DNA of 47,123 nucleotides from Lachnospiraceae bacterium (lineage in GTDB: Bacteria; Bacillota; Clostridia; Lachnospirales; Lachnospiraceae), in contig JAAUZD010000012.1 of assembly GCA_014804785.1 (NCBI GenBank), positions 4,467 through 51,589 on the forward strand, read 5' to 3'. A model generated the notes under the pieces. The model was not told the DNA's origin. It searched no databases and saw nothing but the letters and a program-made list of their open reading frames with translations. Within the stretch, counting starts at the first letter, position 1. The number at the start of each line of letters is the position of its first letter. A program made the translations under genes and the position numbers. Shown here one piece after another: positions 1-47,123 of this stretch.

Positions 1-90
1 TGTATGTATTCTGACTATGAACCGCTGACGCTGGATGAGTGGATTGCATGTGACAGCAGACGGAAGACAGACTGTAAAACGGCACAATGA
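1..90 (+). CDS. C-terminal end of an unidentified gene (partial)
   Basis: An open frame enters from the left edge and gives 29 residues, ending in a TGA at 88-90. The tail is polar and Cys-containing (it includes TLDEWIACDS). The stop overlaps an ATG in another frame (ATGA), but the better ribosome site for the next gene lies further on. Too little is visible to name the product. It probably forms an operon with the small gene that follows. Confidence 0.45.
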   Translation, partial: CMYSDYEPLTLDEWIACDSRRKTDCKTAQ

Positions 91-143
91 CAGGCAGGAA
101 AAGCTGTATTGCGGCAGGAAAGGCTGGAAAGGTGAGAAGGGGG

Positions 144-353
144 ATGAAAATGGAAAATCAGTATTTTAATGAGGCACTTCAGAATTTTGTTCAGGATTTT
201 GCATATGGAGGGGCAATCAGGCATTTGGCTGATCTGGGATATGATACGGACAGAATCATAAAAGAGTATCATTATCCGCTTTCAAGAGATACCATAGATA
301 AGATAGTGAAGGAACATTTGAAAGAGAAAAATAAAGAAAAAGATATTTCATAG
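144..353 (+). CDS. small hypothetical protein (69 aa)
   Basis: A 69-residue soluble, charged protein beginning MKMENQYFNEAL and ending in a Lys/Glu-rich tail. An ATG at 87 exists in the same frame. The start at 144 is preferred because a purine-rich ribosome site (gagaaggggg) lies just before it, whereas 87 has none and would add a basic, low-quality extension. The central part (ADLGYDTDRIIKEY, then LSRDTIDKIV) looks like two helices, as in a small adaptor or DNA-binding helper. I do not recognise the family. It is followed directly by a strong terminator, so it is the last gene of the operon entering from the left. Confidence 0.6.
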   Translation: MKMENQYFNEALQNFVQDFAYGGAIRHLADLGYDTDRIIKEYHYPLSRDTIDKIVKEHLKEKNKEKDIS

Positions 354-356
354 AAA

Positions 357-388
357 GGAGTGCCGCGGAATTTACGGCGCTCCTTTTT
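357..388 (+). terminator. Rho-independent terminator
   Basis: Stem GGAGTGCCG / CGGCGCTCC (one G-T pair) with a 9-nt loop, followed by TTTTT. It starts four bases after the stop at 353. Confidence 0.85.
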
Positions 389-411
389 AATGACAAATGA
401 ATAAGTGTTTA

Positions 412-765
412 TTAGAGGAAAGAATATCCATCCCCCAGATAATCCAGCACATCAAATTTTCTATCTTTGTAGTAATAATCCTTATCTTCCTCTGTGATTT
501 CGCGTATGACTCGGCAGGGATTTCCGGCGGCTATGACATTGTCGGGAAGGTTCTTTGTCACGACGCTTCCGGCGCCGATCACTACGTTATTTCCAATTTT
601 TATGCCGGGCATGATTACGGTGTTTCCGCCAATCCATACATTGTCGCCTATGGAGATGGAGATGCCGTATTCATAGCCAGAGTTTCTTGCATCCGGGTGA
701 ATGGGATGCCCGGCGGTGTATATGGAAACGTTGGGCGCAATCTGGGCATTTTTGCCAATGATGAC
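412..765 (-). pseudogene. C-terminal part of maltose O-acetyltransferase, cut off by an in-frame stop
   Basis: These 117 codons continue the frame of the upstream alpha-glucosidase gene after the TAA at 766-768. The translation is the left-handed beta-helix end of a maltose/sugar O-acetyltransferase: hexapeptide repeats such as [20 protein letters not shown], then [15 protein letters not shown] and [20 protein letters not shown]. The last two stretches are the acetyl-CoA-binding coils of the Maa/NodL/LacA family. The family normally reads LDVGKVIIG where this sequence has LDVG-stop-VIIG, so a single lysine codon has become TAA. An internal ATG at 612 could begin only a useless fragment. The catalytic His of the family (in YTAGHP) lies after the stop. 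The acetyltransferase is therefore very probably inactive, unless the stop is a sequencing error. Confidence 0.8.
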
Positions 766-2709
766 TTAGCCTACATCCAGCACAGTGAAATTGTAATTGG
801 CAAAGAAGTTTTCTCCCACTTCAATATTGCTTCCGTAGTCGCAGTGAAAAGGGGCGTTGATGAATACATTTTTTCCTGTTTTCCCCAAAATATCTTTCAA
901 GGAAGCGGTAATCTCGCTTAAGTCAGTGGGATCAAGATGGTTGAAACGGGCAATCTTCTTTTTAGTCACAGCCTGTTTTGCAAACAATTCTTTCGTAGTC
1001 TTATAAGGAAGTCCGGCAAGCATTCTTTTTTCCATATCCAGAAGATCGATTACCAATACCTGACAGGAGTTTAAGGTAATCTGGTCGTCACAGATTTTAA
1101 TCTCACTTTGATTGTTGAGAAGGACAATGCCGTTGGAACTATCTTTTAGCGACAGGGTCTTTTCCTTTTCACCGAAGTTTGCCAATACTGCAACAGATTT
1201 ATCATCTGTCCTTCTTATGTAGGCAAAAATATCTGCCTCATCTTTATAAAGAGGAAGAAAGGTGCCATATGTAAACACTTCTTTATAATTTTTTGATTTT
1301 CGCAGTGCCAGAAGCTGTTTGTAATAGGAAAGAACGGAATTCTTGTCTTCAAGCTGTGCTTTTACATTGAGGTTTTTATAATTGGGGTTTACCTTAAGCC
1401 ATGGGCGTCCTGTCGTGAAGCCTGCATTTGCAGAGTCATCCCACTGCATAGGGGTTCTGGCGTTGTCGCGGCTGTTTTGACAGCAGATGTTCAAGGCTTC
1501 CTCGTTGGTAAGACCAGAGGAAAGTGCCATCTGGTATTCACCGTGGGTGCTGATGTCATCATAGTCATCAATGGAATCCATAGGGCAGTTGCACATACCG
1601 ATTTCCTGTCCCTGATATAAAAAGGGAAGTCCGCGGAGCAATACGCTGATAGTGCCGAGCATTTTCGTTCCATCATTATTCTGGGCATATGTCGGCAGGT
1701 AGCGGCTTACGCCTCTTGGCTCGTCATGGTTTTCAATGATGTTTGCAAGGAATCCTACATCCAGACATTCTGACTGGGAGTGAAATAAAGCATTCCTGAA
1801 ATCCTCGAATTGGATTGGCTTGCTGTCATACCAGCCGTGTTCGCCCATGGATAGGGAATGGGCAGAAAAGTCGAACATGGTGGAGAAATGACCGTTTTCG
1901 CCAACAAATTCCACCAATTCATCTTTTTTCATATTGAAGACTTCCGCTACAGTGAATGCCTGATATTTTTCAAAGGTGTTCTTTTTTAAATCTTCCAGCA
2001 GATCGCCTACGCCGTTGACCTTTTCTACCATATGCCATACGCTGGCAAGCCCGTCAGGACCATCCGGTTCAAGATTGGCAAAGGTCAGGTCCTTTTTAAT
2101 GTTGATGATGGCGTCGATACGGAAGCCGGCAACGCCCTTTTCCAGCCACCAGTTGATCATAGTATATAATTCATTTAAAAGTTTTGGATTATTCCAGTTT
2201 AAGTCCGGCTGCTCCTTTGCAAACATATGAAGGTAGTAATAGTCGGTTCCGGGCACTTTTTCCCAGGCACTGCCGCCAAAGTAAGAGCGGTAATTGCTGG
2301 GGGGCTTGCCGTTTACGCCTTTGCGGAAATAGAAGTAGTCACCGTACTCACCGTCAGGATCCTTAAGTGCCTTCTGGAACCATTCATGCTGATCAGAGCA
2401 GTGATTAATGACCAGGTCCATCACAATATACATTTCTCTTTTCTTTGCTTCGGCAAGCAGAGTATCAAACTCTTCCATGGTGCCGAATTGTTCGGAAATT
2501 TTGTAATAATCCGAGATATCGTAGCCCTGATCCACGAATGGGGACTGGTAGATTGGGGAAAGCCAGATGATATCGATGCCAAGCTCTTTTAAGTAATCAA
2601 GCTTGCTGATAACACCTTTTAAATCACCGATGCCGTCTCCGTTTGTGTCACAAAAGCTTTTGGGGTAAATCTGATACGCAACTTTGTCATGCCACCATTT
2701 TTTGCTCAT
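766..2709 (-). CDS. malL: GH13 alpha-glucosidase (oligo-1,6-glucosidase type) with truncated acetyltransferase tail
   Basis: Hydrolyses alpha-1,6 or alpha-1,4 bonds of short malto- or isomalto-oligosaccharides in the cytoplasm. All GH13 blocks are visible: DLVINH (res 98-103), QPDLNW (167-172), GFRIDAI with nucleophile Asp199, FTVAEVF with acid/base Glu256, and ENHDEPR with Asp329. The glucosidase part is about 558 residues, normal for GH13_31. It is followed without a stop by the start of a maltose O-acetyltransferase (MEKRMLAGLPYK at 1035), which ends early at the TAA at 766-768. There is no ribosome site before that Met, so this is a true fusion. The start is 2709 rather than 2730 because GGAGG sits 8 bases before it. 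A promoter-like TATAAT within an inverted repeat lies upstream, after the araC-like gene, whose product is its likely regulator. Confidence 0.88.
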   Translation of the reverse strand: MSKKWWHDKVAYQIYPKSFCDTNGDGIGDLKGVISKLDYLKELGIDIIWLSPIYQSPFVDQGYDISDYYKISEQFGTMEEFDTLLAEAKKREMYIVMDLVINHCSDQHEWFQKALKDPDGEYGDYFYFRKGVNGKPPSNYRSYFGGSAWEKVPGTDYYYLHMFAKEQPDLNWNNPKLLNELYTMINWWLEKGVAGFRIDAIINIKKDLTFANLEPDGPDGLASVWHMVEKVNGVGDLLEDLKKNTFEKYQAFTVAEVFNMKKDELVEFVGENGHFSTMFDFSAHSLSMGEHGWYDSKPIQFEDFRNALFHSQSECLDVGFLANIIENHDEPRGVSRYLPTYAQNNDGTKMLGTISVLLRGLPFLYQGQEIGMCNCPMDSIDDYDDISTHGEYQMALSSGLTNEEALNICCQNSRDNARTPMQWDDSANAGFTTGRPWLKVNPNYKNLNVKAQLEDKNSVLSYYKQLLALRKSKNYKEVFTYGTFLPLYKDEADIFAYIRRTDDKSVAVLANFGEKEKTLSLKDSSNGIVLLNNQSEIKICDDQITLNSCQVLVIDLLDMEKRMLAGLPYKTTKELFAKQAVTKKKIARFNHLDPTDLSEITASLKDILGKTGKNVFINAPFHCDYGSNIEVGENFFANYNFTVLDVG

Positions 2710-2764
2710 AATAATCCTCCATGCTGCCAACAGCCCGCAAATTTGGGCGTCAGCACAAATTTGT

Positions 2765-2801
2765 CTGTGATAAAATCAGTTGAATAGCTGATTTTTCACA
2801 G
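2765..2801. repeat. inverted repeat (hairpin) in the leader of the alpha-glucosidase gene
   Basis: CTGTGATAAAATCAG pairs with CTGATTTTTCACAG across an 8-nt loop, with one bulged base. It lies in the roughly 115-nt leader between the promoter and the alpha-glucosidase start. No T-run follows on the minus strand, so it is not a simple terminator. It may be an operator, or an RNA hairpin that stabilises or attenuates the message. Confidence 0.6.
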
Positions 2802-2804
2802 TAT

Positions 2805-2852
2805 CCTCCGTACAATGAGATTGTAATAACATTATATTGTCTCGTGCGGAGG
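2805..2852 (-). promoter_or_regulatory. promoter inside an inverted repeat (alpha-glucosidase operon)
   Basis: On the minus strand a perfect TATAAT (2836-2831) lies between two arms: CCTCCGCACGAGA on one side and TCATTGTACGGAGG on the other. The arms pair over 6 bp (CCTCCG/CGGAGG) plus an inner GAGA/TCTC stretch. The -35 region is poor, which fits an activated promoter. The neighbouring AraC-family protein is the obvious candidate to bind the arms. The -10 element is seen; the regulator is inferred. Confidence 0.55.
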
Positions 2853-2884
2853 AAATCTTGCTTAAAATTCGCTAATTTATTACA

Positions 2885-3793
2885 CTATTTTGACTTGTTT
2901 GATTCTTTTCGGTATTCAGAAGGAGTGACGCCCTTTGCCTGCCTGAATCTTCGGATAAAGTAACCGATATTGTCAAATCCTGCATCCTGCGCAATGGTTA
3001 TAATTTTATCATTTGTCTCAAGTAAAGATGCGGCCGCTTTTTCTATGCGAATCTCATTGATGTATTCAGTAGCAGTTTTCCCGATGTTTTCTTTAAAATA
3101 TCTGCAGAAATATTGGGTATTCAGATTTACCAATGAAGACAGTTCATCCAAACGGATGGGGGAAGCGTAATTTTCATTAATGTAGGAAAGGACTTTCTTT
3201 AGATTTTCAATCTGATGCTCATTATCGCTATGCATATTTTTTACATGTTCAAGGCAATTGTTTTTATAAAGAAATGCAAGCATATCGAAAAGGAGTAATT
3301 TGATTTGCAGGTATGCAGAATTTTTTAAGATTTCATCTTCTGTCCGGCAGGCATTCATTTCTTTGATTTTCTTCTCTATATTTTTATAACATTTTTCTAT
3401 GTGGGAAAAAGCAGGATCGGTATGACCGATCAGAACAGGCAGACGAAGACGGCCATCCATAAGCGGGCGGATCAGTTTCGCCTGGATGGCATCATAGTGT
3501 TCAAAGCTTAAGATATTCAGATTAAATACAATTGCGCTTTCAAGACATTCGGCACCCAGGATTAAAGAATGAAGCTCTCCGGCATGGATGCACATAATGG
3601 CAGGAGATTCTATCAAAAATTCCCTGGTGTTCAGCCATGCGTTGAAAATACCTTCTTTAAAATAAATTAATTCCATCTCATCATGCCAGTGAAGAGGTAC
3701 GCGCCAGTTGGTGTTTCCGCTCCATTCATACAAAGCCAGCGGAAAGATGACGGTACCGTGCCTGGCATTTTCTTTTAGAGAATGTATGTCCAT
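2885..3793 (-). CDS. AraC-family transcriptional regulator
   Basis: 302 residues with the usual two-part layout. An N-terminal cupin-like sensing half carries VPLHWHDEMELIYF near res 32-45, the typical H-x-H-x-E start of the AraC ligand-binding barrel. A C-terminal double helix-turn-helix covers roughly res 200-297, with LNTQYFCRYFKENIGKTATEYI and GFDNIGYFIRRFRQAKGVTPSEYR. It lies immediately upstream of the alpha-glucosidase gene on the same strand and probably activates it in response to a sugar. GAGGG sits about 9 bases before the ATG. Gene family certain; effector unknown. Confidence 0.88.
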   Translation of the reverse strand: MDIHSLKENARHGTVIFPLALYEWSGNTNWRVPLHWHDEMELIYFKEGIFNAWLNTREFLIESPAIMCIHAGELHSLILGAECLESAIVFNLNILSFEHYDAIQAKLIRPLMDGRLRLPVLIGHTDPAFSHIEKCYKNIEKKIKEMNACRTEDEILKNSAYLQIKLLLFDMLAFLYKNNCLEHVKNMHSDNEHQIENLKKVLSYINENYASPIRLDELSSLVNLNTQYFCRYFKENIGKTATEYINEIRIEKAAASLLETNDKIITIAQDAGFDNIGYFIRRFRQAKGVTPSEYRKESNKSK

Positions 3794-3865
3794 TATATAG
3801 CCCTCATTTTGTGTTCAGTAATTCTATATTCAAGATAAGGGATATGGAAAAGAATTGCAAGAGAA

Positions 3866-5368
3866 TTACCGATGTTTATCTTGCCTTGCAATCCAATAAA
3901 TAGCAAATTTTCCAGAAGTCACTGCCACAGGCAGTCCGCCCGGCGCCATGGTCCACTGGCTGGCGATATAGAGATTTTTCACTCCCTTTACAGTTCCTTT
4001 CACGCGGAAAGATTTAATACCCTTTTTCGTGATAAAACTCATATAGGCGCCATGGTAGGCATTGCAGTACCGCTCATAGGTGAGGGGTGTCCAGCAGTCC
4101 AGGACTTCCATGTGCCCTTTCAATTTCGGGAATTGCTGGCAGAGCCGTTCTTCTATCGCGTGAAGAATCCGCTGCTTTTCCTCTGCGTAGGCTTCTTTTG
4201 TAAGACTTTTCCAGTGCAGATATTCTGCATCGAACTGTGCAATGTTTACCTGGAGTACTGTCTTTCCTTTTGGTGCAAAAGCAGGCTCGTAGTCATAGCT
4301 TCGAACCGACATCCGGCAAGTCTTGCTTCCGCCTGATTCAATGGGATTGCAGTCAAAGAATACAGTGCTTCTTTCATCATAGGCATCGTGGTCGATTACA
4401 AATGCTGCCTGCATTCCGCTGAATAGGGGATACGTTTCACTGTCCGTATAACAGGATTTCCATTTCTTGTCCATATATTTTTCACCGATCAGACGGTCAA
4501 ACATTTCCATGGTATCAGTGGCGGAAATCACATAATCCGCCATAACGCGTCTTTGGTCTGCCAGTTCAATGCCTGTGGTCTTTCCATTTTCTATTATAAT
4601 CCGTGAAACAGGAGAATTGCAGTATAACTTTCCGCCCAGCTGACGCAGTTTATCTACCATACGGTTTACCATTGCAAGGGAACCGCCGAGGGGGATTTCA
4701 CCGTTACCGGATGCCATGGTGGCATAGGAAACGAGAAAAGAACTTGCCACATACTCCTTGGGCATATAATCAGTGAAAAGGGTTCTAAGCACCGGATGTT
4801 TAAAACGCGCTGCCAGATCCTGCAGGTCGATGGAGCCATATTCTTTCATTACTTTTGGCATATTTGCCATGGAAGAGCCCATGCGGATATAATCGCGGAT
4901 TCCCATGGCTTCCATGGGTTTTTCGGCAGGCATTTCACATTCTGATGCATATCGCACATGCTGGATGAATTTCTTTATTTCTTCTGCATCTTCCGGTGAG
5001 AGCTGCAGCAGTTCGGCTTCTGTACGTTCAAGATCCTTCCATAAGGTGATACGCTGACCATTCAGAACGGTGGTATAGAATATATCACAATCTGCAAACT
5101 GCGTATTTTTGTCAAGTGCACCTACGGTTTCCCATACCTTGCGGAGAGAAGTGCCTTTTCGTGTGCCTGTGAGCCAGTGAATACAGTTATCGATATGGCA
5201 CCCCTTCCGGTTCCATCCCATACATTGTCCGCCGGCGACAGCATTTTTCTCATAAATTTCCACTTCATAACCAGCCAGCCGCCCATAGATTCCTGCAGAC
5301 AGTCCGGCAATCCCGCCGCCCACAATCACAATTTTCTTTTGTCTGGTTTGCTTGTTATTTGTTTTCAT
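3866..5368 (-). CDS. FAD-dependent oxidoreductase, phytoene desaturase/COG1233-like
   Basis: 500 residues. The N-terminus has a classic Rossmann dinucleotide fold: KIVIVGGGIAGLSAGIYGRLAGYEVEIYEK (GxGxxG near res 17-22, acidic residue about 30 further on). The C-terminus has the closing FAD motif of the amine-oxidase/desaturase family, NLYIASQWTMAPGGLPVAVTSGKFA. Bacterial members of this group, often called phytoene dehydrogenase-like or all-trans-retinol-saturase-like, act on isoprenoid or other hydrophobic substrates; most are uncharacterised. There is no carotenoid gene nearby. It lies 42 bases after a TetR gene on the same strand and is likely co-transcribed and controlled by it. Ribosome site GAGGT is 9 bases before the ATG. 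Substrate unknown. Confidence 0.8.
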   Translation of the reverse strand: MKTNNKQTRQKKIVIVGGGIAGLSAGIYGRLAGYEVEIYEKNAVAGGQCMGWNRKGCHIDNCIHWLTGTRKGTSLRKVWETVGALDKNTQFADCDIFYTTVLNGQRITLWKDLERTEAELLQLSPEDAEEIKKFIQHVRYASECEMPAEKPMEAMGIRDYIRMGSSMANMPKVMKEYGSIDLQDLAARFKHPVLRTLFTDYMPKEYVASSFLVSYATMASGNGEIPLGGSLAMVNRMVDKLRQLGGKLYCNSPVSRIIIENGKTTGIELADQRRVMADYVISATDTMEMFDRLIGEKYMDKKWKSCYTDSETYPLFSGMQAAFVIDHDAYDERSTVFFDCNPIESGGSKTCRMSVRSYDYEPAFAPKGKTVLQVNIAQFDAEYLHWKSLTKEAYAEEKQRILHAIEERLCQQFPKLKGHMEVLDCWTPLTYERYCNAYHGAYMSFITKKGIKSFRVKGTVKGVKNLYIASQWTMAPGGLPVAVTSGKFAIYWIARQDKHR

Positions 5369-5410
5369 AGTCTTTTACCTCATTTTAAATTTTTTGTCGA
5401 AGCTATTTCT

Positions 5411-6007
5411 TTATCTGCCTTCCGCAGAGGATACTGGCCTTGCGCGCAGCATGTCTATAATCCATTCCGGATCAGGCAGAGGTATGTCGGGTCTTCTGGA
5501 ATACTGCTCCATGATTCCGTGTACAGAGCACCAGTACATATTTGATAATGTCATCGGATTCCCTTCCCGGATGCTGCCATCCCTCTGTCCTTCTTCGATT
5601 CTACAGAGGCTGTCTTTAATGGGATCTACGGAAACTGCCATTTTACGAATATGCTCCGGAATATCCTCTGCTACTGCCACATGTGCCATAAATATAAACA
5701 TTTGGGCAATAAAAGGATTCTTTTCCAGCGTTTCAAATAACATTACAATAAACTGATAAAAGAAATCCAAGCCGTTTGCAGCCTCTATCTGTGTAGGCAG
5801 GCGCATACCCATTACACCAAGGCGCACCAGTTCCACCAGCAGATTTTCTTTTGTGGGAAAGTAGTGGAACAAAAGTCCCTCGCTGATCCCGGCGCGCCGA
5901 GAGATTTGACTTGTCTTTGTGCCATAGTAACCCTGCTGCACGAACAAATCCAGTGCGGTTTGGAAAATCTGCTGTTTTCTGACCTCTCTTTGTTCTTTTC
6001 GCGTCAT
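5411..6007 (-). CDS. TetR/AcrR-family transcriptional regulator
   Basis: 198 residues. The N-terminal helix-turn-helix is typical: REVRKQQIFQTALDLFVQQGYYGTKTSQIS, then AGISEGLLFHYFPTKENLL at about res 40-58. The C-terminal half is all-helical and variable, the ligand pocket of this family. It is the first gene of a minus-strand pair with the FAD oxidoreductase. Upstream are two related palindromes (6032-6045 and 6074-6088) placed as operators around its promoter, which suggests autorepression relieved by the substrate of the oxidoreductase or a related compound. Start supported by AAGGAG 7 bases before the ATG. Confidence 0.9.
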   Translation of the reverse strand: MTRKEQREVRKQQIFQTALDLFVQQGYYGTKTSQISRRAGISEGLLFHYFPTKENLLVELVRLGVMGMRLPTQIEAANGLDFFYQFIVMLFETLEKNPFIAQMFIFMAHVAVAEDIPEHIRKMAVSVDPIKDSLCRIEEGQRDGSIREGNPMTLSNMYWCSVHGIMEQYSRRPDIPLPDPEWIIDMLRARPVSSAEGR

Positions 6008-6031
6008 AAGACTTCTCCTTCAAGAATAGTT

Positions 6032-6088
6032 TGAGTGCTTACTTAACATTATCATAGGAGAGGAAAAAATAATAGAGTGATTTACTCA
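6032..6088 (-). promoter_or_regulatory. two TetR-type operators around the tetR/oxidoreductase promoter
   Basis: Two copies of a related imperfect palindrome: TGAGTGCTTACTTA at 6032-6045 and AGAGTGATTTACTCA at 6074-6088, consensus GAGTGnTTACTyA. Their centres are about 42 bp apart, roughly four helical turns. A weak minus-strand -10 (GATAAT, 6053-6048) lies between them, so one site covers the transcription start and the other the -35 region. The motifs are seen; binding by the adjacent TetR protein is inferred from position. Confidence 0.55.
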
Positions 6089-6134
6089 ACGAAAAAACAA
6101 ACAGATATTTGCCTTTAACGGGAACCATTAGTCC

Positions 6135-6272
6135 GCACAGGATAGGTAAATATTTAGGCGTCGTCGCGCTCCCGCTCCATAAAAACGTAACAGACGCTAG
6201 GCTCGTGAGGAACTTCGCCAAGCGCTGACGTTTTTATAGGGACTCCTTATGGAATATTTACCTATCCTGTGC
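6135..6272. mobile_element. 138-bp palindromic MITE/REP-like element, copy A
   Basis: Bounded by perfect 20-bp terminal inverted repeats, GCACAGGATAGGTAAATATT at 6135-6154 and its complement at 6253-6272. Inside are a GC-rich conserved block (starts TAGGCGTCGTCGCGC, 6155 on), a second stem TAAAAACGT/ACGTTTTTA, and AGGGACTCCTTATGG before the right arm. It has no coding capacity. The same architecture, with exactly the same 138-bp length, recurs inverted at 6339-6476. No transposase is nearby, so any movement would depend on enzymes supplied elsewhere. Confidence 0.7.
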
Positions 6273-6338
6273 TACGTTACTGGCTAGCCAGCAAAATAGC
6301 ATAACGACCGCTACTTTTCACTAGGTAGCCAATGCACA

Positions 6339-6476
6339 GCTCTGAGAGGATAAATAATCCATAAGGAGCCCCTAAAAAAGCATCAGCACTTAGCGAGGTT
6401 TTTTCGAGATTAGTGCCTGCTATGTTTTTTACGGAGCGGGAGCGCGGCGACGCCTAATTATTTATCCTCTCAGAGC
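6339..6476. mobile_element. 138-bp palindromic MITE/REP-like element, copy B (inverted)
   Basis: Perfect 20-bp terminal inverted repeats, GCTCTGAGAGGATAAATAAT at 6339-6358 and its complement at 6457-6476. Read on the minus strand it carries the same inner blocks as copy A: TAGGCGTCGCCGCGCTCCCG near one arm and AGGGGCTCCTTATGG near the other. The arms differ from copy A at 8 of 20 positions, yet every difference is matched by its partner arm. The element is further enclosed by TACTTTTCA (6312-6320) and TGAAAAGTA (6493-6501). Confidence 0.7.
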
Positions 6477-6549
6477 GTCCTTTTGCCCAACTCATGAAAA
6501 GTAACAAGAATTTCTTAAGAAAATGATAGTAGAGACTAAAATGTTCAGG

Positions 6550-6558
6550 TGCTATAAT
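6550..6558 (+). promoter_or_regulatory. extended -10 promoter of the bce-like operon
   Basis: TGCTATAAT at 6550-6558 is a perfect extended -10 (TGnTATAAT) without a good -35. Transcription would begin near 6565, which rules out the in-frame ATG at 6523 and supports the response regulator start at 6589. Confidence 0.6.
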
Positions 6559-6588
6559 ATCAAAAAGGTGATTGAGGGGAAGAACGGT

Positions 6589-7263
6589 ATGTTCCGTATA
6601 TTGATTGTAGAAGATGATCATATGATATCAGAGAAAATGAAAAAGCATCTGGAAAAATGGGGGTATGAGGTGGTGTGCGTAACTGACTTTGCAAATGTGC
6701 TGCAACACTTTGAACAGTTTGCGCCTCAGCTTGTGCTTATGGATATTGGTCTGCCTTTTTATAATGGATATTATTGGTGCGGGGAAATTAGGAAAAGTTC
6801 TCAGGTTCCGATTATGTTTATCTCTTCGGCATCCGACAATATGAATATTGTGATGGCGGTCAACATGGGAGGGGACGACTTCATTGCGAAGCCCTTTGAT
6901 TTGGAAGTGCTGGCGGCGAAGGTACAAGCTATTTTGCGGAGAACCTATTCTTTCCAGAATCAGCTTTCTGTGCTGGAATATCAAAATATTTTCCTGAATC
7001 TGAGCGACATGTCTCTTTCATGCGGGGAGAGGAGGCTGGAGCTTACCAGAAATGAGTTCAGGATTCTTCAAATCTTGTTTGAGAATGCGGGAGCAGTGGT
7101 TACCCGTGAAAGCATCATGAAGCGTCTGTGGGATGATGAATGCTTCGTGGATGACAATACCCTCACAGTGAATATGAACCGTTTGAGAAAAAGACTTGAT
7201 GAAGCAGGAATAAATATGGTGATTTCGACAAAAAAGGGAGTGGGATATCAACTTGATGAATAA
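6589..7263 (+). CDS. OmpR-family response regulator (BceR-like)
   Basis: 224 residues. The receiver domain has the acidic pair Asp9-Asp10, phospho-acceptor Asp52 in LVLMDIGLP, and the conserved Lys101 in AKPFD. A C-terminal winged helix of the OmpR/PhoB type follows (ELTRNEFRILQILF, then WDDECFVDDNTLTVNMNRLRKRLD). The start is MFRILIVEDD, preceded by GAGGGG and downstream of the extended -10 promoter. Its stop overlaps the start of the histidine kinase. With the kinase and the ABC pair it forms a Bce-type module. A TGACA-N4-TGTAA box before the ATPase gene is the expected target of such regulators. Confidence 0.92.
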   Translation: MFRILIVEDDHMISEKMKKHLEKWGYEVVCVTDFANVLQHFEQFAPQLVLMDIGLPFYNGYYWCGEIRKSSQVPIMFISSASDNMNIVMAVNMGGDDFIAKPFDLEVLAAKVQAILRRTYSFQNQLSVLEYQNIFLNLSDMSLSCGERRLELTRNEFRILQILFENAGAVVTRESIMKRLWDDECFVDDNTLTVNMNRLRKRLDEAGINMVISTKKGVGYQLDE

Positions 7264-8284
7264 ACGAATCAGAAAAGCATATATCAAAGAGCATATTGGA
7301 TATGCATTAGCCTACGGGCTTGGCATTTCTATTTTATATATCCTTGCAGGATTGTATGGATACGATGAGGCGCTTGCCAATATGTCCTATGCGCTGATGC
7401 TGATTCTCTTTTTTGGGAGTATCTATGTGGTGTATGATTATGTCTGTTATAAGAAGAAATGCTTAAGGCTGGCGGACGCCGCCCTTAGGGAAGGGGAAAG
7501 GGCGAGCAGCCTTCCGGTTGCGGATAACCTTCCGGAGGCAATTTATCAGGAGATGCTCACGGCTAAAGAACAGGAAGTGAGCCGGATGATTACGGAATAT
7601 GATGAAAAGAAAAGAGATATGGCGGATTATTATACCATGTGGATTCATCAGATCAAAACACCCATTGCGGCAATGCATCTTTTGTTGGAAGATGCAGATG
7701 GGGCAACGGCGGACTTGGCAGGGCAGCAGGCGTCGGAAGAACTGTTTAAGATCGAACAGTATGCGGAGATGGCGCTCCATTATGCCAGACTGGACAGCCT
7801 GACGTCAGATCTGGCGTTTAAGAGGTATGAGATTCATGAAATTGTAAAGCAGGCAGTCCGCAAATATGCGGTTTTGTTTATTGGAAGCGGTCTTACCTTT
7901 TCAATGGAAGATTTTTCTTTAAGGGCAGTCACCGATGAAAAATGGATGGCTTTTGTCATAGAGCAGGTGCTGTCAAATGCCATAAAGTATACAAAAACAG
8001 GAGGTATATCTATTTATGGGGCAAGTGCCGAAGGACAAAGACAGGCAGGAGAAGTGAACAATATGGTCATAGAGGATACCGGAATCGGCATCCGGGAGGA
8101 AGATCTTCCTCGTATTTTTGAAAGAGGATTTACCGGATACAATGGCAGGATGGACAAAAAGTCAACCGGCATCGGTCTTTATCTATGTCATCAGATTATG
8201 GGCAGACTCGGGGCTGTTATCAGGGTGGAGTCCAAAGAAGGGGAGGGCACAAAGGTTCTTTTGGGATTCTGTCAGGAAAAGTGA
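7256..8284 (+). CDS. intramembrane-sensing sensor histidine kinase (BceS-like)
   Basis: 342 residues. Two membrane helices lie close together at res 15-33 and 44-62 with almost no outside loop, the hallmark of BceS-type kinases that sense through their partner ABC transporter rather than a sensor domain. The phospho-acceptor is His131 in MWIHQIKTP. The ATP-binding part has the N box (EQVLSNAIKYTK), G1 (EDTGIGIREEDLPRIFERGF) and G2 (STGIGLYL). The ATG at 7256 lies inside the end of the regulator gene (overlap 8 bases); a TTG three bases earlier is an alternative. The stop codon is part of the BceR-type box that precedes the next gene. Confidence 0.92.
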   Translation: MNKRIRKAYIKEHIGYALAYGLGISILYILAGLYGYDEALANMSYALMLILFFGSIYVVYDYVCYKKKCLRLADAALREGERASSLPVADNLPEAIYQEMLTAKEQEVSRMITEYDEKKRDMADYYTMWIHQIKTPIAAMHLLLEDADGATADLAGQQASEELFKIEQYAEMALHYARLDSLTSDLAFKRYEIHEIVKQAVRKYAVLFIGSGLTFSMEDFSLRAVTDEKWMAFVIEQVLSNAIKYTKTGGISIYGASAEGQRQAGEVNNMVIEDTGIGIREEDLPRIFERGFTGYNGRMDKKSTGIGLYLCHQIMGRLGAVIRVESKEGEGTKVLLGFCQEK

Positions 8285-8354
8285 CAAAAATGTAAGTTTG
8301 AGAAGGGAAATGTAAGTCAGATGAATGGCAGCACATTTCCCCTTTTCTTATAAT
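8282..8354 (+). promoter_or_regulatory. BceR-type binding box and promoter of the ABC genes
   Basis: TGACA-AAAA-TGTAA at 8282-8295 matches the TNACA-N4-TGTAA consensus known for BceR-like regulators in Bacillus. The half-site AATGTAAGT occurs twice, exactly 20 bp apart (8289-8297 and 8309-8317), on the same face of the helix. A -10 TATAAT lies at 8349-8354 with a weak -35 (TGGCAG, 8326-8331). The ATPase and permease genes are therefore probably inducible separately from the two-component genes. Confidence 0.65.
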
Positions 8355-8419
8355 AGAATCAGTCCATGAATCAAATGTTGGACATCATATATAGAAACAA
8401 AACATGAGGAGAAGAAGAA

Positions 8420-9217
8420 ATGGCACTTTTAGAAGTAAAAAGCATTAAGAAGGTATATACGACGCGGTTTGGCGCAATCAAAGTAAATGCCTTGAATGAT
8501 GTGAATTTTTCTGTGGAAGAAGGGGAATATGTGGCGATTATGGGGGAGTCAGGCTCAGGTAAGACAACCCTGCTTAACATTCTGGCATCCTTAGACAAAC
8601 CCACCAGCGGAAAGGTGATTTTGAAAGGGAAAGATTTTGCACAGGTAAAGCAGAGAGAAATCTGTGTGTTTCGAAGAGATCACTTGGGATTTGTATTCCA
8701 GGACTTTAATTTGCTTGATACCATGTCCCTGAAAGATAATATCTTCCTTCCGTTGGTGCTGGCAGGGGTGCGTCATGAGAAAATGGAAAAAAGATTGATT
8801 CCGTTGGCGCAGAAGCTGTCTATACTTGATCTGCTGGAAAAATATCCCTACGAGGTCTCCGGCGGACAAAAGCAGAGGGCGGCAGTATGCCGCGCCCTGA
8901 TTACAGAGCCGGACATCGTTCTGGCAGACGAGCCCACAGGCGCCTTGGATTCTAAGGCATCCGGAAAGCTTTTGAATCTGTTTGGGGAGATTAACAGGGA
9001 AGGGCAGACCATATTGATGGTAACTCACAGCATACAGGCAGCCAGCCATGCAGGGCGTATTATGTTCATCAAGGACGGCTGTGTATTTCATCAGATTTAT
9101 AGAGGGAACCGGGACAAGGACACCATGTACAGGATGATCTCAGACACCCTCACTGTATTGCAGACGGAGAATGAGAGCGGCAGAAAAATAATTGCGGCAG
9201 CAGGTAAGGAGGTGTAA
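8420..9217 (+). CDS. BceA-like ABC transporter ATP-binding protein
   Basis: 265 residues, MacB/LolD-type ATPase. Walker A GESGSGKTT (res 42-50), Q-loop FVFQDFNLLD, signature VSGGQKQRAAVCRAL, Walker B IVLADEPTGALDS and a switch His in MVTHS are all present. It powers the permease that begins two bases after its stop. In Bce modules the pair removes or displaces peptide antibiotics (bacitracin, lantibiotics and similar lipid II-targeting peptides) from their cell-wall targets and signals to the kinase. The C-terminal 30 residues are longer than in many relatives but not unusual for Clostridia. Confidence 0.93.
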   Translation: MALLEVKSIKKVYTTRFGAIKVNALNDVNFSVEEGEYVAIMGESGSGKTTLLNILASLDKPTSGKVILKGKDFAQVKQREICVFRRDHLGFVFQDFNLLDTMSLKDNIFLPLVLAGVRHEKMEKRLIPLAQKLSILDLLEKYPYEVSGGQKQRAAVCRALITEPDIVLADEPTGALDSKASGKLLNLFGEINREGQTILMVTHSIQAASHAGRIMFIKDGCVFHQIYRGNRDKDTMYRMISDTLTVLQTENESGRKIIAAAGKEV

Positions 9218-9219
9218 CG

Positions 9220-11217
9220 ATGAATAAGTGGAAATTACTGCCCCATATGGCGCTGAGAGGTGTGGTGCAAAACGGAAGGGAATATTATCCCTACATTGCA
9301 GCGGGCATTTTTTCGGTATTTACCTTTTTTACATTTACTTCCATCATATACAATGAAGGTCTGATCAAGGAGCTGCCCCGGGCTGCTTATGCATGGATGC
9401 TGCTTGAGATTGGAAGGGTACTTCTGGGGATTATACTTGTTCCTTTCTTGTTTTATGCCAACAATTTTTTGATAAAAAGGCGCACCAGAGAGTTCGGTCT
9501 GTACAGTATATTGGGGTTGGAAAAGAGACACATAGGTATGCTGCTATTTTTTGAAACGCTGGTGATTTACCTGATTGTCGTAATTGGCGGTGTTGTTCTG
9601 GGAAGTGTGCTTTCCAAGCTTCTTTTCTTACTGTTGCTTAAAGTCAGCGGACTTCCTCTTAATGTAAAATTTGTCTTTACCTGGCAGGCAGTGAAATATA
9701 CGGCGACACTTTTTGTTGTTATATTTTTAATCAATCTGGTTTATGCCTTATTTCAAATTGGAAGGTCAAAACCGGTGGAACTTTTGTCCGGGAGCAAAAA
9801 GGGGGAGAAGCAGCCGAGATGGATTGCGGTTTATGGGATTTTGGGTTTGGTTACTCTGGGAATAGGGTATAAAATCTCAATTTTTTCAGAAGTGAACAGT
9901 ATGATATTTACGGACTTTTTTCTTGCGGTGTTTTTGGTCGTAGCGGGCACTTACCTTTTGTTCACTTCCGGCAGTGTCATGCTGCTTAGAATGCTAAAGG
10001 GAAGGAAGAGATTTTATTATAAGCCCCAGAATTTTGTGACCATTTCCGGTATGCTTTACAGGATGAAAAAGAATGCGGCAAGCCTATCCAATATCTGTAT
10101 TTTTTCGACAATGGTGGTCATTACGCTGATTTGTACAATTACCCTTTACCATGGGCTTGATGGCATTGCACTTTATGAGTACCCTTACGATGTATGGGCG
10201 GAATATGGAGCCGGGGATATCAAATACGAAGATGCAGCTGCCAAAATAAGGGAACTGGAAGAAAAATATGATATGAAGGCTCTGAGGATGGATGTTTATG
10301 ATTACATGATATTTTCCTGTTTAAAAAATGGAAGTCAGTTTGAACGTAAACAGCAGACTTCAAAATTTGAGGATACTTATGGGATATATTTCCTGACTTT
10401 GGAGGATTATAACAGACTGGAAAAGGAAGACAAGATGTTGGATGATCATCAGATTCTGCTCCTTTCAACAGGGGAAGATGTAGGGTTTGAAAGCATAGGA
10501 TTCATGGGAGTGAATCTGTCCGTGGCGGAAGAATTAAAGCATATTTATCCATTTCCTAAATCCGGAAAGAACAATTTTGGAACAGACTTTGTAATCGTAG
10601 TGAAAGATGAGACGGCAAGGGATGTGTGTGCGGAAGCGTTTGCAAAAGAAAACGGCATTACGGAGGTAGATGCTTTTTTGGACAGCGGATACCAGAGTAT
10701 GGGAGTCGTTCTGGAAGGAAAGGACGAAGCGAAGCAGGATTTCGTAAAAGAATTGTCCGTCTGGATGCAGGGACAGGAGGGTTTTACCGGCATTGGGAAT
10801 GGACTGGAAGAAAGAGCGGACACTAGGGCGATGTACGGGGGACTCTTGTTTATAGGTATTTTGTTCGGGTTGATTTTCTTTATGTGCCTGCTCCTTATTA
10901 TGTACTATAAGCAGATTTCAGAGGGCTATGAAGATCAAAACAGCTTTGCCATTATGCAGAAAGTGGGTATGAGCGATAAAGAGATTAAAGGAACAATCCG
11001 CAGGCAGATTCTGCTGGTATTCTTGCTTCCCCTGGTGGGAGCGCTCCTGCACACATCAGCGGGGATGTTCATGGTGGATAACCTGATGGCGGCGTTGGGA
11101 TTGTTTGACGGGAAGCTGATTATTCTGTGGACTGTGCTGGTTTCACTGGTGTTTATCTTTGTTTATGGAATCAGTTATGCCATGACGGCTAAAACTTATT
11201 ATAAGATTGTGAAGTGA
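9220..11217 (+). CDS. BceB-like ABC transporter permease (FtsX domain)
   Basis: 665 residues, the normal length for BceB permeases. Membrane helices occur near the N-terminus (res 20-42, 55-80) and in clusters to about res 310. A large, mostly polar extracellular stretch (about res 315-540) precedes the last three helices, the topology of peptide-detoxification permeases with ten helices. The loop probably determines which antimicrobial peptide is recognised. AAGGAGG lies 7 bases before the ATG, overlapping the end of the ATPase gene. A perfect 20-bp palindrome covers the stop codon. Confidence 0.92.
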   Translation: MNKWKLLPHMALRGVVQNGREYYPYIAAGIFSVFTFFTFTSIIYNEGLIKELPRAAYAWMLLEIGRVLLGIILVPFLFYANNFLIKRRTREFGLYSILGLEKRHIGMLLFFETLVIYLIVVIGGVVLGSVLSKLLFLLLLKVSGLPLNVKFVFTWQAVKYTATLFVVIFLINLVYALFQIGRSKPVELLSGSKKGEKQPRWIAVYGILGLVTLGIGYKISIFSEVNSMIFTDFFLAVFLVVAGTYLLFTSGSVMLLRMLKGRKRFYYKPQNFVTISGMLYRMKKNAASLSNICIFSTMVVITLICTITLYHGLDGIALYEYPYDVWAEYGAGDIKYEDAAAKIRELEEKYDMKALRMDVYDYMIFSCLKNGSQFERKQQTSKFEDTYGIYFLTLEDYNRLEKEDKMLDDHQILLLSTGEDVGFESIGFMGVNLSVAEELKHIYPFPKSGKNNFGTDFVIVVKDETARDVCAEAFAKENGITEVDAFLDSGYQSMGVVLEGKDEAKQDFVKELSVWMQGQEGFTGIGNGLEERADTRAMYGGLLFIGILFGLIFFMCLLLIMYYKQISEGYEDQNSFAIMQKVGMSDKEIKGTIRRQILLVFLLPLVGALLHTSAGMFMVDNLMAALGLFDGKLIILWTVLVSLVFIFVYGISYAMTAKTYYKIVK

Positions 11218-11228
11218 TATCACTTCAC
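11209..11228. terminator. perfect palindrome between convergent genes (possible bidirectional terminator)
   Basis: GTGAAGTGATATCACTTCAC is a perfect 20-bp palindrome. It contains the stop codon of the permease gene and lies 10 bases before the convergent YdcF-like gene ends. There is no T-run, so termination is uncertain. A dimeric protein site is the alternative. Confidence 0.45.
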
Positions 11229-11237
11229 CTCAATGAG

Positions 11238-11981
11238 TTACATATTCCCAACCAAAAAATCTTTCACTACACCCAGAAATTCCCGCATCATATTATTATA
11301 TTGCAAAAAAGGCTCTCCCTTAGCGGCAATTCCATATACATTCTCATATCCAGCCTTCTTAGCGATTTTCGTAGCTCTGAATACATGAAAATTATTGCTT
11401 ACCACGCCCACAAGGTCGTTATCCTTGTCCAGATATTCTGCGGAAAATGTAAGATTTTGAAAAGTGTTTTTCGATTGATCTTCTAATATGATCCGCTCGG
11501 ATGAAATACCCTTTTCTACCAGATAGTCATACATCCCCTGTGCTTCCGATATGTGTTCATCCGGTCCCTGACCGCCTGATACGATGACCTGTGTATCCGG
11601 ATTTTCTTCCAGATAGCGGATGGCTTCATCCAGCCTGTATTGGAGCGCTTTGGAAGGACCGCCGACCTTCATCTGCGCACCCAGGATCACAAGATAATCA
11701 AGTCCGTCAGGTCCCTTCTGTGAAAATCCGCTGATAATGCACCCCTCAACAATAATGAATAGAATGCCGCCAAGACATGCCAGCGTCATAAAGATTCTTC
11801 TGAACCAAAGAGGAAAGTGTTGCGCCCAGACTCCTTTTTTCAAAAGAATTGCAAAAGCAATTGCTACGATTCCGAAAAACAGCCATATAAAATAAAAGTT
11901 GGTCCCATGCCCTATGAAAAAAGCAATGCATAAAAAATAGAATATTGAAATGATTCCCAATAAAAGTAAAATAAGATACAT
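11238..11981 (-). CDS. YdcF/SanA-like membrane protein (DUF218)
   Basis: 247 residues. Three or four membrane helices fill the first 90 residues, followed by the DUF218 domain: YLVILGAQMK, then VIVSGGQGPDEHISEAQGM, ILEDQSKNTFQNL and GVVSNNFHVFRA. These are the conserved strand-end motifs of the YdcF/ElyC/SanA family, linked to envelope integrity and lipid-carrier processes, though the reaction is unclear. The start at 11981 (MYLILLL) is preferred over the ATG at 11993, because the GGAG that would serve as ribosome site lies inside the first ATG (ATGGAGCATAATATG). The gene converges on the Bce permease gene and is not part of that operon. Confidence 0.85.
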   Translation of the reverse strand: MYLILLLLGIISIFYFLCIAFFIGHGTNFYFIWLFFGIVAIAFAILLKKGVWAQHFPLWFRRIFMTLACLGGILFIIVEGCIISGFSQKGPDGLDYLVILGAQMKVGGPSKALQYRLDEAIRYLEENPDTQVIVSGGQGPDEHISEAQGMYDYLVEKGISSERIILEDQSKNTFQNLTFSAEYLDKDNDLVGVVSNNFHVFRATKIAKKAGYENVYGIAAKGEPFLQYNNMMREFLGVVKDFLVGNM

Positions 11982-12158
11982 ATTATGCTCCATTCTAAAA
12001 TATTTATATCAAGATATGCGGTAGAATGTTATTGCTACGGTAACAGTTCGACCTTATAATCTTGCAGTCATTTTAACATTTAAAAAAGAAGAATGGGGCA
12101 ATAGGAATCAAAATTAAGAAACTATTAAAGGTTGCTTAATGAAATAAGATAAATGCAG

Positions 12159-12187
12159 TTGAACAACTTATTGGCATGTAGTAAACT
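12159..12187 (+). promoter_or_regulatory. promoter of the sirtuin gene
   Basis: TTGAAC at 12159-12164, a 17-bp spacer, then TAAACT at 12182-12187. It lies 40 bases before the ATG, in the 234-bp divergent gap between the YdcF-like and sirtuin genes. That gap holds nothing else I can support. Confidence 0.45.
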
Positions 12188-12227
12188 GATTTTAGCCAGA
12201 TAAGCCGGTTGGAAATGGAGGATTAAG

Positions 12228-12944
12228 ATGAATCAGATTGAAAAACTAAAGGAAATCATAGATGGCAGCGACAATATTGTATTTTTTGGCGGAGCCGGTG
12301 TTTCCACGGAAAGCGGTATTCCCGATTTCAGAAGTGTGGATGGACTTTATAATCAAAAATATGATTATCCGCCGGAAACCATTTTAAGCCACACCTTTTA
12401 CAGGCAAAAGTCTGAGGAGTTCTTCCGTTTTTATAAGGACAAGATGCTCTGTCTTGGGGCAAAGCCGAATGCTGCACATTTGAAACTTGCTAAGTGGGAG
12501 CAGGAGGGGAAACTTCGGGCAGTCATTACCCAGAACATCGATGGTCTTCACCAGGCGGCAGGGAGCAAAAAGGTCTTAGAGCTCCATGGCAGCGTCCTAC
12601 GGAATTACTGTGAAAACTGCGGGAAGTTCTTTGATGCAGAATATATGCTTCATGCAGAAGGGGTGCCGAAGTGCGATACGTGCGGCGCAGGAGTCAAACC
12701 GGATGTAGTTCTTTATGAGGAAGGCTTGGATGATAAGACGCTCAGGGATGCTATTTCTTATATCCGAAACGCAGATGTACTGATTATTGGAGGCACTTCA
12801 CTGGTGGTCTATCCGGCAGCAGGATTGATAGACTATTATAATGGAAACAAACTGATCTTAATCAATAAGACGCCCACAGCAAGGGACAGTGCGGCAGACC
12901 TGGTGGTACAGGGAAGCATCGGTGAAATTTTTGCCGCTTTGTAA
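12228..12944 (+). CDS. cobB: NAD-dependent protein deacylase (sirtuin)
   Basis: 238 residues. It removes acetyl or other acyl groups from protein lysines using NAD+. Visible family motifs are GGAGVSTESGIPDFRS (NAD-binding, res 21-36), TQNIDGLH (101-108), the catalytic His120 in ELHGS, and a zinc ribbon with Cys128/Cys131 and Cys149/Cys152. The VKPDVVLYEEGL and GGTSLVVYPAAGLI segments close the NAD pocket. The length is typical of bacterial sirtuins. GGAGG is 7 bases before the ATG. It has its own putative promoter, and the DUF951 gene follows after 71 bases. Confidence 0.95.
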   Translation: MNQIEKLKEIIDGSDNIVFFGGAGVSTESGIPDFRSVDGLYNQKYDYPPETILSHTFYRQKSEEFFRFYKDKMLCLGAKPNAAHLKLAKWEQEGKLRAVITQNIDGLHQAAGSKKVLELHGSVLRNYCENCGKFFDAEYMLHAEGVPKCDTCGAGVKPDVVLYEEGLDDKTLRDAISYIRNADVLIIGGTSLVVYPAAGLIDYYNGNKLILINKTPTARDSAADLVVQGSIGEIFAAL

Positions 12945-13015
12945 GGCAGAAATCCTGAAGCTGACAGGCAATCCAGCTGACTGGCAGAGGGATAGGAAAG
13001 AAAGGATAGTAGTTT

Positions 13016-13201
13016 ATGGATATACAGGTAGGAGACAAGCTCACATTAAAAAAGCCTCATCCCTGCGGGAGCTATGAGTGGGAGGTACTCCGTATCGGGG
13101 CGGACTTCCGGTTAAAGTGCGCGGGGTGCGGACATCAGATTATGAGTCCGAGGAGCCAGATTGAAAAAAAGATAAAGAAGATTTCGCGGACAAACTCTTG
13201 A
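13016..13201 (+). CDS. DUF951 small zinc-ribbon-like protein
   Basis: 61 residues, a complete match in look to DUF951: MDIQVGDKLTLKKPHPCGSYEW, then LRIGADFRLKCAGCGHQIMSPRSQIEKKIKKI. Three cysteines and a histidine (HPCGS, CAGCGH) may bind a metal. The family is widespread in Firmicutes, often just upstream of rpsF or a translation GTPase gene; its function is unknown. The purine-rich run AAAGGA lies about 9 bases before the start. The stop codon overlaps the -35 of the rpsF promoter. Confidence 0.88.
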   Translation: MDIQVGDKLTLKKPHPCGSYEWEVLRIGADFRLKCAGCGHQIMSPRSQIEKKIKKISRTNS

Positions 13202-13226
13202 AAAAAGATAAAATACATGGTATTAT
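13198..13226 (+). promoter_or_regulatory. promoter of rpsF-ssb-rpsR
   Basis: TTGAAA at 13198-13203, a 17-bp spacer, TATTAT at 13221-13226. It overlaps the stop of the DUF951 gene and precedes a structured leader of about 90 bases. Confidence 0.65.
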
Positions 13227-13232
13227 ATTACT

Positions 13233-13325
13233 CCGTGGTATGTTTTTACCATCCGCGAAAGCGGAAACAACACATTCCTTGCTCCCGTAAATGGGGGCCA
13301 GAGACCAAAAGGAGGTAACTTAAGC
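13233..13325 (+). ncRNA. rpsF leader, candidate S6:S18-binding autoregulatory RNA
   Basis: The leader holds a GGTA/TACC hairpin (13237-13250), a CCGC-GAAA-GCGG tetraloop hairpin (13253-13264) and a GCTCCC/GGGGGC hairpin (13281-13298). The ribosome site AAGGAGG lies just beyond. A leader RNA that binds the S6:S18 complex is known upstream of rpsF in many bacteria. I see structure in the right place but cannot confirm the consensus by eye. Confidence 0.4.
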
Positions 13326-13616
13326 ATGAACAAATATGAATTAGCCGTTGTTGTAAGTGCGAAAATCGAAGACGAGGAAAGAGCAGCAGTAGTTGACAAA
13401 TGCAAGGCTCTCATTGAAAGATTCGGTGGTACGATTACAAACGTTGACGACTGGGGCAAGAAGAGACTGGCTTATGAAGTTCAGAAGATGAAAGAAGCTT
13501 TCTACTACTTCATTCAGTTTGATGCAGAAAGCACAGCGCCGATTGAAATCGAAAATCGTGTTCGCATTATGGACAATGTTATCAGATTTTTATGCGTTAG
13601 ACAGGATGAGGCATAA
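13326..13616 (+). CDS. rpsF: 30S ribosomal protein S6
   Basis: 96 residues, standard length. The motifs MNKYELAVVVSAKIEDEERAAVV, DDWGKKRLAYEVQKMKEAFYYFIQF and the end VIRFLCVR are those of S6, which pairs with S18 on the 30S platform. AAGGAGG is 8 bases before the ATG. It is the first gene of the conserved rpsF-ssb-rpsR operon and probably feedback-controlled through its leader. Confidence 0.97.
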   Translation: MNKYELAVVVSAKIEDEERAAVVDKCKALIERFGGTITNVDDWGKKRLAYEVQKMKEAFYYFIQFDAESTAPIEIENRVRIMDNVIRFLCVRQDEA

Positions 13617-13654
13617 AGCGTATACGAGAGATATGCTGGAAAGAAGAGGCAGGT

Positions 13655-14098
13655 ATGAATAAAGTAATACTTATGGGGCGCTTGACAAGAGACCCTGAGG
13701 TGAGATATTCACAGGGGGAAAACGCACTGGCGATTGCCAGATATACACTGGCTGTAGACCGCAGATTCAATCGGGGCGGTGATGAAAATACCGCAGATTT
13801 TATCAACTGTGTGGCATTTGGAAAGTCCGGGGAATTTGCTGAAAGATATTTCAGAAAAGGAACCAAGATTCTGGTGTCAGGTCGTATTCAGACCGGAAGC
13901 TATACCAACAAGGACGGTGTCAAGGTGTACACCACAGAGGTTGTAGCTGAAGATCAGGAATTTGCTGAAAGCAAGAACAGCAGCGCCGGTTCAAACGGGG
14001 GTTTTACCGGCGGAAACAGAGCTCCCGAACCATCAGGAGCAGGCGACGGCTTTATGAATATTCCGGATGGAATAGACGAGGAGCTGCCGTTTAACTAA
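13655..14098 (+). CDS. ssb: single-stranded DNA-binding protein
   Basis: 147 residues. The OB fold occupies about res 1-105 (MNKVILMGRLTRDPEVRYS, then FINCVAFGKSGEFAERYFRKGTKILVSGRI). A Gly/Ser-rich flexible linker follows, and then the acidic tip EELPFN. This tip matches the DDxIPF tail that recruits replication and repair partners, with one extra Asn at the end. It lies between rpsF and rpsR as in most Firmicutes. Confidence 0.97.
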   Translation: MNKVILMGRLTRDPEVRYSQGENALAIARYTLAVDRRFNRGGDENTADFINCVAFGKSGEFAERYFRKGTKILVSGRIQTGSYTNKDGVKVYTTEVVAEDQEFAESKNSSAGSNGGFTGGNRAPEPSGAGDGFMNIPDGIDEELPFN

Positions 14099-14133
14099 GA
14101 TTTTCGTTTCAATAAAGATAGGAGGCAATGATT

Positions 14134-14397
14134 ATGGCATATAATAAAGCAGAGAAGTCTGATTCTCCCATGAGAAAAAAAGGCGGAATGCGCAGAAGGA
14201 AAAAAGTCTGTGTATTCTGTGGCAAAGACAACGTAATTGATTACAAAGATGTAAACAAATTAAAAAGATATGTGTCTGAGAGAGGAAAGATTCTTCCCAG
14301 AAGAATTACAGGAAACTGTGCAAAGCATCAGAGAGCTCTCACAGTCGCAATCAAGAGAGCTCGTCACATTGCATTAATGCCTTATACTTGTGATTAA
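14134..14397 (+). CDS. rpsR: 30S ribosomal protein S18 (zinc-type)
   Basis: 87 residues. A basic N-terminus ([12 protein letters not shown]) is followed by CVFCGKDN, a Cys-x2-Cys pair, and NCAKHQRAL, which together form the zinc site of C+ type S18. The remainder, [24 protein letters not shown], is the S18 signature. The start at 14134 is chosen because AGGAGG is 8 bases before it; the ATG at 14128 is only 2 bases from that site. It ends the operon and is followed by a terminator. Confidence 0.97.
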
Positions 14398-14443
14398 TAT
14401 GTAATGGGATGCGGCTTGGACATTATCAAGAGCAAACAATAGA

Positions 14444-14470
14444 GGGTTGCCGGTCATCGGCAGCCCTTTT
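14444..14470 (+). terminator. Rho-independent terminator of rpsF-ssb-rpsR
   Basis: Stem GGGTTGCCG / CGGCAGCCC (one G-T pair), a 5-nt loop, then TTTT. Confidence 0.85.
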
Positions 14471-14525
14471 GTCCAATAAGTGGACTTACAGAGTGGGGGC
14501 GTTTGACTCAATGGAGGATAAGAAC

Positions 14526-15956
14526 ATGGAGGAAATGAAGGAAAAGAAATCTGGAAATGCGGTCAAAATTATTATTCCGATAGTCGTTGGAATTGTAATG
14601 GTACTGATTCTTCTGGCTGTGGCAGTGGCGACAAGAAATCTTGGAAAAAATCCAAGAAAGACACTTGCGAATGCCGTGGATAAGACGTTTTCGATGAGCG
14701 GTGATGCTATAGAAGAAGCATGGCAGATGGATGGATATACAGATATGTTTAAGGATGAACAGATGCATATTGATGCAGATATTGATTTTTCCGGTTTAGG
14801 AACTATGGAAATCCGGATCGACAAAGACAAAGAACGTTACGGTATGCTCATGGGTGTAGGCTATTATGGAGTATCCATCATTGAGGCTAATCTTTACATA
14901 GATGAAGAAGAGATGCGTTTAGGAATTCCAGAAGTGACTGATGATGTCTTTTATGTGAACTTTGCGACGTTCAATGAGGATATTGAAACATTTATTGAAA
15001 ACTATGACATAGATGATGATCTTGCTGATGAGCTGAGGGCATTGGGTGAAGAACTGCAGAATATGGATGCAAAAGGCAATGCAAGGGGCAATGGGAAAGG
15101 CGATAGTCAAAATGATGAAGCCTTGACAGAAGCGTTCGAACAGCTTGTGGATGCCGCTTATGATTTGTATGCTAAGGCGGAAATCACGGAGGCAGACAGT
15201 AAAGACCTTATGGTAAATGGCAGGAAGAGAAGCTGCATGGGCTATGTAGTGACGATTGACGATACAAAAATCGCTGAATATTTCCGTACTTACAAGGAAA
15301 TTTATGAGAACAATGAGGCGTTCCGGAATTACCTTAATCAGGTTATGATAGCGACAACGGGGAATGAAGCAGAGTATGATCTGATATTGGAGGCGTTTGA
15401 TATACTTTCAGATGCCTGTCTTGAAGCGGGAGACCTCCAGATTTATTGCTATATCTATGACGATGTGCTTGCGCAGATTTATTTTGAGAATGGAGATATG
15501 TTCTTTGAGTGGAACATTTGCGGCGGAAATTTCCCGCTTGAAAATATGGATCTTACAGTTGCCTATGGTTCGGAGGAATTTGTAATCAAAAGAAGCGGAA
15601 GCCTGGACGGATCGGATTATGAGGCGGAGTATCAGATTTCAGTGGATGACGAAGAATTGATTTTTACCGCAGAATGTGATAAAGAGAGTGGTGATTTCCG
15701 TTTTGAACTTGAAGAAGAGTATTATTTTTCTATGCTTTTAGAGGGTAATATAGAGAAAACAGTGCATGGTTCAGAATACACAATCACGATTGATACATTT
15801 AAGGTGAATGATAGAGAGATTCTGTACGGTGATATTACTGTTTCAAATGAGTGCGGAGAAATTGAGGTGCCGGAAGGAGATCTCCACAATGTGCTTGAGA
15901 TGACGGAAGATGACTGGTATGATATTCTCGGGGAAATTTCCTACTATTTGTATTAG
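14526..15956 (+). CDS. membrane-anchored extracytoplasmic protein of unknown function
   Basis: 476 residues. A short basic N-terminus is followed by one membrane helix (VKIIIPIVVGIVMVLILLAVAVA, about res 13-35). The rest is a long, very acidic outer domain rich in Asp/Glu and aromatic strands (for example TDVFYVNFATFNEDIETFI, DLQIYCYIYDDVLAQIYF). The repeated beta-strand pattern suggests a lipoprotein-like or YfgM-like folded ectodomain. No enzyme motif was found, and I do not recognise the family. The start at 14526 is preferred because the GGAGG at 14513-14517 is 8 bases before it; the ATG at 14511 would destroy that spacing. It stands alone between two terminators. Confidence 0.75.
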   Translation: MEEMKEKKSGNAVKIIIPIVVGIVMVLILLAVAVATRNLGKNPRKTLANAVDKTFSMSGDAIEEAWQMDGYTDMFKDEQMHIDADIDFSGLGTMEIRIDKDKERYGMLMGVGYYGVSIIEANLYIDEEEMRLGIPEVTDDVFYVNFATFNEDIETFIENYDIDDDLADELRALGEELQNMDAKGNARGNGKGDSQNDEALTEAFEQLVDAAYDLYAKAEITEADSKDLMVNGRKRSCMGYVVTIDDTKIAEYFRTYKEIYENNEAFRNYLNQVMIATTGNEAEYDLILEAFDILSDACLEAGDLQIYCYIYDDVLAQIYFENGDMFFEWNICGGNFPLENMDLTVAYGSEEFVIKRSGSLDGSDYEAEYQISVDDEELIFTAECDKESGDFRFELEEEYYFSMLLEGNIEKTVHGSEYTITIDTFKVNDREILYGDITVSNECGEIEVPEGDLHNVLEMTEDDWYDILGEISYYLY

Positions 15957-15991
15957 AATTGGGCAAGAATACATTTCAGCATAATGATAAT

Positions 15992-16021
15992 AGAGCGGTG
16001 AATGATCACTGCTCTATTTTT
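15992..16021 (+). terminator. Rho-independent terminator
   Basis: Stem AGAGCGGTGA / TCACTGCTCT, 4-nt loop, then ATTTTT, 35 bases after the stop of the membrane-anchored protein gene. Confidence 0.88.
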
Positions 16022-16089
16022 CTAAGGAAGAGCAGCGTCCATCGTCAGCGGGCAAACTTTTATGCTGTTGGAAAATGAGGATAGAATAT

Positions 16090-16770
16090 ATGGAATTAGA
16101 AATCAGGGATATTAAAAAAAAATATGGGAAAAAGATGGTGCTGCGGCAGATTAATCTGACAGCACTATCTGGGCAATGTACAGGAATCGTTGGCGCAAAT
16201 GGATGCGGTAAGTCTACCCTTTTAAGGATTCTGGCAGGAGTGGAAAAAGCAGATGCCGGAGAAATCTTGATAAATGGGAAAGAAATTAAAAACCCGCTTC
16301 GTCAGATGGCAGCGTATGTTGGTTATATACCGCAGGAAAGCGCCCTAATGCCGGAGCTGACAGTCAGAGACAATCTGAAATTATGGGCAAGTTTTGGAGA
16401 CTATAGGGAAAACTGCCGGAATCTTAAAAAACTATGTGAACAATTTCAGATTCAGACGTTTTACAAGGAGAAGGTAAAGAATCTTTCAGGGGGCATGTGC
16501 AAGAGGGTGAACATTGTATGCGCTTTGATTCACAGCCCCTCCCTTTTGCTGATGGATGAACCCAGCGCTGCTCTCGATATGGTATTTAAAGAGGAATTAA
16601 AAGGATATATCCGGAATTTTGTAAAAGAGGGCGGAAGCATTTTGCTCAGCAGTCATGACGAGGGGGAAATTACGGCATGTCAAAGTCTCTGGGCAATCAA
16701 AGACGGGATGGCAGTCAGACTCCCTAAGGAGGTGCCTGTAGAGGAAATGGTTTCAAAATACATGAAATAG
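16090..16770 (+). CDS. ABC transporter ATP-binding protein
   Basis: 226 residues. Walker A GANGCGKSTLL (about res 36-46), Q-loop IPQES, signature LSGGMCKRVNIV (note Met-Cys in place of the usual Gln-Lys/Arg), Walker B LLLMDEPSAALD and switch His in LSSHDEGE. It belongs to the ABC-2/CcmA group of exporters. The start at 16090 has GAGGA 9 bases ahead; the ATG at 16075 overlaps that site. It is the first gene of a tight three-gene exporter operon whose substrate cannot be read from sequence. Confidence 0.9.
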   Translation: MELEIRDIKKKYGKKMVLRQINLTALSGQCTGIVGANGCGKSTLLRILAGVEKADAGEILINGKEIKNPLRQMAAYVGYIPQESALMPELTVRDNLKLWASFGDYRENCRNLKKLCEQFQIQTFYKEKVKNLSGGMCKRVNIVCALIHSPSLLLMDEPSAALDMVFKEELKGYIRNFVKEGGSILLSSHDEGEITACQSLWAIKDGMAVRLPKEVPVEEMVSKYMK

Positions 16771-16772
16771 CA

Positions 16773-18023
16773 GTGAGGAAAATGATGTATTGCAGATGGA
16801 TATTTTTTACATTAAAAGTCAAAAAATTTATCAGGATACTTCCTGTTATTCTGTTGGAGACGGTTTTGTTTGTATTGATTCTGTTCGGAGTGGGAGCTTA
16901 TGCGACAAAGGCGGTCTACGGAGAAAAAGCGGTGAAAGAAATCCGGGTAGGAATTGTTGCCGAAGGTGAGGATCGGATGGCGGATATGCTGATCAGACTA
17001 GTGGGCGGCATGGACAGCATCAAAGACACAGCTTCTCTTGAAATGATGTCCAAAGAGGAGGCGGAAGCAGGACTGAAAGAAGGAAAAATCTATGCAGCTG
17101 TGATTTTGCCGGAAGGACTGGTGGACAGTATTATTTCGGGCGAGAATATACCTGCAAAGATTTTGACTGGCAACGCTTACGGCAAAATAGAGACAGAGGT
17201 CTTCACCCAGTTGTCACGCGCCGGTGCGTCCCTGCTTACAACGGCACAGGCGGGAATCTATGCGGCGGATACATTTTGTGTAGAAAACGGGCGTCAGGAT
17301 TTGATTGCGCAGACGGAAAATGACTTGAATGAGGCATATCTTAGGTTTGCCCTTGAAAGAAGCGCTCTTTTTAAGGAAAAAGAGGTAAAGGCAGTAAAAG
17401 GTGTCAACCTTACAGATTATTATACCGTTTCCCTGCTCTTTGCTTTTTTATCTTTTGTGGGACTTTCTTTTGGAAAGTATATGCAGGTGGAGATGGGAGA
17501 GAAAGAAAAGCTGCTGAAAAGCCGGGGAATCGGAAATATACAGCAGTATCTTATTGAGACAGCAGCCTTTTCCGCTGTGTTTGCCTTCCTTGGAACATTG
17601 TTCTCTCTACCGGTGATTCTGACGATTATAAATAACAGCAAAAGCTCTTTTGCGCCGGCGCCCGTCTGGATTGTAATGATGGTCATCTGGTTTTTGATGG
17701 GCGTGTTCCTGAGGACATTATTTCAGATTTTGGGAAATCATACAGGAAGTATGGGCGTGTGCTTTATAGTGTTGATGGTGCTCATGTTTTCCTCCGGCAT
17801 CTTTATTCCGTCAGCATTTCTGCCCGTTTTCCTGGAAAAAGTGGGGACTTATGTTCCTTACAAAACATGGATGGAAGGCATGGTAATGATTCTCCAGGGG
17901 AAATTTGCCGTGAAAGCAACGGTAAAACTTGTCATGATTGGTCTGCTTTCGGCAGCCATCGGTGTCCTGGCAGCGGTGTGCAGGGAGAACTTTAATCCGG
18001 CTTTGAAAAGGAGAGGGAGATGA
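16773..18023 (+). CDS. ABC-2 type permease, subunit 1
   Basis: About 416 residues if the GTG at 16773 is used; ATGs at 16782 or 16785 are equally likely. One membrane helix near the N-terminus (LPVILLETVLFVLILFGVGAYA) leads into a long extracytoplasmic domain (about res 45-215, with IRVGIVAEGEDRM). Five or six helices then close the protein, the ABC2_membrane_3 / YhgE-like layout of drug, lantibiotic or polymer exporters. It begins 3 bases after the ATPase stop. Its own stop overlaps the next start (ATGA). Confidence 0.82.
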   Translation: MRKMMYCRWIFFTLKVKKFIRILPVILLETVLFVLILFGVGAYATKAVYGEKAVKEIRVGIVAEGEDRMADMLIRLVGGMDSIKDTASLEMMSKEEAEAGLKEGKIYAAVILPEGLVDSIISGENIPAKILTGNAYGKIETEVFTQLSRAGASLLTTAQAGIYAADTFCVENGRQDLIAQTENDLNEAYLRFALERSALFKEKEVKAVKGVNLTDYYTVSLLFAFLSFVGLSFGKYMQVEMGEKEKLLKSRGIGNIQQYLIETAAFSAVFAFLGTLFSLPVILTIINNSKSSFAPAPVWIVMMVIWFLMGVFLRTLFQILGNHTGSMGVCFIVLMVLMFSSGIFIPSAFLPVFLEKVGTYVPYKTWMEGMVMILQGKFAVKATVKLVMIGLLSAAIGVLAAVCRENFNPALKRRGR

Positions 18024-19045
18024 AGAACTGGATACAGATATACACAATCCTCTGGAAACAATATTTGCAAAAGCACAGATTATGGATTATTTTTCTGGTT
18101 GCTGCTGCATTTACAATCAACGTAATCGGAAAAACAAGCGCGCTGAGGCAGGAAGAATACCGCGGAATTGCGGTGGGTATCTGTTGGGAAGATGAAAAGG
18201 GAAAAGAACTTTTGCAAGAACTTGATAAAGAAGAGGGGATTTTCAGATTTCTTGGTTACACAGATGAAGATGAAATGATAAGGCTGGTAGAAAACGGAAC
18301 GCTGGAGTGCGGCTACCTTTTCCCGGAGAATTTTTACGACCATCTTCTGGAAGAAGGAGCAGGGCGCCAGGTCACGCTTTATTATTCTCCTGCTTCGTCC
18401 GCCTATAAGATTTCCTATGAGGTGGTGTTTGCAGAATTGTTTGAGATTCTTTCTGAAGATATCCTGACGGATTATTTCAAAGAGAGCGGTTATAACATGG
18501 AAAGGCTCCTTGCCCTGAACAGGCAGTACGCTGGGGACGGAAGTACCTTTCAGTTTGTATATGAAGCGGTAGAGCAAAAAGGCGGTGAGACCGTGGAAAA
18601 CATGGACACCTTTAAAGGATGCATGGGGGTGATGATGTTTCTTATGAGCCTCCTTGGACTGGGAAATGCCATGGAGCAGGAAAAGACCTGGAAGGCACTG
18701 CCGGGGCGCTTGGGAAGACGGCTGAAATCAGGAAGTATTCACGTGGCGGTGCTTGGGAGCATTCTGATGGGAGGATGCTGCCTCCTGATAACAGATATGC
18801 AGAGCAATCGAGGAGGATTCGGAAGAGAACTAATGGCGCTTGGCATATACTTTATGGTGCTTGAATTGTATGTCAGGCTTTTGGGACTGCTTATTAAAAA
18901 AAGCAGAATCCTGTATGGGCTTCTTCCAGTCTTGATTCTGGCAAGCTGTCTGTTCTGCCCGGTTTTCATTCGCATGGAAAATTATATAAACGGTGCAGCC
19001 TGGATTTCAAGACTGTTTCCGGTTTCTTACTATCTCGACATATAA
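18020..19045 (+). CDS. ABC-2 type permease-like protein, subunit 2
   Basis: 341 residues, with the same plan as the gene before it. One N-terminal helix (LWIIFLVAAAFTINVI) is followed by an outer domain to about res 190, with GIAVGICWEDEKGKELLQEL paralleling the VRVGIVAEG stretch of subunit 1. At least four helices follow. It starts by a 4-base ATGA overlap with subunit 1, so the two are probably translated together and form a heterodimeric channel with the ATPase. The C-terminus is shorter than in subunit 1 and ends after the last helix (SRLFPVSYYLDI). No clear terminator follows. Confidence 0.75.
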   Translation: MKNWIQIYTILWKQYLQKHRLWIIFLVAAAFTINVIGKTSALRQEEYRGIAVGICWEDEKGKELLQELDKEEGIFRFLGYTDEDEMIRLVENGTLECGYLFPENFYDHLLEEGAGRQVTLYYSPASSAYKISYEVVFAELFEILSEDILTDYFKESGYNMERLLALNRQYAGDGSTFQFVYEAVEQKGGETVENMDTFKGCMGVMMFLMSLLGLGNAMEQEKTWKALPGRLGRRLKSGSIHVAVLGSILMGGCCLLITDMQSNRGGFGRELMALGIYFMVLELYVRLLGLLIKKSRILYGLLPVLILASCLFCPVFIRMENYINGAAWISRLFPVSYYLDI

Positions 19046-19194
19046 TCCGTTATTTCTTCGCTGTTGCGGCGGAAAAGGTAAAACAGTGTCTAAAAGCTTC
19101 TGAATAATATGGTAGAAACTTTTTAGGAAAAATGTTATACTAAGTAAGTATATTTTAACCAATTACATCGGACTATAGAGGGGTATTTGTTAGA

Positions 19195-21258
19195 ATGGCT
19201 CCATTGAGAAGCAAAATGAGATTAAAGGGAAGGCTGAAAAGATACATGCAGACTTCTTTATATCTGGGTTTTTTATTGATGATTGTAAATCTGGCGGTAT
19301 ATCTTTTCAGCGTACCTGCCGGTCTTATCGTGACCTGCTTCACCCTGCTGTACTTCGCGGTGGTGGTATTCCTTCAGCTTTATAATAAGCCGGTCATCAT
19401 GAATGAGATGGTAAGTTTTGCGACTCAGTATGGACAGGTACAGAAGGTGCTCCTTAAGGAACTGGAGATTCCTTATGCTATGCTGGATGACAGCGGGCAC
19501 ATCATCTGGATGAACGAGGCTTTTGAGAGAGTCGTACATAAGGCAAAAGGATATAAGAAATCCATTACCTCCCTTTTCCCATCCATCACTAAGGAAAAGC
19601 TTCCCTGTGAGACGGAATTTACAGAGGTGGATATTGTATTTGAGGAGAGCAATTACGTTGCCAAGATGCGGAAACTCTCTATACGGGATATGCTTGAAAG
19701 CAGCGATATCGTTGAGGCGGATAATACCAATGGTTCCCTGATCGCGTTTTACCTGTTTGATGAGACAGCGCTTAAAATCGCACTCCAGGAAGTGGATGAT
19801 CAGAGTCTTGCGGTGGGCATGATTTATCTGGATAACTATGATGAAGCCCTTGAAAGCGTGGAAGAGGTAAGGCGCTCCCTCTTGATTGCACTGATAGACA
19901 GAAAAGTCAATAAATATATAGCCGCGCTGGATGGAATTTGTAAGAAGATTGAGAAGGACAAGTACATGATCATTCTCCGCAAAAAAGCAACCTTGCTTCT
20001 TAGAGAGAACAAGTTTGACATTCTGGAGGATGTCAAGACAGTCAATATTGGCAATGAGATGGCAGTGACAATCAGTATCGGTTTGGGGTTGGATGGTTTA
20101 AGCTATGCACAGAATTATGAATTTGCCCGCAATGCCATTGATCTTGCATTAGGACGCGGCGGTGACCAGGCGGTTGTAAAAACGCCTGAAAATGTCACCT
20201 ATTTTGGCGGAAAGAGCCAGCAGGTAGAGAAAAATACGAGAGTGAAGGCAAGAGTCAAGGCACAGGCTCTCAGGGAAATCATTTCCACCAAAGAAAGAGT
20301 GCTCATCATGGGACACAGGCTTGCTGATGTGGACAGCTTTGGAGCTGCGGTAGGAATTTACCGGATTGCAGTCACGCTGGACAGAAAGGCAAATATCGTG
20401 CTAAATGATGTGAGCGCTTCCATGAAGCCTATGGTTGATTTGATTAGGAACCATGAGGGATATAACGAGGATATGATCGTCACCAGCCAGCAGGCATTGG
20501 AACTTGCAGGAAACAATACCGTGCTGGTGGTTGTGGATGTCAATAAACCCAGCATTACAGAATGTCCGGAGCTTTTAAGGATGTGTAAATCGATTGTGGT
20601 TCTGGATCACCATAGACAAGGGGCGGAGATTATTGAAAATGCAACCCTTTCCTATGTGGAAGCGTACGCATCCTCAGCCTGTGAGATGGTTTCTGAGATT
20701 TTGCAATACATTGGAGAGAATATTAAGATTACAGCGGAAGAGGCAGACTGCATGTATTCCGGCATTGTAGTCGATACTAACAACTTTATGACCAAAACTG
20801 GCGTTCGTACCTTTGAAGCAGCGGCGTTTTTGAGAAGGAACGGTGCAGATGTAACCAGAGTGCGTAAACTGTCCAGGGAAGACGCCATAGAATATAAGGC
20901 AAAGGCGGACGCAGTAAGCCAGGCGGAAATATACAGGAAGTCATACGCTATTTCAACCTGCAGCAGTGAAGATATACAGAGCCCTACCGTCGTTGGCGCA
21001 CAGGCTGCCAATGAACTTTTGAATATTAAAGGAGTAAAGGCAAGTTTTGTCCTTACAGAGTACCAGAATCAGGTATTTATCAGCGCCAGATCCATTGATG
21101 AGGTCAATGTGCAGATTATCATGGAAAAAATGGGAGGAGGCGGTCACTTAGGAACAGCAGGATGTCAGCTGAGTGGTGTCTCGATTCCTGAAGGCATTGG
21201 TGTTTTGAAGGGAACGTTGGACAAGATGATCGCCGAGGGCGACTTAGAGGCAGAGTGA
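19195..21258 (+). CDS. gdpP: cyclic-di-AMP phosphodiesterase
   Basis: 687 residues, slightly above the usual 655-660. It cleaves the second messenger c-di-AMP at the membrane, controlling wall and potassium homeostasis. Two membrane helices (about res 20-40 and 42-62) precede a PAS domain (IPYAMLDDSGHIIWMNEAFERV) and a degenerate GGDEF domain (about res 180-330). The DHH phosphoesterase core has GHRLADVDSFGAAVG and VVLDHHRQG (near res 470), and the DHHA1 end GGGGHLGTAGCQL (near res 647). A possible -10 (TATACT, 19136-19141) lies ahead. It precedes rplI and dnaB, the conserved Firmicute order. Confidence 0.96.
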   Translation: MAPLRSKMRLKGRLKRYMQTSLYLGFLLMIVNLAVYLFSVPAGLIVTCFTLLYFAVVVFLQLYNKPVIMNEMVSFATQYGQVQKVLLKELEIPYAMLDDSGHIIWMNEAFERVVHKAKGYKKSITSLFPSITKEKLPCETEFTEVDIVFEESNYVAKMRKLSIRDMLESSDIVEADNTNGSLIAFYLFDETALKIALQEVDDQSLAVGMIYLDNYDEALESVEEVRRSLLIALIDRKVNKYIAALDGICKKIEKDKYMIILRKKATLLLRENKFDILEDVKTVNIGNEMAVTISIGLGLDGLSYAQNYEFARNAIDLALGRGGDQAVVKTPENVTYFGGKSQQVEKNTRVKARVKAQALREIISTKERVLIMGHRLADVDSFGAAVGIYRIAVTLDRKANIVLNDVSASMKPMVDLIRNHEGYNEDMIVTSQQALELAGNNTVLVVVDVNKPSITECPELLRMCKSIVVLDHHRQGAEIIENATLSYVEAYASSACEMVSEILQYIGENIKITAEEADCMYSGIVVDTNNFMTKTGVRTFEAAAFLRRNGADVTRVRKLSREDAIEYKAKADAVSQAEIYRKSYAISTCSSEDIQSPTVVGAQAANELLNIKGVKASFVLTEYQNQVFISARSIDEVNVQIIMEKMGGGGHLGTAGCQLSGVSIPEGIGVLKGTLDKMIAEGDLEAE

Positions 21259-21279
21259 TTTCAGACAGAGGAGGAACAT

Positions 21280-21732
21280 ATGAAAGTAATATTATTAGAG
21301 GATGTAAAGAGCCTTGGAAAAAAGGGCGATATTGTAAACGTAAATGACGGCTACGCGAGAAATTTTGTTTTACCCCAAAAGCTGGGGATAGAAGCAAATA
21401 ACAAGAATATGAATGACTTAAAGCTGAAAAAGGCGAACGATGAAAAGCTTGCAAAAGAGCAACTTGAGGCAGCACAGGCGTTTGCAAAAGAAATGGAAGC
21501 AGAAGAGGTCGTTTTATCGATTAAAGCTGGTGAAGGCGGCAGGACTTTCGGCTCTATTTCCACGAAGGAAATTGCACAGGGCTACAAGGAACAATGCGGA
21601 AAAGAAATTGATAAGAAAAAAATCATTCTTCCCGAAGCAATCAAGAGTTTTGGCGTGTTTGAAGTAGGTGTAAAACTACACCCCAGTGTAACGGGCAGAC
21701 TGAAAGTGAAAGTAACACAGATGAAAGGTTAG
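21280..21732 (+). CDS. rplI: 50S ribosomal protein L9
   Basis: 150 residues, standard. The N-terminal RNA-binding domain has [34 protein letters not shown] long connecting helix ([22 protein letters not shown]) and the C-terminal domain ([30 protein letters not shown]) follow. AGGAGG is 6 bases before the ATG. It lies 21 bases after gdpP and 7 before dnaB. Confidence 0.98.
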
Positions 21733-21739
21733 ATAGTAA

Positions 21740-23080
21740 ATGGCAGCATCGGAGGAAGCGCTTTTAAAGCGGGTATTACCGCACAGCATAGAAGCGGAAC
21801 AATCGGTAATTGGATCCATGATTATGGATAGGGAGGCTATCACGGTAGCGTCTGAAATTATTTCAGGCGACGATTTTTACGGCAGACAGTACGGCGTTGT
21901 ATTTGACACCATGGTTGAACTAAATGATGAAGGCAGACCTGTAGATCTGATAACACTTCAGGACAGGCTTAAGGAGAAAGATGTGCCTCCGGAGGTCAGC
22001 AGCCTTGAATTTATTAGAGATTTGATTACCGCAGTGCCCACATCAGCCAACATCAAGTACTATGCGAATATTGTCGCTGAGAAGTCAACGCTTCGGAAAC
22101 TGATCCGACTGAATGAAGAAATTGCCAATACCTGTTATGTTGGAAAAGAAAACCTCGAAGTGATTCTGGAGGACACGGAAAAACGGGTCTTTGAACTGGT
22201 TCAAAAACGAAATACAGGGGAGTTTGTTCCTATCAGGCAGGTAGTTATGAATGCCATGGATAAAATAGAAAAGGCATCCAAAAATAATGGAAATGTCACA
22301 GGCATTGCCACAGGATTTATTGATTTGGATTACAGGACAGCAGGCATGCAGCCTTCCGATCTGATTCTGGTGGCAGCAAGACCATCCATGGGTAAAACCG
22401 CTTTTGTATTGAACATTGCCCAATATGTGGCGTTTAAGTCTAACCAGACGGTAGCTATATTCAGTCTGGAAATGAGTAAAGAGCAGCTTGTCAATCGTCT
22501 TTTTTCCCTTGAATCCAAGGTGGATTCCCAGCACCTGCGTACAGGTAATCTTTCTGACGCGGAGTGGGAGAAGCTGATAGAAAGTGCAGGCGTGATAGGG
22601 AAATCGAATTTGATTATAGACGATACGCCTGGTATCAGTATTTCAGAACTGCGCTCCAAATGCAGAAAATACAAGCTGGAGCATGATCTTAAGATTATCA
22701 TCATTGACTACCTGCAATTGATGTCGGGAAGCGGAAGGGGTTCTGACTCCAGACAGCAGGAAATTTCAGATATATCCCGTTCCTTAAAGGCGCTGGCAAG
22801 GGAACTTAATGTGCCGGTGGTTGCGCTCTCCCAGCTTTCCCGTGCGGTAGAGCAGCGCCCGGATCACAGACCCATGCTTTCGGACCTTCGTGAATCCGGC
22901 GCCATAGAGCAGGATGCCGACGTAGTCATGTTCATATATAGGGATGATTATTACAACAAAGACACAGAAAAGAAAGGCATTGCAGAGATTATCATTGCCA
23001 AGCAGAGAAACGGTCCGATTGGTACGATCGAGCTGGTATGGCTGCCGGATTACACCAAGTTTGCCAATCTGCAGAAATAA
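21740..23080 (+). CDS. dnaB: replicative DNA helicase
   Basis: 446 residues, normal length. The N-terminal DnaG-interaction domain (LPHSIEAEQSVIGSMIMD) and the RecA-like motor are complete: Walker A ARPSMGKTAF (about res 209-218), Walker B IIIIDYLQLMSG, LSQLSRAVEQRPDHRP and LRESGAIEQDADVVMFIYRD. It unwinds DNA at the replication fork. No intein is present at the common insertion sites. The ribosome site before the ATG is weak (aaggttagatagtaa), so it may be translated by coupling to rplI. A strong terminator follows. Confidence 0.98.
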   Translation: MAASEEALLKRVLPHSIEAEQSVIGSMIMDREAITVASEIISGDDFYGRQYGVVFDTMVELNDEGRPVDLITLQDRLKEKDVPPEVSSLEFIRDLITAVPTSANIKYYANIVAEKSTLRKLIRLNEEIANTCYVGKENLEVILEDTEKRVFELVQKRNTGEFVPIRQVVMNAMDKIEKASKNNGNVTGIATGFIDLDYRTAGMQPSDLILVAARPSMGKTAFVLNIAQYVAFKSNQTVAIFSLEMSKEQLVNRLFSLESKVDSQHLRTGNLSDAEWEKLIESAGVIGKSNLIIDDTPGISISELRSKCRKYKLEHDLKIIIIDYLQLMSGSGRGSDSRQQEISDISRSLKALARELNVPVVALSQLSRAVEQRPDHRPMLSDLRESGAIEQDADVVMFIYRDDYYNKDTEKKGIAEIIIAKQRNGPIGTIELVWLPDYTKFANLQK

Positions 23081-23104
23081 AATTACATATCAAGTATACA
23101 TTAC

Positions 23105-23141
23105 AAAAGAGGACAAGCTATAAGGGCATGTCCTCTTTTTT
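23105..23141 (+). terminator. Rho-independent terminator of gdpP-rplI-dnaB
   Basis: Stem AAAAGAGGACA / TGTCCTCTTTT with a 13-nt loop and a run of T. Confidence 0.9.
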
Positions 23142-23174
23142 CACAAAGATTATCTATTAAGAAAGGGGAAAATT

Positions 23175-23966
23175 ATGAAACAGGCAGAAAAAATTTATAT
23201 GATTTCGGATGCGGCAAAAAAAGTACAGGTGGAAGCGCATGTCCTCAGGTACTGGGAGGAGGAATTAAAAGTACCGGCGAAGCGGAACGAAATGGGACAC
23301 CGCTATTACACAGAAGAAGATATAAGCAGATTTCAGAGAGTAAAGGAATTAAAGGAACAGGGACTCCAGCTCAAGGCAATACGCCATATACTGAAAAACG
23401 GCGACCTTAAGACTCCGATTATGCTGTTTGAGAAACCGGAAGGTGAAAAAGAAGCACAGATGCAGCAGGAGGGAGCAGAAGAGCAATCATCCGTACAGGG
23501 GGATGTGGATTTAGGAAAACATCATGTCATTATGGTAAAGAAAGGGGAATTCCTTCCAGTAGACAGCAATGTGCTGCAGGTGCAGGAGGAGAGCAGGGAA
23601 CAAAAGAGCCTGAGGCTTCAACAGCTATTAAAAGAGATGATTGTGGAAGCGGTACAAAGCAACAATAAGGAAATCTGTGAGGAGATAAAGGAGACACTTT
23701 TGAAAGAACTGGATTACCAGTTCAGACTCCAGGAAGAGAAAGAAGATGCCAGGGAGGAAGAGAGACTGTTAAAGCAGGAAGAACATTACCATCAAATAGA
23801 CGAAATGCTCCGTGCTTACAATCAACGGGGAAGAAAAGGGAAAAAGATACGGGAAAAGATTTTTCCCCTGAAATCTGAGGAAGAAAACGAAAAAGAGGAC
23901 GAAAAAGAAGAAGAACAGAAAGGAATCAGAAAAGGTTTTCTAAGAAAAAAGCGTTCAATCGTATGA
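23175..23966 (+). CDS. MerR-type DNA-binding protein with charged coiled-coil tail
   Basis: 263 residues. The N-terminal MerR-like winged helix is clear: YMISDAAKKVQVEAHVLRYWEEEL, then RNEMGHRYYTEEDISRFQRVKELKEQG (res 8-60). A long Glu/Lys/Gln-rich region from about res 140 to the end follows, likely coiled coil, with a very basic end (RKGFLRKKRSIV). No metal-binding cysteines are present, so it is not a metal sensor. Proteins of this shape near dnaB in Clostridia are often annotated as helix-turn-helix proteins of unknown role, perhaps related to RacA-like chromosome anchoring. The stop codon lies within the loop of a bidirectional terminator. Confidence 0.8.
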   Translation: MKQAEKIYMISDAAKKVQVEAHVLRYWEEELKVPAKRNEMGHRYYTEEDISRFQRVKELKEQGLQLKAIRHILKNGDLKTPIMLFEKPEGEKEAQMQQEGAEEQSSVQGDVDLGKHHVIMVKKGEFLPVDSNVLQVQEESREQKSLRLQQLLKEMIVEAVQSNNKEICEEIKETLLKELDYQFRLQEEKEDAREEERLLKQEEHYHQIDEMLRAYNQRGRKGKKIREKIFPLKSEEENEKEDEKEEEQKGIRKGFLRKKRSIV

Positions 23967-23977
23967 TTGAACGCTTT
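23948..23977. terminator. bidirectional terminator overlapping the MerR-type gene's stop codon
   Basis: Perfect stem GCGTTCAATC / GATTGAACGC with a 4-nt loop, flanked by A-rich and T-rich ends. On the minus strand, where the ferredoxin gene ends 15 bases away, the stem is followed by a run of six T. The TGA stop of the MerR-type gene starts in the loop. Confidence 0.85.
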
Positions 23978-23991
23978 AAGCTGTCCATAGT

Positions 23992-24162
23992 TTATTCCTC
24001 AGAGATAGCGCCTACAGGGCATCCGCCAGCACAGGAACCACAGCTGATACAGGTATTAGGATCGATTTCAAACTTTCCGTCACCTTCGCTGATAGCGCTG
24101 ACAGGACACTGTCCAGCACAAGCACCACAAGAGATACAAGCGTCACCAATTACATATGCCAT
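23992..24162 (-). CDS. 2[4Fe-4S] ferredoxin
   Basis: 56 residues, the classic clostridial ferredoxin. It carries two C-x2-C-x2-C-x3-CP clusters, CISCGACAGQCP (res 9-20) and CISCGSCAGGCP (res 38-49), in a pseudo-symmetric pair of halves. It is a low-potential electron carrier for pyruvate:ferredoxin oxidoreductase, hydrogenase, Rnf and radical-SAM enzymes. GGAGG is 8 bases before the ATG. It lies 122 bases downstream of pflA on the same strand. A 6-bp inverted repeat (CGTATG/CATACG, 24187-24202) lies in the leader. Confidence 0.96.
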   Translation of the reverse strand: MAYVIGDACISCGACAGQCPVSAISEGDGKFEIDPNTCISCGSCAGGCPVGAISEE

Positions 24163-24186
24163 AATCAAATCCTCCTTAAATATGTC

Positions 24187-24202
24187 CGTATGAAATCATA
24201 CG
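24187..24202. repeat. small inverted repeat in the ferredoxin leader
   Basis: CGTATG-AAAT-CATACG, a perfect 6-bp stem with a 4-nt loop, about 25 bases before the ferredoxin ATG. It may be an operator half-site pair or an mRNA-stabilising hairpin. Confidence 0.4.
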
Positions 24203-24284
24203 ATTCTTATTGATATTTTATTATCAAATTCTTATTACATTGTAATATAAAACGATAGGGAATACAAGTAAAATATCCCTAAAA

Positions 24285-25040
24285 TTACAGTATCTTTTCC
24301 TCTCTGCGTTTGCGGATGCCCTTCAAAATAATTTCTTTCTTTTCGATTACCTTATCTTTATCCATGGCAGGTACTCCGGCAAGTTTATAAGGGATGCCCA
24401 GCTTTTCATACTTGGATTCACCCATGGTGTGATAGGGAAGCACATCCAGAGCTTTCAGGTTATCGAACTGTCCGATAAAGTAACCAAGCTCGAACAGGTA
24501 CGTATCGTCATCTGTGATACCGGGAACCACAACATGGCGGATCCACATATCAACATGCTTTCGATTTAAATATTCTGCAAAAGCAAGGATACCGTCATTG
24601 GGCTGTGCGGTAAGCTCTTTGTGCTTTGCGGGATCGATATGTTTGATATCCAGCATTACAAGATCCGTAAGTTCCATTAATCTGTCAAGCTTCCTAATGA
24701 ATTCAGTGTTATCCGGTTTGAAAGCGATACCGGATGAATCGATACAGGTGTGTACATTGTTTTTCTTTGCGATGGTAAAGAGGTCTATCAGAAAATCCAC
24801 CTGCATTAAAGGTTCGCCGCCGGTTACGGTAATACCGCCTTTTTTGTAAAATTCTTCATTTCTTTTATACTGTTCAAAAATTTCTTCCGGTTCCATCATG
24901 GTGCCGCCAGTCATAGCCCAGGTATCGGGATTGTGACAGTATGCGCAACGCATGGGGCATCCCTGTACAAAGACCACGAACCGGGTGCCGGGACCGTCTA
25001 CAGTGCCGAAACTTTCTAACGAATGAATTCTTCCTTGCAT
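24285..25040 (-). CDS. pflA: pyruvate formate-lyase activating enzyme (radical SAM)
   Basis: 251 residues. It uses a [4Fe-4S] cluster and S-adenosylmethionine to place the glycyl radical on pyruvate formate-lyase. The cluster motif is Cys28-x3-Cys32-x2-Cys35 (QGCPMRCAYCHNPDTW). The GGE motif (TVTGGEPLMQ), IDSSGIA and the PFL-activase ending LDVLPYHTMGESKYEKLGI are all present. The start at 25040 has AAGGGAG 8 bases ahead; a TTG at 25046 is less likely. It lies about 7 kb from pflB on the opposite strand. The radical it makes must go onto a separate small protein here (34362-34604). Confidence 0.96.
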   Translation of the reverse strand: MQGRIHSLESFGTVDGPGTRFVVFVQGCPMRCAYCHNPDTWAMTGGTMMEPEEIFEQYKRNEEFYKKGGITVTGGEPLMQVDFLIDLFTIAKKNNVHTCIDSSGIAFKPDNTEFIRKLDRLMELTDLVMLDIKHIDPAKHKELTAQPNDGILAFAEYLNRKHVDMWIRHVVVPGITDDDTYLFELGYFIGQFDNLKALDVLPYHTMGESKYEKLGIPYKLAGVPAMDKDKVIEKKEIILKGIRKRREEKIL

Positions 25041-25069
25041 AACCAAATCTCCCTTCCTATTTCATCTTA

Positions 25070-25099
25070 TAGTATACCAGATTGCACAAAAAAAACCAA
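25070..25099 (-). promoter_or_regulatory. promoter of pflA
   Basis: On the minus strand: TTGGTT (25099-25094), 18-bp spacer, TATACT (25075-25070), about 30 bases before the ATG. Confidence 0.6.
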
Positions 25100-25153
25100 T
25101 TGCTCCCTCATGTAAAGTAACAGAATAGATTGATTAATAATAAATATGAAATA

Positions 25154-25172
25154 TTTAATGATAAACATTAAA
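25154..25172. promoter_or_regulatory. inverted repeat, candidate operator for the YozG-like repressor
   Basis: TTTAATG-ATAAA-CATTAAA, a perfect 7-bp repeat, 6 bases before the -35 of the DUF2975/HTH promoter. The position fits autoregulation by the HTH protein encoded second in the operon; this is inference. Confidence 0.4.
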
Positions 25173-25178
25173 AATATA

Positions 25179-25207
25179 TTGACAAACATAAGCACGTGAT
25201 ATATGAT
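25179..25207 (+). promoter_or_regulatory. promoter of the DUF2975-HTH pair
   Basis: Consensus TTGACA (25179-25184), 17-bp spacer, TATGAT (25202-25207). Confidence 0.75.
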
Positions 25208-25287
25208 AGCACCATAGAGGGTGATAAATGCATGCAGCCTGAAATAGAAATCTGAAATAAAAAGTTATGAGAGTGAGGAAAGTGAAA

Positions 25288-25827
25288 ATGAAAGAAGAAA
25301 AAACAATTATTGAAAAAATTCAAAAGACAAGTAATACGGGAGTAATCGTGACGAATATTGCTAAAATTTTCTGCATTGCGATGTCTGTTATTACAATTCT
25401 GGCAGGAATCATTATGGTGGGAGCAAGTAATCAGATAAACAGGATATTCGAGGAATTGATTGCCGCCGGTGAGTTGCAGATGAATGACCTGGATTTTCTT
25501 GAAGGAACATTGATGCGTAATCTGTTTGAACAAGGAGATTTTGCTACTACCATTGGCGCAGAAATAATTGCAATGGGCGCAATGCTGATCTGCACGGCCG
25601 TGCTGATTCATTTTGTGGGTAAGGTGTTTAAGGAAATGCGTGAAAGTTATTCTCCCTTCCAAACTTCTGTCATAAAAAACTTAAAGGTCGTTTTTGTATT
25701 GGCAACGCTTCTTATTGTGAGCAGTTCCTTGGGAATAGGGATTATCGTAGCAATTGCGTTTTGGTGCGTGCTCCATATTTTTGAATATGGATGTGAACTT
25801 CAAAAGCAGTCAGATGAAACATTATAA
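25288..25827 (+). CDS. DUF2975 membrane protein
   Basis: 179 residues with four membrane helices: NIAKIFCIAMSVITILAGIIMVG, a second near res 90-115, VVFVLATLLIVSSSLGIG, and IIVAIAFWCVLHIFEYGCELQKQSDETL at the end. The last segment, AFWCVLHIFEYGCELQKQSDETL, is the family signature. DUF2975 (YoaS-like) genes almost always stand next to a small YozG-type HTH gene, as here, and the pair acts as an operon of unknown purpose. The start at 25288 (MKEEKTII) is supported by GAGG 8-9 bases ahead; an ATG at 25267 has no ribosome site. Confidence 0.88.
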   Translation: MKEEKTIIEKIQKTSNTGVIVTNIAKIFCIAMSVITILAGIIMVGASNQINRIFEELIAAGELQMNDLDFLEGTLMRNLFEQGDFATTIGAEIIAMGAMLICTAVLIHFVGKVFKEMRESYSPFQTSVIKNLKVVFVLATLLIVSSSLGIGIIVAIAFWCVLHIFEYGCELQKQSDETL

Positions 25828-25843
25828 AAGGAGGCATGTAGAG

Positions 25844-26065
25844 ATGGCGATTATATTAAGATTAGACCGCGTGATGGCGGATCGGAAGATATCCCTAAAT
25901 GATTTGGCGGAAAAGGTTGGAATTGCAAATGTGAATCTTTCCAATATCAAGACGGGAAAAGTGAGTGCGATCAGATTTTCTACATTAAACGCAATCTGCG
26001 ATGTGCTTGACTGCCAGCCGGGAGATATACTAGAATTTCAGAGAGACAAGGAGAAACAGGATTAA
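25844..26065 (+). CDS. YozG-like Cro/CI-type transcriptional regulator
   Basis: 73 residues, essentially one helix-turn-helix domain: ILRLDRVMADRKISLNDLAEKVGIANVNLSNIKTGKVSAIRFSTLNAICDVLDCQPGDILEF. This is the YozG/HTH_26 type that partners DUF2975 membrane proteins. AGGAGG is 9 bases before the ATG at 25844; the upstream in-frame ATG at 25754 lies inside the DUF2975 gene and is not used. It probably represses the shared promoter at 25179-25207. Confidence 0.9.
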   Translation: MAIILRLDRVMADRKISLNDLAEKVGIANVNLSNIKTGKVSAIRFSTLNAICDVLDCQPGDILEFQRDKEKQD

Positions 26066-26081
26066 ACTAACGCCGACGCAT

Positions 26082-26118
26082 AACGGGCTGGAAGTTTATT
26101 AAAAACTTCCAGCCCGTT
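26082..26118. terminator. bidirectional hairpin terminator
   Basis: Perfect 16-bp stem AACGGGCTGGAAGTTT / AAACTTCCAGCCCGTT with a 5-nt loop, between the convergent HTH and GH18 genes. The T-run is poor on both sides, but the stem is very strong. Confidence 0.75.
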
Positions 26119-26147
26119 GTATTAAACTTTATTTAAGGCATAAAATT

Positions 26148-27845
26148 CTATCGTGCCAGATATGCTTCAATTATATCCCATATTTCAGGTTTTTCAAAAC
26201 CGAGTCTCCAGCTTGCCACTCCGCCGATCTGATATTTTTCCATAATGTTCAGTTTGACCTCCAGGGACTTTTCATCTTCCAGCCACACCTGGAATAAGCT
26301 TACACCATCTGAGTATTCCCCATAATTCTGACAGGTTTCGTCATCCCATTCTGTCTGAATGTTGTGGGCACTGATGTATTCTTCCGCCATTTCCATTCCT
26401 ACAGCCTGGCTGCTGAGCTGACCGTCTTTTGTTTCCCAGATTCTGGTATAGAACGGAACTGCATTGATTACTTTGTTGGCAGGAACTTGTGCAACCGTTT
26501 TTTGGATGCCCTCCTCCACAAAGTTGATAGATGCAACGCTGCCCGCCTCAGGGCTTCCGGCATAGTGTTCGTCATATCCCATGATGATTACATAGTCGGC
26601 GACCACGCCCTGTTCTTCTCTGTCGTAATGATCGGTATATCCGGTAGGAACATAATTGTCCACCGAAAGAACGATGCCGTTTGCACGGCAGGGAATGGAC
26701 AATTCCCGGATAAATTCTACATAGTGTTCTCCGCAGTCCATACTGATCTGCTCAAAATCTACGTTGATTCCGTCAATTCCATAAGTGAGTGCGGTGTTTA
26801 CCAGACCGTCGATCAGTTTTGCCCGGGTAGTTGTGGAGGAAAGAATTTCATACATATCAATGCTGTCTTTATATTCAATATTTTCAACAAGTGCCCACAC
26901 TTCAAGTCCCATCCCGTGAGCCTTGTCCACATAGCTCTGACTTGCAAAGCTGGTAAAGCTGCCTTGATTATCACTGAGCTTGAACCACGTAGGTGAGATA
27001 ACGTTGAGCCCTTTTGCCTGTGCAGTCATCGCATCGAGGGTGTCATTCCCTGCCACTCCTGCTACCACATGCCAACCCAGATTAATCTTATAATCCCTTG
27101 TAAGGCTGGTGTATTCGGGTTCCTCATAATCAGTGACCGGAATGGGAAGCTCCGATCTGGCTTCCTCAAGCCGTTTGTTTTCTATATAGCCGATTACGGA
27201 GTCTGCCGTCTTGACCTTGCTCCAGGTCTCCATCTGTTCAAGGAGGATTACCTTGTCTCCGGCATGGACATCCTCGAGGATTTCACTCTTCACACCGCCT
27301 AAGACTCTTACCGCAGTATCCTTCTTGACTTCAGCGGTCTGACGTTCTTCCCAGCTGGTGTAAATCTGGAGACGATTCGGTTCTGTAAACCCTTCATAGG
27401 AGAAATTGGAGTACTGTTTCACGTAATCTATTGCAACGTATAAAGTCTCTCCGTCATATCGTGCTGGCTGGTATGTCAGAGATTGGGTTCCGCTCTTGTC
27501 TGTCACCTCATTGCTTCCTGTAACCGTGCGGATAATATCATCCGGAAGCGTATAGAGTAAAAGACCCTCGCTTTTATCTTCATAGAAACGGTCGTTAAAA
27601 TATTTGTGAACCGTATTTAAATCCAAGTAATAAACACCGTCAATCAGACGTGCTCTTTCCTCAATTATTTCGTTCTGCAATACGATTGCCACATCTCCAT
27701 CATCTGCCATGTGGAAATAGGCATTAAGGTCGGCGCGTTCTTTTGTGTAGGAATATTTTTCCAAAATCTTTGCTCCGAAGCTAACGCCTGCAATTACTAT
27801 AATAAGGACGATTGCTATCAGAACAGGTATTATCTTTTTCTTCAT
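26148..27845 (-). CDS. membrane-anchored GH18-family protein with SH3 domain
   Basis: 565 residues. An N-terminal anchor (IIPVLIAIVLIIVIAGVSFG, about res 5-24) puts it outside the membrane. A copper-amine-oxidase-N-like region (about res 50-165) precedes a bacterial SH3 domain (about res 178-230, RVLGGVKSEILEDVHAGDKVILLEQ). The GH18 barrel holds the catalytic DxxDxDxE-type stretch DGINVDFE near res 355-362, with Glu as acid and Asn replacing the middle Asp. The ending GGVASWRLGFEKPEIWDII is typical of the YaaH/YdhD wall-glycan group. It probably acts on peptidoglycan or a related glycan. The promoter is an extended -10 (TGCTATAAT, 27877-27869) just upstream. Confidence 0.88.
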   Translation of the reverse strand: MKKKIIPVLIAIVLIIVIAGVSFGAKILEKYSYTKERADLNAYFHMADDGDVAIVLQNEIIEERARLIDGVYYLDLNTVHKYFNDRFYEDKSEGLLLYTLPDDIIRTVTGSNEVTDKSGTQSLTYQPARYDGETLYVAIDYVKQYSNFSYEGFTEPNRLQIYTSWEERQTAEVKKDTAVRVLGGVKSEILEDVHAGDKVILLEQMETWSKVKTADSVIGYIENKRLEEARSELPIPVTDYEEPEYTSLTRDYKINLGWHVVAGVAGNDTLDAMTAQAKGLNVISPTWFKLSDNQGSFTSFASQSYVDKAHGMGLEVWALVENIEYKDSIDMYEILSSTTTRAKLIDGLVNTALTYGIDGINVDFEQISMDCGEHYVEFIRELSIPCRANGIVLSVDNYVPTGYTDHYDREEQGVVADYVIIMGYDEHYAGSPEAGSVASINFVEEGIQKTVAQVPANKVINAVPFYTRIWETKDGQLSSQAVGMEMAEEYISAHNIQTEWDDETCQNYGEYSDGVSLFQVWLEDEKSLEVKLNIMEKYQIGGVASWRLGFEKPEIWDIIEAYLAR

Positions 27846-27868
27846 CCTGTAACCTCCAATCGTCCTAT

Positions 27869-27877
27869 ATTATAGCA
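27869..27877 (-). promoter_or_regulatory. extended -10 promoter of the GH18 gene
   Basis: TGCTATAAT on the minus strand, 24 bases before the ATG, without a clear -35. Confidence 0.5.
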
Positions 27878-28076
27878 GACTATTTTCACACCGTCATTAC
27901 CAATTTTGACTTTTTATAACATTTTCTTCCGGTATTTTAGGTGGTATTACCGGTACAATTCACGCCGATAAGGAACCGGAATATTCCTGTTGCTTCATTA
28001 TTATATTATAAGGGGCTTTCTGCAGTTTGGAATATTCGTGTAGCCAATCGGTTCCCGGCGTGCTTGGATAGGGGCG

Positions 28077-28295
28077 TTAATTATGGAATATCCGGTCATA
28101 CCGGATTTCTTTTATCTTCCCGTTTTCGCTGAACACATAGTCCGGCATATATATTGTGTCTTCATTTACACAATTCTTCATAATATATTCCGTAGTGGAC
28201 GGAACGCCATTTAAGTACAATATAACACCTTCCTTCTCCAGCTGTTCAAGCCGTGGTCGTAAGGAAACGGGATCTGTGTTGTGCTTTAAAGCCAT
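28077..28295 (-). CDS. small hypothetical protein (72 aa)
   Basis: 72 residues from MALKHNTDPVSLRPRLEQLEKEG to IRYDRIFHN. The start at 28295 has GGGAG 6 bases before it; the frame is open to a TTG at 28331. Helix (LRPRLEQLEKEG) followed by strands (VILYLNGVPS, TIYMPDYVFSENGKIKEIRYDRI). No signal peptide or membrane helix and no family that I recognise. It stands alone, with about 230 bases to the GH18 gene and 635 to mecA. Confidence 0.6.
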   Translation of the reverse strand: MALKHNTDPVSLRPRLEQLEKEGVILYLNGVPSTTEYIMKNCVNEDTIYMPDYVFSENGKIKEIRYDRIFHN

Positions 28296-28331
28296 TTTTT
28301 CTCCCATCTGTTTTGAATCAGTTTTTGACAA

Positions 28332-28829
28332 ATTCCAAAAGGATTCCGTGATATGTCATGTCAAAAAGATAAATTAAATTCAAAACTGATTATAGTTTTC
28401 TTATTAATGACGATAATAAAAACAGATAAGATGCCGGACACGTATCTAAAATAAACTACCGCTGCGAATTTCTAATTGGGTGAATTATAACAGTTGAAAA
28501 ACTATAGAAAGACTCGCGACAGGCACGAAGCCTGCTAGACATCAATAGATGGCGCCAGCCTCAGCAGTCATATGCAGGTATGCAGATTACGCTTTGGTCT
28601 GGACTTCCTTGATTAAATTTGCTTAGATTCGTATAAATAAAATTTTAAAAATCATGCCTCCTTCCGATACAGGATTTATCCGGAAGCATCTTACGAAACA
28701 AAGCATAGCATTTATTACCAAAATATTCAAGATAGTTCCGCGAGAATTTATTTATTTTTAACAAAAACCTTTAAAAAAATAAGAAATCAAGTAGTTTATT
28801 AAATTTTTTTAAACTGTTTTTCTGTCCTA
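28332..28829. other. AT-rich intergenic region without a convincing gene
   Basis: About 500 bases full of stops in all frames. Two structures stand out: CAGGC-ACGAA-GCCTG (28520-28534), and CTTCCGATA paired with TATCCGGAAG (28662-28687). The stretch 28500-28620 is more GC-rich than its surroundings and could be a small RNA or a decayed element. I cannot assign it. Confidence 0.35.
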
Positions 28830-28856
28830 TTGACTTAAATTCGCACAAAGTATAAT
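28830..28856 (+). promoter_or_regulatory. promoter of mecA
   Basis: TTGACT at 28830-28835 and TATAAT at 28851-28856 (15-bp spacer). A second TATAAT overlaps at 28856-28861 (20-bp spacer). Spacing is imperfect either way. Confidence 0.5.
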
Positions 28857-28930
28857 ATAATTTTAAGTGACTGCAAGTGTCACCAAACGGCAGGATAACA
28901 GTATCTTAATAGTGAGGATGTGAAAATAAT

Positions 28931-29731
28931 ATGAAAATAGAAAAAGTTAACGATCATCAGATCCGCTGTACCCTTACCAGAGAAGATCTGGCTGATAGGG
29001 AGTTAAAGCTCAGCGAACTTGCTTATGGTACCGAAAAAGCCAAAGACTTATTCCGTGATATGATGCAGCAGGCATCTTTTGAATTCGGATTTGAGGCAGA
29101 AGACATCCCTTTAATGATAGAAGCGATTCCTTTGAATTCTGAGTGTATCGTCCTGATCATCACCAAGGTGGAAGACCCTGATGAGCTTGATACCCGTTTT
29201 TCAAAGTTTGCTCCATCTGTTCACGAAGAAGACAATACTTTGGGCGATGTTCTCGATACCATTGCGGAAGGGGCAGATGATGTCCTGGATTTGTTCAAGA
29301 AAATCCAAAACACGAAAGCGGGAAACATATCTTCCGAAGGAACTTCCGCCGCTGCTGAGAACAGCACGGATATAGAAAGCACCAAACGTTCTTTCAAGAA
29401 CGCCCTGCAGAAAAAGCTGTCTGATACCCCGGTTCCGGCGGAACTTACCAAGCTTTATTCTTTCGGCTCGCTGAGGGAGATTATCGGTTCGGCACATGTG
29501 CTGTCTGATTTTTACAACGGTACGAATTCTTTATACAAGCAAAAAGACGGCTCTTATATATTAGTTATTTCTAAAAGTGACCACACGCCTGTGGATTTCA
29601 ACAAAGTCTGCAATGTCCTTTCGGAATACGGAACGATTCTCAAATCAGTGCCTGCTTCCGAGGCATATCTGCAAGAACATTTTGAGCCGATTATTCAAAA
29701 TACTGCACTGCAGTCATTATCCTGCATTTAG
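28931..29731 (+). CDS. mecA: MecA-family ClpC adaptor protein
   Basis: 266 residues. The N-terminal substrate-binding part begins MKIEKVNDHQIRCTLTREDLADRELKLSELAYGTEKAKDLFRDMM, the MecA signature. An acidic linker follows (res 95-160), then the C-terminal ClpC-binding domain (LYSFGSLREIIGSAHVLSDFYNGTNSLYKQKDGSYILVI, VLSEYG, AYLQEHFEPIIQNTALQSL). It delivers target proteins to ClpCP for degradation. Ribosome site GAGGATG is 9 bases ahead, and a terminator follows. Single-gene unit. Confidence 0.93.
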   Translation: MKIEKVNDHQIRCTLTREDLADRELKLSELAYGTEKAKDLFRDMMQQASFEFGFEAEDIPLMIEAIPLNSECIVLIITKVEDPDELDTRFSKFAPSVHEEDNTLGDVLDTIAEGADDVLDLFKKIQNTKAGNISSEGTSAAAENSTDIESTKRSFKNALQKKLSDTPVPAELTKLYSFGSLREIIGSAHVLSDFYNGTNSLYKQKDGSYILVISKSDHTPVDFNKVCNVLSEYGTILKSVPASEAYLQEHFEPIIQNTALQSLSCI

Positions 29732-29749
29732 AATCAGATTCGGAGCTAG

Positions 29750-29776
29750 GGCAGCCCACCAAGGGCTGCCTGTTTG
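29750..29776 (+). terminator. Rho-independent terminator of mecA
   Basis: Stem GGCAGCCC / GGGCTGCC, 5-nt loop, then TGTTTG; the T-run is modest. Confidence 0.75.
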
Positions 29777-29838
29777 TTGTTATTATTACTTTTTCGTGAT
29801 AAAATAAATTGGTTACTAATGAGAAAGGAGTTCAAACC

Positions 29839-31458
29839 ATGAAAAAATTAAAACTTGGACTGCTTGCAGGTGCATCGGTCCTTTCACTTTGCTTCCTGCT
29901 GGCACCGATGATTACCCTTGCGGCAGAAGAAGAGGCGGCGCAAATGCCCTCTATGTATGCGACCTTCTGGGCGCTTGTGCCTCCTATCGTTGCAATCGTG
30001 CTTGCCCTTATTACCAAAGAGGTTTACAGTTCTCTGTTCGTGGGCATTCTTGTGGGCGGATTGTTTTATTCCGGCTTTTCCTTTGAAGGTACCTTTAACC
30101 ATATCTTCAACGATGGATTTATAGCGGTACTGTCTGATGGTTATAATGTAGGTATCCTGATATTCCTGGTGGTTTTAGGGGCCATGGTGAGCCTTATGAA
30201 CCGCGCCGGAGGTTCAGCAGCCTTTGGACACTTTGCCAAAGAAAAAATCAAAACTCGTGCAGGCGCCCAGCTTGCCACGATAGCGCTGGGAGTTTTGATT
30301 TTCATAGATGATTATTTCAATTGCCTGACTGTGGGCAGCGTCATGCGTCCAGTGACAGACGAGCACAAGGTTTCGCGTGCAAAACTTGCTTATCTGATAG
30401 ACGCCACAGCAGCACCTGTGTGTATTATTGCGCCCATCTCTTCATGGGCAGCAGCTGTGTCGGGATTTGTTGAGGGCGAAGATGGGTTTTCCATTTTTAT
30501 CAGAGCGATTCCCTACAATTATTACGCCCTTCTTACCATTGTAATGATGATAACCATTGTTTTGCTCAATATTGACTTTGGTTCTATGCGTACCCATGAA
30601 AAGAATGCGCTGAATGGAGATTTATTCACTTCTGGGAATGCAGCTTCTAATAATGAAACAAATACCAAAAATCCAAAAGGCAAGGTAATCGATCTGGTAA
30701 TACCCATAATCGCATTGATTATCAGTTGCGTTATCGGTATGATTTATACTGGCGGCTTTTTTCAGGGTGAAAGCTTTGTCTCTGCTTTTTCCAATTCGGA
30801 CGCATCTGTGGGACTTGCACTTGGAAGTATATTTGCAATGTTGCTTACAATCATCATTTATCTGATCAGACGGGTGCTTTCTTTCGGCGAATGTATGGAG
30901 TGCCTGCCTTCAGGCTTTAAAGCGATGGTGCCTGCAATTCTGATCCTGACTTTTGCCTGGACCTTAAAAGCAATGACTGATAGTCTGGGAGCTGCCGTGT
31001 TCGTGGCGGATGCAATGGAAAAGAGCGCTGGAGGTCTGATGATCTTGCTGCCTGCCATTATTTTCCTAGTGGGCTGTTTCCTGGCATTTTCCACGGGAAC
31101 CTCATGGGGCACCTTTGGCATCCTGATTCCTATTGTAGTTGCGGTTTTTGCCAACTCAAATCCTCAGCTGATGATTATTTCCATTTCTGCATGTATGGCG
31201 GGAGCGGTCTGCGGGGATCACTGTTCGCCTATTTCAGATACGACCATCATGGCAAGCGCCGGCGCCCAGTGCAATCACGTAAACCATGTCTCCACCCAGC
31301 TGCCTTATGCACTGTTGGTTGCAGCGGTTTCCTTTGTCACCTATATCGTTGCCGGGGTGGTGCAAAATCCATGGATACCTCTTCCGATTGGTATTCTTCT
31401 GCTTTTGGGCTGCCTGTTTGCCATAAAGGGGATGAACCGCAAGAAAGATTTATCATAA
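29839..31458 (+). CDS. nhaC: NhaC-family Na+/H+ antiporter
   Basis: 539 residues with about twelve membrane helices. Family motifs include GALVSLMNRAGG-like VLGAMVSLMNRAGGSAAFG, FIDDYFNCLTVGSVMRPVTD, FSTGTSWGTFGILIPI and GDHCSPISDTTIMASAGAQCNHVNHVSTQLPYAL. It exchanges sodium for protons across the membrane, or another small cation or organic acid in some relatives. The first 29 residues look like a cleavable signal peptide (KKLKLGLLAGASVLSLCFLLAPMITLAAEEEAA) ahead of the normal NhaC start. The start at 29839 is set by AAAGGAG 10 bases ahead; an in-frame start at 29809 has none. Confidence 0.92.
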   Translation: MKKLKLGLLAGASVLSLCFLLAPMITLAAEEEAAQMPSMYATFWALVPPIVAIVLALITKEVYSSLFVGILVGGLFYSGFSFEGTFNHIFNDGFIAVLSDGYNVGILIFLVVLGAMVSLMNRAGGSAAFGHFAKEKIKTRAGAQLATIALGVLIFIDDYFNCLTVGSVMRPVTDEHKVSRAKLAYLIDATAAPVCIIAPISSWAAAVSGFVEGEDGFSIFIRAIPYNYYALLTIVMMITIVLLNIDFGSMRTHEKNALNGDLFTSGNAASNNETNTKNPKGKVIDLVIPIIALIISCVIGMIYTGGFFQGESFVSAFSNSDASVGLALGSIFAMLLTIIIYLIRRVLSFGECMECLPSGFKAMVPAILILTFAWTLKAMTDSLGAAVFVADAMEKSAGGLMILLPAIIFLVGCFLAFSTGTSWGTFGILIPIVVAVFANSNPQLMIISISACMAGAVCGDHCSPISDTTIMASAGAQCNHVNHVSTQLPYALLVAAVSFVTYIVAGVVQNPWIPLPIGILLLLGCLFAIKGMNRKKDLS

Positions 31459-31474
31459 ATATTTTTCAGAAAAT

Positions 31475-31549
31475 AAGCCGGACAGTCTCGGAGGCGTGCT
31501 TCCTGTCAAGAGGACAGGAAATGCACTGCGCAAGAGATGCCCGGCTTTT
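31475..31549. terminator. nested, multi-stem bidirectional terminator or structured RNA
   Basis: Outer stem AAGCCGG/CCGGCTT (31475-31481 with 31541-31547), then TCTC/GAGA, GTGC/GCAC and an inner TTCCTGTC/GACAGGAA hairpin, separated by internal loops. It lies between the convergent antiporter and DUF1858 genes and ends in TTTT on the plus strand. It is far more complex than the other terminators in this window. Confidence 0.65.
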
Positions 31550-31576
31550 CATCCAGAATAATTTCTGTTGGCAGAA

Positions 31577-31768
31577 TCAGAGTGCCTCGATTTTAGCCAT
31601 CAGATCATTTATATCCATGCCATGAACCATAGCGGCTTCCTCAAGGCTCTCAGCCTGTGCGGAGGGACAGCCAAGACAGTGCATGCCTGCTTCCATGAGG
31701 ATGGGTGCAACATTCGGATTGGTATTTAAAATCTCGCCTATTGTCATGTCTTTGGTAATCTGTGCCAT
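31577..31768 (-). CDS. DUF1858 redox-disulfide domain protein
   Basis: 63 residues, a complete DUF1858 domain: [56 protein letters not shown]. The Cys-x2-Cys pair (CLGC, res 31-34) is the redox-disulfide motif of the small domain often associated with hybrid-cluster proteins and other anaerobic redox enzymes. AAGGAGG is 9 bases before the ATG. It has its own promoter and is divergent from pflB, which suggests a common anaerobic physiology rather than a shared message. Confidence 0.92.
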
Positions 31769-31828
31769 AATAGATAACCTCCTTCTATTGTATACATTTT
31801 ATAACAGATTTTACATCTGCGCTTTTAT

Positions 31829-31857
31829 AGTATAATACTTTGCCCATATTCTGACAA
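31829..31857 (-). promoter_or_regulatory. promoter of the DUF1858 gene
   Basis: Minus strand: TTGTCA (31857-31852), 17-bp spacer, TATACT (31834-31829). Confidence 0.6.
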
Positions 31858-31958
31858 GCCTAAACGGACCTTCTGCCTGTGCTGAACATTTTTTACAAAA
31901 AAATTGAGAAATTTCCCCAAAATCCATACTTTGTTCATAAAAAAGTACACTCTTTGCC

Positions 31959-31988
31959 TTGACTGTAAATGACATTCTAACATATAAT
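31959..31988 (+). promoter_or_regulatory. promoter of the pfl cluster
   Basis: TTGACT (31959-31964), 18-bp spacer, TATAAT (31983-31988), giving a leader of about 60 bases before pflB. The near-consensus form fits the strong expression expected for this enzyme. Confidence 0.75.
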
Positions 31989-32057
31989 GATGGTACGGTA
32001 ATAGCATAATTTTTATGCACAAATAAATAAAATTATATTATAGGAGGCTTACACAAA

Positions 32058-34097
32058 ATGAGACCAGAATGGAAAGATTTTGTAGGCGGCAAGTGGGAGA
32101 ATGAAGTCAACGTACGCGATTTCATCCAGAGAAACTATCATCCTTATGATGGTGATGAATCCTTCTTAGCTGAGGCTACACAGAACACAAAAGACTTATG
32201 GCAGATGGTGCTTGACTTGCAGAAGAAAGAGCGTGAGGCAGGCGGCGTTCTTGATATGGATACGAAGGTTGTATCTACAATCACATCACATGGCCCCGGC
32301 TACTTAGACAAGTCTAAGGAAAAAATCGTTGGTTTCCAGACAGATAAGCCTTTCAAGCGTTCTCTCCAGCCTTACGGCGGTATCAGAATGGCTGAAAAAG
32401 CTTGCGCTGACAATGGTTATGAGGTTGACCCTGAAATCAGCGAATTTTTCTCAACACACAGAAAGACACACAATGCAGGATGTTTTGATGCTTACAATGC
32501 TGAAATGAGAGCATGCCGTTCCGCACATATCATCACAGGTCTTCCGGATGCTTACGGACGTGGACGTATCATCGGCGATTACAGACGTGTTGCCCTTTAC
32601 GGTATTGACAGACTGATCGAAGACAAGCAGGCACAGAAAGATTCCACAGGACGCGTTATGACTGATGATGTTATCCGCCTTCGCGAAGAACTTTCCGAGC
32701 AGATGGTTGCTCTTAAGATGATGAAGGAAATGGCTGCATCCTACGGCTGCGATATTTCCAAACCTGCTACCAACGTACAGGAAGCAATCCAGGCTACTTA
32801 CTTCGGATATTTATGTTCTGTTAAGGAGCAGAACGGTGCAGCTATGTCCCTTGGACGTACCTCCACTTTCCTTGACTGCTACGCAGAAAGAGACCTTGCT
32901 AACGGAACATTCACAGAGCAGGAAATCCAGGAATTTGTTGATCACTTCATCATGAAGCTGAGATGCGTAAAATTTGCACGTACTCCTGAATATAACCAGA
33001 TTTTTGCCGGCGATCCTGTATGGGTAACCGAATCCCTCGGCGGTGTTGGCGTTGACGGACGTCCTATGGTAACAAAGATGAGCTTCCGTTATCTGCACAC
33101 ACTTACCAACTTAGGTCCCAGCCCGGAGCCGAACTTAACTGTTCTCTGGTCTACAAGGCTTCCTGAAAACTGGAAGAAATACTGTGCAAAGATGTCTATC
33201 CAGACTTCTTCCATCCAGTATGAGAATGATGACCTCATGAGAGTAACACACGGTGATGACTACGGTATCGCATGCTGCGTATCTTCCATGGTAATCGGTA
33301 AGGAAATGCAGTTCTTCGGAGCAAGAGCAAACCTTGCAAAATGTCTGCTTTACGCGTTAAACGGCGGTGTTGATGAAGTTACCAAGAAACAGGTTGGTCC
33401 TAAGTATCGTCCTGTTGAAGGCGATGTCCTTGAGTTTGATGATGTATACAGCAAGTTCATCGATATGATGGAATGGCAGGCGGATGTATATGTAAATACT
33501 CTGAATATCATCCATTATATGCATGACAAATACTGCTATGAAAGAGCTGAGATGGCACTTCATGACAGAGATGTTAAGCGTTACTTCGCAACAGGTGTTG
33601 CAGGTCTTTCCATCGTTGCTGACTCCTTATCCGCTATCAAGCATGCTAAGGTAGAGGTTATCAGAGATGAAGACGGTATCATCGTTGACTTCAAGACAAC
33701 TGGTGAGTTCCCTAAATATGGTAATGATGATGACCGCGTAGACAGCATTGCTCAGGACGTTGTTCACAAGTTCATGACAGCAATCAGAAGACACCACACC
33801 TACAGAAACGGCGTTCCTACAACATCCATTCTTACCATTACATCTAACGTAACTTATGGTAAGGCAACAGGAAACACACCTGACGGACGTAAGAAAGGTC
33901 AGCCTTTCGCTCCCGGTGCTAACCCGATGCACGGACGTGATACTCATGGTGCAGTAGCATCCTTATCTTCCGTATCCAAACTTCCGTTCAATGATGCACA
34001 GGATGGTATCTCTAATACCTTCACCATCATCCCCGGAGCACTTGGAAAAGAAGACCAGGTATTCGCCGGTGATATCGAACTTGATTTAAATAAGTAA
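32058..34097 (+). CDS. pflB: pyruvate formate-lyase catalytic chain lacking its glycyl-radical domain
   Basis: 679 residues; the family usually has about 750-760. It converts pyruvate and CoA to acetyl-CoA and formate. The sequence follows PflB from end to end: the double-cysteine active site GIACCVSSM (Cys406-Cys407), [34 protein letters not shown], and [36 protein letters not shown]. It then stops after [30 protein letters not shown]. That is exactly the point where the C-terminal glycyl-radical domain begins in the E. coli enzyme. The missing domain is encoded separately at 34362-34604, and both genes share one message with a 67-residue protein between them. AGGAGG precedes the ATG by about 10 bases. 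No frameshift or stop mutation is needed to explain the ending; the gene has its own clean TAA. Confidence 0.95.
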
Positions 34098-34134
34098 GAA
34101 TAAACTATAATCCGCTTTCGGGAGGTACAATGCA

Positions 34135-34338
34135 ATGGATGACAAAAAGATGATTGATGATCTTGTAAAAATGCTGGATTCCGGCATGGCTATGGGAGTA
34201 GGTCACGTCAACGTGGACTATGACGAGACAAAAGAGAAATCAAAAGATGTTCAGACCATGGGATGCACAGACTGCTCCAGAACGCCTCTGGCGTGCAGCG
34301 TACCTACCCTGGAAGATGGATTGGATGATTTTCGTTAA
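34135..34338 (+). CDS. 67-aa protein resembling a radical-domain start, with a three-cysteine tail
   Basis: Its N-terminal half (DDLVKMLDSGMAMGVGHVNVD) aligns with the first part of the separate glycyl-radical protein ([21 protein letters not shown]): 9 identities in 23 positions by eye, including D-x-LV, LD, H and NV. After that the radical loop is absent. Instead there is a charged linker and a tail with Cys44-x2-Cys47-x6-Cys54 (TMGCTDCSRTPLACSVPTL) and an acidic end. It lies 37 bases after pflB and 23 before the radical-domain gene; GGGAGG is 9 bases before the ATG. Function unknown. It may occupy the radical-domain site on the catalytic chain as a chaperone or inhibitor, or bind metal. 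The similarity is seen; the role is inferred. Confidence 0.8.
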   Translation: MDDKKMIDDLVKMLDSGMAMGVGHVNVDYDETKEKSKDVQTMGCTDCSRTPLACSVPTLEDGLDDFR

Positions 34339-34361
34339 GAATAATAAGGAGGTAAATTACT

Positions 34362-34604
34362 ATGGCAACAAATACGGCACAGGTAGATAACTTAGTATCA
34401 TTATTAGATGGCTACGCAACAAAGGGCGGACATCATTTGAATGTTAACGTATTGAACAGAGATATGTTATTAGATGCACAGAAGCATCCTGAGAATTATC
34501 CTCAGCTTACAATCCGTGTTTCCGGATATGCTGTTAACTTTATCAAATTAACACCGGAACAGCAGGCTGACGTTATTTCCCGTACATTCCATGAGTCCAT
34601 CTAA
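34362..34604 (+). CDS. free-standing glycyl-radical domain of pyruvate formate-lyase
   Basis: 80 residues corresponding to the last part of Pfl[22 protein letters not shown], then [26 protein letters not shown] and [14 protein letters not shown]. The radical-carrying residue is Gly55 in RVSGYAV. Small proteins of this type (YfiD/GrcA, phage Y06I) are known as spare parts that repair an oxygen-cleaved lyase. Here the neighbouring lyase has no domain of its own, so this protein must be the constitutive second subunit. AAGGAGG is 8 bases before the ATG. A strong hairpin follows. The activase (pflA, 24285-25040) should act on this chain. Confidence 0.95.
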
Positions 34605-34636
34605 GAAGTACAGCAATAGGATTATATGAACATGAA

Positions 34637-34680
34637 AAGAGGGGCATATCACTTTGGGAATTAAAGTGATATGCCCTCTT
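34637..34680 (+). terminator. hairpin ending the pfl cluster
   Basis: Stem of 18 bp (AAGAGGGGCATATCACTTT with AAAGTGATATGCCCTCTT, one bulged G) and a 7-nt loop. No long T-run follows, so it may stabilise the mRNA end as well as terminate. Confidence 0.7.
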
Positions 34681-34863
34681 AGGTTAAATGGACGTTACTT
34701 TCCACGGGAAATCATTGCTATAATTAGCATTGATATTTATACTTTTCTGTGTTAAAATATGAAAAAGCATATTTTCTTTAAGGCAAATCCGATATAATCT
34801 ATAAAATAGTCAATTAAACATTTCAGAAAATCCATGCTTTTATCCCTATCAATATATTAATAA

Positions 34864-34922
34864 GCAGGGGGATCTGAAATGAACCTCCTGCAGCATCAAC
34901 CGTTTCTTTTTAGAAATCGGTT
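34864..34922. repeat. two stacked hairpins before the Rpn-family gene
   Basis: First GCAGG...CCTGC (34864-34868 with 34887-34891, extended by a GG/CC pair), then AACCGTTTC with GAAATCGGTT (34898-34906, 34913-34922). Both end 20 bases before the start codon. They could keep translation low or mark the border of a mobile unit. Confidence 0.5.
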
Positions 34923-34941
34923 CATCAAAGGAGGACAGGAA

Positions 34942-35832
34942 ATGAACGAAGTACACGTACAGCGCAATTATAAGGACACCATGTTCCGCATGTTGTTTAA
35001 GGAAAAGGAAAATCTTCTCAGCCTTTACAATGCGGTCAATAAAACATCCTACACAAATGTGGAGGATTTGGAGATTACGACACTGGAAAATGCAGTCTAT
35101 ATGAATTATAAAAACGATATCTCTTTCGTGTTTGATTTTGAGTTGATGCTCTATGAACATCAGTCTACTGTGAACCCCAACATGCCGCTGAGAAATCTGA
35201 TTTATGTCACAAAGGTGCTGCAGAATATCACAAGAAACGAGACTCTGTACAGCACAGTGCTTATCAGACTGCCAGCACCAAGATTTGTGGTCTTTTACAA
35301 CGGGGCTGAACCCCAGCCCGGAAAGCAGGTTCTGCGGCTGTCGGACGCATTTGAAAAGAGGATGGAAAAGCCGGAATTGGAACTTATGGTGAGCGTGTAC
35401 AATATAAATCCGGGATACAATGCGGAACTGATGGAGGCGTGTCGTTTATTAAAGGAATATGCACAGTATGTAGAACAGGTCAGGAAATTTGCGAAGAAAG
35501 CATTTTTCCCAGAAGCAGTAGAGCAGGCAGTGGATTATTGCATCAGGAATGGGATACTGGCAGATTTCCTGTTAAAGAATCGGGCGGAGGCGATAGCGGT
35601 GAGTATATTTGAGTATGATGAAGAGAAACATCTTAAGAGCGAAAAAGAACTGGCATATAAAAATGGAGAGGACGCTGGAATTAAGAAGGGAATTATGAAA
35701 GGAATTGTGAGAAGTGTGGAGTCTGCGATGAAAAACTTTAACTTGGATCTGCAGAGGGCGTGTGAAGGACTCGGAACCACAATAGAAGAGTACAATAAGG
35801 CGAAGGAGTGTATATCTAATAAGGATACATAG
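34942..35832 (+). CDS. Rpn-family recombination-promoting nuclease / putative transposase
   Basis: 296 residues. Start NYKDTMFRMLFKEKENLLSLYNAV is the typical opening of the PD-(D/E)XK transposase-like group common in Lachnospiraceae. The nuclease centre includes DISFVFDFELMLYEHQSTVNPNMPLR (Asp, then E-x-Q). It continues with FVVFYNGAEPQPGKQVLRLSDAF, VYNINPGYNAELMEACRLLKEYA and a C-terminal tail ending LQRACEGLGTTIEEYNKAKE. The start at 34942 has AGGAGG 6-8 bases ahead; the ATG at 34879 lies in the upstream hairpins. It appears intact. The decayed relative downstream shares the same tail. Confidence 0.85.
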   Translation: MNEVHVQRNYKDTMFRMLFKEKENLLSLYNAVNKTSYTNVEDLEITTLENAVYMNYKNDISFVFDFELMLYEHQSTVNPNMPLRNLIYVTKVLQNITRNETLYSTVLIRLPAPRFVVFYNGAEPQPGKQVLRLSDAFEKRMEKPELELMVSVYNINPGYNAELMEACRLLKEYAQYVEQVRKFAKKAFFPEAVEQAVDYCIRNGILADFLLKNRAEAIAVSIFEYDEEKHLKSEKELAYKNGEDAGIKKGIMKGIVRSVESAMKNFNLDLQRACEGLGTTIEEYNKAKECISNKDT

Positions 35833-36111
35833 GTGAAAGTTGAAATTGCATACATTTTAAAGGGGGATAATTATTGAAAAAACAATAACTCAGTGTTATA
35901 ATAGGTTCAAAGCAAAAGATTTCTATTAGCGGCGCAGCCGTATCTGAAAATATCTATTTCTGAAATTCTCGAAATCCTGCTTTTAAATCCCAAAAATCAA
36001 AAATATAGCAGGAAGTGTAGAGAATGCCGGTGAAGATACTGATACGTTGTAGGGGCGCAGCGAGAGGTATGAGAAAGGTGATACATTTTCCTGCACATAG
36101 GAGGAAAGTGT

Positions 36112-36862
36112 ATGGCGAATGGTGTAACAGCAAAATCAAAGGAACGGATGCCTTCATACTTTATGGAGAGCCTGTCTAAGCTGAATCTGAATGATCGTTT
36201 TTTGTTTGATGAAACGATGGAGGACAAGGAATCTTACCAGGCAGCGATGAATATCTTGCTTGAAAATGAGATAGAGTTGCTTGAGAAGCCGGTACTATCA
36301 GGCGCAGATGGATGTATCCCTGTTAGAACCTGGGAGTGTAGATTTTAACCTGCTGAATGACAGCTGCTTCATTATGATAGCGCCGTTTGATATATTTGGG
36401 AAGAAGCTGTACCGGTATACCTTTGAAGGAACATGCAGGGAGTGTCCGGAATTAAGGCTTGGAGATGGTGCGGTCAGAGTTTTTATCAACACGAAAGGAA
36501 GGGACAGGGAAGAGTTTTCTCAGGAGTTTTTGGACTTCATGGATTATATCAATGCATCAACAGATGAAGTGGCGGGCAGGACAGACAGTGCAAAAATAAA
36601 AATGATACATGAAAAAGTCAAGAGAATTAAGGTTTCAGAGAAAATGGGGGTGAAGTATATGCAGAAATAGGAAGAGATTGTGTATGCCAGAGAAGAGGGC
36701 AGAGAAGAGGGCAGAAGCGAAAAAAATGTGGAAAGCGTGGAGTCTGTGATGGAAAGCTTTCGTGTGGATTTGCAGAGGGCATGCGAAGGACTCGGAACCA
36801 CAATGGAAGAGTACCATAAGGCGAGGGAGAGTATACGGTTAAGAGATGCAGAAGGCATGTGA
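36112..36862 (+). pseudogene. decayed PD-(D/E)XK transposase-like gene
   Basis: The reading frame starts well (AGGAGG, then MANGVTAKSKERMPSYFMESLSKLNLNDRFLFDETMEDKESYQAAMNILLENEIELLEKP). It then jumps near 36290 into a different frame (SRYYQAQMDVSLLEPGSVDFNLLNDSCFIMIAPFDIFGKKLYRY). In intact relatives a stretch with the nuclease residues lies between these blocks, so an internal deletion removed it and shifted the frame. A TAG at 36668-36670 replaces the Trp codon expected in MQKWEE. After it the same frame continues as EEIVYAREEGREEGRSEKNVESVE to the RACEGLGTTMEEYHKARE tail. Three separate lesions make it non-functional. Confidence 0.82.
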
Positions 36863-36914
36863 AGGGATTGACACAACAACGGAGAAATACTATAAGGAAA
36901 AAGAAAGTATATAA
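36846..36914 (+). pseudogene. remnant repeat of the Rpn C-terminal tail
   Basis: A 22-codon frame, MQKACEGIDTTTEKYYKEKE plus two residues, repeats the tail motif ACEG-x-x-TT-x-E-x-Y-x-K found at the ends of both genes before it. It starts inside the end of the preceding pseudogene. It looks like the leftover of a third family member or a slipped duplication of the 3' end. Confidence 0.6.
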
Positions 36915-37271
36915 TTATTAAGATACATAAGTAGAAAATATCTGAAATAAACACAATATCTTGAAACACATCTAATAAAAACGAAATAACAAACACATTA
37001 TGTTGTGGAGAAAATCTGTTAAGGTATTTACATGAAGGCGCCTTCTGACGGTTGCTTGAAGATGTGGTAATTTCCACAGTAATGCCCGGAACAGAGACAG
37101 AGTCAATCATCGGATGTTTACATAAGAACGGCTGTTCTTATGGGGATCCAGCGTTTGGTTCTTTATTTTAGAGGCTCGGAAAATATTCCTACAAAACAAT
37201 TCAAAAATTGCACAAAAACTAAAAAAAAAATTGTTCAGCATGACAAAAATTTTCGGAAACTTTACGAAAAC
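36915..37271. other. intergenic stretch without a supported gene
   Basis: About 360 AT-rich bases. A short frame at 37061-37174 (EDVVISTVMPGTETESIIGC) lacks a start and ribosome site and may be a gene remnant. An ORF at 37140-37352 is crossed by the pilus promoter and is not credible. ACAATT (37194-37199) and AATTGT (37229-37234) could pair over a long loop. Nothing else can be assigned. Confidence 0.4.
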
Positions 37272-37300
37272 TTGACAGTGGATTTTAAGAGTAGTATATT
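37272..37300 (+). promoter_or_regulatory. promoter of the pilus operon
   Basis: Perfect TTGACA (37272-37277), 17-bp spacer, TATATT (37295-37300). Transcription from here gives a leader of about 110 bases. It contains TTGCCG (37369-37374) able to pair with CGGCAA just before the start region. Confidence 0.8.
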
Positions 37301-37419
37301 AAACATGAACCCTAGAATTAGGAAAAAAGTAACAGAAAATAAATGGTATTAATAATAACTGATAATGTTGCCGGATTGAGAGCATGCTTCCGACGGCAAA
37401 GTATGTGGGGTTGATGAGT

Positions 37420-40400
37420 ATGAAGCAGAGAATGGAGAAAATGATATCTACAATAAGAGAAAGCGTGAAGAGAAGAAAACTCATAAGAAAGACAGTCGGT
37501 CTGGGACTGGCAATTATGATGTTACTTGAAGCACCTTCTTGGGGCGGACTCATAGGATTAGCGCTTGCACATGAAGATAAGGTGGGAACGGGACGTTGCA
37601 TTTACGTTGATACCTCCCTTATTGGAGTGGATTCCGATGTAATGGAGAGCGGCATCGGTGCGTATGTATATGACCGCGAGGGTAACTCTTATTCTGATGC
37701 GCCCATTATTATGGAAAAAGTAGATGGGAAAAAGAATATTTATCAGCTTGTCCTTGATGATTACTATACATATGTAGAATTTACGAAGGGATCTAGCCTG
37801 AGTACCAGCGCAAAGACGGGAGCATTGGCTATCGATTGGAGTTTGGGTGCACCTTGCTATATGTTCAACAGCGAGGCACTTTCAGATGGCGGATATTTTT
37901 ATGGTCTTTATACGGTTTACTTTGATTTGAATGGCGCTTCGGATGCAAGCGCATTTGCGGATAACGGAGTAGGCGTCTATGCATACAACTCAGATGAAGA
38001 TAGCTATACCTCGATTCCAGTGTCTATGAAAGCGTCGGGCAAAGGTAATGGCATCTATGAATATAGTTTTGATAGACCTTATGATTGTGTCGCGTTTACG
38101 GGCGGCTACGGCAGCTGGAATTACGAAGTTGCCACAGAAGTGTTCCAAATGGAGTGGAATTACAGCGCACCGTGCTTCTGCCTGGAACAGGTAAACGGAT
38201 ATGAATCCACCGGTATATGGCGCAATCTTAGATATACAGTTTATTTTGATGCGTCTGACATTAAGGAAGATGAAGCTTTCATTGAAAATGGTGTCTGGCT
38301 GTATGCATTTAATGATTCAGACGATAAGCTTAGCGATAATCCAGTGAAAATGGTTGCTTCAAGTGCAGGCAGCTATGTATATGAATATACAATGGAAAGA
38401 CCTTATGAAAATCTGCAGTTTATATTGGGCGATTCCTTAGATGCAGAGGTTGCTTCAGAAGTTTTGTATAATGACTGGCTGACATACGCAGAACCATGCT
38501 ACAAGATGGCATTAGACAGAAAAGAAGTTACAATGGCAAGCCCGTCTGCAAGCCCGAGCATGACACCGAGCGCAAGCCCGTCCGGCAGTCCGAGCGCAAC
38601 ACCTAGCGTGGACCCGAGCGCAAGCCCGTCCGGCAGTCCGAGTGCAACGCCTTCGACAAGCCCGAGCGTAACACCTAGCATGGACCCGAGTGCGAGCCCG
38701 TCCAGCAGTCCGAGTGCAACGCCTAGCATAACTCCTTCAGCAAATCCGACGGCAACTCCGACGGCAGAACCGATAGAGATACCGACACCGACGCCTACAG
38801 AGATTCCGACGGTAGAACCGACAGAGGCACCGACGACAGAACCGACAGAGGAACCGACTCCGGCACCAATACCGGAGGAGGGTTCTGAAGAGGAACAGCC
38901 GGAGACAGAAGACGAATCACAGAATGATAATGGAAATGAACAGAATGATGAAACATCATCAGAAGTAGAAGAACAGCCGCAGCCATTGGATGAGGCGAGA
39001 GCCGTAGGCAGAATGACGGTTACATATGGATCTTATAAAGCAACTTGGGTGGGCACAGAGAATGAAGAAGAAATTGAACTTAATACTATAGAAGAGGATG
39101 AAAATTCGGAAGACACAGATGAGACGGATGATGTGGATGATACGGATGAATCAGCAACAACGGATGATTCGCAGACCGCAGTAGAACCAATCGTTCCGGA
39201 GACTCCGGAAACACCAATGGCAACGAACGTTCCGACAGACGAAAATCCTGCGCCTACGACAGACGATGAGACAGACGGAACACAGGAACCTGCTATTGAC
39301 CCGGATATGGTGAGTCCATCTCCGACGGCATCACCGGAAGGAATTGAAGATGATGAGTCGGTTAAAACAACAATGTCTTTGCTTTCCAGCACGGGCGCTA
39401 CAATGCTTTTTTCAACTTTGGGTGCAATGTCAAGGGCAATGAATGGAGGCACCAAAGTAGTGTATTATGATCCTTCGTATACTAAGGATTATGATGGTGC
39501 TTGGGGAGGCACGAGAAATGAAGAAGTGTGGGTTCATCTTTTTGGCTCCGGATGGGCGACCGAACTAATAAGGATGCAGCCGTCTTCGAGGATTAATCCG
39601 GAGACGGGCTCGAAGCTATTAGAAATAGATCTTTCAAGTTATCTTACAGAAGAGCAAATGCAGGGCTCTATAAGCGCGATTTTTGTGTCGCAAGCAACTT
39701 GGCCGGCTGACACGGATCCGAATTATCTTCAAACTGTTAATATAGAACTTACAGGTTCACATCCTTGCTATTGGCTTACTGGAGAAATGGCTAAGAATCT
39801 TTCAGATGGTAAGACGAAGAGAGCAGTAGCATATGCTGAATTAGGACCAGAGTCTCAAGGTGGAAATCCAATTTATTTTGTTGACATGACATCACAATTG
39901 AATGGTGATATTGTGGCAGTGTTTGGAGGAGACGAGATTTCGGACTCTGAGGATGTGGTTTTTAACTCTACAACAAAAAAATGTGAGATACCTAATGATG
40001 ATGATAATGTATTAAATCAACCCTATACTACTGTGACGTTTTATGATTCGGAAGGTAATCAATTAGGTGAAACTTACAATTTGTTCAATAAGACAACAGG
40101 CGGTGCTACGGGATTCTTTTATGATAAAGACACCATGAATACTTTCTATTATGGTGCTACTGAAAAGACAGATGGAACGAAAATCAGCTACTGGGGAGCA
40201 CCTCTTCCTGAGGAAGAAGTATCATTGACAGGCAAGATGCTTTACTTTGATAAGCTGTACTTTAAAACAACAAAATCTGTAGATGCAGACGATGAAACCA
40301 GTGGTACAGGCAACGCGAGTGGTGCAGAAGAGGCAGGAGCTAAGTTCCGGATTGGTATAGGGGAAGAAGTTCCGCTGACAGTGTCTGAAGAAGATGAAAG

Positions 40401-43400
40401 AACATACATTTATACCTTTGACAGCAATCCTGCGGCGACTTCTAAAACGGTTTTGACTTATATAGACCAGGATGGGACGGAGTACCACTTCCTCTGGAAT
40501 GAATTTGACTTGAAAAATGCGGACGGAACCACGATTGCAGACGGTAACAATCTGGTTACACAAAAAGACGAGATTGCCGCGGTTATGGGACAGTATGTAT
40601 TAGGCAACTGGATTTATTTTGATGCGACCATGTCAAAATTGCCCAATGAAAGTGTTAATAGCCAGATCCCTTATGAAGAGGGGGTTGTCTGGTGCATGAT
40701 GGCAACAGGAAAATCTGGTGAAAATGCTCGAACCATAGAGATGACGAAGGTTGAAGACAGGGGCACATGGAAGGATATCTGGAAAATAGATCTGCCAGAG
40801 GAATATACATATGTTAGGTTTGCAAATTATAAGATTACGAAGGATGATGGTGCATATGCCAACGGAACAGACTACCAAAAAGTTCCCGCCAATCTTTATG
40901 ATCCCTGCTTTTATGCAGATGCCGGCGATGATGCAATATATGGAAATAACTGGCGCGGCGGTTACTGGGATGAAGTTTATACACTCAGAGATCCTGAATT
41001 AATCAAAGAGACTCCGGTGGTTGATATCACGCAGACAGATTATACAAAAAATACGAAGAGATTGTATGTTAAGACTACATTGTATGATTATTATACAGAT
41101 TATGAATTGAATGGGAATAATCGTGATAGCCTTTCGGGATTCGAGAATATGTCAGCTCGCGATTGGGTGCCATTTAGGGAATTCAATCAGGCTTTGAGCG
41201 ATTATTACGAAGAAGCTGGAGTAACAATTCCTCTTTATACCGGACATTTCCAGCCTCATGATTTAGGAGGTGAATTCAAGGGCACAGTAGCTGATGCATT
41301 GAATTTGTACGGATATGGAAATTATGAAAACTTTTTCTCGACGAACAATTCGATGATGGATATAGGGGGAGGGGTAGACCAAGGTGATTATTCCAGGATA
41401 GCCCGAGGATTTGTTGCGAATGAATTAAAAGATGGTCAGATTTATTCAAGTGGAAATAGGGCGGTGCTTCCCTATTTCAACGAAGATTTCCTTGCAGGGA
41501 ATAACAGTAAAAATGCTGTTTTAGGTAAGGTATACGAAAATGTTTCGTTCCCCTTTGAATTAAAAGAAAACTATCATGAACAAGGCGTCTCTTATTGGGT
41601 CTATGATAGCAATAAAAAATCTCTGGAGATGAGGGAAACCTCTGATGGTGAGTATTATCTCTATGAGGATGAGGAACATGCGACACAATGGTGGAGCAAG
41701 AACAGGGACTCTAAGAATACAGAAAAAGATACATACGGATTTTTCCCGTTCAACTCAGGGAGTTTAAATGGTGCAAGATCTTATAATTATGGCTATGCTG
41801 CAAAGCTAGAAATCAAGTTCCGTCTAACCGAAGACGGTACAGTGGAAAAGGAAGGTGAGGGGACGGCACCAATCAGATTCGACTTTTCTGGTGATGATGA
41901 CGTATGGGTGTTCATTGATGGGCATTTGGCATTGGATATGGGTGGCGTTCATTCGCCTGCAACTGGAACCTTATATTTTAATGATAGATCATACGAAATT
42001 AGTAGCGTAAAGAAAAGCGCAGGTTCAAGTGATCTAGATAAAACGGGTAGCTTTGAAATAGATGGCTGCACATATGAAAATGGCAAGACAGTATATGATA
42101 CCCGAGAACACACCTTGACCATGTTTTATATGGAGCGTGGTATGTGGGAATCCAACATGAAGATCAGTTTCAATTTCCCGGACGAGAATCAGCTGGAAGT
42201 CGAGAAAAAGGTGGATACAACCGATGTCAATGACTTATTCAAGAATTGTTTTGATGGTCAGAAGATATTTGGATTTTCTATCAGAAATCTGGCAACACAT
42301 TTTGCTCCTAGGGATGCTGCTGGAGAAGAGAATGCTACACCGCCATATGAGTTCAATTTCGACTTTGATGGCATACGTCCGACATCGACTGCGAATACGT
42401 TTGAATCCGTATCTTCGTGGAAGGGGCATGATAATGTTGCTTACTGGTTAGCGTTGTTGAGTGATGGGAACGGTGCTTATAGAAAAGATAGATATGGTGT
42501 CATTCCTTCAATGGACGGCGCCGTAGATACAAGTAGAATGAAGTACCTGCAGTTCAGTTATTATTATGCAGGCTCTGGTTATCCCAGCCTTAGCGACATG
42601 TATCTGTGGATTAATACAACTGGGGGATCAACGGTACACACCCTAGGCGGAAAGATATATGGTCCTGCTACTATGAAGCCAGGAGAATGGGTTACATTGA
42701 CGGTAGATCTGGATCTGTTCTTCAGTGGTGACAGCGTAAACCGGGCTGGAATAACAGATATCGGTTTTGGCTATAATTATCCACAACCCTTTTATCTGGA
42801 TGACTTCGAGTTTAAACCGGAGACAACATCCCAGAAGCTGACCGGATTCATTACAAAACAGCCGGATATTCCGGATTACGGCTCGGCGACAAGTGCTCAG
42901 TTGGAAATACCGCGGGGCGCAATGTATACACGGAAATTAGAGGGTGTCGACGATACCTATGGAAAGATTGATAAAGCTGGAACATTTGCACTGGAGAATG
43001 GTGAAACAGTACTGTTTAGAGACCAGTTCCGGCGCGGTAGCTATATCGAATTGAAGGAACTTCTTGATTCGCCGGTCTTTTCCACGACATGGACCATGTA
43101 TGAAAATGATCAGCTGGTAAAGCGTATGGGTACAGGCACGATGGTAGAGCTTAGTACTACAGATGGGCTAATCAATGTGCCGGGCGTAGCAGTAGATGAT
43201 GGCAGACGAGAAATCCAGAGTAGTATGCCCTCGAGTGACGGTCCTGTATTCAATGACAGGAATAATTATCAAGGTATCAGGCCTGACGCTGATGTGTTCG
43301 TATTCCGCTCCTACTCGGATCCTGATTCTGATGCAGGTGTAACCAAACTGAAAGTTGTTTACACGAATAAAGTCAACGTAGGATCACTTACGATTAAGAA

Positions 43401-44688
43401 ATCCCAAGCGGATGGATCACAAGATCTGAATGAGGAATATCGGTTCAGAGTCACATTCACCAACATAGCGGGTATGGGACTTGAAGGTGAGACAGCAATT
43501 ACTAAAGAGTTTAAGCTCCGGGCAGGTGGCGTGGAAACAATCAATGGTATTCCGCTCAATACAGAGTTCGTGATAGAGGAACTAAAACCGGCAGATAAGT
43601 CTTTCCTTGAAGAGGTGACTAAAGAAAACGACGGCGGCGATTTTGACTTTGATGCCGAGACAGGACAGGTTAAAGGAAAGATCAACAAAGAATGTCCCGC
43701 TTACACCTTCAACTTCTCTAACATGTTGAAATCCACTATAAGTATTGAGGTGGAAAAGATATGGATGAATGCAGATGGCAGTGCAATGACAGAAGATCCG
43801 GATAATTTGGCGGACAGCGATCTTCCTGAAAATATCTCAATCCGTCCCCAGAGAAGAATTATAGGCAGTAACGCTGCATGGGAATCGGTTGAAAAGTATA
43901 AAGATGTTGTACAACTGGGTACCGTGGGATACGAAAGGATATGGAAGTATAAATTCTCAAATCTGGAGAAATACGTTGACAATACGGATGAGTCAAAAGG
44001 AATGTATGAGTATCGTGTTGTTGAAGTTGATGTCACGGAGGGCACGGAAAAGGTTATAGAAAGCGGCGGATTCTGGGATAACTTCCAGGTAAGCTATAAG
44101 GATAAGAGCATCAGTGGCAAAGAGGAAGATGACCCTTATAATGAAGAACTTTATACCACTGAAATAACAAATGTACATACGGTGTCCCTAAAAGTTAAAA
44201 AAGTGGATGCCAGCGGCAACCCTTTGGGAGGAGTTTCTTTCCAGCTGCAGAAGAAAGACAGTGCTGGTAACTGGGTACCTGTAGAAATATCTGTAAATGG
44301 CAGTACAGGAACTACGATTACAACACCGACTGAGGAAGAAAACCCGGTAGGAGGAGCAGGTGTTATCATCTTCTCAAACCTTCCCAGCGGTGAGTATCAG
44401 TTAGTCGAAACAGCAACGGCGCCGGGGCATACGCTTCTGGCAGCCCCTATTCCGGTTACCATCAATGCAGCCGGAGACTTCAAATACACAATCAACGGAG
44501 AAGAACAGACACCGGTAAATAATACGATTGAACTCACCATCAAGAATGGTCAGAATCTGGTGATGCCGGCAACCGGCGGAGCAGGACCAATCCCGTTTAC
44601 TGTAGGCGGCTTAAGCATTTGCATGATTGCCAGCCTTATGTATATAGACAGTATGCGTAAGCGCAGAAAGGAGGGTAAAGCCTCCTGA
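37420..44688 (+). CDS. giant sortase-anchored pilus tip adhesin
   Basis: About 2,422 residues (start at 37420 uncertain; 37384, 37414 and 37441 are alternatives). A signal peptide ([20 protein letters not shown]) is followed by three tandem repeats of about 100 residues (res 60-150, 165-255, 270-365; YTVYFD...VYAYN...YEYSFDRPY). Next come a Ser/Pro/Thr stalk (res 373-487), an acidic region, further carbohydrate-module-like units ([20 protein letters not shown]), and a fibro-slime/PA14-type domain with [23 protein letters not shown] near res 1490. An inserted jelly-roll-like stretch (res 1614-1807) and three Cna-B/SpaA-like domains lead to the sorting signal MPATGG, a membrane helix and a basic tail. 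It is the first gene of the pilus operon and likely binds glycans or host surfaces. Confidence 0.88.
   Translation: [2422 protein letters not shown]
38536..38880 (+). repeat. Ser/Pro/Thr-rich coding repeat in the tip adhesin
   Basis: Imperfect tandem repeats of about 36-60 bases coding [14 protein letters not shown]-like units, turning into PTxEPTE units towards the end. It forms an extended, possibly glycosylated stalk and is prone to length change by slippage. Confidence 0.85.
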
Positions 44689-44758
44689 GGGAGAGAGAAA
44701 AAGTAAATATAAAAAAGTCAACACAGTAAAAAAATTAAAAAGAAAGGAATGAGACAAA

Positions 44759-46846
44759 ATGAAGAAATTGAAGAAACTTTTGGCTGGAGTCTTAACTCTG
44801 GCAATGGCAATGTCCATGATGACAATGACGGTATCTGCCGCAAACGATTACACAGGTCAAGAGAAGTCATTATCGACCATCGACACAAGTAAGTCAGGAT
44901 CTTTGACGATTTACAAATACGAAGTCGATGAAATTGACGAAAATGGTACTCCTGGTACTGGTGCAGCAAGTGATAAGCCTACCGATAAGGAATTATTGGA
45001 TGGGGTAGAATTTACCATTTATCGCGTAATGACTACGCAGCAAATGCTGGATTACTATTCTGGTGCAGAGGGGCAGGCTTCTCTTCCCAAGGTAGATGAT
45101 TATGTGAATGCACCGGTGGCACCTTCTAAGGCGTGGACGGTTAAGAATGCCAGCACGACTCCAGAGGTGGCAAAGAAAGTCACAGGTGCAGATGGTACTA
45201 AGGGAGCTGCTGTATTTTCTGATTTAGAGCTTGGTATTTACCTGGTAATTGAAACTGGCGTACCGGATGCAGTAACAACATCAGTAAAACCTTTCCTGGT
45301 ATCAATTCCTATGACCACTGTAGAAGGTGATAACTGGCTGTATGATGTAGAAGTATTCCCTAAGAATGAGACTGCTTATGGTGGTCTTGAATTGGAAAAG
45401 TTAGCTATCACCGGAGGTGATAAAGACGACGCTGAACCGTTGGCAGGCGTTACTTTCAAGTTGTTTAAGAAAGATGCTAATGCCGAAGGAGGCTGGAAAG
45501 AGATTACTGCAGCACCGGCAAATGGTGAAGATAATGCGGGAACTGATTATACATTAGTAACTGGTACAAATGGAAAGATCAGCATTGAAGGTCTTACTTC
45601 AGGTGATTACTATTTTGTAGAGTATTCACTGGGCGAAACTGGTGAAAAGAATGGCTATATTTTAGACCAGAAAACTCATTATGAATTCACAGTAAACGGT
45701 AGTACCATTACATTCCCTAACGGTGCTGACTACGTTGCTACAGATTCTTCTGACAGCTCAATCCAATGGATTAAAGCGTACAATGACAAACCGGACGTTG
45801 ATAAGGAAGTAAAGGACAGAGAATCAGAAGAATGGGTAAATGAAACCGATTACAATTACGGAGATACAATTCCTTACCAGGTAACGATTAAAGTTCCTGC
45901 TAACATAGCTGATCTTAAAGAATTTAAGTTAACTGATACACCGGTAGGTCTTCAGGATGATATAAACTCTATTAAAATTAAGTGTGATACTACTGACCTG
46001 GTTATAAATAATGACTATACTGTAGCTGCAAGCGGTGCAGGATTTGTAATCACTTTTGATACTAACCAAAATAGAGTTAAGGCGACAGCTGGTAAAGAAA
46101 TCGTAATTACTTACAATGCAACACTGACAGCAGATGCAGCAGTAACAACACCTGAGAATCCTAACACTGTTAAGCTTGAGTACTCCAATGAGATTTTACC
46201 TGACAGTGATCCAAAGACTCCTGGCAAGAAAGAGATTCATGATGGCGCAGTTGTATATAGCTTTGCAATTAAAATTGACAAAGTAAATGATGAAGGCGAC
46301 AAACTTGAAGGTGTACAATTTGATTTATATCGCGAAGCAAGCGAAAGCGAGACAGGTGCAGCGTTAGGTAGTGCATTTGCAGGCGCTGGTTTGGACAGTA
46401 ACAAGTATTATGTGAAAGTTAATGGAAATACCCCATTGGAGACAGATGCAAATGGTAATATAACTCAAACAGGACTTGCCGACGGAATTTATTGGTTGGT
46501 TGAGACAAAGACTGTTGATGGATATAACCTGTTAAAAGCTCCTGTAAGAATCGAATTGGATTATGAGTACGAAACACGTTGGACAGAAGAGACAGAGTAT
46601 GATTCAGAAGGTAAACTGATTAAGCAGGTGTGGAGTTCAGTTACAATCACAAAGGATGGCAGCGAGGTAACTGATGCACAGGATCTTAGGGCAGGTACCT
46701 TGTTAGAGACAGTTGTCAACAAACATGGTTTTGAACTTCCTACCACTGGTGGTATGGGTACATTCCTCTTCACCTTCGTAGGTGTTGCAATGATGGCAGC
46801 TGCAGTAATCCTTTTCTTTACATCAAAGAAAAAAGAAGCAAAGTAA
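44759..46846 (+). CDS. major pilin (SpaH/EbpB-family backbone subunit)
   Basis: 695 residues. Signal peptide KKLLAGVLTLAMAMSMMTMTVSA, then an N-terminal domain with the pilin motif VEVFPKN, whose lysine (near res 201) links subunits. Cna-B/SpaA domains follow, with E-box-like GIYLVIETGVPDAV (near res 160) and GIYWLVETKTVDGYNLL (near res 577). The sorting signal is LPTTGG (near res 660), with a membrane helix and KKKEAK. Intramolecular Lys-Asn isopeptide bonds are expected. It lies 70 bases after the tip gene, with AAAGGAATG about 9 bases ahead. The sortase next to it polymerises the fibre. Confidence 0.95.
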   Translation: MKKLKKLLAGVLTLAMAMSMMTMTVSAANDYTGQEKSLSTIDTSKSGSLTIYKYEVDEIDENGTPGTGAASDKPTDKELLDGVEFTIYRVMTTQQMLDYYSGAEGQASLPKVDDYVNAPVAPSKAWTVKNASTTPEVAKKVTGADGTKGAAVFSDLELGIYLVIETGVPDAVTTSVKPFLVSIPMTTVEGDNWLYDVEVFPKNETAYGGLELEKLAITGGDKDDAEPLAGVTFKLFKKDANAEGGWKEITAAPANGEDNAGTDYTLVTGTNGKISIEGLTSGDYYFVEYSLGETGEKNGYILDQKTHYEFTVNGSTITFPNGADYVATDSSDSSIQWIKAYNDKPDVDKEVKDRESEEWVNETDYNYGDTIPYQVTIKVPANIADLKEFKLTDTPVGLQDDINSIKIKCDTTDLVINNDYTVAASGAGFVITFDTNQNRVKATAGKEIVITYNATLTADAAVTTPENPNTVKLEYSNEILPDSDPKTPGKKEIHDGAVVYSFAIKIDKVNDEGDKLEGVQFDLYREASESETGAALGSAFAGAGLDSNKYYVKVNGNTPLETDANGNITQTGLADGIYWLVETKTVDGYNLLKAPVRIELDYEYETRWTEETEYDSEGKLIKQVWSSVTITKDGSEVTDAQDLRAGTLLETVVNKHGFELPTTGGMGTFLFTFVGVAMMAAAVILFFTSKKKEAK

Positions 46847-46868
46847 TTAAAGCAAGTAAGGAGCAATC

Positions 46869-47123
46869 GTGGATAAAAAGAGAGCATGGTTTATAGCAAT
46901 CCTGTTTTTGTCGGGATTATGCATAACTTTATATCCGTTTGTCAGCAACTTGGTTGCACAGTCAAATGCCAGCCGGGCGATCGCTGATTATGGTGAGCAG
47001 ATCGCCCAGATGGATCAGGAAGATATTGATGCTGCTAAGGAGGCTGCTGCTAAGTATAATGAACAGCTCAGCAATGCAGTCACCTTAAGCAGCCAGGCTG
47101 ATGAAAGCATCAGCTATCTGGAT
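46869..47123 (+). CDS. class C (pilus) sortase, N-terminal part
   Basis: 85 codons to the window edge, starting GTG with AAGGAG 6 bases ahead. The N-terminal membrane helix (RAWFIAILFLSGLCITLYPFVSNL) and the helical region after it (AKEAAAKYNEQLSNAV) are typical of class C sortases, which join pilin subunits through LPxTG and the pilin lysine. The catalytic His/Cys/Arg part lies outside the window. Gene order tip-backbone-sortase supports the call. Confidence 0.88.
   Translation, partial: MDKKRAWFIAILFLSGLCITLYPFVSNLVAQSNASRAIADYGEQIAQMDQEDIDAAKEAAAKYNEQLSNAVTLSSQADESISYLD

Follow-up and report, generated by a model that had tools for sequence, protein, structure and literature searches.

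A probable natural split of pyruvate formate-lyase in Lachnospiraceae, accompanied by a cysteine element

The window, a stretch of 47,123 nucleotides from a Lachnospiraceae bacterium, encodes what is likely a naturally split pyruvate formate-lyase (PFL), in which a truncated lyase chain (PflB) and a separate glycyl-radical subunit (GrcA3) would act in trans, with a cysteine element as third component. Here the element would be a small protein encoded between the two (MID); in other genera it would be a C-terminal tail of PflB. Among the enzymes of gut anaerobes, PFL is both central and highly sensitive to oxygen, which cleaves it at the radical glycine. This family keeps the part at risk on a separate protein of 80 residues that costs little to make, and the source genome encodes two such proteins. 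The strict alternation of MID with the cysteine tail of PflB points to an enzyme component that is still undescribed, and the whole is a natural counterpart to the spare-part work in Escherichia coli, in which one can ask whether radical-domain swapping gives recovery from oxygen. The features concerned are the following.

24285..25046, minus strand: pflA, PFL-activating radical-SAM enzyme (TIGR02493, Radical_SAM)
31577..31768, minus strand: DUF1858/TIGR03980 CxxC 'redox disulfide' protein, 63 aa, divergent from pflB (PF08984 and TIGR03980 above cut-off)
31959..31988, plus strand: sigma-70-like promoter TTGACT-18-TATAAT before pflB (11 of 12 consensus bases)
32058..34097, plus strand: pflB, truncated PFL chain, 679 aa (Shine-Dalgarno AGGAGG, 32042-32047)
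34135..34338, plus strand: MID, 67 aa, a helix-strand look-alike of the radical-domain start over about 33 residues, then CTDCSRTPLACSVPTLEDGLDD (Shine-Dalgarno GGGAGGT, 34120-34126)
34362..34604, plus strand: grcA3, free glycyl-radical subunit, 80 aa, radical Gly55 (PF01228, NF038360; Shine-Dalgarno AAGGAGGT just upstream)
34642..34676, no strand assigned: palindrome of 14 pairs after grcA3, possible operon terminator (terminator score on the minus strand only)
L175:7896-8177, contig C20 of the source genome, minus strand: second stand-alone glycyl-radical subunit, an orphan grcA3 (PF01228, NF038360)

A lyase chain without its radical domain

An earlier note on this DNA had claimed that PflB ends before the glycyl-radical domain and that this domain is a separate 80-residue protein two genes downstream, and both points were borne out. 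The stop lies 10 residues beyond ALGKEDQVF, and the TIGR01255 match (1085.8 bits, above the cut-off of 994.2) covers positions 2-665 of 744, the rest of the model being unmatched; the radical glycine is absent from the C-terminus of PflB and is encoded by a separate gene, not on the same chain as in TIGR01255. The product of that gene scores 160 bits with NF038360 ('GrcA3'), above the cut-off of 158, and falls below that of TIGR04365 (GrcA/YfiD; 99.9 against 170). Residues 10-681 of E. coli PFL align with PflB and residues 682-758 with GrcA3, which matches the C-terminus of the E. coli chain. The structure alignment used 50 of the 66 listed PflB references; a motif filter had kept 33 full-length rows out of that list, and L141 was taken out by hand. 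All 50 aligned PFLs have the catalytic cysteines C406/C407, all 9 aligned GrcA3 copies have Gly55 of the RVSGYAV motif, and the activase exceeds its cut-off (TIGR02493, 295.6 bits against 231.75), in agreement with the conservation claimed earlier. In the predicted model of PflB, residues 650-679 have pLDDT below 50, so that the model is silent on the placement of the C-terminus.

The earlier note had named an intact full-length PflB elsewhere in the genome as a refutation. None was found in the source genome (3.97 Mb, 99.5% complete), where a PF02901 profile search gave a single match, the truncated pflB itself, and no other PFL-family lyase chain; no complete lyase is there to be repaired. 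A search of the same genome for pyruvate:ferredoxin oxidoreductase with TIGR02176 gave a best match of 165.8 against a cut-off of 911.35. The genome does encode the second, orphan GrcA3 on contig C20 (NF038360, 158.2 against 158), which adjoins genes for a Crp/Fnr-type regulator and a CxxCxxCC protein. A third PF01228 match, a domain within a 746-aa frame on contig C32, probably belongs to an anaerobic ribonucleotide reductase. Among the named loci, those nearest to the window's GrcA3 (best 80 of 578), a Crp/Fnr-type gene was found just upstream of the orphan grcA3 in 14 of the 22 loci with enough sequence, and in none of the 51 operon loci. The median dN/dS of GrcA3 is 0.072 over 1351 pairs.

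The genes pflB, MID and grcA3 are consecutive on the plus strand, each with a Shine-Dalgarno sequence. The promoter-like site before pflB is by itself weak evidence, since 11 promoter-like sites were found in the region against 8.1 expected. In the window, pflA lies 7 kb upstream of pflB on the opposite strand; it was within the fetched locus, mostly downstream, in 43 of 51 pflB-bearing named loci (best 80 of 578). In the same set of named loci (best 80 of 578), the DUF1858 gene lies upstream of pflB in 28 of the 32 with more than 2.5 kb upstream, in 26 of them within 1 kb. In upstream stretches from other genera of the family it was present in 14 of the 20 that are MID-type, in 4 of 20 tail-type ones and in 1 of 20 full-length ones; one of the MID-type stretches is only 448 bp long, and the single positive full-length stretch comes from the genome of the re-fused gene L191 (see below). 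It was missing from all 15 full-length rows that fall outside the split clade. With kinship ignored, Fisher tests gave p 0.0036 for MID-type against tail-type and p 0.001 for split against the 15 full-length rows outside the clade. The CxxC protein is a possible thiol partner.

The cysteine element

MID appears to resemble the radical domain in part and has conserved cysteines. When profiles were compared, its first 33-36 columns aligned with the first 33-36 of GrcA3 (probability 96%), and the resemblance is limited to one helix and one strand, the latter corresponding to beta-10 of PFL and y-beta-1 of YfiD in the portion of PMC8683613 available. MID lacks the glycine loop and carries, after its radical-domain-like part, a conserved cysteine motif. 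The consensus over 80 loci is m...midDlvkmLD.gm..gvGHvNv(...)k.VqTmgctDCsrtplACsvPTLh.GlDd, with a middle part of variable length, and the residues conserved in at least 90% of the 80 rows include G23, H24, N26, C47, C54 and P57. No Pfam family matched MID up to E 1, and NCBIfam gave two sub-threshold matches, the stronger of them covering positions 3-28 of GrcA3 (E 0.045); neither collection places MID in a known family of glycyl-radical-enzyme accessory subunits. No relative was found in the PDB (best E 0.32). The AlphaFold2 model (H2-19 and E25-28, cysteine part unstructured) is of low confidence (pLDDT 62.9), and a fold search with it returned no credible match, only a single junk one. Two short forms, L128:1187-1351 (-) and L136:1159-1341 (-), stop right after the CxxC (GCTDCAK and GCTTCSQ) and do not have the ACxVP part.

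Across the 80 loci, all nine combinations of the reading frames of MID and GrcA3 relative to pflB were seen, which implies that the two are translated separately; stop read-through and frameshifting were rejected on these grounds.

The 56 split lyases fall into two kinds. In 35, MID is encoded in the genome and the PflB tail is free of cysteine; in the other 21, the tail has at least two cysteines and MID is absent; none has both and none has neither. Among the 35 MID-type cases, MID is beside pflB in 33 and on another contig in two (G130 and G002), the detached MID of G130 being a weak match of 31-32 bits. In the 47 named loci with a readable end (best 80 of 578), the PflB tail after ALGK has 14-17 residues and no cysteine. 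The cysteine tail of the PflB at L125, GCGDMACKVPTLHKGID, is similar to how MID ends, and in that genome the MID profile picks up the PflB tail unaided. When 150 genomes were scanned with this profile, its matches beyond MID were starts of radical domains and a single PflB cysteine tail. Outside the family its only hit (G441, E 7.1e-6) was rejected, since it is where the radical domain of a 775-aa PFL-like chain begins.

Full-length lyases differ from the split clade in this respect, the rows outside it having neither MID nor cysteine tail: a cysteine insert at the same place was absent in 43 of 44 full-length rows, the exception being L191, which lies within the clade and is a re-fused gene. 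The other four of the five re-fused genes have neither element, MID being absent from their genomes. The alternation gives a Fisher p of 7e-16 with kinship ignored; independent changes number 2 on starred branches of the tree and 6 on all branches, each going the expected way; with so few, a sign test is unable to reach 0.05. Taken together, the cysteine element is very likely a working part of the split enzyme.

Distribution and history of the split

The split pflB/grcA3 pair was found in 56 genera of the family including the source genome. The earlier note had called for a genome search for PflB chains ending at the same boundary and had named an assembly or sequencing error as a refutation; the same break recurs in 55 further genera, so that the arrangement is no single-genome oddity and such an error is excluded in practice. 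The GrcA3 model matched in 128 of 150 genera of the family (53 above cut-off, many of the others being ends of lyases of 740 aa or more) and TIGR01255 in 130 of 150, the TIGR01255 matches being of a short kind that stops near position 665 and a long kind that runs to 742-744. The split set comprises the 55 fetched lyases of the short kind and the pflB of the window. Short frames in two further genomes of the family (G142 and G034) were rejected as split lyases, both being contig ends. In the phylum sample, 119 of 398 genomes match at E 1e-25 or better, and outside the family all matches lie in frames of at least 740 aa except two, which were also rejected: one is cut by a contig end (G176), the other adjoins masked or unknown bases (G347), and the upstream residues of both are those of a fused PFL. 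No stand-alone radical subunit was seen outside the family among the 398 phylum genomes. The named loci (best 80 of 578) comprise 51 with pflB, 26 with an orphan grcA3 and 3 with MID at a contig end; in the 51 with pflB, the lyase is split and MID is present in every case. The full operon is also present in cultured isolates, among them Lachnospiraceae bacterium 28-4, bacterium 1xD42-87, Eisenbergiella tayi DSM 26961 and Lachnospiraceae bacterium P6A3.

A tree was built from 100 lyase cores over 666 columns, with 56 split and 44 full-length rows (40 from the family, 4 from the phylum search), unfetched full-length genes of the family being left out. One starred branch (SH-aLRT 99, in a quick tree without bootstrap) unites the 56 split rows with five full-length ones, which occupy two places: L191 in one, and L182, L184, L187 and L193 in the other. 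The four outgroup rows do not form one side of a branch. Three changes between split and full-length are enough on this tree, and forcing the 56 split rows into one exclusive side was rejected (AU p 0.0104). Since the other full-length genes fall outside the split clade, the simplest reading is one ancient split followed by two re-fusions; three or more separate splits would be less simple. L191:89-2386 (+) combines PflB, cysteine tail and radical domain in one chain, a natural re-fusion. With regard to its interpretation, the earlier note was right about the split and the conserved parts, and it overlooked MID, the orphan second copy, the family-wide distribution and the re-fusions.

How the parts may work together

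That PflB and GrcA3 assemble in trans, as the earlier note expected, is almost certain in our judgement, given that the arrangement recurs in 56 genera and that a close artificial analogue, the engineered E. coli pair tPFL:truncYfiD (lyase cut at residue 695, combined with the structured half of YfiD), is active once activated, with a kcat of 204 per s (PMC8683613, portion available). The same portion of PMC8683613 describes YfiD (GrcA) as a small separate chain whose radical glycine completes a lyase lacking its loop, as GrcA3 would. Unlike YfiD, which according to that text mends a damaged full-length lyase, GrcA3 comes from a genome that encodes no full-length lyase, and it also lacks the first ~60 residues of YfiD. 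In the proposed mechanism, the active-site cysteines would be supplied by PflB, PflA would place the radical on Gly55 of GrcA3, and the strand and glycine loop of GrcA3 would slot into PflB as YfiD does into oxygen-cut E. coli PFL.

In the available part of PMC8683613, residues 696-733 of PFL matter for binding, and tPFL, from which they were removed, shows radical installation with YfiD 32-fold below that of cPFL:YfiD. The whole corresponding region is missing from the natural PflB. If the 32-fold loss in tPFL is a guide, the split enzyme would need compensation, for which we assume the cysteine element or a better fit to be responsible. The element would accompany the split as a C-terminal fusion to PflB in some genera and as MID here, compensating in cis or in trans for a region like E. 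coli 696-733, and MID would offer a copy of helix and strand. With its front half mimicking these, MID would most likely sit near or in the slot for the radical-domain strand on PflB and aid docking, or alternatively keep the slot while the radical subunit is absent; we put forward this docking or placeholder role tentatively, as one possibility that could well prove wrong. The MID cysteines would make that step redox-sensitive, although such gating strikes us as doubtful. The second grcA3 beside the Crp/Fnr-type regulator would be a supply of spare subunits, and an oxygen-driven swap of the radical subunit is a reasonable possibility that falls short of our expectation. The combined picture of a lyase, an exchangeable radical subunit and a dummy domain (MID or tail) that holds the slot and redox-gates the insertion of a fresh subunit after oxygen, perhaps via the DUF1858 protein, is on the whole unlikely to hold in every part.

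Other explanations were weighed for both the split and MID. GrcA3 might be merely a YfiD-like spare part and the truncated PflB a decayed relic, in line with the NCBIfam name of an autonomous radical cofactor and with grcA3 lying away from pflB in the 26 orphan loci (of the best 80 of 578); such a role is possible in G085, G119 and G132, the three genomes in which split and full-length lyase genes occur together. However, the source genome has no full-length lyase to repair, the active-site residues of PflB are intact, and the split is retained in 56 genera and in all 51 pflB-bearing named loci (best 80 of 578), which makes this reading hardly credible. It is very improbable, too, that MID is a leftover of a tandem duplication of the radical domain, evolving neutrally and without function. 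In favour of this, the front half is similar to the start of that domain and the middle varies in length, but MID is under purifying selection (median dN/dS 0.217 over 229 pairs), has near-invariant residues including C47, C54 and P57 across 80 rows, alternates strictly with the PflB cysteine tail, and is retained in detached form in G002 and G130.

Two readings grant MID a function of another kind. Small subunits of other glycyl-radical enzymes and the zinc site of class III ribonucleotide reductase offer parallels for a metal site (Zn or Fe-S) in MID or the cysteine tail that stabilizes the radical domain or aids the activase. Of the 80 MIDs, 59 have three cysteines, six have four and one has five, and CxxC is found in 68, as such a site would suggest; against it, 14 have just two, C47 and C54 alone among the cysteines exceed 90% conservation, and MID has no Pfam match, so that we consider a metal site unlikely, if worth keeping in mind. 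MID might instead recruit PflA, taking over the job of the disordered N-terminus of YfiD, which promotes radical installation (PMC8683613, portion available). That N-terminus is absent in GrcA3, whose 80 residues match only positions 67-127 of the 127 of YfiD. Such an adaptor seems rather improbable, the sole link to PflA being the presence of its gene in 43 of 51 loci (best 80 of 578), and the tail-type solution requires no strand mimic. We retain the split enzyme with an accompanying cysteine element as the preferred reading.

The split is partly known already, GrcA3 being named by NCBIfam and a tailed lyase without radical domain being in the PDB. Both source-genome copies exceed the cut-off of 158 of NF038360 ('autonomous glycyl radical cofactor GrcA3'), whose name implies a free-standing cofactor and whose entry as listed gives neither a truncated-lyase pairing nor MID. 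The solved chains closest to PflB are both called 'Formate acetyltransferase': PDB 38lb (1126 bits), which judging from its chain sequence is a lyase without the radical domain and with a 44-residue tail with cysteines past ALGK, and 38la (1074 bits), whose chain sequence ends at LGKED. A GrcA3 query matched neither. As both are missing from the best 50 Foldseek matches listed, from entries released up to 8 April 2026, they are probably newer than that set, and a paper accompanying them may exist. In the literature searched, in which subscription journals are thinly covered, we found no paper describing a natural split PFL, and a search on DUF1858 with hybrid cluster protein likewise returned nothing on one; MID, its alternation with the tail, the re-fusions and the links to DUF1858 and Crp/Fnr were found nowhere in that literature. 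The class II ribonucleotide reductase of Pseudomonas aeruginosa is presumably not split at its radical-bearing domain. It is a radical enzyme naturally in two chains, as the PFL described here would be, but of a different enzyme class (PMC4520616, portion available).

The window has other features of note. At 769-2730 (-), an alpha-amylase domain, SusG_C and a maltose acetyltransferase capping motif stand together in one 654-aa frame, possibly a gene fusion or a broken acetyltransferase. After the operon, at 34879-36862 (+), several frames, two of them without a Pfam match, have the common ending 'DLQRACEGLGTTxEEYxKA' and are probably decayed copies of one gene. The gene at 37384-44688 (+) encodes a 2434-aa protein of surface type, which has a SpaA domain and long repeats rich in Ser and Pro.
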